Virus record (IMG/VR): IMGVR_UViG_3300027728_000027
Coordinates: 1-40,361 of that record
Length of the DNA stretch: 40,361 bases
DNA from: a virus
Reading direction: 5' to 3' (one strand)
Shown here: piece after piece, positions 1 through 40,361 of the stretch
How the letters are laid out: each line of letters starts with the position of its first letter
Position numbering within the stretch: position 1 is the first letter of the stretch
Position numbers and translations under genes: made by a program
Notes under the pieces: generated by a model
Database searches by the model: none
What the model was told of the DNA's origin: nothing
Seen by the model: the letters and a program-made list of their open reading frames with translations, nothing else

Positions 1-1056
1 GTGCTCAGGGTCGACCAGGAACAGCCGGCGCGCCAGCGAGTGAGAGTCATCGGCGTTCAGGTCGTGGAAGGCGTGCAAGGCTTCACGCTGCCGCCCATGC
101 GCAAGGTGGTGCAGGACATGCTCTTCGCGATGCGACATGTGAGCGAACTCGGTCCGGCCGCGCTCCGGCCGCTTATCGGTGTAACTGTCGACCCAATGCC
201 GTTGGCCGGTCTTGGCGTTCAGCCGGTAGTGGCCGTGGATGTAGGCTTTGACCAGGGCGTGATGAGCGGGGTTGGGAAAGATCAATAGCATGGGCATGGG
301 TGCGGTCTTGCGTAGGGGGTTGGGATGGTCGATACTGAACGCTGCAGCCGCCTCCGCGTGAGGTGATGTCTGGCCGCTACCAAGTGCTGCACTGGTGACA
401 CCGAAGGGGATCACTCCCGCCCCATGGGGGCTTGAAGCATCGGGGAAGGCGGACGACGGCTCGCTTTTTTGGAGCGGGCCGTTATTTTTTCTAGGGTTCT
501 GTCGACGAAACAATCGTGTGACATCCTCTATCGTCTTGAAGTGCGCGCTGCTGAACCGATAGGTGTCGCCAGCCTCCCACTTCAATACCACGGTGTAATG
601 CCTCCCGCCGATACGCTGTTCCAACAGCAAATCGGCATCCCAATCACGCAGCCGGCGCTGCGGATGATCGATGACTTGCAACAGCCGCCCCAGAGCGTGG
701 GCGCGATCGGGATCGAAACCCCTCTTTCCGGTTTTCTGCTGGCCCCCGATATCGGCCGTGAAGGCATGAGTATTGTCAGCATCAAACCGCACCTTGATCG
801 GATACGCCTTCCCGCCCGAGTGAACCGTCAAGGCCAGGGTCTTGCCGCCCAGGTGCGCCCGCCACCAGGCGCGGGCCTCGTCCAGCGTGGACAGGCTGGC
901 GCTGCTGGGCAACACCGGGGCGCCAGTTCCGGCGCTACCTCCTGAGCCCGGACCCTGGGGCGCCTGCTTGACGTGACTTCCGCCGTGCTCCGTGCCCCAC
1001 CAGCCGCGGGCCTTGGAGAAGAACAGGGCGCGCGGTTGGTGGGGTTGTGTGCTCAT
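1..1056 (-). CDS. Phage protein with C-terminal nuclease-like (BECR-type) region, 3' end cut by window edge
   Basis: Reading down from the ATG at 1056 gives an open frame of 352 codons with no stop before position 1, so the C-terminus lies outside the window. The start reads MSTQPHQPRALFF. A Gly/Ser/Pro-rich linker (about residues 33-52) is followed by a compact region (about 53-170) with alternating strands and the motifs YTVVLKWE and YRFSSAHFKT. These recall the Barnase-EndoU-ColicinE5/D-RelE (BECR) nuclease modules attached to phage head proteins. A His-rich stretch near the edge contains YRLNAKTGQRHWVDSY. The function is inferred from this general pattern only. The start codon sits 12 nt from a 12-bp repeat that recurs upstream of the capsid protease gene. 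Confidence 0.7.
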   Translation of the reverse strand, partial: MSTQPHQPRALFFSKARGWWGTEHGGSHVKQAPQGPGSGGSAGTGAPVLPSSASLSTLDEARAWWRAHLGGKTLALTVHSGGKAYPIKVRFDADNTHAFTADIGGQQKTGKRGFDPDRAHALGRLLQVIDHPQRRLRDWDADLLLEQRIGGRHYTVVLKWEAGDTYRFSSAHFKTIEDVTRLFRRQNPRKNNGPLQKSEPSSAFPDASSPHGAGVIPFGVTSAALGSGQTSPHAEAAAAFSIDHPNPLRKTAPMPMLLIFPNPAHHALVKAYIHGHYRLNAKTGQRHWVDSYTDKRPERGRTEFAHMSHREEHVLHHLAHGRQREALHAFHDLNADDSHSLARRLFLVDPEH

Positions 1057-1061
1057 GGGCG

Positions 1062-1466
1062 TTAGTGTGGCGTCACGACGCGGCAGGCAGCGTCCCGGCG
1101 CTGATACTCCTCCGCATACCGGTCGACGCGCTCCCACAGGGAATCCTTCAACTCACGATAGGGCGTCCGCCGCTGGATTAGTTGCGCCAACAACTGGTCC
1201 AGGTCGAACTTCAGTTGCTCAACGTGACGCAGCATGGGTTCCGGCATTTCCTTGATCTTGTAGCCGTAGCGCAGGGTTATCCGCCGGGCCACCGAGATCA
1301 TGATGCCCTTGAGACTTTCGGCTTTTGGACCATCGCCGTTTTCGTCCTGATACCCGGCCAGGCTCGACACGCGATCCGTGAGCGCCTTCTGGGCTACCGC
1401 CTCCGCCGACAGGGCAATCTCGCGGCGGTTGTGCTCCACCGTCAAGGCGGTTGACTTCTTACTCAT
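1062..1466 (-). CDS. Hypothetical phage protein, 134 aa, charged and helical
   Basis: The 134-residue product begins MSKKSTALTVEHNRRE. It is rich in charged residues and looks mostly helical, with no membrane segment or Cys motif. I do not recognise a family. Its start overlaps the end of the upstream coiled-coil gene by 8 bp, so the two are probably co-translated. Its last codons (RVVTPH) are encoded by the repeat that precedes the next gene. Confidence 0.65.
   Translation of the reverse strand: MSKKSTALTVEHNRREIALSAEAVAQKALTDRVSSLAGYQDENGDGPKAESLKGIMISVARRITLRYGYKIKEMPEPMLRHVEQLKFDLDQLLAQLIQRRTPYRELKDSLWERVDRYAEEYQRRDAACRVVTPH
1068..1079. repeat. 12-bp repeat TGGCGTCACGAC, copy 1
   Basis: This copy lies just upstream (minus sense) of the ATG at 1056. 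From that ATG outward the plus strand reads CATGGGCG, two variable bases, then AGTG and the 12-mer. The same 26-bp arrangement (24 of 26 identical) precedes the protease gene at 6800. Neither start has a good Shine-Dalgarno sequence. Role unknown: operator, translation signal or module boundary. Confidence 0.6.
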
Positions 1467-2463
1467 GGTCGAACCCTCCGGAGATAGCCAGACGTATCAT
1501 CTCGGCCAGTTGGTCGATTTTCTTCGCCCCGTGCTCCCACTCGCGGCGAATCTCCTCGGGGGGCGCCCCGCCATGGGCCGGGTCGAAGGCGTCACTGATC
1601 AGGACCGCAATGGAGTTGATCAGATGGTCAGCCTCTACGATCCGGGGGCGGTGACGGGCAACCGCCTGGTTGGCTTCGGTCAACGGCTCCAGTTCGCTCT
1701 TCAGGAACGCGATGCGCTGCTCCAGCGATACCAGTTGGGCCTCGCGCGAGTCGAGGGTGGATTGCTGCTCGCGCAGCTTGTTGGTGACGCCCCGCTGGAT
1801 CGCATCCTCGCGCTCGTGCTTGAGGCTCTTGATGGTGTCCTTGAGTTTGTCGGCCTGTTCCTTGGAGTGCCGAATCTCGGCTCGGGCTTCCAGGACCTTG
1901 GCCTGAGCTAACCGCTCGGCTTCCAGGGCGAGGGTGCGGCGCAGCGTGGCGGCTTCAGCCTGGGCCGTCTCGGCCTTCTGTTCGGCAACCGTGCGCGTCT
2001 TCTTTTCGCCGATGGCTTGTTGGCGCCAGGATTCTTTTTCCTCTTGGAGTTTGTCCACGGCTTCCTGAACCAGCCGGGCCGTCAGCTTGCGACCGTCCTC
2101 TTCGGCTTTGGCGGTCGCTTCGGCCCAGACGGTGCGGCGTTCTTCATCGGACAAGGGAGCGAGGGGGCGCAGTTGGCTCTCTGGGGTAGAGTTGCCAATT
2201 GGCAACTCAAGCACTTTTTCTATCGCAGCAGCATTCGCAAGGCGATGAAGGTAAACGTTCTCATACCCGAGTTCCGCCTGTCCGTATTCCTCAAAGGAGG
2301 CATACCCAAGCGCCTTCCATCCTTTGCGGTCCCGCATGTCGAGCAAGAGTGCGCGCAGGGTCGTGATGCCGGCCTTGATGGCGGTATTGGTCCGCCGGGC
2401 TTCGGCCTGGGTCATCTCCGCGAGGGCGATCTGGTCGGTTGGGGGTAGGGTCATGTCGTTCAT
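1459..2463 (-). CDS. Coiled-coil regulatory/partition-like protein
   Basis: The 334-residue product starts at the ATG at 2463, which overlaps the stop of the upstream HTH gene (ATGA). The frame is open 90 codons further but that part is shadow coding. An N-terminal globular region (about 20-110) contains MRDRKGWKALGYASFEEY, a motif found in plasmid and phage DNA-binding proteins with a ParB- or KfrA-like layout. A coiled coil of about 150 residues (about 135-285), rich in E, K, A, Q and R, follows. A DNA-binding or partition-like role is inferred from architecture and from the HTH neighbour. Confidence 0.65.
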   Translation of the reverse strand: MNDMTLPPTDQIALAEMTQAEARRTNTAIKAGITTLRALLLDMRDRKGWKALGYASFEEYGQAELGYENVYLHRLANAAAIEKVLELPIGNSTPESQLRPLAPLSDEERRTVWAEATAKAEEDGRKLTARLVQEAVDKLQEEKESWRQQAIGEKKTRTVAEQKAETAQAEAATLRRTLALEAERLAQAKVLEARAEIRHSKEQADKLKDTIKSLKHEREDAIQRGVTNKLREQQSTLDSREAQLVSLEQRIAFLKSELEPLTEANQAVARHRPRIVEADHLINSIAVLISDAFDPAHGGAPPEEIRREWEHGAKKIDQLAEMIRLAISGGFDHE

Positions 2464-2675
2464 ACCCCCACCTCCGACAGCGTCTCGCCCCGCGCCACGG
2501 CGTCTACCTGATCGGCCGGCCACAGCCAACGTCGGTTCGCGAGCTTGACCGGCCGCAGGCCCAGGTACTCGCCGCGCTCGCGCAGCCGAACATGGATGGT
2601 TGGTATCTGGACCCCGAGTACCGCGGCGGTCTGCGCCGTGGAGTAACCGCGGGGTGGTTGGGTGTTGGAAGCCAT
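2460..2675 (-). CDS. Small helix-turn-helix protein, excisionase/MerR-like
   Basis: The 71-residue product starts MASNTQPPRGYSTAQ. It has the layout of excisionase-type winged helices: a helix-turn-helix (STAQTAAVLGVQIPTIHVRL) and then a wing ending in RRWLWPADQVDAVARG. An upstream TTG at 2693 is possible but the ATG at 2675 fits the domain better. It is coupled by ATGA to the coiled-coil gene. It may regulate this pair or act as a directionality factor, but it is far from the integrase. Confidence 0.6.
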   Translation of the reverse strand: MASNTQPPRGYSTAQTAAVLGVQIPTIHVRLRERGEYLGLRPVKLANRRWLWPADQVDAVARGETLSEVGV

Positions 2676-2724
2676 GATGGCGATACTCAGCAAGGCACCG
2701 GAGCATACCGGTATAAAGCAATGC

Positions 2725-2736
2725 TGGCGTCACGAC
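2725..2736. repeat. 12-bp repeat TGGCGTCACGAC, copy 2
   Basis: An exact copy of the 12-mer, about 50 bp upstream of the HTH gene start at 2675 and 35 bp from the terminator of the capsid operon. It is followed by ATTCGGCGCGCC. It marks the left border of the capsid module, as the copies near 6812-6893 mark the right border. Confidence 0.6.
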
Positions 2737-2770
2737 ATTCGGCGCGCCAACATCATTTCATACACAAAGC

Positions 2771-2806
2771 AAAAAAGCCGGCCCGGTCGGGAGGATACGG
2801 GCCGGC
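2771..2806 (-). terminator. Rho-independent terminator of the capsid operon
   Basis: On the minus strand a 9-bp GC stem (GCCGGCCCG pairing with CGGGCCGGC, 2798-2806 and 2777-2785) with a 12-nt loop is followed by six T (2776-2771). It lies just after the last structural gene (ends 2913) and should stop transcription coming from the protease-capsid genes. Confidence 0.85.
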
Positions 2807-2846
2807 AAGACGCTCAGCAGAATGAGCGACGAGGAGGACAGGGGAG

Positions 2847-2868
2847 CGGACCGGCCGCGGCCGGTCCG
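2847..2868. repeat. Perfect 22-bp GC palindrome
   Basis: CGGACCGGCCG followed directly by its reverse complement, with no spacer. No T-tract follows on either strand in the sense needed for a terminator. It lies in the gene-free stretch 2737-2912 between the terminator and the capsid operon. Function unknown. Confidence 0.45.
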
Positions 2869-2912
2869 TAAAAACAGGGACGCCGCACGCAACGGCGCGG
2901 TGTCATGCGTAT

Positions 2913-3182
2913 TCATGCCGACGCCGCCGCCGCGCCCTCCTTGCGCCGGCGCCGCTCCAGTTCGGCCGCCGCTCGGACCGCGCTCGACAGCGGGGCGGCT
3001 GGTGCTGGTTCGACGGCTGGTTCCGGCGCCACTTCCGCCACCAACACATACCCCGGAATCCGCACGAACCGCGCGGCCTCATCCGCCGTGAGCGGGTCCG
3101 ACAGCATCCCGCCGTCGGTCGGCGCGAACCGCACCCCGCTGATCAGCGTGCCCGCGTGGGGCAGCGTGCACAGGACGCGCAT
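2913..3182 (-). CDS. Small phage head-region protein, hypothetical
   Basis: The 89-residue product starts at the ATG at 3182, overlapping the upstream stop (TGATG). The N-terminal half (VLCTLPHAGTLISGVRF, then a DPLTADEAARFVRIPGY segment) looks like a small folded domain. It is followed by a Pro/Ala linker and a basic helix, RAAAELERRRRKEG. It is the last gene of the capsid operon, where head-completion or decoration proteins are often encoded. No family assigned. Confidence 0.6.
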   Translation of the reverse strand: MRVLCTLPHAGTLISGVRFAPTDGGMLSDPLTADEAARFVRIPGYVLVAEVAPEPAVEPAPAAPLSSAVRAAAELERRRRKEGAAAASA

Positions 3183-3757
3183 CACGCCAGGTCCGGCAGC
3201 GCCGCGGCGGTCAGCGCCAGCGCCGCGGTGTTGACGTAGGTCACGGCAATGCCGGTCGCGTCCAGCGCCGTGGTCCCGCCGACGAAGTTTGAGCCGCTGG
3301 TGTTAGTGACCACGATGTAGCCCACCCGCACCTTGTTGGCCGACACCGCGGCCAAGGCGGCGACAGCCAGGTCCGCCGTGGCCACGTCCGCGGTCTTGGC
3401 GAGGGTGGTCAAGGTCCCGGCAGCATCCATCTCGAAGGCCCAGGCCGCGCTCTTGGCGGTGGCCAAGGTCCCGGCGAGGGCGGCCATGTCGGTGGCGGCC
3501 GACTTGGCCACGGCAACGCCCGAGATCATCGCCGCAAAGGCCCCGGTGGACTTCACCAGGACCCCGGACGCGGCCTTGATGGCCAAGGTCGGTGCCGTGG
3601 TGAGATAGGCGTTGGTGGTCTTGAGCGTCACCACATCGGCCCGCAAGGCGTTGATGGTCGTGATCAAGGACGTGAGAAAGTCCCCCAGCGGCAGGCGCGC
3701 GAGGGTCGGCGATTCGCGGTTCAAGGCCGCGACCAGATCAGTCTGTACGATCGTCAT
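3182..3757 (-). CDS. Ala/Thr-rich putative phage structural protein
   Basis: The 191-residue product starts MTIVQTDLVAALNRES (ATG at 3757; a 12-codon extension to 3793 is possible). It is very rich in Ala, Thr and Val, with repeated KSAA/TLATAKSA units and a C-terminal beta-rich part (KVRVGYIVVTNTSGSNFVGG). This composition fits a decoration or fibre-like capsid accessory. It lies directly downstream of the major capsid gene, which supports a structural role. I do not recognise the family. Confidence 0.6.
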   Translation of the reverse strand: MTIVQTDLVAALNRESPTLARLPLGDFLTSLITTINALRADVVTLKTTNAYLTTAPTLAIKAASGVLVKSTGAFAAMISGVAVAKSAATDMAALAGTLATAKSAAWAFEMDAAGTLTTLAKTADVATADLAVAALAAVSANKVRVGYIVVTNTSGSNFVGGTTALDATGIAVTYVNTAALALTAAALPDLA

Positions 3758-3829
3758 GGGTTGGACTTCCAGCGAGGGACGCGCCCGATCCATCCGGACC
3801 AGGGCGCACCAAGGGCAGCAGGACCGGCC

Positions 3830-5263
3830 TTAACCAAACGGCTTCCAAGCCGCGTTGGTCGGGACGATGTTCTTGATCACCACATGATGCTGGCGCTTGC
3901 TGACCCTGAGGTAGCCCATGTGCAGCAGCGCCCACGGTACCGTCGCCGCCGCCGTCGGATACAACTGGAACTCGGTCAGCGGCAGCATCTGCCGCCAGGT
4001 CATGGCGGTATGCACCGGGCTGAGATTCAGCAGATAGGCGCGACTGGTACCGGGAATTTCGCGGTTGGTATCCACCCAAGTGGTGGTCGCTCCGGCCTTG
4101 GCCACCTTGGCGACATACCGAAAATCGGTGGTCGCGTTGGTGCCGTTCAGGCGGCTGCGGTAGATCACATAACCGGTTTCGGTGCCCGCCGCACTGGCCG
4201 TGATGGTCAGCGTCACCTTATCGCCCGCGGCCACCGCCACCTGGGCCGACTTGACCACCACCGACTCACCGAACTTGTTGATGCCGGTGACCGCGTAGTA
4301 GTAATTGCCCGCCTGGCCGGCCGCGAACTTGCTCGACACCTCGGCCGCCGCCACTCCGGCCACGGATACCGGCACGAAGGCGTTGGCGGTCGCGGTCGCG
4401 GAGAACGCCACCTCGAACGGCAGTTGAAAGTTCTCATCGCGGATGTAGATGTCCCGCGTCACCACCACATCCCCCTGCGAGGTGATGATCCCGCGCACCG
4501 GGGTCCCGCGCTGGCTGGCCTGGCCGTTGGGCAGCGCCACGCGCATCGCCGGGTCGAAGTTGGTATCCATGTCCGCACCGACCAGCGGGGAGATCAACAG
4601 ATCGGTCGGGATGCCGTAGTTACCGCGCCCGGAGATCACCGCCGCCGCCTGGGCGATGGCATTCACCGAACTCAGCGACTGCCCCTCCGCGTCGATGATG
4701 TGATCGGCGCTGTTGAGTGCCACCATCTGCGCGTAGATGCCGTCGAACTCCTCCGGCACCACGGCGGTATCACCCTCGAAGCAACCCAACTCCGAATCCT
4801 GCAACAGCCGCAAGGTGCCGTTGACGTTCTCCTGCGCCTTGAGGTTGATGAACGCCCCCTGCGTCATCGCCACATAGGTGACCTCACAGCGCGTCATCTG
4901 GAACGCCACCCGCCCGGTGCGGCGGTTGTAGGTGCCTTGGCCGGCCGCGATGTTGCCCGCCTCCGAGTTGAACGAGGACCCCGGATGCGCGCCGACCGCG
5001 GACAACTCCATCCACTCATCGATGGTCGCCACCGCTTGCGGCTTGGGCAGCTTGTTGAACAGCACAAAGTGCGGGTTGCCCATGATCACCGACTGCAACA
5101 CCGGATCGATGGACTGCACGCGCACCGCCGCGCCGCCCGTGAGGGTCGACAGATCGGTGCCGCCCCCCGCTTCGATGGCTTTGCGCAGCGCCTCGGCATC
5201 TTGCTGGGTCGCAATGCCGGCCCCGACATCGCCCCGGTTCTGTAACTGCGGAAAAGGGAACAT
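3830..5263 (-). CDS. Major capsid protein with internal Ig/FN3-like domain
   Basis: The 477-residue product has an N-terminal segment (about 28-80: LTGGAAVRVQSIDP, then a MGNPHFVLFNKLPKPQA region and IDEW) typical of one large class of phage major capsid proteins, whose N-terminal TGG-AL-ESL element precedes the first capsid strand. The body (80-290) fits a HK97-type fold by position and length only. Residues about 300-395 (NYYYAVTGINKFGES, GYVIYRS) look like an inserted fibronectin-III/Ig-like domain. The gene follows the protease and scaffold genes in the usual order. Residues 28-54 match a segment of the protease at 22 of 27 positions. Confidence 0.85.
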   Translation of the reverse strand: MFPFPQLQNRGDVGAGIATQQDAEALRKAIEAGGGTDLSTLTGGAAVRVQSIDPVLQSVIMGNPHFVLFNKLPKPQAVATIDEWMELSAVGAHPGSSFNSEAGNIAAGQGTYNRRTGRVAFQMTRCEVTYVAMTQGAFINLKAQENVNGTLRLLQDSELGCFEGDTAVVPEEFDGIYAQMVALNSADHIIDAEGQSLSSVNAIAQAAAVISGRGNYGIPTDLLISPLVGADMDTNFDPAMRVALPNGQASQRGTPVRGIITSQGDVVVTRDIYIRDENFQLPFEVAFSATATANAFVPVSVAGVAAAEVSSKFAAGQAGNYYYAVTGINKFGESVVVKSAQVAVAAGDKVTLTITASAAGTETGYVIYRSRLNGTNATTDFRYVAKVAKAGATTTWVDTNREIPGTSRAYLLNLSPVHTAMTWRQMLPLTEFQLYPTAAATVPWALLHMGYLRVSKRQHHVVIKNIVPTNAAWKPFG

Positions 5264-5295
5264 GACTGATTGACTCCAGGCAATGGCAGGGAAAA

Positions 5296-5934
5296 TTACG
5301 CGGTCAGCGCTTTCATCAGGTGGGCCGGCACCGGCTCGCCCATATTGAGGTAACTGTTCACCTCGGCGACCTCGACTGGCCCCAGGCGTTGGATCGCCTT
5401 GGCCAGCAGGGCGTCACGGTCGGGCGCGTCGGTCGCCGCCGCGGGCGCCGCGGGCGCGTGCAACACGCTCTGATGCCCGCGCGATTGCTTGACCATGCGC
5501 TGCTGATCGCGCCGCAGGGACTCCAGGTCGGCGGACATGGATTTCAGCAGGGTGACGGTGTTACTCAGGACCTGATGCGTGGCCGCGTTACGGGCATCGG
5601 CCTGTGCGCGCAGACCGGCCAAGTCAGTGCTCAGCGCCAGCAGGGCATCGGTGCCGTCCAGGGCTTCGACGCTGGACCCGTCGGACAGGGTGACGGCGAA
5701 GGCTTTGCTGATGGGACGCGCGTCGTCGTCATCAGCATCGCCGGCGCGATCGGGGGCGTCGTCGTCATCATCATCGTCCTTGTTGTCGTCCTGGCCGTCC
5801 TGGTGGTCCTCATCCTTGGCCGCCGCGAGGATCTTCGCCTCGTCGTCCTGTTTCGGCTCCGGGGACTTGACCGCTTTTTGCAGCGTGGTCAGGTCCTCCA
5901 GCAGCGCGTCAAACTCAGTGTTTGCAGTGCTCAT
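5296..5934 (-). CDS. Putative head scaffolding protein, acidic
   Basis: The 212-residue product is placed between the protease and the major capsid protein, the usual scaffold position. It has a highly acidic segment (about 28-72, long Asp runs from GAT/GAC codons), then a helical region (about 95-155) with coiled-coil character, and an Ala/Pro linker before a short C-terminal domain. Its start overlaps the protease stop (ATGA). The scaffold call rests on position and composition, since scaffolds are poorly conserved. Confidence 0.7.
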   Translation of the reverse strand: MSTANTEFDALLEDLTTLQKAVKSPEPKQDDEAKILAAAKDEDHQDGQDDNKDDDDDDDAPDRAGDADDDDARPISKAFAVTLSDGSSVEALDGTDALLALSTDLAGLRAQADARNAATHQVLSNTVTLLKSMSADLESLRRDQQRMVKQSRGHQSVLHAPAAPAAATDAPDRDALLAKAIQRLGPVEVAEVNSYLNMGEPVPAHLMKALTA

Positions 5935-6800
5935 CCGATGCTTCTCCGGTTCTGTGTATGCGCCAATACATCGCGCAAAAAGCGCTCGACCCAGCCGGAA
6001 GCCTCGTCGGGCGGTACATGGAAAGTGGTGATGAGGTAGTCAGCCATCGGCTGCGGCCGGGGCTCGCCGCCGCTGCGCAGGTAGCGCGCCAAGGCTTCAC
6101 GCACGGGGACATAGTCGACCTGGGGCTGGATGACCTGCGGGGCCGGATCGATCGACTCGACACGCACCGCCGCGCCGCCGGTGAGGGTCGCCACGTCGGT
6201 GCCGTAGCCGGCTTCCAGGGCCTTGATCGCCGCGCCGCCCATCAGACATTTGGCGAGGACCCCGGCCTCCATGACGGCCGCGGGCGGGACCATGGTATTG
6301 ACCGGGGTGCGCGACAAGCCGATGTTGCTCCACAGCACGCTAGTGACCGTGGTCTCCTGGGTCACCGGATCGACCTGCCGGCCGCCGCTCGGCACATGAC
6401 CGGCGACGCTCGGATACCAGGGCGTTGGCGGCGTCACCTTGGTCATGGAGTCCCAGACCATGTTCGCATTGGCCGCCACCGGGCTATCGCCGCGGTACAG
6501 TTGCGCCTTGACCAGCGTGCGGGTGTCATCGCCCGTGACTGCAATCGGCTGGCCGATGGCCCACAGATAGGGGTTATCGCCCACCGCCGCGCTGCGCTGG
6601 GTGCGATGGTCCAGGTCGATCACGCCATAGCGCAGGAAATAGTCACTGGACGCTTGCAGCGATTTCGCCAACACCCGCTCGCCCTGCAAATCCAGGTGCT
6701 CGTTGCTGGCCTCCATGTACAGAATGCGCTCGCCGCCCTCTTCGGCCGGACGCGCCTTGAACAGGCCGGACACCACCAGGACATCGTTGCTCGTATTCAT
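5931..6800 (-). CDS. Prohead maturation serine protease
   Basis: The 289-residue product shows the prohead-protease pattern: EHLDLQGERVLAKSL (35-49), then the likely catalytic His in VIDLDHRT (H65), and a likely catalytic Ser in WYPSVAGHV (S131), followed by SNIGLSRTPVN. Such proteases cleave scaffold and capsid N-termini during head maturation. The C-terminal third is unusual: residues 193-219 nearly repeat residues 28-54 of the capsid protein. The gene is first in the capsid operon, coupled to the scaffold gene, and its ATG is preceded by the 12-bp repeat element instead of a clear Shine-Dalgarno. Confidence 0.82.
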   Translation of the reverse strand: MNTSNDVLVVSGLFKARPAEEGGERILYMEASNEHLDLQGERVLAKSLQASSDYFLRYGVIDLDHRTQRSAAVGDNPYLWAIGQPIAVTGDDTRTLVKAQLYRGDSPVAANANMVWDSMTKVTPPTPWYPSVAGHVPSGGRQVDPVTQETTVTSVLWSNIGLSRTPVNTMVPPAAVMEAGVLAKCLMGGAAIKALEAGYGTDVATLTGGAAVRVESIDPAPQVIQPQVDYVPVREALARYLRSGGEPRPQPMADYLITTFHVPPDEASGWVERFLRDVLAHTQNRRSIG

Positions 6801-6961
6801 GGGCGGCAGTGTGGCGTCACGACAGCGCGGGGTCGATCATTGGGCTTCATACCGACAGCATGGCGTCACGACGCGCGCCTGTCGTGACGCCATCATCACC
6901 GCAGCGGCACCGTCCGGGCGGTCGGAGCCCGTCCTCCCGCCACCTGATTGGACCGGCCTCT
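6801..6961. repeat. Divergent intergenic region with three copies of the 12-bp repeat, two as a perfect inverted repeat
   Basis: This 161-bp region separates the leftward capsid operon from the rightward portal gene. It holds TGGCGTCACGAC at 6812-6823, and a perfect inverted repeat with 13-bp arms (ATGGCGTCACGAC at 6860-6872, its complement at 6881-6893) and an 8-bp spacer. No T-tract follows, so it is not a terminator. It could be a two-way operator, a cruciform, or a recombination boundary between gene modules. I see no clear sigma-70 promoter. Confidence 0.65.
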
Positions 6962-9436
6962 ATGACGACGTATGCCACCGCGCACGATCCGCGCGCCCCT
7001 CACGACGAACGCAACGACGCCCTGGGGCAGTTGCAGCAGACCTACCTGCCGACGCCAAGTGACCTGATCCCGCGGGCGGACCTCGCGCCGGTCATCGACT
7101 TCATCGCCGATCAGTACGCGCAGCAGGACGCCGCCATCCTGCGCAAAGCCCAGGCGATCGACTTCATGGGACGGCCCCGCGCCAAGACCGGAATGCAATC
7201 GGTCCGCCTCGACCCCCTGCAAGCCCTGGCGTTCGGCGACTACCACGAGCGGCCCAGCGTGTTGAACACCGACGCCTTGCGGTCGATGGTCGAACAGACC
7301 CCGATCCTCAACGCCGTGCTGCTGACCCGCATCCGCCAGGTGCAGCGCTTCTGCCAGCCGCAAGACGGCGGTCGCGGTCCGGGGTTCATGATCGCCCACG
7401 TCGACCCGCAGCACGACATCACCCCGCCCGAGCAACGCGCCCGCGAAGCGCTGACGCGATTCCTCACCCACAGCGGCTGGGAATCCCGCCCGCGGCAACG
7501 CGCTCGCCTGCGCCGCGACCCGTTCAGCACCCTGATCGCCAAGGCAACGCGCGAGTCATTGACCTATGACGCGCTGGCGATCGAAACCGAGACCCAGCGC
7601 GGCACCGGCCTGCTCGATGGCTGCTACGCGCTCGACGGCTCCACCATCCGCCTCTGCCCGGAAACCGGCTACCGGGGCGATCCCGACGTGTTTGCCGTCC
7701 AGGTCGTCACCGGCCAAGTCGTCACCACCTACACCCACGACGACCTGATCTACACCCCGCGCAACCCGCGCGCCGATGTGCGCCTGGGCGGCTACGGGCT
7801 CGGTGAGACTGAGTTGCTGGTGCGCGTCGTCACCGGCTTTCTCAACGCCATGACCCACAACAGCAAGGGCTTTGACGACAACAGCTTTCCGCGCGGCTTC
7901 CTGTCGCTGTTCGGCACCATCGACACCAGCCAGCAAGAAGCCTTCAAGCGCCATTGGCACAGCATGGTGCACGGCCCCAACAACCACTGGCGGATGCCGG
8001 TCCTGTTCAGCCAGGACCCAACCGGCAAGGCCGAGTTCACGCGCATCGATGTCGCCGCCGACGAAATGCACTTCGCCAAGTGGATGACCTTCCTCACCTC
8101 GCTCATCTGCGCCATCTACGGCATGTCGCCGGCCGAGATCAACTTCGATTCCTTCACCGGCGGCAACACCTCGGCCCTGGCCGGCAGCGACACCGCGCAA
8201 AAACTCGCCGCGTCCAAGGATTCCGGTCTGCGCCCGTTGCTGTCGTACCTGGAAGGGGTGTGCTCGGATGACCTCGTCGGCCGCTTCAGCGATCACTACT
8301 GCTTCCGCTGGACCGGGCTCGACGAGGACGACGCCGCGCAGCGCCTGGAAATCCGCAAGCTGGTGTTGACGGTGAACGAGCTGCGCGCCGAAGAAGGCTA
8401 CGCGGCGCTGCCCGGTCCGTTGGGGGATGCGCCCATCAACCCGTCCCTGATCGGGCCGTGGATGCAAATTGCGACCGGTGGAGGACAGACAGATGATACG
8501 AGCGGCGCGGACGCGCGAGAGCAAGACGGGGCCACTGCAAGCGCGGACAGCAGCCAACCGGGCGGACCCGACGCGGGCGATCAGGGCGATCAGAAAGCGG
8601 CTGCGGCGGCTGCGACTGAGGACGCGCCGACAGCGGGCCGCCGAGGCCGTATGGGGGCTGACGGCGCAGGACGTGGCGACGGGGCTGAGGACGCTGGGGG
8701 GCGGTTAGCGAAGGCTGATCCTTATCATGACGACGATGGGCGATTTGCACGATCCCCGCAAGTGCACTACGAGAAACGCCAACTTCATGAACTCTACGAC
8801 TTCACGCTGAAGCATCCATTGGCGGCGCCAGACGCCATGCTGGTGCGTCTCCAAGCATCCGACCTGGTTGCGCAGTTAGACAAAGGGCCGGCGGTAGAGG
8901 CCAGCGACGGATCGATCAAAGTGACAGGAAAGCAGTTGAGTCGTCAGCCGGGCGGCACGGCGCGCGGATATGGCTTGGTCAAGTTTATTTGGAAACACGG
9001 GGAGCGTGCGGGCGAGACGGCTGGCTATCATGTGACGCGCGGCGACGTACTGGCTCTGCCGGAAGTCATCCGCTCAACGCCGACGGCGATCGTGTCCGAT
9101 GCCACCGGTCATCCGGTGCATTGGGAGTGGCGCCGCACGCGCTTCGATGGCAAAACAGCGGTCTATGGCGCCAGCCGCTTCACGTCCAGCGATGACCGCA
9201 ACCATCTGGTGACGCTCTACATTGAGCAACCGGGACGGGTACAGAAAAGCGGCTCAAATCTCGGAGAGGGGCTGTTTACCCCCATGCCCCGGATACCGGC
9301 CTGTGACCTTTCAATCGTTCAACAGGCGGTTGAGCCGCTCACGATCTATTATTGCCCTGCCCAGACCGAAGTCAAGGACGCCATGGAAAAGGCCCTCCAC
9401 GCCGTCGACCCCCAGGTTTGGACCATCGCCACGTGA
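6962..9436 (+). CDS. Phage portal protein fused to a C-terminal nuclease-like domain
   Basis: The 824-residue product starts MTTYATAHDPRAPHDE; the frame is open upstream but this ATG fits best. Residues about 1-500 form a portal protein (FIADQYAQQDAAIL, HDDLIYTPRNPRADV, YGLGETELLVRVV, YGMSPAEINFDS), the ring through which DNA enters the head. A low-complexity Gly/Ala/Asp linker (about 505-575) leads to KADPYHDDDGRFARSP, a motif typical before toxin-like domains in phage head proteins. The last about 220 residues (HVTRGDVLALPEVIRSTP to VTLYIEQPG) resemble phage-type BECR nuclease domains. A normal portal is 450-550 residues. It is transcribed opposite to the capsid and terminase genes. Confidence 0.85.
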   Translation: MTTYATAHDPRAPHDERNDALGQLQQTYLPTPSDLIPRADLAPVIDFIADQYAQQDAAILRKAQAIDFMGRPRAKTGMQSVRLDPLQALAFGDYHERPSVLNTDALRSMVEQTPILNAVLLTRIRQVQRFCQPQDGGRGPGFMIAHVDPQHDITPPEQRAREALTRFLTHSGWESRPRQRARLRRDPFSTLIAKATRESLTYDALAIETETQRGTGLLDGCYALDGSTIRLCPETGYRGDPDVFAVQVVTGQVVTTYTHDDLIYTPRNPRADVRLGGYGLGETELLVRVVTGFLNAMTHNSKGFDDNSFPRGFLSLFGTIDTSQQEAFKRHWHSMVHGPNNHWRMPVLFSQDPTGKAEFTRIDVAADEMHFAKWMTFLTSLICAIYGMSPAEINFDSFTGGNTSALAGSDTAQKLAASKDSGLRPLLSYLEGVCSDDLVGRFSDHYCFRWTGLDEDDAAQRLEIRKLVLTVNELRAEEGYAALPGPLGDAPINPSLIGPWMQIATGGGQTDDTSGADAREQDGATASADSSQPGGPDAGDQGDQKAAAAAATEDAPTAGRRGRMGADGAGRGDGAEDAGGRLAKADPYHDDDGRFARSPQVHYEKRQLHELYDFTLKHPLAAPDAMLVRLQASDLVAQLDKGPAVEASDGSIKVTGKQLSRQPGGTARGYGLVKFIWKHGERAGETAGYHVTRGDVLALPEVIRSTPTAIVSDATGHPVHWEWRRTRFDGKTAVYGASRFTSSDDRNHLVTLYIEQPGRVQKSGSNLGEGLFTPMPRIPACDLSIVQQAVEPLTIYYCPAQTEVKDAMEKALHAVDPQVWTIAT

Positions 9437-9636
9437 CGCCGGTCCAGGTCGCCTGCCGCGCCTGTGCCCACTGGGTGCGCGACACGGTAGGCGATGGCAC
9501 GGGGTTGGGGTCCTGCCTGGCGCAGGCCCCAGCGAGCAAGCGGCCCGGCAGCTTATGGCCGGGATCTTGGTGCGTCTGCCGGGACTATCAGGAAGCGCCG
9601 AGCGTTCCAAGCCGATCGGCCATCACGGGCCGCTGA
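9433..9636 (+). CDS. Small Cys-rich zinc-ribbon-like protein
   Basis: The frame starts at GTG 9433, overlapping the portal stop (GTGA), and encodes 67 residues. Cysteines lie in VACRACAHW, GLGSCLAQ and SWCVCRDY, the C-x2-C-x2-W...C...W-x-C layout shared by several small proteins in this phage. Zinc binding is inferred. Its 3' end overlaps the converging proQ-like gene by 14 bp. Confidence 0.55.
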   Translation: MTPVQVACRACAHWVRDTVGDGTGLGSCLAQAPASKRPGSLWPGSWCVCRDYQEAPSVPSRSAITGR

Positions 9637-10138
9637 TGCTCCGCCGCTTTTTGACCACCACCGTGGGGCGCTTGGAGGGTGCCGCGACGGGCGGGGCAGC
9701 GACCTGAACCACGGCCGTTGTCGGCTGCTTGGCTGGCTTCGCCGCCGCCGGTAGCTTCGCCTGCGCCGCCGCGTGCCGCTCCAACTGCTGCGCCCGCGCA
9801 AGCGCCTTCGTCGCCGCCGCCGCGCGGTCCTGCTCGACACTCACCCGCGCCAACTGCGCCGCGGCGGCCGTAACCACTCCAACGGGCGCGCCCTGCAAGT
9901 TGATCCGCGTCGCGCCCTCAATCAGCAGCCGGCGATAAGTGATGCGGGTGCAGTGATACGCGAGGGCCGCGTGCACCTGCTTGACGTTCACCTCCGGCCG
10001 GGTGGCGGTCCAGGCCAGGATCGGCTCCCGAATCCCGATCGCCAGCGGGCGCAGCGCGGCATCGTCGGCGGGGAAGGCCAGCGGGAACGCTTCGCGCAAG
10101 GCCAACAGCGCGCGGGAGGGGGGTTTCTTCAAGCTCAC
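9623..10138 (-). CDS. ProQ/FinO-family RNA chaperone
   Basis: The 171-residue product carries a ProQ/FinO domain at about 8-95: LREAFPLAFP, then RPLAIGI, VKQVHAALAYHCTRITYRRLL and RINLQG, all diagnostic positions of the family. A basic Ala/Pro/Lys-rich tail (about 120-171, ending VVVKKRRSISGP) follows. ProQ/FinO proteins bind structured RNAs and stabilise sRNAs or promote sRNA-mRNA pairing. It lies downstream of the BRO antirepressor gene and in the same orientation, whose leader encodes an antisense RNA. A role in that pairing is an attractive inference. Confidence 0.85.
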   Translation of the reverse strand: MSLKKPPSRALLALREAFPLAFPADDAALRPLAIGIREPILAWTATRPEVNVKQVHAALAYHCTRITYRRLLIEGATRINLQGAPVGVVTAAAAQLARVSVEQDRAAAATKALARAQQLERHAAAQAKLPAAAKPAKQPTTAVVQVAAPPVAAPSKRPTVVVKKRRSISGP

Positions 10139-10198
10139 GTCGGGATGCTCCGTGGTGGGGGCCGCGTCCGTGCGGCCGGGGTTATCGGCGCCGATGAT

Positions 10199-11344
10199 TC
10201 ACCAGTCGGTCAACGCCCACAGCGTGTCGGGTAACGCTGGCGTCCAGGGCAGGGACTGGTCCAGCGCCGCGGACGCCTGGCTCCGGAACGCGCGCCACAT
10301 CTGCGTGGACGACAACAGGATGCCGCGCAGGGCGTGGAACTGGATCAGGGCGCCGTTCACGTCGTGGCCATCGGCCTTGAGTTGGCGCAACAGGTCGCCG
10401 AGCGGCGAGCCGATCTGATTGAGCCAGGCCGAGCTGTTGATCATGCCGTCGGCGCTACGCCGGTCGGGCTTCGCCAACTCCGCCGGGTAGTGGTAGCGCG
10501 TGGCCGCCGCCCGCGCGGGGGCAAAGCGGTCAATCACCTCGCCGAGGATCGTGGGGGAGGCGAGCGCCACCGGCGCCGGTTCCGGCAACGGCGCGATCCC
10601 GACCAACACCCCGTCGCGCAGCGTCACCAGGGCGCGTAGCTGGATCTCGACGCCTGCGCCGGCGGGCGGCGGCAGGCGCGAACCGCCGAGCGCGCCGAGC
10701 GTATCCAACACCGTGCGCGTCCACTCGCGCAGTCGGGCGGCGCGCGGGGTATGAATCAGCAGGCACAGCAGGTAGACACCCCACACCGAGAAGATGCGCA
10801 CCTGCGGCGTGCGCCCGTCACGGATCACCGCGGACATGCCCGCGAACTGGCCCCGGTTGCGGTGGAAGGTGTTCTGCACCAGGTGAAGACCTTCGCCCAG
10901 GGCGGCGGCGAGCGTTGAAGCGGCCAGCCAGGGGGCGCCGTCGCGCTCGATCACACGCAGGGTGGTGCCCTCGAAGTCGATGGTGGCGGGGATGGGTTGG
11001 GGCACGGCAGAGGGAGCCGCGTACCGTCCGGTCTTGCGGATGGTCGGGAGAATCTCCTCCACCACCAGGCGCTCGAACGCCTGGGCGCTGTCCAGGGTGG
11101 AACCGAAGATTAGACGGTAGAGGTCTGGCTCGCGGATGACGCGGGCCTCCTGCATCCGCCCCAAAGCATCCGGGATGGGGTGCAATTCCTGCACCCCACG
11201 GCAGTGGGACTTAACGGCAGTTGTCGGGTCCTTGTAACCGAGGGCTTCAGCAACGTCCTTGGCGACAAACAGCGGTTCGCCGTTGTCGTCGGTCAGGACG
11301 CGGACTTTGTGGGACTCAAACGAAAAGGGGACCAGGTTGGTCAT
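10199..11344 (-). CDS. BRO-N domain antirepressor-like protein
   Basis: The 381-residue product starts MTNLVPFSFESHKVRV. Residues 1-110 are a BRO-N/antirepressor domain (PLFVAKDVAEALGYKDP, LYRLIFGSTLDSAQAF, VVEEILPTIRKTGRY). A second, divergent BRO-N-like unit follows at about 125-230 (GAPWLAASTLAAALGEG to VYLLCLLIHTPRAARL). The C-terminal 130 residues are unassigned. BRO/ANT proteins typically inactivate phage repressors. The frame is open to 11494, but the extension covers the C4-like leader and is not coding. Expression is probably controlled by that leader. Confidence 0.82.
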   Translation of the reverse strand: MTNLVPFSFESHKVRVLTDDNGEPLFVAKDVAEALGYKDPTTAVKSHCRGVQELHPIPDALGRMQEARVIREPDLYRLIFGSTLDSAQAFERLVVEEILPTIRKTGRYAAPSAVPQPIPATIDFEGTTLRVIERDGAPWLAASTLAAALGEGLHLVQNTFHRNRGQFAGMSAVIRDGRTPQVRIFSVWGVYLLCLLIHTPRAARLREWTRTVLDTLGALGGSRLPPPAGAGVEIQLRALVTLRDGVLVGIAPLPEPAPVALASPTILGEVIDRFAPARAAATRYHYPAELAKPDRRSADGMINSSAWLNQIGSPLGDLLRQLKADGHDVNGALIQFHALRGILLSSTQMWRAFRSQASAALDQSLPWTPALPDTLWALTDW

Positions 11345-11480
11345 GGCATAACTCCAGAGCGTCTTTCCCGATGTCAAACGGGGATAGCGGACCGTGCGAG
11401 GTTGACATACCGGGCTCTGGGTCCGGCGCACCCGAAAGTGCCCCCGCACGGCCCTAAACTGGAGCCGCGCGTTCGTCCAT

Positions 11481-11504
11481 AAAAAAACCGCCAAGGCGGC
11501 GGTT
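11481..11504 (-). terminator. Terminator at the end of the C4-like RNA
   Basis: Minus-strand hairpin with stem AACCGCC pairing GGCGGTT (7 bp), loop of 5 nt, and a run of seven T (11487-11481). It lies about 140 nt before the BRO start and about 55 nt after the predicted transcription start, so it works as a premature terminator of the BRO transcript. Confidence 0.85.
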
Positions 11505-11556
11505 GTCCGCCAGAGTCTTCCGGGATGTCAAGCCCGACCGCTGGGACCCCAGCGGC
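11481..11556 (-). ncRNA. C4-type antisense RNA upstream of the BRO gene
   Basis: From a sigma-70-like promoter, about 76 nt of transcript form a hairpin at 11538-11555 (CCGCTGG arms), a CGGG-loop-CCCG hairpin at 11521-11536 whose loop carries CTTGACAT, and the terminator hairpin. The stretch CTTGACAT...CCCGG...CTCTGG (11510-11535) is complementary to the mRNA segment at 11400-11420, 56-76 nt before the BRO ATG. This is the layout of the C4 RNA of phages P1/P7 (about 77 nt), which represses antirepressor synthesis by pairing with its own downstream mRNA. A covariance-model hit has not been checked. Confidence 0.7.
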
Positions 11557-11562
11557 CCGCAG

Positions 11563-11592
11563 AGCATAGGTCGGGCGGGGCGCGGGTGTCAA
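11563..11592 (-). promoter_or_regulatory. Promoter of the C4-like RNA / BRO transcript
   Basis: On the minus strand a perfect -35 box, TTGACA (11592-11587), is followed after 18 bp by TATGCT (11568-11563). The brnT promoter starts 17 bp away in the opposite direction, so the two are back-to-back. Confidence 0.7.
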
Positions 11593-11608
11593 GGCAACAC
11601 AGGCGCGC

Positions 11609-11642
11609 TTGACGGTATGGATAATTGTCTATATCGTTATCC
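11609..11642 (+). promoter_or_regulatory. brnTA promoter with overlapping operator-like inverted repeat
   Basis: TTGACG (11609-11614) and TATCGT (11632-11637) are 17 bp apart; TATATC at 15 bp is an alternative -10. An inverted repeat GGATAA-N12-TTATCC (11619-11642) covers the spacer and -10, ending just before the brnT ATG. BrnA antitoxins are known to repress their own operon, so this is a candidate BrnA operator. Confidence 0.55.
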
Positions 11643-11644
11643 GC

Positions 11645-11917
11645 ATGAACTTCACCTGGGACGAATCAAAGCGCACCACCAACCGGAAGAAACACGGGAT
11701 GGACCTGGCCGCTGCGGCAACGGCCTTCACCGGGCACACGTTCACCTTCGAGGATCGGCGCTTCGCCTATGGCGAACACCGATTTATCACCCTGGGGCTG
11801 TTGGGTGTCACCGTGGTCGTGATCGCACACACGGAAACATCCGACACGATTCACGTCATTTCCCTGCGCAAGGCCGATAAACATGAGCAACGCCACTATT
11901 ACCAGCAAGTGGGATGA
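11645..11917 (+). CDS. brnT: BrnT family toxin (ribonuclease)
   Basis: The 90-residue product matches the BrnT pattern: NFTWDESKRTTNRKKHGMDL at the N-terminus, then EDRRFAYGEHRFITLGLLG and IHVISLRKADKHEQRHYY at the C-terminus. BrnT is a RelE-fold toxin that cleaves RNA and is neutralised by BrnA. The ATG at 11645 is preferred over upstream starts because it begins the conserved domain. It overlaps brnA by 35 bp and has its own promoter. Toxin first, antitoxin second is the normal brnTA order. Confidence 0.88.
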   Translation: MNFTWDESKRTTNRKKHGMDLAAAATAFTGHTFTFEDRRFAYGEHRFITLGLLGVTVVVIAHTETSDTIHVISLRKADKHEQRHYYQQVG

Positions 11918-12179
11918 TACCGACCTGGATACGGCGCCGCCGGTGACTCAAGAGGACCTGGCCCGTGCCGTTCACCGCGTCGGACTACAGCCCGCGCCGG
12001 GTAAAAAAACCAAGATCAGCATTGCCCTGGACCCGGACGTGGTGTCATGGTTCAAGCACCAGTCAGGCGAGCGCGGCTATCAGACGCTGATCAACGCCAC
12101 GCTGCGCGAGGCCATGCAGCGCCGCACCCTTGAAGACACGTTGCGGCGGGTCATCCGCGAAGAGCTTCATCCCGCATGA
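11883..12179 (+). CDS. brnA: BrnA family antitoxin
   Basis: The 98-residue product has the BrnA layout: a toxin-wrapping N-terminal part, then a ribbon-helix-helix-like region, KTKISIALDPDVVSWFKHQS (about 42-61), and GYQTLINATLREAM. It ends in a helix (RRVIREELHPA). BrnA binds BrnT and represses the operon. The pair is inserted between the BRO/C4 locus and terminase, typical of a phage-borne accessory stabilisation module. Confidence 0.87.
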   Translation: MSNATITSKWDDTDLDTAPPVTQEDLARAVHRVGLQPAPGKKTKISIALDPDVVSWFKHQSGERGYQTLINATLREAMQRRTLEDTLRRVIREELHPA

Positions 12180-12225
12180 TGTGGACGCGCGAGGGTGGGC
12201 GGCGCGCAGCGGCCCCGTCAGTGAC

Positions 12226-13953
12226 TCAAGCGCCGCCCTCAGACCACCACAGAGCGCACCCCGGATCACCCGCCTGCACCCCCAGGTCGCGCTCCTGGCA
12301 GCGCCCGGCCACATAGGCGGAACACGTGCCACAGGTCGGGCGCGGGGCGCCTTGCGCAGCCGTCAGAGCGGCCATCTGATCGGGCGGCAGCGCCACGGGC
12401 GCATCCATGAACATCACGCTGGCCCCGCCATAAGCCCGCGCCCAGGCCACATCGCACAGCATGTTGGCGTAGGCAAAGTGCGGGTCCATGCCGACCTTGC
12501 TCACCTTGGTCCGCCACCGCCCGGTCTCGCCGTCGCGCTCCGAGATCAACGCGACACGCGTCAGATGCTCAAAAATGATGTCGCGCAGCAACAGCACGCG
12601 CCGCGGCGGCCCATCGCGATAGTCGCACTCCAGGCCGCCCGGATCGGGGAACAGACAGGTCGCCCCGGTGATCCGCGCCACCGAGGCTTGCATCGCCTTG
12701 TACTGGTTCAGCCGCACCGTCCAGCGGTCCCGGTCTTCGGTGTTGGTCTTCTGGTCGGTGCGCGCGATCTGATCGCCCCACACCTGGGTATCCGCCTGAT
12801 CGCCATAGCTGGCCACGAACACCCGACCCGCCAGCCGGTTGGCGAAACGCTTGGCGTCATTCCAGTTGGGCAGCCCCTCCACCACGCAGCACTGCACCCC
12901 GTACTGCGCCATCAGCACGTCGCACCGTGCGAAGGGATCGGCGTCGAAGATCGCCTCGGCATGAATCAGCGCTTGGCGGCCGTCGGGCAGCCGCGCCTTG
13001 ATCAGCACGCAGTTGAACCCGCCCATCTGATCGATGCCCATGAAGGTCTCGCGCCCGCTGGTCTGCCACCGCACCCCGACCAGGGCGCCGGCCGCCACGC
13101 ACGCCTGCAGGTGGTCGCGCGTCACCGGGATCTGTGACGGGTCGGCGTAGGGCCGCCCGAGCTTGCGGTTGTAGAAACTCGCCCGCTGCTCGCCGGTCTG
13201 CATCGCCTGCCACTCGGCCAGCAACTGCCCCGCGGTCACCGTCGGGCTCAACACCTGCGACAGGCTGTAGCTCTGGATCGTCCGCTCGGGGAACTGCGCC
13301 CGCCACTCCCCGTGCTGCGGGTCAGCGATCCAGGCCCGGCACGTCGGGCAGCGGTACCGGTAGATGTCGGTGGCGGGGTCCAGGGCGATCACCTTGCCCA
13401 GCCGCTCGGGCAGGTACTCCGACAGCACGGCACTGTTCCCGCACCCGGCGCAGCGCGTCCAGAACTGATGCTGAGTCCCTTGCAGGTACCAAAAATGAAT
13501 GTCGGCATCCGGCCATTGCGGAGTCGACAGCAGCAGCGTGAAGCGAATCAGCGACGCGCTCAGGCGCTCGCGCACCTTGCTGACGTCGCCGGGGCTCATG
13601 TTCTGCACCTCGTCGAACGACACCACGTCCGCGGGGAAACTCTCCGTCATCGTCGCGCCCGATGTCCAGAGGAACAGAAAAATCGACTCCCCCAGGGTGC
13701 GCGTCAGCACGTTACCCTCGCCGGTGCGCTTGCTCGCCCCGTCGGCGTCGACGCTGATCGTCATCCGCTTGTAGATGTCCGGCACCGAGCGGACCAGGCG
13801 CATGAACCGGTGGGTCGACTTGTAGGGCGCCAGCTTGGAGTCTGGCACGTACAGGGCGATGGTCGCCGGCTCCCACTTCATGGCCATGTAGAGATCGGCT
13901 AAGACTTCCCACACCGTCAGGCCCATCTGGGCGCCTTTCATCAACACGATCAT
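12226..13953 (-). CDS. Terminase large subunit, GpA type
   Basis: Counting from the first ATG (13953), the product is 575 residues. A deviant Walker-type loop (LMKGAQMGLTVWEVLADL) lies at the N-terminus, VVSFDEVQNM is the likely Walker B, and a C-x2-C...C-x2-C zinc finger (CAGCGNSAVL, YRYRCPTCRAWI) is typical of GpA-type terminases. The C-terminal nuclease domain begins near FMGIDQMGGFN. It cuts and packages phage DNA with the portal. Conserved-looking sequence continues about 99 codons upstream of this ATG without a canonical start, so the true N-terminus is longer or the start region is disrupted. It is last in the leftward run. Confidence 0.88.
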   Translation of the reverse strand: MIVLMKGAQMGLTVWEVLADLYMAMKWEPATIALYVPDSKLAPYKSTHRFMRLVRSVPDIYKRMTISVDADGASKRTGEGNVLTRTLGESIFLFLWTSGATMTESFPADVVSFDEVQNMSPGDVSKVRERLSASLIRFTLLLSTPQWPDADIHFWYLQGTQHQFWTRCAGCGNSAVLSEYLPERLGKVIALDPATDIYRYRCPTCRAWIADPQHGEWRAQFPERTIQSYSLSQVLSPTVTAGQLLAEWQAMQTGEQRASFYNRKLGRPYADPSQIPVTRDHLQACVAAGALVGVRWQTSGRETFMGIDQMGGFNCVLIKARLPDGRQALIHAEAIFDADPFARCDVLMAQYGVQCCVVEGLPNWNDAKRFANRLAGRVFVASYGDQADTQVWGDQIARTDQKTNTEDRDRWTVRLNQYKAMQASVARITGATCLFPDPGGLECDYRDGPPRRVLLLRDIIFEHLTRVALISERDGETGRWRTKVSKVGMDPHFAYANMLCDVAWARAYGGASVMFMDAPVALPPDQMAALTAAQGAPRPTCGTCSAYVAGRCQERDLGVQAGDPGCALWWSEGGA

Positions 13954-14261
13954 CCGGTCATAGGCGTCGGCCGGATGGGTCGGGATCAGGTCATAGATCG
14001 CATGGAGCGCGGGCCGGTTGTCCAGCGTGAAGGGATGCCCGTCGACCGCCAGGCCGGCCGCCGCCAGCCTCCCGCACCAGGCCCGAAACGACTCGTCCTT
14101 TCCTGGGGCGATGCTGGCATCCGTGGCCAGGGCGCGCTTGCGGCGGCGGCGCTCAAGCTCGGCGGCGGCGCGAGCCTTGGCGGTTAGGGCGATGTCAGGC
14201 GCTCCCGTCGCGGTATCGGCGAAATCTCCTGATACATCGCATCCCCCCAGCTAAACCGCAT
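13954..14261 (-). other. In-frame N-terminal extension of terminase without a canonical start codon
   Basis: Upstream of ATG 13953 the terminase frame is open to a TAG at 14251-14253 and encodes plausible terminase sequence, including FTLDNRPALHAIYDLIP and AAAELERRRRKRALA. It holds no ATG, GTG or TTG; CTG at 14250 is the only near-cognate choice at the right place. An ATG at 14261, overlapping the preceding gene, is out of frame. It would be in frame if a run of six G at about 14243-14248 had one more. Either a CTG start, a frameshift, or an indel is possible. Confidence 0.5.
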
Positions 14262-14457
14262 CGCCCTTGAGCATCACCGGCTTCGCGAAAAACACCGGAC
14301 AGTCGCGCCCATCACCCAAGTGCCGACAGGCGCTCGGGCTATCTGGCGCCCAGTACGGTACATCGGTGCGTCCGACAAGGGCGCGGCAGACGCCAGCGTT
14401 CATGTAAGTCGCCTTCCAGTGCCAGCAGTTTCCGCAGAGCTTTGGGGCGTTAGACAT
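14251..14457 (-). CDS. Small Cys-rich zinc-binding-like protein
   Basis: The 68-residue product starts MSNAPKLCGNCWHWKA. Cysteines in CGNCWHW, AGVCRAL and SACRHLG give the C-x2-C-x2-W...C...C layout recurring in this phage. It ends MLKGDAV next to the terminase region. Zinc binding is inferred; no function known. Confidence 0.6.
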   Translation of the reverse strand: MSNAPKLCGNCWHWKATYMNAGVCRALVGRTDVPYWAPDSPSACRHLGDGRDCPVFFAKPVMLKGDAV

Positions 14458-14647
14458 CGACCAACAACTCCAGCACGGCCAGCGACGCTTCTTTGTTCTT
14501 GTGCTGCGACCGGCGATTGCTGCACTCGACCGCGCACCCCGTGGGTAAGTGGACGATGCGCACGCCGGTGTTTGGTTTTCCAGTGATCATGCCCGTGGTC
14601 GGCTTGGGTGGGTGGATTGTGATGATCAGGTCTTCGGGGTTGAGCAT
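14450..14647 (-). CDS. Miniature RF-1 (class I release factor)-like domain without GGQ
   Basis: The 65-residue product contains GVRIVHLPTGCAVECSNRRS followed by QHKNKEASLAVL. This closely follows the core of bacterial class I peptide-release-factor domain 3, VRITHLPTGIVVEC...RSQHKNKAKAL. The region before it, where the catalytic GGQ loop would lie, reads TTGMITGKPNTG and has no GGQ. No stop-codon recognition domain is present. It may bind the ribosomal peptidyl-transferase region or another RNA without hydrolysing peptidyl-tRNA. Small phage proteins with RF-1-like cores exist, but their role is unclear to me. Confidence 0.7.
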   Translation of the reverse strand: MLNPEDLIITIHPPKPTTGMITGKPNTGVRIVHLPTGCAVECSNRRSQHKNKEASLAVLELLVDV

Positions 14648-14648
14648 G

Positions 14649-14810
14649 TCATCGCGTCCAATCGTGCTCTAAGTACCCTGACTCGCTGTCGATCTCGACA
14701 GCTTGCCGCGGGGTCAGTCCAGCGGCCTTGATGGACGCGCACATAGCCTCTTTTGCAGATTCAGACCCGGCGGCCCAGGCTGATCGAAGGTCTGCGACGC
14801 TGATGATCAT
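14649..14810 (-). CDS. Hypothetical phage protein, 53 aa
   Basis: Starts MIISVADLRSAWAAGSES at 14810 behind a good GGGAGAGG ribosome site and overlaps the upstream gene stop (ATGA). It is helical and ends SESGYLEHDWTR. No family recognised. Confidence 0.55.
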   Translation of the reverse strand: MIISVADLRSAWAAGSESAKEAMCASIKAAGLTPRQAVEIDSESGYLEHDWTR

Positions 14811-15022
14811 ATTAAAGCCTCTCCCGAATAATCGCACCACGCTTTGCGAGCCCGTGCCCACGCGCCCATAAACTGCTGCACGGTCGTGATCTGCGGTTCA
14901 CCATGAAACCCAGGCATCGCAGCGTCAAACGCATCTGCTGCGACGCGTAACGGATGATCATCAGGCAATTCGTCAGCGTCGGCACGGGCGCGCATTTTTT
15001 TGGCTATGTCAGTTACGCTCAT
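14807..15022 (-). CDS. Hypothetical phage protein, 71 aa
   Basis: Starts MSVTDIAKKMRARADADE, overlapping the stop of the upstream 33-codon gene. Mixed helical sequence with PGFHGEPQITTVQQFMGAW and a single Cys. Unknown function; part of the tightly coupled early run. Confidence 0.6.
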   Translation of the reverse strand: MSVTDIAKKMRARADADELPDDHPLRVAADAFDAAMPGFHGEPQITTVQQFMGAWARARKAWCDYSGEALI

Positions 15023-15120
15023 TGCTCGTCGGCCTCGCGCATCGCCTGATCAATCCGCAGCAGTTCGGCTTTGTAGATCGCAGCGTCCATCGCGGCCTTT
15101 TCTTTCTTGGTCATCGCCAT
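15019..15120 (-). CDS. Very small helical phage protein, 33 aa
   Basis: ATG at 15120 gives MAMTKKEKAAMDAAIYKAEL and ends at 15019, overlapping the next ATG (ATGA). It starts 2 bp after the stop of the HTH gene. Its perfect fit between two genes, with coupled starts, supports real coding despite its length. A single charged helix is likely. Confidence 0.55.
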   Translation of the reverse strand: MAMTKKEKAAMDAAIYKAELLRIDQAMREADEQ

Positions 15121-15121
15121 G

Positions 15122-15640
15122 TCATTTACCCCTCACCATCGCCTCAAGTTCCGCGTCGCTCAGCTTCGTGATGTCTTTCGGGCCGGGGTCGTCGAGTGAC
15201 CACGCCTTGCGCTCCAGCGAATGGATGTTCATGAGAACCTCGCTCGATATCTTTGCCGCCTTCAAGTCGTCGAACGCCAGCGCCTTGGCCTGCTTATCTT
15301 CGGCCGCCTTGTGCGCCCTGACCGCGGTGTACAGCATTCCCCGAACCACCCCAGGCTCCTCCTGGTGGCGCCGCTGGACTTCCGCCGCTCGGTCGGCTGC
15401 TGCATTGATTGCTTCGGCTTTTTTAACGGGGTCTGCGTTGACTACGCCGTTGACCTTTGCGTTGACTTTTGCGCGAATCGCTGCGCCAACATCATCAGAA
15501 ACGCGCCATTCTCCGCGGGTTGCCTTGCGCGAGATCGCCGCCTTGTCAACATGGTGCCGGCCTTCAAGCTCGCGCAGGGTGGCCCCCGCCTCAAACTCGG
15601 CGCGAACCGTCTCCCACTGGTCTGCGGTTAGCCTTGGCAT
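15122..15640 (-). CDS. HTH protein, candidate terminase small subunit
   Basis: The 172-residue product has an N-terminal helix-turn-helix (WETVRAEFEAGATLRELEGR, then VDKAAISRKATRGEW), like Nu1/terminase-small-type DNA-binding domains. A helical middle rich in Ala, Lys and Gln follows, with a C-terminal tail (ITKLSDAELEAMVRGK). It lies upstream of the large terminase in the same run, though several small genes intervene. The terminase role is inferred from domain layout and context; a transcription regulator is the alternative. Confidence 0.55.
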   Translation of the reverse strand: MPRLTADQWETVRAEFEAGATLRELEGRHHVDKAAISRKATRGEWRVSDDVGAAIRAKVNAKVNGVVNADPVKKAEAINAAADRAAEVQRRHQEEPGVVRGMLYTAVRAHKAAEDKQAKALAFDDLKAAKISSEVLMNIHSLERKAWSLDDPGPKDITKLSDAELEAMVRGK

Positions 15641-17073
15641 AGCGTCGGGGTCCGCCCGGTATGGTCCTGGTATCGTTGAAGTGCGACCGCAACATACCCA
15701 GGGGATATTTCGCTCGCCCGCACGCGTCGGCCCAGGTTCTCGCCTGCGATAATGGTTGTTCCGGAGCCAGAGAATGGTTCGTAAACCAGCTCGCCCGTGT
15801 CGGTGGTGAGTTTCATGAAGAAACTCGGCAGCGTCACAGGGAACATGGCCGGGTGGTCAGCTTTTTCCATATTGTTTCGCAGCCAAAGCACATTACTCGG
15901 CCTTGCGATTCCGCTTCGATACTTTCCGTCAACCCCGACATTTCCATTCGCAGACAACCCGCTTTTGTCCTTGTCGTACACCCTGATCATTTTCGACTCC
16001 TTACCCGCGCATCTCGGGTTAAACTTTATTTTTTCCCGTCTCGTAAAGTGATAAATATCCTCATAAAGATCCACCATTGACGCATCACCAATGTCAGCAA
16101 ATCTTTCGGTATCGACATCAACGCACTGAACCATCCAGGTTATCTTGTCCCTTTTCGTGAAAAAATGCACTGGCTCGAAATCATTCTTCAACCTGTCCAT
16201 CCAGGCACCAGGCAACCCCGGCTTAGCCCAAATCAACTGATCGACATAGCGCCATCCAGCAGCCCGTAAGACCTTAATCGTCTCGAAAACATACAGCGAC
16301 CGCTCGCCGTCTTCGACGTGCTCCTTGATGTTGACGAAGAAGCTCCCATCGTCGGCCAGGTACCGCTGCACATTTGCTGCCACGCCCGCGAACCACTCCG
16401 GATACTGATCGACTGGCGTTCCACCATAACTGCTTTTGCGCTGCATGGCGTAAGGCGGCGAAGTAAAACAACAGTTGGCGAGTTCCCCGCCCATCAGCCG
16501 ACCGATGTCCGCTTCCGACGTACAATCCCCGCACAGCAGCCGGTGATCACCAAGAGCCCACAACTGGCCCGTGACAACACCCCACTTCTTGCGCAACTCC
16601 TCTGCTTGATCAACCTGCGGCGCGGTATCCGCATCAGCGTCTCTGTCCCCATCAGGCGTCGACTCGACCCCCCCCATCAGCGCATCCAACGCCTCCGCAT
16701 CAAACCCCGTCAGGTCCAGGTCGTAGTCCTCCAGCCGCAAATCCTCAAGCTCCAGCGCCAGCAACTCTTGATCCCACTCGGCAAGATCGGCCATCCGGTT
16801 GACGCTGATCCTGAACGCCTTGATCTGTGTGTCAGTCAGGTCATCGGCCAGCAGCACCGGGACCGTCTCAAGGCCCAGGCTGCGCGCGGCCTTCAGGCGC
16901 AAGTGACCGTCGACCACCAGTCCGTCCGATCTCGCCAGAATCGGCACTTTGAACCCGAACTCACGGATCGCTGCGGCAACGCGAGGCACCGCATGATCGT
17001 TCTTGCGCGGGTTGCGCGCGTACTCAACAAACCGATCCAGCGGCCAATACTCAAGCTCTTGATGCTCAATCAC
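15628..17073 (-). CDS. ParB-like domain fused to N4/N6 DNA methyltransferase
   Basis: The 481-residue product starts at GTG 17073 (GTGA overlap with the preceding gene). Residues about 1-100 form a ParB/Srx-type nuclease domain (FVEYARNPRKNDHAV, then FKVPILARSDGLVVDGHLRL). Residues about 185-470 form a methyltransferase with TSPPY (204-208) before FSGSGTT (434-440), the beta-class order of amino-methyltransferases acting on adenine or cytosine. No restriction enzyme is adjacent, so it probably modifies phage DNA for protection. The middle of the gene (about 15850-16150) is visibly more AT-rich than its neighbours, suggesting separate acquisition. Confidence 0.87.
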   Translation of the reverse strand: MIEHQELEYWPLDRFVEYARNPRKNDHAVPRVAAAIREFGFKVPILARSDGLVVDGHLRLKAARSLGLETVPVLLADDLTDTQIKAFRISVNRMADLAEWDQELLALELEDLRLEDYDLDLTGFDAEALDALMGGVESTPDGDRDADADTAPQVDQAEELRKKWGVVTGQLWALGDHRLLCGDCTSEADIGRLMGGELANCCFTSPPYAMQRKSSYGGTPVDQYPEWFAGVAANVQRYLADDGSFFVNIKEHVEDGERSLYVFETIKVLRAAGWRYVDQLIWAKPGLPGAWMDRLKNDFEPVHFFTKRDKITWMVQCVDVDTERFADIGDASMVDLYEDIYHFTRREKIKFNPRCAGKESKMIRVYDKDKSGLSANGNVGVDGKYRSGIARPSNVLWLRNNMEKADHPAMFPVTLPSFFMKLTTDTGELVYEPFSGSGTTIIAGENLGRRVRASEISPGYVAVALQRYQDHTGRTPTLCQG

Positions 17074-17351
17074 GAATGCACTCCCGCAGGCTCCCCCACA
17101 AACTTCACCACCACCCGGCTCGGCTGCTCCAGCGTCGGCTTTGGATTCAGCACGCACGCCAGGCCCGCCAGGCGCCCGTTCGGCATCGCCGCCCCGCAGG
17201 TGCAGATCGCCTCAACCCGGTCGGGCGCCTCGGCTTCGCACTGCGAACACCGGTACACCGCCCCCCCGGCCGGCCCCTGACGGCGCATGACCCGGCCAAA
17301 GCAGACCCGGCACACGTGATTCGTAAACTCCCACAGCGCGCCATCAGCCAT
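17070..17351 (-). CDS. Zinc-ribbon phage protein
   Basis: The 93-residue product has three Cys pairs: VCRVCFGRV, YRCSQCEAE and ICTCGAAM, compatible with one or two zinc ribbons, then a beta-like tail (RVVVKFVGEP). It overlaps both neighbours by a few bases (GTGA with the methyltransferase). A nucleic-acid-binding accessory role is plausible but not shown. Confidence 0.6.
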   Translation of the reverse strand: MADGALWEFTNHVCRVCFGRVMRRQGPAGGAVYRCSQCEAEAPDRVEAICTCGAAMPNGRLAGLACVLNPKPTLEQPSRVVVKFVGEPAGVHS

Positions 17352-17817
17352 GCGCGGACACCCCGCGACTGATCAGCGCTCCAGGCGCCCGCGACGCGGC
17401 CCACAGGGCAGCCTCAACCAGTGACGCGGCAGAGCGCGCCACGGGGCGCCCGTCGACCACCAGCAGCAGCGGCGCCAGCGGCACCGCCCGGCACGGCGGT
17501 TGCCCGCGGCGGTTCCGCCCGATCCGCACCTCCCGCTCGCGGTTGTAGCAACTCACGCAGATCCCTGTCGATGCGATGATCCGCAGGTTGGACCTCCCGC
17601 AACGCACGCAGACATGGCCCGCAGGCACCGCAGGAGCGGCCTGGGAGCCCGCGCCGGCATGTTCCGCCCCGATCGTACAGCCGCGGCACAGCCGGGCGGC
17701 ATTGGTCGCGTCAGCGGTCAGCCCGCGCTGCCACAGCTTGGCGCACGCCGACGGCAAAAGCAGAAGCCCTCCCGATTGCCTGGGGCACAGAAAGGTTTCA
17801 GCAGAGTGATTGCACAT
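17344..17817 (-). CDS. Cys-rich phage protein with zinc-finger pairs
   Basis: The 157-residue product carries an N-terminal Cys set (CNHSAETFLCP, SACAKLW, RLCRGC) and a central finger, VCVRCGRSNLRIIASTGICV followed by SCYNREREVRIGRNRRG. The latter looks like a specific conserved phage/plasmid motif of unknown role. The C-terminal 50 residues are hydrophobic and Ala-rich. Overlaps the next gene by 8 bp. Confidence 0.6.
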   Translation of the reverse strand: MCNHSAETFLCPRQSGGLLLLPSACAKLWQRGLTADATNAARLCRGCTIGAEHAGAGSQAAPAVPAGHVCVRCGRSNLRIIASTGICVSCYNREREVRIGRNRRGQPPCRAVPLAPLLLVVDGRPVARSAASLVEAALWAASRAPGALISRGVSAHG

Positions 17818-17861
17818 CGTTCGGCTCCGGTGTCAGGGCTGCTGATGGATTCGATCACGCG

Positions 17862-18224
17862 TTAGAAGGGGATATCGTCGTCCCATGCCTGTTGGTCGGG
17901 CGGCGGCGCGTCGGCGCGTCCTGGGGCCGTTGGCGCGGCCTGGGAGTAGCTTCCGCTGCCCAGCATCGCCATCACCTGCTCGGGGTCGATACGGAACGCC
18001 CGGCCCAGCACGGCGGCGGCGCGCGTCTCGGCGGACTCGTCGCGGGTCCGGGGCTCGAAGGCCAGGCTGAAGAACCGGCCCTTGCTGCCATCCTTGACCC
18101 ATGCCGAAATCCAGAACTCGGCGCCGTCGATCAGGGCTGATCCCTTGTGGGTCGGGTGCCGGTCGGACGTGGCTTTGTCGTTGCGGAAGAGGGCGCCGGA
18201 CAGGTCGCGTGGTTCAAAGGCCAT
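17862..18224 (-). CDS. Single-stranded-DNA-binding-like protein with SSB-type acidic tip
   Basis: The 120-residue product has a compact beta domain (LSGALFRNDKATSDRHPTHK to FWISAWVKDG and GRFFSLAFEPR), similar in pattern to DUF736-type phage/plasmid proteins. A disordered Gly/Pro/Gln stretch follows, and the C-terminus is AWDDDIPF. An acidic tail ending in Pro-Phe is the hallmark of SSB proteins, where it recruits replication and repair enzymes. It lies beside the iterons and the VapE/primase genes, so a replication role is likely. Confidence 0.65.
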   Translation of the reverse strand: MAFEPRDLSGALFRNDKATSDRHPTHKGSALIDGAEFWISAWVKDGSKGRFFSLAFEPRTRDESAETRAAAVLGRAFRIDPEQVMAMLGSGSYSQAAPTAPGRADAPPPDQQAWDDDIPF

Positions 18225-18447
18225 GGCTAGGGGTCTCGGTGTTTCGCTCAGCTTCGTCTGAGCCGGGTTCGTAGTCGGCGCGCGGGCAGTCGGCCAGCGG
18301 GGCGTTAGGCCACGTTTTTTGAGCCATATAACAACCAGTTGGGCGGGTATGCGCGCATGACCAGCAGGTCAAGGATGGCGTTTTTAGGTTGGTTATTTCG
18401 CAAGGTTGGTTACACCGTTGGTTACGATTTTTTTCTTTATATTTCAT
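18214..18447 (-). CDS. Small Cys-rich protein overlapping the iteron region
   Basis: Starting at ATG 18447 (MKYKEKNRNQRCNQPC), the 77-residue product has LTCWSCAHTRPTGCYM and LADCPRADYEPGSDEAE, again C-x2-C...C...W...C. Its first codons are encoded by iteron repeats, so the protein start and a replication element share DNA. It overlaps the SSB-like gene by 11 bp. A start further up within the tandem repeats is less likely. Confidence 0.55.
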   Translation of the reverse strand: MKYKEKNRNQRCNQPCEITNLKTPSLTCWSCAHTRPTGCYMAQKTWPNAPLADCPRADYEPGSDEAERNTETPSHGL

Positions 18448-18659
18448 ATCTATAACCAACCTAACCAACCTAACCAACCTAAAAGAGAGTTATATAAAAA
18501 TCGACGACAATAATCGACGACAATACCAAGGGGCCATATTGCTATTTCCTGGCGAAGAAATGAAAAACGCAAAAAGGTTGGTTAGGTTGGTTATGCCTTT
18601 GATGTCCTTAATAAAAAGGTTGGTTACTGAGGTTGGTAAGAGGTTGGTTAGGTTGGTTA
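18386..18659. repeat. Iteron cluster AGGTTGGTTA in an AT-rich tract, candidate replication origin
   Basis: At least twelve copies of AGGTTGGTTA occur. Plus-strand copies start at 18386, 18403, 18416 (partial), 18575, 18584, 18617, 18630 (partial), 18641 and 18650. Inverted copies start at 18453, 18462 and 18471 as a 9-bp-period tandem. The tract is much more AT-rich than its surroundings. It sits between the VapE/primase genes and the SSB-like gene. Iterons in an AT-rich tract beside replication genes fit an origin bound by a phage initiator. An operator array is the alternative. The stretch 18448-18656 holds no convincing gene. Confidence 0.7.
18499..18524. repeat. Tandem 13-bp direct repeat within the iteron region
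   Basis: Two perfect adjacent copies of AATCGACGACAAT lie between the inverted and direct iteron groups, next to a TATATAAAAA stretch. This may be the unwinding element or a second protein-binding site of the origin. Confidence 0.6.
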
Positions 18660-19967
18660 TTTTTTCTTTGGCCGGTAACACCACCCGCCTCCTGTAAGCT
18701 GCTTGCGCTCCCATCCTGCGCGCTTGAAGATCGCCGACACCCGCATCTGATCGGATCGAGTCTGCTTGCCCTTGTCGATGTTCAGGCAGGTGAACAGCGC
18801 GTCATACGTGGTGGTCTCCGGCTCTACTGGCGGAAATTTCAGGGGCGCATCCTTTATGATCTGAGCAAGCATCGCATGAATCGGCGTTTCCCATGGGTCC
18901 CCCACATAGCTTGCTTCCTGGTGCTCGATAGCATTGGGTATCGACCACCACTTGCCGGTCGTCCCATTAGCGACCCATGTCATGGCTTCGGCAAACAACT
19001 CGTCGCGCACCGCGGTAACGCCTTCGGCATCGATCTCGCTGTTCACGCGCACCGGAAGGAATCGACGCGCACCGGTGGAGTCTGTTTGCCAACTGTCGCT
19101 GTTGGTTCCGCCGACGAAGATGCACTGGCGAGGATGGCGCTGATGTCCGGTCTCAAACAGCCCGCGGTAGTTGTCCGTTTGGCTGGTAATAACCTGCTTG
19201 ATCCGCGTCGTCTCGGCCTTGCTGAACTGGTCCAGTTCGCCAAAGTCCGCGCACCATATTCCGCGCAGACCGATGAAAAAGTCTTTGCTGTTGAGGCTAT
19301 CAACCACTTCGGCGTACCAAGGGGAAAACAGCGCAGACCATAGTTTTGTCTTGCCTGCCCCCTGAACGCCCTCAAGGATCACCATCAAATCGACCTTGCA
19401 CCCTGGCTTGATGATACGCAGTACAGCGGAAATAAACAGCGCTCGCGCGACTGCGACATGATAGGGGTCTTCCCGCTTCGTTCCGCAGAACACACTGAAA
19501 AATTCATCAATACGCGGCGTTCCGTCCCATTTCAGCCCATTCAGATAGTCGAGCACTGGGTTGAACTGGTTGTGCTCCGCGACTGCTGCCAGGGCTTCCG
19601 CAACATCCGTAGTCGGGACCTTCTCGCCGGGTATCCAATGCCGCTCGATTTCGGCCTTGATCTTGGTTACCGCTACCTTTTTGGCATCCTGGCCGTCGAT
19701 GCTGACCTGCTCAGAAAACAGGTTCAGCTTGATGCGGTCCTTGAACATCGGCGCGTTCTGAAGGATCAGGATCAGGTTGTGAACCCGGCATACTACTTGG
19801 TCGCTGCCGTCATTATTGACTTTGACGATCAGCGCGTCGCGCCAATCGCCCGCGGCGCGTCGTGGCGCCTCCTGCTTTGGCTTAGACTCCGGCTTCCGCT
19901 TGATCCGGTCCAGAATATTGGCGACCACCGCGGGCTCTTGCCCCGGATCGGTGGGCTTATGGGTCAT
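18657..19967 (-). CDS. VapE/virulence-associated-E type ATPase (replicative helicase-like)
   Basis: The 436-residue product starts at ATG 19967, overlapping the primase stop (TGATG). The VapE domain has a Walker A loop, EGVQGAGKTKLW (199-210), then WCADFGELDQFSK as the likely Walker B/sensor region, and GGTNSDSWQTDSTGARRFLP, a strongly conserved VapE signature. The C-terminus resembles a winged helix (AIFKRAGWERKQL). Such proteins pair with a CHC2 zinc-finger primase module in phages and satellites. The stop codon lies inside the last iteron. Confidence 0.85.
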   Translation of the reverse strand: MTHKPTDPGQEPAVVANILDRIKRKPESKPKQEAPRRAAGDWRDALIVKVNNDGSDQVVCRVHNLILILQNAPMFKDRIKLNLFSEQVSIDGQDAKKVAVTKIKAEIERHWIPGEKVPTTDVAEALAAVAEHNQFNPVLDYLNGLKWDGTPRIDEFFSVFCGTKREDPYHVAVARALFISAVLRIIKPGCKVDLMVILEGVQGAGKTKLWSALFSPWYAEVVDSLNSKDFFIGLRGIWCADFGELDQFSKAETTRIKQVITSQTDNYRGLFETGHQRHPRQCIFVGGTNSDSWQTDSTGARRFLPVRVNSEIDAEGVTAVRDELFAEAMTWVANGTTGKWWSIPNAIEHQEASYVGDPWETPIHAMLAQIIKDAPLKFPPVEPETTTYDALFTCLNIDKGKQTRSDQMRVSAIFKRAGWERKQLTGGGWCYRPKKK

Positions 19968-20611
19968 CACGCCTTCACCCCATAGATCGCGTAAAGCGCC
20001 ACCACCAGCCGTTTCGCGGCCAGTATCTCGCGCTCCGAGATCGCATCCGGGACCGCCTGGATGTGCTGGTAGCGATTGCGCGTGGCTGCATCGATCTGTC
20101 GGTAGGTCACCCGCTCGCCGATCGCCATATCCAGAATCATCAGTTCCGGCCAGGCGGCGGACTCAAGCTCGCGCTGCATCGCAACCGCGCGGCGGCGCTT
20201 GGTCTCGCCGCGATCTTCAGGCTGAAGATCCATCCCGGCCCGGCCGGCGAGGGCTTCCAGCGCCTTGCGGAAGCTCAGTCGGTCATACTCTTGAAGCCAG
20301 TCCAGGGCATCGCCGTGCGCCCCGCAACCAAAACAGTGATAGAACTGCTTGCTCGGGCTGACCGTGAACGATGCGGTTTTCTCGTCATGGAACGGGCAGC
20401 ACGCTTGATAGTCGGTCCCGGCCTTGCGCAGTTCGACGGCATCGCCGATCAGATCGACGATATCGGTCGCGGCAAGAATGGCGCCGATATCGCACCGGTG
20501 GATGGTGTTGAGCGTCCGCGGGCGGTCGCTCGGTTTCTGACCGGCTGGCAGACAGTCATAGATCAGGTCCATACTGGGGCGGATTGCGGCCTCGTAGTCC
20601 TCGCGACTCAT
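19967..20611 (-). CDS. CHC2 zinc-finger primase module
   Basis: The 214-residue product contains the DnaG-type CHC2 zinc finger: CCPFHDEKTASFTVSP (C72, H75) and FYHCFGCGAHGDALDWLQ (C93, C96), followed by a helical part. The TOPRIM catalytic domain of full primases is absent, so it may supply template recognition to the VapE protein encoded next. Starts and stops are coupled to both neighbours (ATGA and TGATG). Confidence 0.82.
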   Translation of the reverse strand: MSREDYEAAIRPSMDLIYDCLPAGQKPSDRPRTLNTIHRCDIGAILAATDIVDLIGDAVELRKAGTDYQACCPFHDEKTASFTVSPSKQFYHCFGCGAHGDALDWLQEYDRLSFRKALEALAGRAGMDLQPEDRGETKRRRAVAMQRELESAAWPELMILDMAIGERVTYRQIDAATRNRYQHIQAVPDAISEREILAAKRLVVALYAIYGVKA

Positions 20612-20976
20612 GTCAGGTCCTCCGGTGACCGGGCCACGATGGCGAAGCCGCCCGCATCGGTAACGTGATCGCGGAAATGCTGCTGCTTGACTCGCTCGCG
20701 CCCGACCAAAGTCTTGACCTCGACCGCAGCAAACTGCGCGATGGTCGTCCCAATGTCATCAAGTCTGATGATCCTCGCGCGGTAACCGATCAAGTCTGAT
20801 GATCCCTTGCACAGCCCGGCGTGAAGCGGGCGCGGATTTTTAATCAGCACTGAGCCGTCGGGTAAGTGGACGACTTTCCCAACCCAGCCAACCCCGACGT
20901 TGTTCCTCCAGAGGGTCAGCCCAGCATTGCTTGCAACCAAGCGAACGGCGTTCTGAATGTCGTGCTCGACTGTCAT
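20608..20976 (-). CDS. VRR-NUC domain nuclease
   Basis: The 122-residue product is a stand-alone VRR-NUC module of the PD-(D/E)xK superfamily: GLCKGSSDLIGY supplies the Asp, FAAVEVKTLVGRER the E-x-K, and QQHFRDHVTDAGGFAIVAR the downstream strand. These enzymes are proposed to cut branched or Holliday-type DNA. It overlaps helicase and primase genes by 4 bp each, in a replication operon. Confidence 0.85.
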   Translation of the reverse strand: MTVEHDIQNAVRLVASNAGLTLWRNNVGVGWVGKVVHLPDGSVLIKNPRPLHAGLCKGSSDLIGYRARIIRLDDIGTTIAQFAAVEVKTLVGRERVKQQHFRDHVTDAGGFAIVARSPEDLT

Positions 20977-22400
20977 GCCGTCACCTGCTGCGCCGCCCGT
21001 TGCTCAGCCTTCGCCTGCCGGGCCTGCCACACGAACCGCGCCCAGCCGGGCTTATGCCCCAGCTTGCGGCCCAGTTCTTCGAGTTCTTCGATGGTCTTCG
21101 CCGCCGCTTGGGCCTGCTTCGCAGCGCGCCGTACTTCCATCGGGTCCACCTGCTCTAGCTCGCCGTCGACCTCTTCGATCTCGCGCGCCTGGACCGGGTA
21201 CAGGAATCCGCACTTCGGGCAGCGGGGGGCGGGGCGGTGGACGTGGTAACAGTTGTCGCACTGGCGAACCGGCAGCGCGTCCGGATCGGCGGGTTTCTTG
21301 GCGCCTTTGGGGCGGCCCATCAGCGACCACTCGCGATCGTCGTCCGGAAGGCCGTGGCGATAGACGTTGCCGACGTGATCGAGCACGACGGCGCGGGTCT
21401 TCCCCGGCGCCGGGCGCAGCACGCGTCCGACTTGTTGCAGGTACAGCCCCAGCGATTGCGTCGGCCGCAGCAGGATCGCTGCCGACACCACGGGAACGTC
21501 AACACCCTCGCTGATGATCTCGCAGGACGTTAGCACCTGGAGCCGGCCGGCACCCAGGTCAGCGATGCGCGCGGCGCGTACCCCCGCATCCATCTTGCCG
21601 TCGACGCTGGCCGCCGAATACCCAGCCGCGATGAATTGCTCGGCCACATGCTCAGCATGGGCGACGCTGGCGCAGAACGCGATTGCGGGCTCGCCTGGGC
21701 ACAGCCGCCGATAGTGAGCGACCGCATCGCCAGTGATGCACGGCTTATCCATTGCGGCGGCAACCTCGCCGGCGGCGAAATCACCGCCACGGGTGGAGAC
21801 TCCGGACAGATCGATCGGCGCACCGCGTGGGGCGTAGACCACAGCAGGCGACAGATAACCGCGGGCCGTCAGCTCGGCCACCGTCGGGCCTTGAATCATG
21901 TGATCGAAGATTCCGCCAGCAACAACGCCCAGCCCCTGGCCGTCCAGCCGCTGCGGGGTCGCCGTGACACCGAGGATGCGCGCGTCATCGTAATAGGCCA
22001 GCACCTGACCCCATGTCGTTTTCCCGGTCGCATGGTGGGCCTCGTCGACAATGATCAGGTCCGGTCGCCAGCGCAGCCGCTCCATGCGTTTCACCAGGGT
22101 CTGCACGCTGGCGATCTGCACCCGGTGACCCTGAAACGTCGACATGCCCGCGGAAATCGAACCGTGCGCGACGCCAAAGTCATCGAGCGTCCGCGAGGTT
22201 TGGCGCAGCAATTCGCGCCGATGCACCAGGATCAGCACGCGTTTCTCTTTCGCTGCGGCCTGGTCGGCGATCGACGCGAACGTGACCGTCTTGCCCGAGC
22301 CGGTCGGCATGACCAGCAGCACGGCGCGCAGCCGACGGGCATAGCACGCCCGCGTCTGCGTTTCCGCACTCGACTGGTAGTCGCGCAGAATGATACTCAC
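20973..22400 (-). CDS. Superfamily 2 DEAD/DEAH-box helicase
   Basis: The 475-residue product has motif I MPTGSGKT, motif II VDEAHHA, motif III VTATPQR, and a C-terminal helicase half with QVGRVLRPAPGKT (motif VI). A C-terminal zinc finger (QCDNCYHVH, RCPKCGFLYP) and a charged tail follow. This is the family of phage SF2 helicases often placed beside VRR-NUC nucleases. Likely roles are origin opening or branch migration during phage replication. Confidence 0.87.
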   Translation of the reverse strand: MSIILRDYQSSAETQTRACYARRLRAVLLVMPTGSGKTVTFASIADQAAAKEKRVLILVHRRELLRQTSRTLDDFGVAHGSISAGMSTFQGHRVQIASVQTLVKRMERLRWRPDLIIVDEAHHATGKTTWGQVLAYYDDARILGVTATPQRLDGQGLGVVAGGIFDHMIQGPTVAELTARGYLSPAVVYAPRGAPIDLSGVSTRGGDFAAGEVAAAMDKPCITGDAVAHYRRLCPGEPAIAFCASVAHAEHVAEQFIAAGYSAASVDGKMDAGVRAARIADLGAGRLQVLTSCEIISEGVDVPVVSAAILLRPTQSLGLYLQQVGRVLRPAPGKTRAVVLDHVGNVYRHGLPDDDREWSLMGRPKGAKKPADPDALPVRQCDNCYHVHRPAPRCPKCGFLYPVQAREIEEVDGELEQVDPMEVRRAAKQAQAAAKTIEELEELGRKLGHKPGWARFVWQARQAKAEQRAAQQVTA

Positions 22401-22582
22401 CGCCGCGCCCCCTCACGCTCCCGCTGACACCCCACGCACCGCCCATAGTGCCGCCGTTGCTCGGTCAGCGCCTCGCCGCAGTCCGGGCAATGGGTCGCAT
22501 ACCGCAGGGTGCCACGGGCGTGCTCGATGGCGCGGGCCAGGTCGGCCTCGATGCGTTGTTGGGCGAAATCGGCGTCATCCAT
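22397..22582 (-). CDS. DksA/TraR-type zinc-finger protein
   Basis: The 61-residue product has an N-terminal helix starting MDDADFAQQR and a C4 zinc finger (CPDCG, C32/C35; CVGCQ, C49/C52), as in plasmid TraR and phage DksA-like proteins. These bind the RNA polymerase secondary channel and can replace DksA/ppGpp. The Asp-rich N-terminal tip that works in TraR is present. It overlaps Rha upstream (TGATG) and the helicase downstream. Confidence 0.75.
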   Translation of the reverse strand: MDDADFAQQRIEADLARAIEHARGTLRYATHCPDCGEALTEQRRHYGRCVGCQREREGARR

Positions 22583-23262
22583 CAGGCAGCTTCCTGAGCA
22601 AACAGACTGTCTAAAACCCACTTTGGGTATTGGTTGACGATGCCGAAGCGCGGGTCGGGGACGTGACCGATGATGATGTCGTGCTCCTTGCAGAAAGTCG
22701 TGGCGACCTTGCCCATCTTGGCCGCGTCGGCATACGGCAGGCTGCCGCCGAGCTTGGCGTAGCGGTGCCAACCGATGACGGTGAAATAGTCGTTGGCGGT
22801 TTCGATCTGCTGTAACTGGCGAGTGTTGCTGTCCATCTGCCGCTGCATGGCGGCTTGCGCGACCTCCACGGCCAGTTGCCGCTGCTTGAGTTGATCGACT
22901 TCGACCAGCGCGCGAATGTGGGCAGCGATGATGGGGTCGGTCACTGCTGGGGCTGCGGTCTTAGCTTCAAGCTCCTGCCAGCGATCGACCAAACGGCCGG
23001 TGAACTCGGGGGAGAGTTGGGCAACTACGATGATGGAATCACGTCGCCCAGTCTCTCCGGAAAATCGGTAAATCTTGACGGATTTTGGTCCGGGACCATC
23101 GTTGTGTACTTCCTGAAATTCAGGAAGTGTTATAACTCCTTGTTCAGCAAGCCGCACTATCAGCGCCCTCACGTTGTCGTGACGCTTCTCGACCAATGTG
23201 GAGATATCCAAACTGGTCACGCTCGCCGTCGCGCTAGGAAGTGCTACAATTTCATTCGTCAT
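22582..23262 (-). CDS. Rha-family regulatory/antirepressor protein
   Basis: The 226-residue product has an N-terminal Rha domain (VTSLDISTLVEKRHDNVRAL, then a VKIYRFSG and RWQELEAK region), a central coiled part, and a C-terminal domain (about 150-226: NDYFTVIGWHRYAKLGG, then KEHDIIIGHVPDPRFG). Rha proteins affect lysogeny decisions in lambdoid phages. No C4-like leader is seen here, unlike the other two antirepressor-type genes. A 21-bp perfect palindrome lies within its coding region. Confidence 0.8.
   Translation of the reverse strand: MTNEIVALPSATASVTSLDISTLVEKRHDNVRALIVRLAEQGVITLPEFQEVHNDGPGPKSVKIYRFSGETGRRDSIIVVAQLSPEFTGRLVDRWQELEAKTAAPAVTDPIIAAHIRALVEVDQLKQRQLAVEVAQAAMQRQMDSNTRQLQQIETANDYFTVIGWHRYAKLGGSLPYADAAKMGKVATTFCKEHDIIIGHVPDPRFGIVNQYPKWVLDSLFAQEAA
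23108..23128. repeat. 21-bp perfect palindrome inside rha
   Basis: ACTTCCTGAA, a central A, then TTCAGGAAGT. It is inside the coding frame of the Rha protein. A related AGGAAGTG motif recurs at 23237-23244. It could bind a dimeric regulator, for example Rha itself. Confidence 0.55.
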
Positions 23263-23294
23263 CGATCGATACCTCTATCTATCGGTTGGTGATC

Positions 23295-23333
23295 GCCGGC
23301 CCGGTGTTTGCGTCACCGTGTCGGCATTTTTTT
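23295..23333 (+). terminator. Plus-strand terminator-like hairpin opposite rha
   Basis: GCCG...CGGC arms (23295-23298, 23322-23325) enclose an inner CGGTG/CACCG stem and are followed by A and seven T (23327-23333). It points rightward, although every gene here runs leftward. It would end an RNA antisense to the rha start. No strong plus-strand promoter was found; TACAAT at 23245-23250 is a candidate -10 only. Confidence 0.45.
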
Positions 23334-23346
23334 GTGTTCGTGGCGT

Positions 23347-23535
23347 TCAATCCCGCCAGTCCGGGTCTTCGACAAACGGCACGCCGGCCGTGCGTTCCTG
23401 CTCCGACTCGCCCAGCGATTGCAGGCGCGCCATCCGGCAGCCCTCGCCCATCGGGACGGTGCGCTGCAAACACCCAAGCCCGTGAGGTGACCATGCCTCG
23501 CATCCAGCGCAGATTTCCGGATTTGCCTCGCTCAT
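23347..23535 (-). CDS. Small Cys-rich phage protein
   Basis: Starts MSEANPEICAGCEAW at 23535, overlapping the upstream stop; 62 residues. Cysteines: CAGCEAW, GLGCLQ, EGCRMARL, the recurring C-x2-C-x2-W...C...C layout. Zinc binding inferred. Confidence 0.55.
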   Translation of the reverse strand: MSEANPEICAGCEAWSPHGLGCLQRTVPMGEGCRMARLQSLGESEQERTAGVPFVEDPDWRD

Positions 23536-23882
23536 TGGTACGCCCTCTCGGTGCGATTCCCCGACACCACGACGGTGATCACCGGCCACAGGAACCCGGT
23601 CGCGTCGCGTTCGCCCACGCGCTCATCGAGCGGAAGCTGGATCTTCGGCTTGGTCTCTTTGCAGGCCGCGCACTGCATCGGCGTGCCGCCCGCCTTGTCC
23701 ATCTGCGCCTGCCGCCGCGCGAGCCCGCTATGGTTGTAGGTCGCGCGCGTCCCACAGCAGCAGGTCTCCACCTCGTAGAACGATCGCTCTTGCTGATGGG
23801 CCGCGATCGTGATCTGGATGACCCGCGTATTGCCGACCACATCCCCCGGCCGGTAATGCCTCCATGTCTTGGAGCGGCTCAC
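23532..23882 (-). CDS. Phage protein with Cys clusters, 116 aa
   Basis: Starts at GTG 23882 (GTGA overlap with the RHH gene). The N-terminal half, KTWRHYRPGDVVGNTRVIQI, suggests a small beta barrel. Cysteines in ETCCCGTRATY and QCAACKETK could bind zinc. This resembles small phage proteins seen near replication genes; function unknown. Confidence 0.6.
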   Translation of the reverse strand: MSRSKTWRHYRPGDVVGNTRVIQITIAAHQQERSFYEVETCCCGTRATYNHSGLARRQAQMDKAGGTPMQCAACKETKPKIQLPLDERVGERDATGFLWPVITVVVSGNRTERAYQ

Positions 23883-24112
23883 CGGTCACCCCCGCGCCCT
23901 ACAGCGCCCCGCATATCCCTATCCTGCGCCGCCTCGCCACTGGCGTTTTCGTGATGCAGCGCCGATGCTTTCTCCGCAAGGTCGGCAGCAATCAGCCGCC
24001 GCACGTAATAGGAAACGCTGCGGTCTTCGGCCTTCGCCGATGCTTGCAGCGCCAGATAGGTCTGCGCGTCAACCCAGATTTTTATGTCGTGATCCACGAG
24101 TGGGGGTCTCAT
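23879..24112 (-). CDS. Ribbon-helix-helix-type DNA-binding protein
   Basis: From ATG 24112 the 77-residue product begins MRPPLVDHDIKIWVDAQTYL and continues ALQASAKAEDRSVSYYVRRL, a ribbon-helix-helix (Arc/MetJ-like) pattern with the basic strand first. It is the first gene after the internal early terminator, so its expression probably needs read-through. A longer start at 24130 is possible. Confidence 0.65.
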   Translation of the reverse strand: MRPPLVDHDIKIWVDAQTYLALQASAKAEDRSVSYYVRRLIAADLAEKASALHHENASGEAAQDRDMRGAVGRGGDR

Positions 24113-24132
24113 CAGTGGCGTCCATTGCATCC

Positions 24133-24166
24133 AAAAAAATGCCCGCCCGCGTTGCCGCGGACGAGC
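24133..24166 (-). terminator. Strong rho-independent terminator inside the leftward early run
   Basis: On the minus strand an 11-bp stem (GCTCGTCCGCG pairing CGCGGGCGGGC, with G-U pairs) is closed by a GCAA tetraloop and followed by A and seven T. A second small hairpin (CCCCG-TTCG-CGGGG) precedes it at 24172-24185. It separates the Cro-like cluster from the Rha/replication genes, as in lambdoid early operons that rely on antitermination. Confidence 0.85.
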
Positions 24167-24203
24167 GCAAACCCCGCGAACGGGGACGAGGAGGACCTGG
24201 AGA

Positions 24204-24389
24204 TCATTGGCCCGACGGGCACGGCGGTGCGGCCAGTTCGGCTTCGAGTGTCTTGATGCTGTCGTCGACGGCCAGGCGCTGCACTTCCCAGACGGGGTCA
24301 TCGGCGCTGTATTGGACCAGGCGGTCCAGGAGGGCGCGCTGGCCGATCATCGCGGAGAGGAGTTCTTCGAGACGGCCGCGGTTGTTCAT
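24204..24389 (-). CDS. Hypothetical small helical protein, 61 aa
   Basis: MNNRGRLEELLSAMIGQRAL and then LLDRLVQYSADDP: a two-helix protein with no recognised domain. Last gene before the early terminator; starts overlapping the previous gene (ATGA). Confidence 0.55.
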   Translation of the reverse strand: MNNRGRLEELLSAMIGQRALLDRLVQYSADDPVWEVQRLAVDDSIKTLEAELAAPPCPSGQ

Positions 24390-24580
24390 GGCGAGACCTC
24401 GGTGGGTGCGGGAAGGCGAGCGGGGCAGGGCTCCGACGCTGGCAGGTCAGCGCGGCGCAGCGCGCAGGCCCAGGGCGTGCGCAACGGGTCGGTGTTGCGG
24501 TCTTCGAACCGTCGGCAACCGATGCGCTCGCTGCCGCACGTGGTCCCCAGGCAGCGGCAGATATCGATGGGCAGGCTCAT
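24386..24580 (-). CDS. Small Cys-rich phage protein, 64 aa
   Basis: Starts MSLPIDICRCLGTTCGSE at 24580. It has six Cys (CRC, TTCG, GCRRF, ACAL, PCPA) and a Pro-rich tail. Probably zinc-binding; coupled to both neighbours by 4-bp overlaps. Confidence 0.55.
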   Translation of the reverse strand: MSLPIDICRCLGTTCGSERIGCRRFEDRNTDPLRTPWACALRRADLPASEPCPARLPAPTEVSP

Positions 24581-24774
24581 AGCGCCGTCTCCTCCGTGAT
24601 GGCGTCTGCCCAATCGCGCAGCAGAACCACTGCGCCGGCCAGCTCGGCCGCGTGATGGGGCCAGGGATCGGCGGTGATCTGGGACATGTCGGCGGCGACC
24701 GCCGAGAGGCTGTCGGCGTGAATCCTCATCCTGACGGCGATCATCAGCGGATTGGGCGGGAGAGGCGTCGTCAT
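24577..24774 (-). CDS. Hypothetical small phage protein, 65 aa
   Basis: MTTPLPPNPLMIAVRMRIHA, then AADMSQITADPWPHHAAELA and a helix VVLLRDWADAIT. No family recognised. Part of the immediate-early cluster, with ATGA overlaps on both sides. Confidence 0.55.
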   Translation of the reverse strand: MTTPLPPNPLMIAVRMRIHADSLSAVAADMSQITADPWPHHAAELAGAVVLLRDWADAITEETAL

Positions 24775-24980
24775 GCCGCTGCCTCATAGCCAGAGCACAC
24801 CGGAAGTTCTGGCCGCTCCGCGTGCTGGATGATGCGTTTGCTCGGCTCGGACAGGTGATCAGGGTGAGAGCACCCCGCCACGTAGCCGCGCCCTGGAACC
24901 ACGTCCCGCGGCGGTGGCGGATGGCGGTCCGACTCAATGACGTGACGGCATGTGCCGCAGTGCTGCGGGGCAGTGGTCAT
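24771..24980 (-). CDS. Small Cys-rich zinc-binding-like protein, 69 aa
   Basis: MTTAPQHCGTCRHVIESD, then YVAGCSHPDH and LPVCSGYEAAA. The four Cys follow the recurring C-x2-C...C...C layout. Placed directly after the Cro-like gene. Confidence 0.55.
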   Translation of the reverse strand: MTTAPQHCGTCRHVIESDRHPPPPRDVVPGRGYVAGCSHPDHLSEPSKRIIQHAERPELPVCSGYEAAA

Positions 24981-25228
24981 GCCGCCCGCTCCTGGGGCTC
25001 GGGCGCAGTCGGCGGTAGGCCAGGCGCCGGCCCGAAGATATCCGGGCGCAGGTCATAGACCGTGACGGCGCCGTTGGTAGCGTGCTGGATGGCACGACAC
25101 AACTGGGGTGCCACCGGGCGTATGTTCGTAACCATTTGATATAGATAGGCAGGGGATATCGTCAGGTCCTTTGCCAAGGCCCGGCGACCGCCGCTCGGTA
25201 ACGAATCGTAGTAAGTGCGGATATCCAT
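24977..25228 (-). CDS. Cro-like (YdaS-type) transcriptional regulator
   Basis: From ATG 25228 the 83-residue product begins MDIRTYYDSLPSGGRRALAK and has an HTH, DLTISPAYLYQMVTNIRPV, of the Cro/YdaS kind. Its gene is divergent from the repressor gene and first on the leftward promoter, the standard cro position. It should bind the same TAGC-N4-GCTA operators and favour lytic growth. A longer start at 25264 would read through the operator and is unlikely. Confidence 0.78.
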   Translation of the reverse strand: MDIRTYYDSLPSGGRRALAKDLTISPAYLYQMVTNIRPVAPQLCRAIQHATNGAVTVYDLRPDIFGPAPGLPPTAPEPQERAA

Positions 25229-25235
25229 GTGCAGA

Positions 25236-25295
25236 AATATAGCCTCTGCTACATGTTTACGCAATAGCCAAAGCTACACTAGCGGCTGCTATTGT
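25236..25295. promoter_or_regulatory. Lysogeny switch: leftward early promoter, three operators, repressor promoter
   Basis: Leftward promoter on the minus strand: TTGCGT (25264-25259), 17 bp, TATATT (25241-25236). Perfect operators TAGC-N4-GCTA lie at 25240-25251 (over the -10 and spacer), 25265-25276 and 25280-25291. For the divergent repressor gene, TATTGT at 25290-25295 is a plausible -10 only 6 bp before the ATG at 25302, so its lysogenic message may be leaderless; no good -35 is seen. Three operators between cro- and cI-like genes is the lambda arrangement. Confidence 0.8.
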
Positions 25296-25301
25296 GCTGT
25301 C

Positions 25302-25721
25302 ATGTCCAGACGTGACCAACTTCAGTTATTAGTAGACACCCGCGCCGAGGGCAACCAGGCCGCGTTTGCTCTCATGGTGCACAGAACACCGCCTGTGATC
25401 TGGCAATACCTGAGCGGGCACAGAGAGATGGGGGAAAAATTCGCCCGTCATATTGAGAAATGTTTGCGGCTCCCCGCTGGCTGGATGGACCAACCCCACG
25501 ACGCTTTGCCCGATCGCCCCGCTCCCACCCAGCAGCCCGCGGAGGACAGCCCTGTAGGCGTGGCAGCGTCAGCCCTCACGCCACGCCAGCAGGCATTGCT
25601 CGGCTACTTCGACGGACTCACCGAGGCGCAGCAAGAGGCCGTGCTGCGAGAACTTTCGGAAAAGAAACAGGTGAACCAAGCGATCGTCGCGCACTTTCTC
25701 GCCCGGCAGAAAGCGTCGTGA
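25302..25721 (+). CDS. CI-like phage repressor lacking a self-cleavage domain
   Basis: The 139-residue product starts MSRRDQLQLLVDTRAEGNQ. The N-terminal half is a HTH domain (AAFALMVHRTPPVIWQYLSG, then HIEKCLRLPAGWMD). A Pro-rich linker and a C-terminal helical pair (LTPRQQALLGYFDGLTEAQQ, VNQAIVAHFLAR) probably mediate dimerisation. There is no S24/LexA peptidase region, so RecA-stimulated autocleavage is not expected. It is followed by a toxin-antitoxin pair and a terminator, together the likely lysogenic transcript. Confidence 0.75.
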   Translation: MSRRDQLQLLVDTRAEGNQAAFALMVHRTPPVIWQYLSGHREMGEKFARHIEKCLRLPAGWMDQPHDALPDRPAPTQQPAEDSPVGVAASALTPRQQALLGYFDGLTEAQQEAVLRELSEKKQVNQAIVAHFLARQKAS

Positions 25722-25727
25722 CGGGCG

Positions 25728-26030
25728 ATGAGCGCGACCCCGGTGTATCGCAAGAAGATCACGCGGCCAGACGGGCTGGTGATTGAGGCGGTGGTGTGGC
25801 GCGTGGCCCCGCCGGTGGCGGGCTGCACCCACCCCTTCAAGTATCGGCTGTACGCGGGGCGGGACGGGCGCTGTGTGGTGCGCTACGACAACGAGCGCGG
25901 CAAAGGCGACCACAAACACCTGGGGCGGGTCGAAGTGGCCTATGCGTTCCGCTCCCTGGATCAATTGATGGCGGATTTCAGCGCGGACGTGAACCGGCTC
26001 GGAGGTCATGATGGCGAAAGCGGTAATTGA
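25728..26030 (+). CDS. TumE-like toxin (DUF6516 type)
   Basis: The 100-residue product shows the pattern of TumE/DUF6516 toxins: IEAVVWRVAPPVAG near the N-terminus, HPFKYRLYAGRDGRCVVRYD, then NERGKGDHKHLGRVEVAYAF and a C-terminal helix (LDQLMADFSADV). It starts 6 bp after the repressor stop and overlaps the downstream antitoxin gene, so it should be co-transcribed with the repressor in the lysogen. Its molecular target is not evident from sequence. Confidence 0.75.
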   Translation: MSATPVYRKKITRPDGLVIEAVVWRVAPPVAGCTHPFKYRLYAGRDGRCVVRYDNERGKGDHKHLGRVEVAYAFRSLDQLMADFSADVNRLGGHDGESGN

Positions 26031-26382
26031 ATTATCTGACTGGCAGCAGATGCAGGCCGAGCTGCGGCAGACGGCCCGCCGCTTAGACGCGGGTGCCGAC
26101 CTGCCGGAAGCAGACTATCACCTGGGGTACGCCACCGCGGCGCAGCTCCTCGCGGACCTGACCCCGGCGCGGCTGACGCTCCTGGACACGCTCAAAGGGT
26201 TGGGGCCAGTGGCCGTTGAAGACCTGGCCGCGCGGTTGGAGCGGCCCCTCGGCCGCGTCCGCACCGATATTGCCAAGCTCCTGGATCTGGAGTTGATTAC
26301 GCAGGATGCCGCGGGGGCAGTCGGTGTCCCGTGGGATGAAGTCCTGATTCGCCTGGCCAGCGTTGGTGCCCAGGCGGCCTGA
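26011..26382 (+). CDS. TumA-like HTH antitoxin
   Basis: From the ATG at 26011 (GGAGG five bases upstream; 26008 is an alternative) a 123-residue product ends in a winged HTH: RLTLLDTLKGLGPVAVEDLA, then RPLGRVRTDIAKLLDLELI. This MarR-like arrangement matches the DNA-binding antitoxins paired with TumE toxins. Overlap of 20 bp with the toxin gene supports the pairing. Confidence 0.72.
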   Translation: MAKAVIELSDWQQMQAELRQTARRLDAGADLPEADYHLGYATAAQLLADLTPARLTLLDTLKGLGPVAVEDLAARLERPLGRVRTDIAKLLDLELITQDAAGAVGVPWDEVLIRLASVGAQAA

Positions 26383-26489
26383 GATGTCGTCATCCGAGGC
26401 GGCCGGCGTCGCCTCGTTGGTCATCAAGTCGTTCTTCTGAGTCGCCGGGGCCGGGGAGCATCCCCTGCCCTGCCCCCCTGACCCCCTGA

Positions 26490-26511
26490 CCCGCTTCGGC
26501 GGGTTTTGTTT
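26490..26511 (+). terminator. Rho-independent terminator of the lysogenic operon
   Basis: CCCGC-TTCG-GCGGG stem-loop followed by TTTTGTTT. It ends the repressor/toxin-antitoxin transcript 108 bp after the antitoxin stop and 31 bp before the next promoter. Confidence 0.85.
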
Positions 26512-26529
26512 GCCTGCGCAATAAATATG

Positions 26530-26570
26530 TAGCAAAAGCTATTGACGCGGAATATAGCGATTGCTATATT
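26530..26570 (+). promoter_or_regulatory. Rightward promoter with two repressor operators
   Basis: TTGACG (26542-26547), 17 bp, TATATT (26565-26570). Operators TAGC-N4-GCTA lie at 26530-26541 (abutting the -35) and 26555-26566 (covering spacer and -10). The -10/operator overlap is the same as at the leftward promoter of the switch. It should drive the right operon from 26618 and be silenced by the same repressor. Confidence 0.82.
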
Positions 26571-26617
26571 TTATCCCAAGCCAGCCACATCGGCCGGCAC
26601 CCACGGGAGACCGCCCC

Positions 26618-26821
26618 ATGATCGCCGCAGCCCCTGCTGACCTGTACTTCCCAGGCATTACCACCGAGCACCTGGATCGCCGCGCCGTGCGCCGGGCGCA
26701 CAACCTGCCGCGCACCGCCCGCGGGTTCGACCTTTACAGCACCAGCGGCCACCGCGGCCGGCAGATGCTCAAGCGCCGCATCCGGCGCCAGACCGGCTTG
26801 ACCTCAATTCGCGGCCTGTAA
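26618..26821 (+). CDS. Small basic phage protein, first gene of the right operon
   Basis: The 67-residue product starts MIAAAPADLYFPGITTEHLD and ends in an Arg-rich tail (RQMLKRRIRRQTGLTSIRGL), with a GGGAGA ribosome site. A nucleic-acid-binding role is possible. Being first after a repressor-controlled promoter, it is an antiterminator candidate by position and basic character only. Confidence 0.6.
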   Translation: MIAAAPADLYFPGITTEHLDRRAVRRAHNLPRTARGFDLYSTSGHRGRQMLKRRIRRQTGLTSIRGL

Positions 26822-26831
26822 GGAGAACGCC

Positions 26832-27095
26832 ATGTACAACCCCCGCCTTGTGCTGGATGAAGACGACGCACTGGAGTTCGCCGCCGAGGAGAAGCGCTCG
26901 GAACTCGACGATCAGCCTTTCCGCGATGCGGTGATGGAACTGGTCTCGGGTCTGGACTTCAGTCAGCAGGTCGACTTCTACGCCCTGATCCGCACCGCAA
27001 CCGAGCGGCTGGTCAAGCGCGCCGCCCTGGGCGCCAAGGCCGAAGCCCAGGCTGACCGGGCTGCCGACCGCGCCTTTTACAACAGCTACCGCTGA
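26832..27095 (+). CDS. Hypothetical phage protein, 87 aa
   Basis: MYNPRLVLDEDDALEFAAEE and VMELVSGLDFSQQVDFYALI: acidic helical N-terminus, Ala-rich C-terminus ending AFYNSYR, preceded by AGGAG. No family recognised. Confidence 0.6.
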   Translation: MYNPRLVLDEDDALEFAAEEKRSELDDQPFRDAVMELVSGLDFSQQVDFYALIRTATERLVKRAALGAKAEAQADRAADRAFYNSYR

Positions 27096-27137
27096 CCTTT
27101 ACATCGCCCGGCTTATCGGCCGGGCGCGGAGACACTG

Positions 27138-27311
27138 ATGATGATCCCTGACGCTGCCACATTCCTGAGCCTGGTCGATGCAGCCCTACCGCTGGTGCTG
27201 ACCCTGTTCGCCGGCTGGTTCACCTGGGGTTCCGCGCTGGAAGTCGAGCGCAAGAAGCAGCGCCAGCGCGCCCGGAAGCTCGCCGCGTGCAACGCGGGGG
27301 CCGCGCGATGA
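27138..27311 (+). CDS. Small single-pass membrane protein, 57 aa
   Basis: ATGATG at 27138/27141 begins MMIPDAATFLSLVDAALP; residues about 12-32 form one hydrophobic segment, followed by a strongly basic tail (EVERKKQRQRARKLAAC). The stop overlaps the next start (ATGA). Inner-membrane location is inferred; a phage exclusion or regulatory peptide is possible. Confidence 0.55.
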   Translation: MMIPDAATFLSLVDAALPLVLTLFAGWFTWGSALEVERKKQRQRARKLAACNAGAAR

Positions 27312-27481
27312 CCGTCGCCGACATGAAATCCCTCCTGGCCAACTTCCCGGATCACTACCCGGTCGAAGTCGAGTTGCCGTCCGGCCGGGCATCCATGGTG
27401 GTTGGCGCGGACGCTGTCAAGGACAGCATGAGCGTCAATTCGGTCCGCATCATCGTGGCCGACGCGGAAGACGACGAATAA
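27308..27481 (+). CDS. Hypothetical phage protein, 57 aa
   Basis: MTVADMKSLLANFPDHYPVE, then SVNSVRIIVADAEDDE. Short alpha-beta pattern similar to small phage proteins with an acidic C-terminus. Start is coupled to the membrane-protein stop. Confidence 0.55.
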   Translation: MTVADMKSLLANFPDHYPVEVELPSGRASMVVGADAVKDSMSVNSVRIIVADAEDDE

Positions 27482-27595
27482 CGGGACAAGCGACCCGAGC
27501 GGACAACCGCAAGACGCTGAGAGGACCAGCCTCTATACGCACTGGCCGCCAGGTGGGATTCCTGGCACTCATTCACCTAACGAGAGGATGGCGTC

Positions 27596-27835
27596 ATGAG
27601 ACCGCATCGAACCCTTCGCCGAACCGCGCCCCCGATGGCGCAGTACAGCCGCCTGTCGGAGATCGCCCGCCCCGCGCACCGCTGCGCCGACACTCAGATG
27701 CATCGCGCCTGTGATGACCTGATGCGCATCGCCATGGACGCCCGCCGTCACGGACTGACGGTGATCTCGATCGCGGCCAGACCCACGCCGCGGGTCTATG
27801 CCATCAACCCCCACCAGCCGCTTGACGCCGCGTAG
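27596..27835 (+). CDS. Hypothetical phage protein, 79 aa
   Basis: MRPHRTLRRTAPPMAQYSRL, ending VYAINPHQPLDAA, with the central RIAMDARRHGLTVISIAARP. Preceded by an AGAGGA ribosome site. The 114 bp before it (27482-27595) hold no gene; a short hairpin-like GCCGCCAGGTGGGATTCCTGGC segment is visible there at about 27545-27566 but without a T-tract. Confidence 0.55.
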   Translation: MRPHRTLRRTAPPMAQYSRLSEIARPAHRCADTQMHRACDDLMRIAMDARRHGLTVISIAARPTPRVYAINPHQPLDAA

Positions 27836-27843
27836 GAGCCATC

Positions 27844-28212
27844 ATGCTGAACATCCACCCATCCACCCCCGTGGCTGTCGCCGCTGCTGCCGCTGCTGCC
27901 GCGGGACTGCGCCTGCGCACCAACCGTCGCGGCGGCTGGATGACGGTCCCGGCGACCGCCCAGTTGCCCGTCGAGCGCCGCCGCGCCGTCTGGCAGCAGC
28001 AAGACCCGCAAGAAATCGCCGTCGATGCGCACTACAGCCGCGTCGACGCGATCACGGCCCGCCTGAAACAGCAGCCGGTCGGCGCGCTGCTGTCCCTGAA
28101 AGCCCCCGGCGCGGAGGCGAGCGCCGAACTCGAACGCCTGGCCTGGTACGTAGAGCAGATCGTCGGCGACATGGCCGCGATCCTGGCCGAGCAGCCGGAA
28201 GGGGCGCGGTGA
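27844..28212 (+). CDS. Hypothetical phage protein, 122 aa
   Basis: The N-terminus has a long Ala run (VAVAAAAAAAAGLRL), then a region with RVDAITARLKQQPVGALLSL and a C-terminal helix. It ends overlapping the next gene (TGATG). No family assigned. Confidence 0.6.
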   Translation: MLNIHPSTPVAVAAAAAAAAGLRLRTNRRGGWMTVPATAQLPVERRRAVWQQQDPQEIAVDAHYSRVDAITARLKQQPVGALLSLKAPGAEASAELERLAWYVEQIVGDMAAILAEQPEGAR

Positions 28213-28667
28213 TGGCATCGGCATCACTCAGCACCCCGAAAAACGCGGCCCTGCGCGATGACATCCTCGCGCTGTTGAGTGACCAACAGCCGCGGACGGC
28301 AAAGCAACTGTTTGAGGCTAGCACCATCGCCGCTGGCGCCGGTGACGTAATGTCGATCCTCAAGCCAATGATCGAAGCGGGCGACATCCAGCGGGCTGCG
28401 CCCGTGGCGTCGTATCGCTTGGCCGCTTCGATGGGACCCCCTGACCGGGTGTTAGTGCCGCGTGGCGCCGAGCCGCTGCCGCCGACGGTCAAGCAAGACG
28501 ACCTGATCGCGCAACTGCACCGACTGGAGCACGCGCCATCCGCGCTGTCTCTCGTTGACGCGCGCCGCCTGCGCGCCCTGGCCGAGACCGGCCTGTTTTT
28601 TGCCCACGTCCCGGACTGGTCGCTGTACCTGATCGGGCTCGCTGAGCGCATCGAGGACACGCTATGA
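28212..28667 (+). CDS. Winged-helix-like phage protein, 151 aa
   Basis: The start at 28212 overlaps the upstream stop. An N-terminal wHTH-like part (LRDDILALLSDQQPRTAKQL, then DVMSILKPMIEAGDIQR) precedes a C-terminal helical region (LVDARRLRALAETGLFFA). Looks like small phage regulators or replication accessory proteins. Confidence 0.6.
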   Translation: MASASLSTPKNAALRDDILALLSDQQPRTAKQLFEASTIAAGAGDVMSILKPMIEAGDIQRAAPVASYRLAASMGPPDRVLVPRGAEPLPPTVKQDDLIAQLHRLEHAPSALSLVDARRLRALAETGLFFAHVPDWSLYLIGLAERIEDTL

Positions 28668-29137
28668 CCGCCATCGCCCGCATCGTCGCCCTGATGGCGA
28701 CCCTGAGTATGCCCCTGAGTGCCCAGGCCGCGCCGTGGCGCGTCGATGAAATGATGGCCGTCACGGATACCGCCTCTGGGGTCCTCATCGCCGTCGGGTT
28801 CATGCCGGTGACCGCGTGCGATCACGCGGCGCTGTTTGTCATCGGCAACACCCGCATCACCCTCATCGGGCTGTCCGTAGACGGCCAGGCATTCGCCCCG
28901 GACGACGTGACTGAGGCGTTCGACTGGGGGGTCTATGTCGTCCTCACCGATGCGGCCCTGGATGCGCTGCGGCACGGCCGCCGCGCCTGGGTCATCACCG
29001 ACCGCGGCCGGAGCGAAGTGTCGCTCCGCGGGTCCGCGACCGCCCTGGAGCGCGCCTACGCCGACTGCCAGCGGTTTGTGCAGTCGTCGCCAGCGCGCCC
29101 GCCGCTCAGCATCACCCCCTTCACCGCACAGTTTTAG
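28664..29137 (+). CDS. Exported phage protein with signal peptide
   Basis: The 157-residue product begins MTAIARIVALMATLSMPLSA followed by QAAPW, a typical Sec signal peptide with predicted cleavage after AQA. The mature part has a beta-rich body and ends with RGSATALERAYADCQRFVQ, a pattern seen in IalB-like and other periplasmic proteins. A periplasmic protein in an early-type operon suggests lysogenic conversion or superinfection exclusion; function unproven. Confidence 0.65.
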   Translation: MTAIARIVALMATLSMPLSAQAAPWRVDEMMAVTDTASGVLIAVGFMPVTACDHAALFVIGNTRITLIGLSVDGQAFAPDDVTEAFDWGVYVVLTDAALDALRHGRRAWVITDRGRSEVSLRGSATALERAYADCQRFVQSSPARPPLSITPFTAQF

Positions 29138-29146
29138 GAACCTCCC

Positions 29147-30427
29147 ATGCCCGTAATCACCGCCCGCGTCTCCAGAAACATCGGCGCCGTTCACGCCGAC
29201 GGCGCCGTCCTGTCGACGCGCCGCCTGCCGGTTGCCGGAAAAATCCGCCCCGGCATCAAAGTGCTCACCAAGGCCGCCGCGGCCAACCCAGCGCTCGCCA
29301 AGTGCTACGCCGACGGACTCGCCGCGGGAGCCAGCTTTGACGAGATCAGCGTCGCACTGGGAAAGGTCCCCAAGGCGCCAAGCTGGCCGCTGACGCCGAA
29401 GAACGTCGGCTATTTCTCCGTCCGCCAAGGCGATTTTGCTACCCCTGGAGCAGCCGCCGAGATCATGGCGCGCTATGGCGAAGTCCGCACGGGCGACACC
29501 GAGCCGCGGCTGTACGCCTTCCCGATCATCTTCCCGTCCGACGCGCTCGACCTGGTGTTCCGCGAGCAGTTTGAAGCGTGGAAGGCCACCGAACTGCTGC
29601 GCTGGTCCGAGCCGGACCCGGACGCCGGCACGCTTCAGTGCATGAAGCGCGCCGATACCGCGCCGACCCCCGGCGCCGGGCGCCGCTGGGGCGGCCGTCC
29701 GACCGCGGTTGACCGTGCGTGCAATCCAAACGACTGCGACCTGTTCGCCAAGGGCGAGTGCAAACACGTCGCCACCTTGCACTTCTGGATCCCTGGCGTG
29801 AAGGGTGCAGGGGTCATCTCGATGACGTTCACCTCGCTGTACGCGTCCATGGGCATCGCCGAGACATTGGAGATGGTCCGCGCCGGGCTGGGGCGCATCA
29901 GCGGGCTGCACAACGGCGAGCCGATCTTCTGGCTCAGCAAGGGGCACGAAAAGGTCCGGCGAATGAACTGGGAGACCGGCAAGCCTGAGACCTCGCAGCA
30001 GTGGATTATCCGCCTGGAGGCGTCCGGGCTGGACATGATGGCGGTGCTCGGTGGGCCTGCGCCGACGGCCACGCTCCCGGCGCCGGCCCCAGTGCCGGCC
30101 TTGGCCGCGCCGGTACATGATCCGGAGCCAGCCCCCGCGGCCCCTGCCGTCGACCCCGCGCAGGCCGAGGGCCGCAAGTACTTGGGCGCCCTGTTCAGCA
30201 CGCTCGGGTGGGACCGGCAGACACAGCAGGAATGGCTGGACATCAACTTCCCGGATCGTGGGCGGATGCCGGACGTGAAAACCCTGGCAGCGATGGCGGC
30301 GAAGCTGGAGCCCTTGCTGTCGGTGACGCGGCCGGCTATCGACGTTCCGGTAGAAACCCCGGAAGACCCGGCCGGTCAGATCCATGACCAGGCACCGCCT
30401 GTCGGCACTGACGAGGTACCGTTCTGA
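29147..30427 (+). CDS. Gp3-like (recombination directionality factor-like) protein with SSB-type tip
   Basis: The 426-residue product (MPVITARVSRNIGAVHADGA) has a layout I associate with the Gp3-like recombination-directionality-factor family: an N-terminal part with YFSVRQGDFATPGAA, ARYGEVRTGDTEPRLYAFP, a Cys cluster (RACNPNDCDLFAKGECKHVA), and GVISMTFTSLYASMGIAET. A Pro/Ala linker and a small helical domain follow, ending GTDEVPF, an SSB-like acidic tip. Proteins like this are also annotated as putative metal-binding and sit beside SbcCD-type recombination genes, as here. Assignment is moderate. Confidence 0.6.
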   Translation: MPVITARVSRNIGAVHADGAVLSTRRLPVAGKIRPGIKVLTKAAAANPALAKCYADGLAAGASFDEISVALGKVPKAPSWPLTPKNVGYFSVRQGDFATPGAAAEIMARYGEVRTGDTEPRLYAFPIIFPSDALDLVFREQFEAWKATELLRWSEPDPDAGTLQCMKRADTAPTPGAGRRWGGRPTAVDRACNPNDCDLFAKGECKHVATLHFWIPGVKGAGVISMTFTSLYASMGIAETLEMVRAGLGRISGLHNGEPIFWLSKGHEKVRRMNWETGKPETSQQWIIRLEASGLDMMAVLGGPAPTATLPAPAPVPALAAPVHDPEPAPAAPAVDPAQAEGRKYLGALFSTLGWDRQTQQEWLDINFPDRGRMPDVKTLAAMAAKLEPLLSVTRPAIDVPVETPEDPAGQIHDQAPPVGTDEVPF

Positions 30428-31605
30428 TGAAAATCATGCACCTTGCCGACCTGCACTACGGTCCCAGGCATCTTGCCTGGATCGATCGCGCCATGACGCA
30501 CGCCGTCGACACCGCCATTGCCGCAGGATGCGACCTTGGCGTGATCGCGGGCGATAGCTTCGATCACGCCCTGAGCGTCCATGAGCCGGCTTTCGTGGCC
30601 TACGTCCGGCAGGTCCTGCGCTTGGCCGAGCACATGCCCGTCGTCGTGCTTCAGGGCACGCACAGCCATGACCGGCCAGGGTCGCTGGATGTGCTCAAGG
30701 CATTGCCGACCCGGCACCGGGTCATTGTCGCCGACGACCTCGGCGAGTACGAAGTCGCTGGGGTGCGCGTCTGCACGCTGCCGAGCCTCAACAAGGCCGA
30801 CCCGGACGTGATGGCGCAGGGCGCTCATGCCTGGACCGCCGCCGCGCTCGCCGAGTTTGCCGCCGCGCACGATGGCACCGACGGCATCCCCTCAATCCTG
30901 ATCACCCACGGCACCGTGACCGGCTGTAGCACCGAGTCCGGATACGCCATGGTGTCTCCCGATTTGGAGTTCTCCGTCGAGAACCTGGCCGCCGCCGACT
31001 GCGATGCGGTCCTTTTGGGGCATATCCATCGGCATCAGGTTTGGCCCAACGTCCGCACCCCGAGCGGCGCCCTGACCACCATCGCCTATCCGGGATCGCT
31101 CGCCCGCTTGGTCCACGGCCATCATGACCCCGTTGGGTTTCTGATCTGGACCGTTGAGCCAGGCCAGGCGACGTTTCAGTTCCACCCATCCCCGGCCCGG
31201 CAGCTTCTCGAAATCGCCTTCGATGGCCTGCCAGACATGGACCAACTGCGCGCCCTGGCCGCGACGGTGCAGCCCGATGACGCGGTAAGGATCAGGTGGG
31301 TAATCGACGAGGAACACGTCGCTTCGGTCGATAAGCAACTGATCCGCGATCTGTTCGCCGTGGCAGAAACCGTCAAGCTCGAACCGCGGGTGCTGCCGGT
31401 GCAGCGGGTGCGCGCGGCGGGGATTGGGCAGTCAACGAGCCTTGCTCAGAAACTGGCGTACTGGTCTGAGACCACCGGGAGCGAGGCGGCATTGGCGCGG
31501 CTTACCGATCGGCTAGAGATGCTGCAATCCCGTGACGTGGCGCAGATCGTTGAGAGCATCACGGGGCAGGCGGATGAACAGATTACGATGAGGGCGGCAG
31601 CATGA
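30427..31605 (+). CDS. SbcD/Mre11-like recombination nuclease
   Basis: The 392-residue product has the metallophosphoesterase motifs in order: DLHYG (8-12), AGDSFDH (41-47), LQGTHSHD (75-82), SILITHGTVTG, and LLGHIHRHQ. In most Mre11/SbcD/gp47 proteins the third motif is GNHD; here it reads GTHS, so a usual metal ligand is replaced. It partners the SbcC-like ATPase encoded 122 bp downstream. It processes DNA ends for phage recombination. Coupled starts (TGATG) with the Gp3-like gene. Confidence 0.87.
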   Translation: MKIMHLADLHYGPRHLAWIDRAMTHAVDTAIAAGCDLGVIAGDSFDHALSVHEPAFVAYVRQVLRLAEHMPVVVLQGTHSHDRPGSLDVLKALPTRHRVIVADDLGEYEVAGVRVCTLPSLNKADPDVMAQGAHAWTAAALAEFAAAHDGTDGIPSILITHGTVTGCSTESGYAMVSPDLEFSVENLAAADCDAVLLGHIHRHQVWPNVRTPSGALTTIAYPGSLARLVHGHHDPVGFLIWTVEPGQATFQFHPSPARQLLEIAFDGLPDMDQLRALAATVQPDDAVRIRWVIDEEHVASVDKQLIRDLFAVAETVKLEPRVLPVQRVRAAGIGQSTSLAQKLAYWSETTGSEAALARLTDRLEMLQSRDVAQIVESITGQADEQITMRAAA

Positions 31606-31730
31606 CACCAATCACCGCCACAATCGCCGGAGCCATTGGAACCAGGGATAGTCTAACAGTGGAGTATTTGCGGTCTGTATTGAACTACGAACTTCACGGA
31701 GAGTTTGCAAACCACGGAGATCACAAATGA
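31602..31730 (+). CDS. Tiny protein between sbcD- and sbcC-like genes, 42 aa
   Basis: ATG at 31602 overlaps the sbcD-like stop and its own stop overlaps the next ATG at 31727. MTPITATIAGAIGTRDSLTV; no family. It is lower in GC than its neighbours, as is the first about 430 bp of the next gene. Confidence 0.5.
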   Translation: MTPITATIAGAIGTRDSLTVEYLRSVLNYELHGEFANHGDHK

Positions 31731-34165
31731 CACCAAAGCAATTCACTATAACCGGATCGTTAGGAATCAAAGCCGGTCTCAACCGCGACACTCTCAGCAT
31801 GGACCTGAGCGCCATCCCAGATGATGCCTTGACGGTGGCGATTAAGGCAGACAATGGGGCTGGAAAATCAACAATTTTGAATATCGCATTAACGCCGTGG
31901 CTTGATCCTCCCATGCTTCCTGGTACTGTTTACGACGCTTTTGGAGAAACGGGATCGCGTGAACTCATCTGGTGTCATGGTGATCTGACATATCGAACCT
32001 TGATCCATTACAAAAATGGCAAGACAAAATCGACTCGCGCTTATCTGCATGTTCAGCAAGGCGACGATTGGCAGCCGGTAGCATTGCCTGACAATACCGT
32101 TTCTGATGGAAAGTCTAGTACATACCGGCAGTGCCTCTCCCACATCCTGGGCGACCCTGGGATCTACTACTTGTCGGCCTTCCGCGCCCAGAACGCCCCC
32201 AAGCTCGCCGAGCACGACGATCCAAAGGGCCTGATGCGCGCCCTGCTCAACCTTGACGAGCCCGCGCGCCTGTCGGACCTCGCTCGCGACGTGGCCCGCG
32301 ATCTCAAGCGCCATCACGAAGGCTTGCGCGCTCAGGTTGCCAATCTGGACGGCCACCCGGCCCGCCTGACCGCCCTGGACGCTGCAATATTGGGTTTACG
32401 CTCAGGTCACACGGCCCGCGTCGAGGCCAAGCTGACTACCCTGGACACCGCCGCCCGCGCCAAAGCCGAATTGGATCGAGCCGTCAGCGGAGACCTTGAC
32501 CGTCAACGCCTGATCGACCAACGCGCCGCGGTACAGCGCCGGCTGGACGAGGCGACCGGCAGCACGACGGATGCGATCCAGCAAGCGCAGCGCGCCCACG
32601 CAGCGGCCGTGCAGCGGGTCGCCGATGCCAAACGCCACGCGACCGCCACGCTGGCCACCCTGAACCGCGACCTGACCGCCGCGCAGGCCCGCGCTACCGC
32701 CGCTCAAGCCACGCTGGACCAACGCGACGCGATCACCCAAGCGCAGGCCGATGTTGACGCCCTGGCCACGCAGATTGCAGATCAGGAGCAGACAGTCGCC
32801 GCCCTGGCAGACCAACTGAGCACCCTGCGCGACCTCGCCGGCCAGGTCCGCACCCTAGAGGCGCAGCAAGCCGCCGCCGCTCAGGCCGGTAAAGCGTGCG
32901 CCAGCAAGGTTAACGACCTGAATGCTCGCATCGCCGACCTCAACGCCCGCGCCGGGTTCGTTGCTGTGGTTCCGTGCCGCGGGGAAGGCCAGTATGCCGC
33001 CTGCCCGGCACTGCAAGACGCCATAGACGCCCGCGCCATTGCAGACAAGCACATCGCCTTGCTGCCCGCAGCCACGGCCGAAACCGAGGCCAAGCGCGCC
33101 GAGTGGAAGGCCATCGCAGCCCAGATCGCAGCCCTTGCCGGGCAGACCGTTGCCCTGCCTGAGTGCATGGAGGCCCATAGCGCGGCCGTGACCCTGATCA
33201 ACACCCTGCGCACCAGGCTGGATGCGGTACGGGCCGTCGCCACCCGCGGGGCCACCCTGGAGTTGGCCGACCAGCACCTGGCCGAGGCGCGTGCCGCCGT
33301 CGCCGACCTGACCGCGCGCCAGACCGACACTCAGGCCGACGCAGCGCGCCGCCTGGCCGCCTTGGAGCAGGAGGCCGACGCCGCCGGCATCGCCGTGCAC
33401 GCGGCCGAGACCCTGGCTGCGCATACCCGCGATGCCCTGCGCGCCGAGCTCTCTGCCATCCCTGAGCCCGGTACCGATCAGGCGATCACCCAGGCCCGCG
33501 CCGCCCTGGCCGCCGCCGAGACCGCGGTGGAAGATGCCAAGGCGGCAATGACTCAAGCCGCGGCAGACATCGCCCAGCACCAAGCAGAACAAACCGCCCT
33601 GCGCGCCGCCCTAGACCAAGGGGCCGCGGTCATCGCGCAACGCGACCACCTGGCCGCCGAGATCGCCGACTGGACGCTGCTCGGGATGGGATTGCGAGGC
33701 GTGATCGACCTGTCGATTGAGGACGCCGGACCCAGCATCGCCGCCACGGCGAACCGCCTGCTGACCGATGCCTACGGGCCGCGGTTCTCGGTGCGGATCG
33801 TGACCCAGCGTGACCAGGCCAACGGCCGGACCGTTGAGACCTTCGACATCTCCGTGATCGACGCCGACTCAGGCATGGAGTCCAGCATCCTGCAAAAGTC
33901 TGGCGGCGAGGCCGTTTGGATCGACAAGGCTCTCACCGATGCAGTTGGCCTGTACCACCAGGAAGCGGCAGGGGTCCACTACGAAACCCTGTTCGCCGAC
34001 GAGTCCGAGGACGGCCTGACCCAGGAGCGCAAGGCGCAGTTCTACCGGATGGACCGCGCCGCCCTGGAGATGGGCGGGTATCAGCGGAAATACTTCGTGT
34101 CGCATAACCCGGACGCATGGGCTTATGCAGACCACGTGATTGATCTGGCGCAGTATCGGGTGTAA
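31727..34165 (+). CDS. SbcC/Rad50-like ATPase
   Basis: The 812-residue product has a Walker A loop, IKADNGAGKSTILN (39-52), two long Ala/Gln/Asp-rich coiled-coil arms (about 190-410 and 435-640), the signature motif QKSGGEAVWIDKA (about 720-732) and Walker B ETLFADESEDG (about 752-762). Between the arms the hook position holds C417 and C426 (PCRGEGQYAACP), spaced C-x8-C instead of C-x2-C. It forms the end-processing complex with the SbcD-like protein. Its first about 430 bp have lower GC than the rest. Confidence 0.87.
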   Translation: MTPKQFTITGSLGIKAGLNRDTLSMDLSAIPDDALTVAIKADNGAGKSTILNIALTPWLDPPMLPGTVYDAFGETGSRELIWCHGDLTYRTLIHYKNGKTKSTRAYLHVQQGDDWQPVALPDNTVSDGKSSTYRQCLSHILGDPGIYYLSAFRAQNAPKLAEHDDPKGLMRALLNLDEPARLSDLARDVARDLKRHHEGLRAQVANLDGHPARLTALDAAILGLRSGHTARVEAKLTTLDTAARAKAELDRAVSGDLDRQRLIDQRAAVQRRLDEATGSTTDAIQQAQRAHAAAVQRVADAKRHATATLATLNRDLTAAQARATAAQATLDQRDAITQAQADVDALATQIADQEQTVAALADQLSTLRDLAGQVRTLEAQQAAAAQAGKACASKVNDLNARIADLNARAGFVAVVPCRGEGQYAACPALQDAIDARAIADKHIALLPAATAETEAKRAEWKAIAAQIAALAGQTVALPECMEAHSAAVTLINTLRTRLDAVRAVATRGATLELADQHLAEARAAVADLTARQTDTQADAARRLAALEQEADAAGIAVHAAETLAAHTRDALRAELSAIPEPGTDQAITQARAALAAAETAVEDAKAAMTQAAADIAQHQAEQTALRAALDQGAAVIAQRDHLAAEIADWTLLGMGLRGVIDLSIEDAGPSIAATANRLLTDAYGPRFSVRIVTQRDQANGRTVETFDISVIDADSGMESSILQKSGGEAVWIDKALTDAVGLYHQEAAGVHYETLFADESEDGLTQERKAQFYRMDRAALEMGGYQRKYFVSHNPDAWAYADHVIDLAQYRV

Positions 34166-34172
34166 TGAAATC

Positions 34173-34640
34173 ATGATGCTTGCAAATGACATCAAGCCGC
34201 AGCTTGAGTTGACCGAAGCAGAGCTTTCACTGATCGTCCAGGTCCCCGCGGGAATCCACAGCGGCCATCCTGGCGCGGCCAATTTCAACCGCCGCCTGTT
34301 CCCGGAGCGCGCGCCGATCACCCCCGATCCGCCCGGATCACAGCGGCGCACGCGCGCCAAGCGCGGACTGTCGCCGGACGGGATCATGGGCCGCCTGCTG
34401 CGACTCGCGACGGACACGCAGCAGCCCATCACCTGGGTCAAGATCATGAGCGACTTCGAATCGCGGGTCGGTGTCGCCCCCGCGTTGCAGCGCCTGGTCG
34501 ACCGCGGCAGTTTCAAATGTCGCGATCTGTACGAGAAAGAGACCGGAAAGAAGTGGAAGCAATGGACGCTGGTAGACAGAAAATGGAGCCAGCCGCCCGC
34601 AGGCGTCACCGTCATTGGCAAACTGAGCAGACTTGTATGA
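34173..34640 (+). CDS. Hypothetical phage protein, 155 aa
   Basis: Starts MMLANDIKPQLELTEAELSL. A Pro/Arg-rich middle leads to a possible winged helix (GIMGRLLRLATDTQQPITWV, VAPALQRLVDRGSFKC). Follows the sbcC-like gene by 7 bp and overlaps the next gene. No confident family. Confidence 0.55.
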   Translation: MMLANDIKPQLELTEAELSLIVQVPAGIHSGHPGAANFNRRLFPERAPITPDPPGSQRRTRAKRGLSPDGIMGRLLRLATDTQQPITWVKIMSDFESRVGVAPALQRLVDRGSFKCRDLYEKETGKKWKQWTLVDRKWSQPPAGVTVIGKLSRLV

Positions 34641-34951
34641 GCGATTTTTCCGAGTTCGCCGATACCGAGCTAACCATTGACCGCCTGATGGACAGACTGT
34701 GCGATTACCGGCAGACCGTTGGCGGAGATTGCCGGATTGCCATCCAGTATGGCGACGCCGCGGGCTATGCGCTCGTCGCCGGCCTGATCCATGGGGTCTA
34801 CGTCTACCGGGACGAGGCCAGCGCCAGCGGACTGCATCAGATCATCCCGCTGGGCGCCGACCTCGGCGGGTACCCGAAGGATCATCCGCCGCGCCTGACC
34901 CTGTGCCTGCGCCCCTACTGCAAACCAGCCGCCCTGGAGGCCGCCCAATGA
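34637..34951 (+). CDS. Hypothetical phage protein, 104 aa
   Basis: MSDFSEFADTELTIDRLMDR, then VGGDCRIAIQYGDAAGYALV: an alpha-beta domain resembling small phage proteins that open with a similar helix and a CRIAIQ-type strand. Overlaps on both sides by 4 bp. Confidence 0.55.
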   Translation: MSDFSEFADTELTIDRLMDRLCDYRQTVGGDCRIAIQYGDAAGYALVAGLIHGVYVYRDEASASGLHQIIPLGADLGGYPKDHPPRLTLCLRPYCKPAALEAAQ

Positions 34952-35241
34952 GTACCATCGACATCCATGTGAAGATCCAAACCAACCCGCCGCCGATCGG
35001 ATTGAAGCACCGTGTCGGGGTCTGGCTGCACCGGCTGGCCGCGAAGATCGACGGCAAAGCCTACGCGCGGTTCGACCTGCGGTGCAACGTCCCGCTCCCG
35101 CCGCAACAGGAGTTGACGCGAGCATTCGAGCTTGGAACGCAACGCACGTGCGACCTGATTGCGGCAACCGCGCGCATTCACATGGTTGACCGCATCATGA
35201 TGGATACCTGCCCAGGTCTATGGCAGGAGGACGGCCGATGA
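34948..35241 (+). CDS. Hypothetical phage protein, 97 aa
   Basis: MSTIDIHVKIQTNPPPIGLK, then ARFDLRCNVPLPPQQELTRA. No recognised domain; probably soluble. Coupled to neighbours. Confidence 0.55.
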   Translation: MSTIDIHVKIQTNPPPIGLKHRVGVWLHRLAAKIDGKAYARFDLRCNVPLPPQQELTRAFELGTQRTCDLIAATARIHMVDRIMMDTCPGLWQEDGR

Positions 35242-35510
35242 TCACCGATGATCGCACGTTGCCGTGTGACAGTCTGACCATGCTCAGCGGCACCCCGGAA
35301 TGCACGCGGGGGCTCCCGATCGACGCGCACCAGTGCTCCACCTGCGCCTTGTATTCCGTCGAGACCTACGTGCGCACAAGATGCGAGGTATGGACAAGGG
35401 TCATGGGCTATCACCGGCCAGTCGCCCAATTCAACAAGGGGAAGCAGCAGGAGCATCGCGACCGCCTGGTGTTTCGCGAATCTCTGGCCGCACTGGAGAC
35501 CAAAGCATGA
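35238..35510 (+). CDS. Small Cys-containing phage protein, 90 aa
   Basis: MITDDRTLPCDSLTMLSGTP; cysteines in PECTRGL, HQCSTCALY and RCEVW. This resembles the small zinc-type proteins of the left arm, though with a longer charged tail. Coupled by ATGA overlaps. Confidence 0.55.
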   Translation: MITDDRTLPCDSLTMLSGTPECTRGLPIDAHQCSTCALYSVETYVRTRCEVWTRVMGYHRPVAQFNKGKQQEHRDRLVFRESLAALETKA

Positions 35511-35965
35511 AACCGACGCCCCATGAGTTCACCGAATATTACGCGTCGCACCGCAAAAGCATCGCCGTCGCAGCGATCCTCCCGATGGTCCTGGGGCCGC
35601 TTGGGACGCTGTACGGGAGTCCGCTCGCCGGGGCCATCCTGACCCTTGCGTCTGGCGCGCTGTTCGCCCTGATCACGGTCGGCGGGGCGCTGTCGGCCTT
35701 GCTCGTCGCCGAAGAGGCCCAGCAGTTGGCCGCCGCGATGGTGGTCTGGTCCCCGCTGACGGCTGTCGTGGCGATCTGGAGCGCGGCGATCCTGCTGGGC
35801 TGGAACGGCGCTGAGAATCACAATCGGCGCGTGCTGGCGCAGATGGATTTGTGGCGGCGGCTGGTGTTGGAAGTGTGTGATTGCGCCTCCGCGGCGCTGA
35901 ACGCGGTCCCGGAAGCGGACTTTACAATTCCGGAGATGTTTGTTGGCAGGAAGAATGAATCGTGA
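35507..35965 (+). CDS. Membrane protein with about three helices, 152 aa
   Basis: After a polar N-terminus (MKPTPHEFTEYYASHRKS), hydrophobic stretches lie at about 19-40, 43-65 and 82-103 (AIWSAAILLGW). The C-terminal 45 residues are soluble and end PEMFVGRKNES. An inner-membrane location is inferred. It could serve exclusion or lysis, but no holin-endolysin pair is nearby. Confidence 0.6.
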   Translation: MKPTPHEFTEYYASHRKSIAVAAILPMVLGPLGTLYGSPLAGAILTLASGALFALITVGGALSALLVAEEAQQLAAAMVVWSPLTAVVAIWSAAILLGWNGAENHNRRVLAQMDLWRRLVLEVCDCASAALNAVPEADFTIPEMFVGRKNES

Positions 35966-36099
35966 CCACCATCAACCTCGTCATCGGCCACCAGTACGGA
36001 GACGACAAGACCCTGCGCGACATCATCAGCGAGACCATGACAACAGACGAAGCAATCCAAGAAGCCGCGCAGCACATTCCGGTGGAGAGCCTGCAATGA
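35962..36099 (+). CDS. Hypothetical very small protein, 45 aa
   Basis: GTG start at 35962 overlaps the membrane-protein stop (GTGA); reads VTTINLVIGHQYGDDKTLRD and ends overlapping the next ATG. Coupling on both sides supports coding. Function unknown. Confidence 0.5.
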   Translation: MTTINLVIGHQYGDDKTLRDIISETMTTDEAIQEAAQHIPVESLQ

Positions 36100-36296
36100 G
36101 CCAAGTATGGAACGGGAACGCGCATGATAGGTCCGGTATCGCTATTTTTACAGAGGACGAATTGAACGCTGAGGTTCCGCTCGACGATGTTCAGATGTTT
36201 CATGCGCTGTGCGCAGTGATCGATGCCGCAAAGCGGGTTGCAAGGCTGCAAGAAAGGAAAAGGCTGAGGAATGCTATGATCACGGTGATGACATAA
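36096..36296 (+). CDS. Hypothetical small protein, 66 aa
   Basis: MSQVWNGNAHDRSGIAIFTE, then MFHALCAVIDAAKRVARLQE. Helical C-terminus with a basic end. TAATG overlap with the PrtN-like gene. Confidence 0.55.
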   Translation: MSQVWNGNAHDRSGIAIFTEDELNAEVPLDDVQMFHALCAVIDAAKRVARLQERKRLRNAMITVMT

Positions 36297-36550
36297 TGAA
36301 CACCACCTTCCTCCTTCTCGCCGAGTTCGGCCAAGCCGACATCCCGCTTGAGACCGTCGCCGCGCGCTACCTTGGGATGGACGAGCGAGCGGCCCGCGCC
36401 AAGGCCAACCGCGGCGAGTTGCCGTTCCCCGCGTATCGTGCGGGGTCGACGAAATCCCCGTGGATGGTGCGGGTCACCGATCTGGCTGAATTCCTGGACA
36501 AAGAACGGGACCGGGCAAAGGCTGATTGGAATAAGCGGCGGGTAGCGTGA
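36296..36550 (+). CDS. PrtN-like (pyocin activator family) regulator
   Basis: The 84-residue product follows the PrtN pattern along most of its length: MNTTFLLLAEFGQADIPLET, VAARYLGMDERAARAKANRG, ELPFPAYRAGSTKSPWMVRV and a C-terminal helix DLAEFLDKERDRAK. PrtN activates pyocin gene expression in Pseudomonas by binding promoter repeats. Phage homologues are common and may activate late genes or act as regulators. It lies in the late part of the right operon. Confidence 0.8.
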   Translation: MNTTFLLLAEFGQADIPLETVAARYLGMDERAARAKANRGELPFPAYRAGSTKSPWMVRVTDLAEFLDKERDRAKADWNKRRVA

Positions 36551-36768
36551 TGGATCAAAGTTTCCTGGATCGAGTCATCGTAGCGGCGCGGGAGGAAGAA
36601 GCCGAAGTCGGGTATGCGTGGAGCGCGGTATCGCTGTACCTGCGGCTCTATCCCGGCACCGGTTATCACACGGTCGAGTCCGGTGTGTCGGCAGCCGTGC
36701 GCGTCTTGCGCAGCCGCGGGATATTCTCCCGCTTGTCGCGCGGAAAATATCGTATTTCACAGGGTTAA
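36550..36768 (+). CDS. Hypothetical phage protein with winged-helix-like C-terminus, 72 aa
   Basis: MDQSFLDRVIVAAREEEAEV; the C-terminal half AVRVLRSRGIFSRLSRGKYR suggests a wHTH wing. Start overlaps the PrtN-like stop (TGATG). Confidence 0.55.
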   Translation: MDQSFLDRVIVAAREEEAEVGYAWSAVSLYLRLYPGTGYHTVESGVSAAVRVLRSRGIFSRLSRGKYRISQG

Positions 36769-36771
36769 ATC

Positions 36772-36954
36772 ATGGCAACCTACCGCGTCCAACTGTTGAT
36801 CGACTTTCCTGACGAAGCGCCGCGCGACGACGTAGAGCGGTATATCCGGTTCGAACTTGGCGAGACGCACCGGCTTGAGCGGGTGCATCAGTCAATCGAC
36901 GAGCGGGATTTGCATTCGTGCAACGTCCGCGACATCGTTATTTATGAAGCCTAA
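36772..36954 (+). CDS. Hypothetical phage protein, 60 aa
   Basis: MATYRVQLLIDFPDEAPRDD, then VERYIRFELGETHRLE: a ferredoxin-like alpha-beta pattern. No family assigned. Confidence 0.55.
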   Translation: MATYRVQLLIDFPDEAPRDDVERYIRFELGETHRLERVHQSIDERDLHSCNVRDIVIYEA

Positions 36955-37119
36955 ATGATGACCTTGAATGAGATGGCAGCCGCGTTGAATGTTCCGCTGA
37001 CTTTCCTGTTGACCGGCCGGGCACGACCGAGCAAGCCCCGACTCAAGGTCCTGCCAGGGGGCAAGGCGCCAACGCCGCAGGACGAGCCGACCCCGCGGCC
37101 GGAGGACGAGCGTGCTTGA
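36955..37119 (+). CDS. Small protein with HTH-like fragment, 54 aa
   Basis: ATGATG at 36955/36958 directly follows the previous stop. MMTLNEMAAALNVPLTFLLT recalls the last helices of XRE-type HTH domains; the rest is a Pro/Lys-rich tail. It could be a real small regulator or a remnant. Its stop overlaps the -35 box of the next promoter. Confidence 0.5.
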   Translation: MMTLNEMAAALNVPLTFLLTGRARPSKPRLKVLPGGKAPTPQDEPTPRPEDERA

Positions 37120-37145
37120 CAGTCGATCCGTCCGAGGGCTAGGCT
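37116..37145 (+). promoter_or_regulatory. Promoter of the C4-like RNA / Rha-ANT transcript
   Basis: Perfect TTGACA (37116-37121), 18 bp, TAGGCT (37140-37145). The same -35 box, 18-bp spacing and a similar -10 precede the BRO-linked C4-like RNA on the other strand. Confidence 0.65.
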
Positions 37146-37149
37146 TTCT

Positions 37150-37231
37150 GCGTCGCCCATCAAGGCGACCGGGTTTGACAGCCCGAGCAGAGCGGCATCA
37201 GGCCGCACGTGTCCCGCACAGCGGCTTTTTT
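37150..37231 (+). ncRNA. C4-type antisense RNA upstream of the Rha/ANT gene
   Basis: About 82 nt with hairpin GTCGCC-N6-GGCGAC (37152-37169), a CGGG-loop-CCCG hairpin (37170-37185) whose loop contains TTTGACAG, and GCCGC...GCGGC followed by six T (37202-37231) as terminator. GCGGC at 37192-37196 can instead pair with GCCGC at 37202-37206, excluding the terminator stem. Segments CGGGTTTGACAG (37170-37181) and GCAGAGC (37187-37193) are complementary to CTGTCAACCCG (37300-37310) and GCTCTGC (37289-37295) in the same transcript. Order, size and target placement match phage P1/P7 C4. Confidence 0.72.
37202..37231 (+). terminator. Terminator at the end of the C4-like RNA
   Basis: GCCGC (37202-37206) and GCGGC (37221-37225) enclose an inner GTG/CAC pair; six T follow (37226-37231). 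An alternative upstream hairpin (37192-37206) uses the same left arm, so the terminator may be conditional. Confidence 0.7.
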
Positions 37232-37232
37232 C

Positions 37233-37334
37233 ATGCCCGAGATCCCAGTTATGGGTGGTCCGGGCGGGAAGCCGCGAGGCTTGCCGGTGCTCTGCCGGTC
37301 TGTCAACCCGCCCGGTCCGCCCGCCATCGTTTGA
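37233..37334 (+). CDS. Leader ORF between the C4-like RNA and the antirepressor gene (icd-like)
   Basis: ATG at 37233, right after the terminator T-run, opens 33 codons (MPEIPVMGGPGGKPRGLPVL...) that span the antisense target. In P1 a short icd frame couples C4 control to ant translation. Here the frame stops 44 bp before the ANT start, so coupling is uncertain. It may be a regulatory leader peptide or chance. Confidence 0.3.
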   Translation: MPEIPVMGGPGGKPRGLPVLCRSVNPPGPPAIV

Positions 37335-37377
37335 CAGCGTTGGTGCGCGGTTCGTCAACGAACCAGAGCATCCCATC

Positions 37378-38142
37378 ATGACCAACATGGTCGCCTTCTC
37401 GTCGTCCCTAACGATGACATCCCGTGAAATCGCAGAACTGACCGGCAAGCGCCACGATCACGTGTTGCGCGACATCCGCGCCATGATTTGCCAAGTCCAT
37501 GATTTAGAAGATAACCCAAATCCGTGTTATCTGGAAATTCAAGGCGTTACGTTTGAGCGCGATGCGCATACAAAACGCGTGTCGATGATCAGTCTCGACA
37601 AGGACCATACCCTGACCCTGCTGACCGGCTACGACGCCAAGGCCCGCTTTAAGGTCATGGTACGCTGGCAGGAACTGGAATCCAAAGCCCTCCCCCAAGA
37701 CTACCCCGCCGCTCTGCGCGCCCTGGCCGACGAGTCCGAGCGCCGCGCCCAGGTCGAGCGCGAACTGGAAGCGTCCCGTCCGAAGATTGCCTTTCATGAT
37801 CAGGTGATCAACGCCGAAACCCTGCTGGACTTCGCCCAAGCCTTCAGCCTGCTGCAAGGGCGCACCGGCCAGCACTTCACCCGCAAGACCTTCCTGGAGT
37901 TCCTGCGCCGGCATGGCGTCGCCTGCCAGGCGAACGCCTACGCCAACATCGGAAAGGATCGGTTCGTGCCGCGTAAGGACTACACCGGGACCTGGTTCGT
38001 CTCGGAGTTGACCGCGCGCGGCGGTGTCGAGTGGCTGCTGCGCCCGATGGCCCTGGCCGGGATCGTGGCCCTGATCGAGCAGGATCGGATGAACCCGCCC
38101 CCACTGCGCAATGCCCTGGTGTCGATGCGTGGTGCGGCATGA
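37378..38142 (+). CDS. Rha-domain antirepressor (Rha/ANT) protein
   Basis: The 254-residue product starts MTNMVAFSSSLTMTSREIAE. Residues about 12-105 are a Rha domain (LTGKRHDHVLRDIRAM, VSMISLDKDHTLTLLTGYDA, MVRWQELESK). Residues about 130-235 form a KilA-C/ANT-type domain (KIAFHDQVINAETLLDFAQA, FLEFLRRHGVACQANAY, GTWFVSELTARGGVEWLL). This is the classical two-domain phage antirepressor, which inactivates the repressor. The C4-like leader upstream should hold it off in the lysogen. Confidence 0.85.
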   Translation: MTNMVAFSSSLTMTSREIAELTGKRHDHVLRDIRAMICQVHDLEDNPNPCYLEIQGVTFERDAHTKRVSMISLDKDHTLTLLTGYDAKARFKVMVRWQELESKALPQDYPAALRALADESERRAQVERELEASRPKIAFHDQVINAETLLDFAQAFSLLQGRTGQHFTRKTFLEFLRRHGVACQANAYANIGKDRFVPRKDYTGTWFVSELTARGGVEWLLRPMALAGIVALIEQDRMNPPPLRNALVSMRGAA

Positions 38143-38378
38143 CCACCGTCACCCCGCTGCACCCGACCAACCCGGCCGCCGCCGCCCACCTGATCGCACG
38201 CATCCCCGCGCCGACAGCGGGATTTGACCGCTCCCAACTGATCGGTGATCTTCCGCTGATCCTCACCGGCGCCCTGGAGATGATCCTCTGCGACTTCGAC
38301 ATGGACGCTTATCCGACGGCAAACCTGGCGGTTGCCTGCCGGATTCTGGCCGCGACCATCGATCGACTTCGGCGTTGA
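38139..38378 (+). CDS. Hypothetical phage protein, 79 aa
   Basis: MTTVTPLHPTNPAAAAHLIA, ending ACRILAATIDRLRR; overlaps the antirepressor stop (ATGA). Last gene of the right operon, converging on the integrase 20 bp away. No T-rich terminator is visible between them. Confidence 0.55.
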   Translation: MTTVTPLHPTNPAAAAHLIARIPAPTAGFDRSQLIGDLPLILTGALEMILCDFDMDAYPTANLAVACRILAATIDRLRR

Positions 38379-38398
38379 AGCCATGGGCCAGGGATGGC

Positions 38399-39493
38399 CT
38401 ACCCGTCGAACTCCACCCTGGCAGTCTTCCGCTGCCGCATCTGCACGTAGATTTGCAGCGATCCCCAAGATTCATGCAGCGACACCTGCTGAATCTCGGG
38501 GACCGTCCGGCCGTCTTCGGCCAGGCGGCTGCATCCTTCGTGCCTGAGATCGTGGAAATGAAGATCCACAATCCCCAAGACCTTCATCTGCCGCTGCCAG
38601 TACGTCCCCACCGTCTTGCTGTTGTAGGGCAGCAGCCTATCCTCGCCGGCCGCGCGCCCAGGAAGCGCCAGGATCGCATCCACCACTGCCAGGAAGCGGT
38701 CGGTGACCAGCATCTCGCGGTCGTTCCCCGCCGACCCGTCCGGGTGTTTCAAGTCGCGGATCATCCATGTCCGATGCTCCCGGTCGAAGTCCGGTAGGCG
38801 CATCCGGCAAAGCTCGTCCAGCCGCCGACACGAATAGATCGCCGCCCACAGGATCAGATCCATGGGCGGGCTTGGGTTGCGCCGGGAGCGCAGGCGCAGC
38901 GATTTGAACCGCTCCGTGATCCGGGTCAACTCGTCATCGGTCGGCCGCCGCTTGCGCCGCTGGGGCCGGGCGATCATCCGTTCAGCCCGGCAAATCTCGG
39001 TTGCATCGTCCAGCACGTGGGGATCCACGGGCACACCGAGTGCCGTCCGCGCGTACCGGAACACCACGCGGAGCCATATCAAATCATTGGCCACTGTCGC
39101 GCCCCCGGTGCCGCCCTCGCGCCGCCCCTGGACGTGCCCTACTACCTGCTGTGCCGTCAGCGTCAAAGCCTCACAGTGGGCGAGGTCGAAGCCCAGCAGC
39201 ATCTTCAGGTGGCTGGATTTCGATCTGCCCAGGGGCTCGACGGTCTCGCGTGCCTTCAGGTACCGCTCGATCAGGGTTGCGACGGTGACGCCATGGTGTT
39301 CGGCGCGGGTCTTCGCCGCGGCCGGGTCGCGCCGGACCTGTTCTTCGCGCTCAGCGGCCCAGGCTTTGGCCGTGGCCCGTTTCGTGAAGGTCTTGGTTTC
39401 GGAGTGGATCAGCCGGCCGCCTTGCTTGATCCTGATCTGAGCGGTGTAGGCGGTGGTGCCGTCGGCGCGTTGGCGCGCTACGATGGTAGCCAT
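38399..39493 (-). CDS. int: Tyrosine-recombinase phage integrase, dusA-adjacent
   Basis: The 364-residue product starts MATIVARQRADGTTAYTAQI. It has an N-terminal arm-binding region, a core-binding domain (about 65-165) and the catalytic domain with Arg in YSCRRLDELCRMRL, Lys in RDLKHPDGS, HDLRHEG (H-x2-R), LHESWGSL and the likely Tyr nucleophile in IYVQMRQR. The frame stays open upstream to 40294, antisense to dusA, but the ATG at 39493 begins the family's usual N-terminus. Its position against dusA places it with the known dusA-targeting integrases. Confidence 0.92.
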   Translation of the reverse strand: MATIVARQRADGTTAYTAQIRIKQGGRLIHSETKTFTKRATAKAWAAEREEQVRRDPAAAKTRAEHHGVTVATLIERYLKARETVEPLGRSKSSHLKMLLGFDLAHCEALTLTAQQVVGHVQGRREGGTGGATVANDLIWLRVVFRYARTALGVPVDPHVLDDATEICRAERMIARPQRRKRRPTDDELTRITERFKSLRLRSRRNPSPPMDLILWAAIYSCRRLDELCRMRLPDFDREHRTWMIRDLKHPDGSAGNDREMLVTDRFLAVVDAILALPGRAAGEDRLLPYNSKTVGTYWQRQMKVLGIVDLHFHDLRHEGCSRLAEDGRTVPEIQQVSLHESWGSLQIYVQMRQRKTARVEFDG

Positions 39494-39513
39494 GGGTGTG
39501 CTAGCTCGTGTCG

Positions 39514-39539
39514 GTGCTACAAGGCGCGGCTTGTAGCAC
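39514..39539. repeat. Perfect inverted repeat upstream of the integrase
   Basis: GTGCTACAAG, six bases, then CTTGTAGCAC: 10-bp arms 20 bp before the integrase start. No T-run follows on either strand. It could be a regulator-binding site for integrase expression. Confidence 0.55.
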
Positions 39540-39561
39540 TCCCGTCGCACCGAACGCAAAC

Positions 39562-39586
39562 GAATAATGCTGAATAGTGCTAAATG

Positions 39587-39600
<14 letters not shown>
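39562..39600. repeat. 10-bp-phased direct repeats beside dusA, possible integrase arm sites
   Basis: GAATAATGC (39562), GAATAGTGC (39572), AAATGATGA (39582) and GAATAACGC (39592) repeat every 10 bp, one helical turn, between the integrase gene and dusA and across the dusA ATG. Phased repeats at a phage end are typical of integrase arm-type sites. They also supply the first codons of dusA. Confidence 0.5.

Positions 39601-40361
<761 letters not shown>

Follow-up and report, generated by a model that had tools for sequence, protein, structure and literature searches.

The region in front of the BRO-N gene of this virus raises the question of whether it encodes an antisense RNA of the C4 type, and of which of its segments act as the antisense RNA and as its targets. 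The window, that is the whole stretch of DNA analysed here at the sequence level, corresponds to a whole IMG/VR record of 40,361 bases and contains this left locus as well as a similar locus in its right arm. A sequence-only reading had taken the RNA at 11556-11480 for C4 and a leader segment at 11400-11420 for its mRNA target. These two stretches are complementary, but the assignment was refuted by Rfam family searches: the C4 fold and the Rfam match are located at 11459-11380 on the minus strand, downstream of the terminator, whereas the RNA at 11556-11481 matches the families c4-a1b1 and isrK, and the supposed target is actually the a'/b' part of C4. We give the original assignment practically no chance. 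The antisense RNA and one target had been exchanged, and a further target, a2/b2 (11377-11354) at the ribosome-binding site, had been missed. The second C4-type locus itself is real, with a score above the cut-off of RF01695, and it gives the phage another, separately coded copy of a known RNA switch that holds off a repressor-disabling protein.

Anatomy of the left and right loci

The left C4 exceeds the curated cut-off of RF01695 (45 bits) and is located upstream of an antirepressor-family gene on the same strand; its family membership and its pairing are well supported. The promoter and the strong terminator were found as the sequence-only reading had described them, and the order of the elements is, as it had stated, the same as in the right-arm locus. 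The leader RNA has its predicted 3' end at the intrinsic terminator. A GG start is present in C4 at 11454, where the cut by RNase P is putative. Between C4 and the start codon at 11344, the minus strand reads TTTGACATCGGGAAAGACGCTCTGGAG; the target a2/b2 overlaps here the ribosome-binding site of the BRO-N gene, and b2 overlaps the GGAG. The identity of this gene was confirmed, its product matching Pfam Bro-N (E 1.1e-23) and the PHROG anti-repressor Ant (E 9.8e-48, with the Met left out of the scan). The Rha/ANT product of the right arm also matches the PHROG anti-repressor Ant (E 9.3e-31), and the right-arm locus repeats the design of the left one as a further module with insulated pairing.

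Table. Features of the left and right C4 loci in the window.
Feature	Position	Strand	Evidence or remark
Left locus, sigma70-type promoter TTGACA-N18-TATGCT	11563-11592	-	agrees with the consensus at 10 of 12 positions; 0.1 such sites in shuffles
Leader RNA of the c4 transcript (a1b1 / IsrK-type), 76 nt	11481-11556	-	isrK and c4-a1b1 matches
a1 TTGACAT	11525-11531	-	loop of CGGG..CCCG hairpin (11536-11521); isrK positions 26-32
b1 CTCTGG	11510-11515	-	complements the C4 b' loop
Antiterminator 5' arm GGCGG	11507-11511	-	first 2 nt common with b1; partner CCGCC 11502-11498
Strong intrinsic terminator, AACCGCCGCCTTGGCGGTT and T run	11481-11504	-	
C4 antisense RNA, three-stem structure	11380-11459	-	Rfam RF01695, 50.1 bits; fold z -2.58
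C4 b' loop ACCCAGAGC	11414-11422	-	Rfam match and pairing
C4 a' linker ATGTCAA	11402-11408	-	pairing
a2 TTGACAT, second C4 target	11371-11377	-	duplex energy of C4 with a2b2
b2 and Shine-Dalgarno GCTCTGGAG	11352-11360	-	
BRO-N antirepressor-family gene, 381 aa, ATG 11344-11342	10199-11344	-	Pfam and PHROG
Right locus, promoter-like TTGACA-N18-TAGGCT	37116-37145	+	read by eye; absent from the stricter consensus scan
Right a1b1 / IsrK-type leader	37152-37231	+	isrK 31.4 bits, E 2.9e-5; c4-a1b1 41.6 bits, E 1.9e-9
Right a1	37175-37181	+	
Right b1	37187-37193	+	
Right terminator arms; T run	37202-37206 and 37221-37225; 37226-37231	+	
Right C4 antisense RNA	37247-37328	+	RF01695, 63.6 bits, over the cut-off
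Right a2 (37331-37337) and b2 (37363-37369)	37331-37369	+	-20.2 kcal/mol; 0 of 2000 shuffles as good
Right Rha/ANT antirepressor-family gene, 254 aa	37378-38142	+	Pfam Phage_pRha, E 3.5e-14

A BLAST search of the left locus against phage records gave short and weak matches only, and the terminase of the window had no match in the five C4-bearing genomes compared in the host search. A BrnT/BrnA-type toxin-antitoxin pair (11609-12179 (+); Pfam E 1.9e-21 and 2.6e-13) is divergent from the left C4 promoter, and an inverted repeat GGATAA..TTATCC is found in the promoter region of this pair. The window also contains a ParB_N and DNA methylase gene (15628-17157 (-)), adjoining genes of SbcD- and SbcC-like subunits within 30427-34165 (+) (PHROG E 1e-23 and 1e-17) and, on the other strand from the latter, a VapE-like gene (18657-19970 (-)).

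Pairing codes and number of C4 loci per phage

The complementary blocks TTGACAT/ATGTCAA and CTCTGG/CCAGAG noticed earlier in the left locus were recovered, and duplex energies were calculated for each C4 with the targets of both loci. The left C4 pairs with its own a2b2 at -20.0 kcal/mol and with its own a1/b1 at -17.0 kcal/mol; taking both loci together, the own pairs range from -17.0 to -23.2 kcal/mol, and in each case 0 of 2000 shuffles were as good. With the targets of the other locus, the energies are of -7.3 to -11.4 kcal/mol, values that 233 to 566 of 2000 shuffles also reach. Since each C4 fits its own targets and not those of the other locus, the left and right C4 are insulated from each other as far as predicted pairing energies tell. 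The sequence-only reading had considered insulation or partial cross-talk; the first is supported, and the second was rejected, the common TTGACA block alone being insufficient. The b' loops of the left C4 (11422-11414 (-)) and of the right C4 (37288-37294 (+)) are complementary to one another over 6 bp (-8.7 kcal/mol), and the two RNAs could kiss through them; such b'-b' kissing was not seen in two other two-C4 phages, the only ones checked.

Two C4 loci in one phage had been regarded as unusual. A manual count over viral records of 30 kb or longer in which a C4 passes the cut-off gave more than one such locus in 11 of 55; the records had been picked via a C4 pattern and include some near-identical strains. 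Several C4 loci per phage are a recurring feature, uncommon and not extraordinary. The phage loci were collected with an exact pattern, which favours one a' code and certain stems, and were collapsed at a threshold of 80 per cent similarity over leader and core; among the pattern candidates from genome contigs, 47 of 117 failed the stem check and were dropped.

In the multi-C4 phages, C4 pairs with its own a2b2 at -18.7 kcal/mol on average, versus -10.7 kcal/mol with that of the sister locus (27 and 32 comparisons, window included; p 3e-9). The recoded a' linkers of these phages (AGTACCAA, CGACCAA, CTGCAAA, TCGCCAA and others) have their counterpart in a correspondingly recoded a1, placed in a hairpin loop of the leader, at 10 of 11 loci, and in a matching a2 at all 11. 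The nearest relative of the BRO-N protein (64% identical over the N-terminus) is preceded by a C4 that has AGACCAA for ATGTCAA, with TTGGTCT on both sides. Because a recoded a' is accompanied by matching a1 and a2, both flanking copies appear to stay in step with C4. The same co-variation is observed between b1 and its own b' loop, with a mean score of 7.08 against 4.36 for swapped loops (sd 0.115; 59 non-redundant phage loci). Phages hold several C4 switches that are predicted to be insulated, and their pairing codes are readable from sequence.

Leader RNA, terminator and proposed mechanism

The left leader matches isrK (RF01394) over the full length of the model (1-77) with 47.6 bits (E 1.7e-9; cut-off 50) and c4-a1b1 (RF03163) at 11569-11517 with 44.1 bits (E 3.3e-10; cut-off 46.7), both scores being about 3 bits short of the cut-offs. 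The P1 leader reaches 35.1 bits with isrK and 51.0 bits with c4-a1b1. The isrK model matches 68 among 90 viral records with the C4 pattern (79 of them with C4 over the cut-off), and each of the 20 viral matches above the isrK cut-off is followed immediately by a C4 in the same orientation (manual comparison). In 369 genomes of one class that were not chosen for C4, isrK matches were detected in 25; when isrK loci were then scanned in those genomes, C4 was found directly downstream on the same strand in 20 of 20, with 18 over the C4 cut-off. The leader of a C4-type locus is what IsrK represents. This joins isrK and C4, RNA families that are separate in Rfam and are kept apart in a 2025 review (PMC12197685). 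Two genomes contain six (G519) and five (G413) isrK matches, and three matches within 1.4 kb of one contig (C9 of G413) suggest clustered C4-type modules. In L331 and L409, the Rfam int-alpA RNA is a close neighbour of C4, at a distance of no more than about 1.2 kb.

Of 66 non-redundant phage loci, 49 have a terminator hairpin and T run in the interval from b1 to C4, and 39 of these 49 have a rival hairpin that uses the 5' arm of the terminator and starts inside b1 in nearly all cases. For 38 genome loci unlike the phage set, the terminator was found in 19 and the rival hairpin in 14, with offsets mostly of -2. An overlap of 2 nt between b1 and a putative antiterminator arm that faces an intrinsic terminator is thus present in roughly 50 to 75 per cent of C4 loci. 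A 5-mer complementing the terminator's 5' arm peaks sharply two bases before b1 ends (own score 4.15, swapped score 3.66; z 6.4), the score upstream of this peak being about 1.9; in this test the position of b1 was fixed solely by its complementarity to C4 and that of the terminator solely by its own fold. The left locus has both elements, an intrinsic terminator upstream of the controlled genes (11504-11481) and a rival antiterminator overlapped by the antisense target b1. Attenuation is not universal, as about one in four phage loci and one in two of the new genome loci have no recognisable terminator. The C4 loci with a1/b1 and no recognisable terminator before C4 include L015, L126, L135, L140, L150, L175, L183 and L187, among others.

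Modelled on the 49 phage loci, the terminator probability is 0.50 for the free leader, 0.88 with a1 and b1 blocked, which favours the terminator partly by construction, and 0.79 with b1-arm1 shuffled (p 6e-7). The corresponding values are 0.31, 0.71 and 0.62 for 19 further genome loci (p 0.014), and 0.57, 0.84 and 0.79 for the phage set with the 5' hairpin included (p 0.003). The right leader passes from 0.47 to 1.00 on blocking, and the left leader from 0.22 to 0.90 when it is folded from the a1 hairpin on. Folded from its predicted start, the left terminator wins at equilibrium with 0.89 without C4 versus 0.97 with C4, similarly to the P1 leader (0.97 versus 0.98), and the left antiterminator is nearly complete or dominant in the model only until the last arm is made. 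Since the left terminator wins at equilibrium either way, the left switch would have to be kinetic. In the leaders of most C4 loci (e.g. L017, L024, L030, L032), the T run is followed by a fourth arm, often CGTCC, whose pairing partner is the arm 1 extension GGACG (5.58 versus 4.62 swapped, sd 0.15); this pairing would bracket the terminator in the read-through RNA, and it is absent at the left locus, where it was looked for.

We propose that a single transcript would yield all parts, in the order promoter, leader (a1/b1 and terminator), C4, a2/b2 at the ribosome-binding site and antirepressor gene. In a cell that does not yet contain C4, the leader would fold as antiterminator, the operon would be read, and C4 and the antirepressor mRNA would be made. 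C4 would then be cut from the transcript, presumably by RNase P, and its a' linker and b' loop would pair with a2/b2 and block the translation of BRO-N, as in P1. Accumulating C4 would pair with a1/b1 of the nascent leader; as b1 and the antiterminator arm overlap, this pairing should leave the terminator hairpin free to form, and transcription would stop before C4 and the antirepressor. It is from this geometry, in which C4 on b1 removes the antiterminator, that we infer the direction of the attenuation, and its size is likewise a prediction. The terminated leader would be an IsrK-like small RNA that may also bind C4 and set the level of free C4; this sponge action is compatible with attenuation, and we place it between rather doubtful and evenly balanced. 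A resident prophage would silence the antirepressor of an incoming phage with the same code, and a module with a second code would work independently. That the left locus forms such an immunity module of the C4 type, with all its parts, seems likely to us. Autoattenuation of its own operon by C4 seems somewhat probable for the family, and the chances are about equal either way for the left locus.

The short RNA ending at the terminator might instead be the regulator. The leader (11556-11481) would then act in trans like IsrK, bind a'/b' of C4 or the read-through RNA and turn the antirepressor on, the terminator serving merely to make the leader RNA. The full-length isrK match of the left leader is consistent with this, as is the behaviour of the Salmonella prophage Gifsy-1, where IsrK supplied in trans increases the transcription of anrP 8-fold and its translation 139-fold, an activity that depends on G28 and G31 (PMC4825925). 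The changes G28A/G31A fall within isrK positions 26-32, which correspond to a1 in 8 of 8 loci printed, a mapping based on positions and published numbers and not on the Gifsy-1 sequence. The 8-fold increase in transcription would also be expected if IsrK draws C4 off the attenuator. Regulation by the leader is not exclusive of attenuation, which would yield the same short RNA, and it leaves the exact seat of the antiterminator arm on the b1 end unexplained; we regard it as a tentative possibility with the odds somewhat against it. The same overlap of b1 and antiterminator is left unexplained if a1/b1 pairs mainly in cis with C4 of the same precursor, C4 remaining inactive until its release by RNase P and the terminator being a constitutive brake. 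This arrangement is suggested by the presence of a1/b1 and a'/b' on one transcript and by the isrK-orf45 intramolecular helix of Gifsy-1, seen on native gels and restored by compensating changes (PMC4825925), but the Gifsy-1 double mutants display 224 and 327 units versus 4 for the wild type (PMC4825925, Table 1), so the restored helix does not restore repression. Such values would be expected if a' must also pair with a2. The mutations C159U and C162U, which raise anrP strongly (PMC4825925, Table 1), would hit a'. We judge the cis arrangement unlikely.

The left locus could also be a decayed copy, whose C4 fold and pairings are kept by recent descent and which is not expressed. Its Rfam score is below that of the right locus (50.1 versus 63.6 bits) and it is missing the arm-4 pairing of most relatives, but the promoter, both target copies, the ribosome-binding site and the open BRO-N frame are intact, and the pairing code shows consistent recoding when compared with the right locus and with that of the nearest relative. 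The left stretch also occurs unchanged in three further contigs; being identical, they are neutral on this point. Decay seems very improbable to us.

Comparison with known systems

The chances appear evenly split that IsrK and the P1-type c4-a1b1 are the same element, namely a C4-locus leader, with C4 attenuating via the antiterminator and being titrated by the terminated leader, and with several recoded and insulated modules per temperate phage for different antirepressors. The published IsrK mutants become readable as C4 mutants, and the long-known a1/b1 copy of P1 gains a testable job.

The left locus shares with the P1/P7 C4 (RF01695; immI operon c4-icd-ant) the fold, the order promoter-a1b1-C4-a2b2-antirepressor, the pairing by two blocks and the target over the ribosome-binding site, and with P1 the same three-arm antiterminator/terminator layout. 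The P1 record labels a1 and b1 as 'putative target site for C4 RNA'. Unlike in P1/P7, there is no icd between a2b2 and the antirepressor gene, a BRO-N protein replaces P1 Ant, the a'/b' code is different and the phage has two modules. The leaders of both loci have the same place and the same hairpins as c4-a1b1, although left and right (44.1 and 41.6 bits) are below the cut-off of this family, whose model spans 53 nt and leaves the terminator out. The main text of Weinberg 2010 mentions c4-a1b1 by name only (PMC2864571).

In Gifsy-1, IsrK is an sRNA that ends at a terminator, read-through leads into an operon with an antirepressor gene, and farther downstream an RNA of about 80 nt, STnc1160, arises by processing (PMC4825925), at the place that C4 occupies in the left locus; the left match to isrK is full-length and ends at the terminator. 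The differences are the score of the left leader, below the isrK cut-off, and the trans activation and orf45 leader gene of Gifsy-1. Its authors liken the set to the P4 CI RNA, leave P1 and C4 unmentioned and propose a structural switch, not attenuation (PMC4825925). In the satellite phage P4 (seqA / CI / seqC), a processed antisense RNA also lies between two complementary copies in its own transcript and acts by premature termination (PMC4825925). P4 immunity governs replication genes and not an antirepressor, and the likeness considered here is one of layout. In the plasmids pT181 and pIP501, an antisense RNA blocks an antiterminator and the intrinsic terminator forms. Their RNA comes from the opposite strand, whereas C4 would be released from the very transcript with which it pairs, and the ribosome-binding site provides it with a second target.
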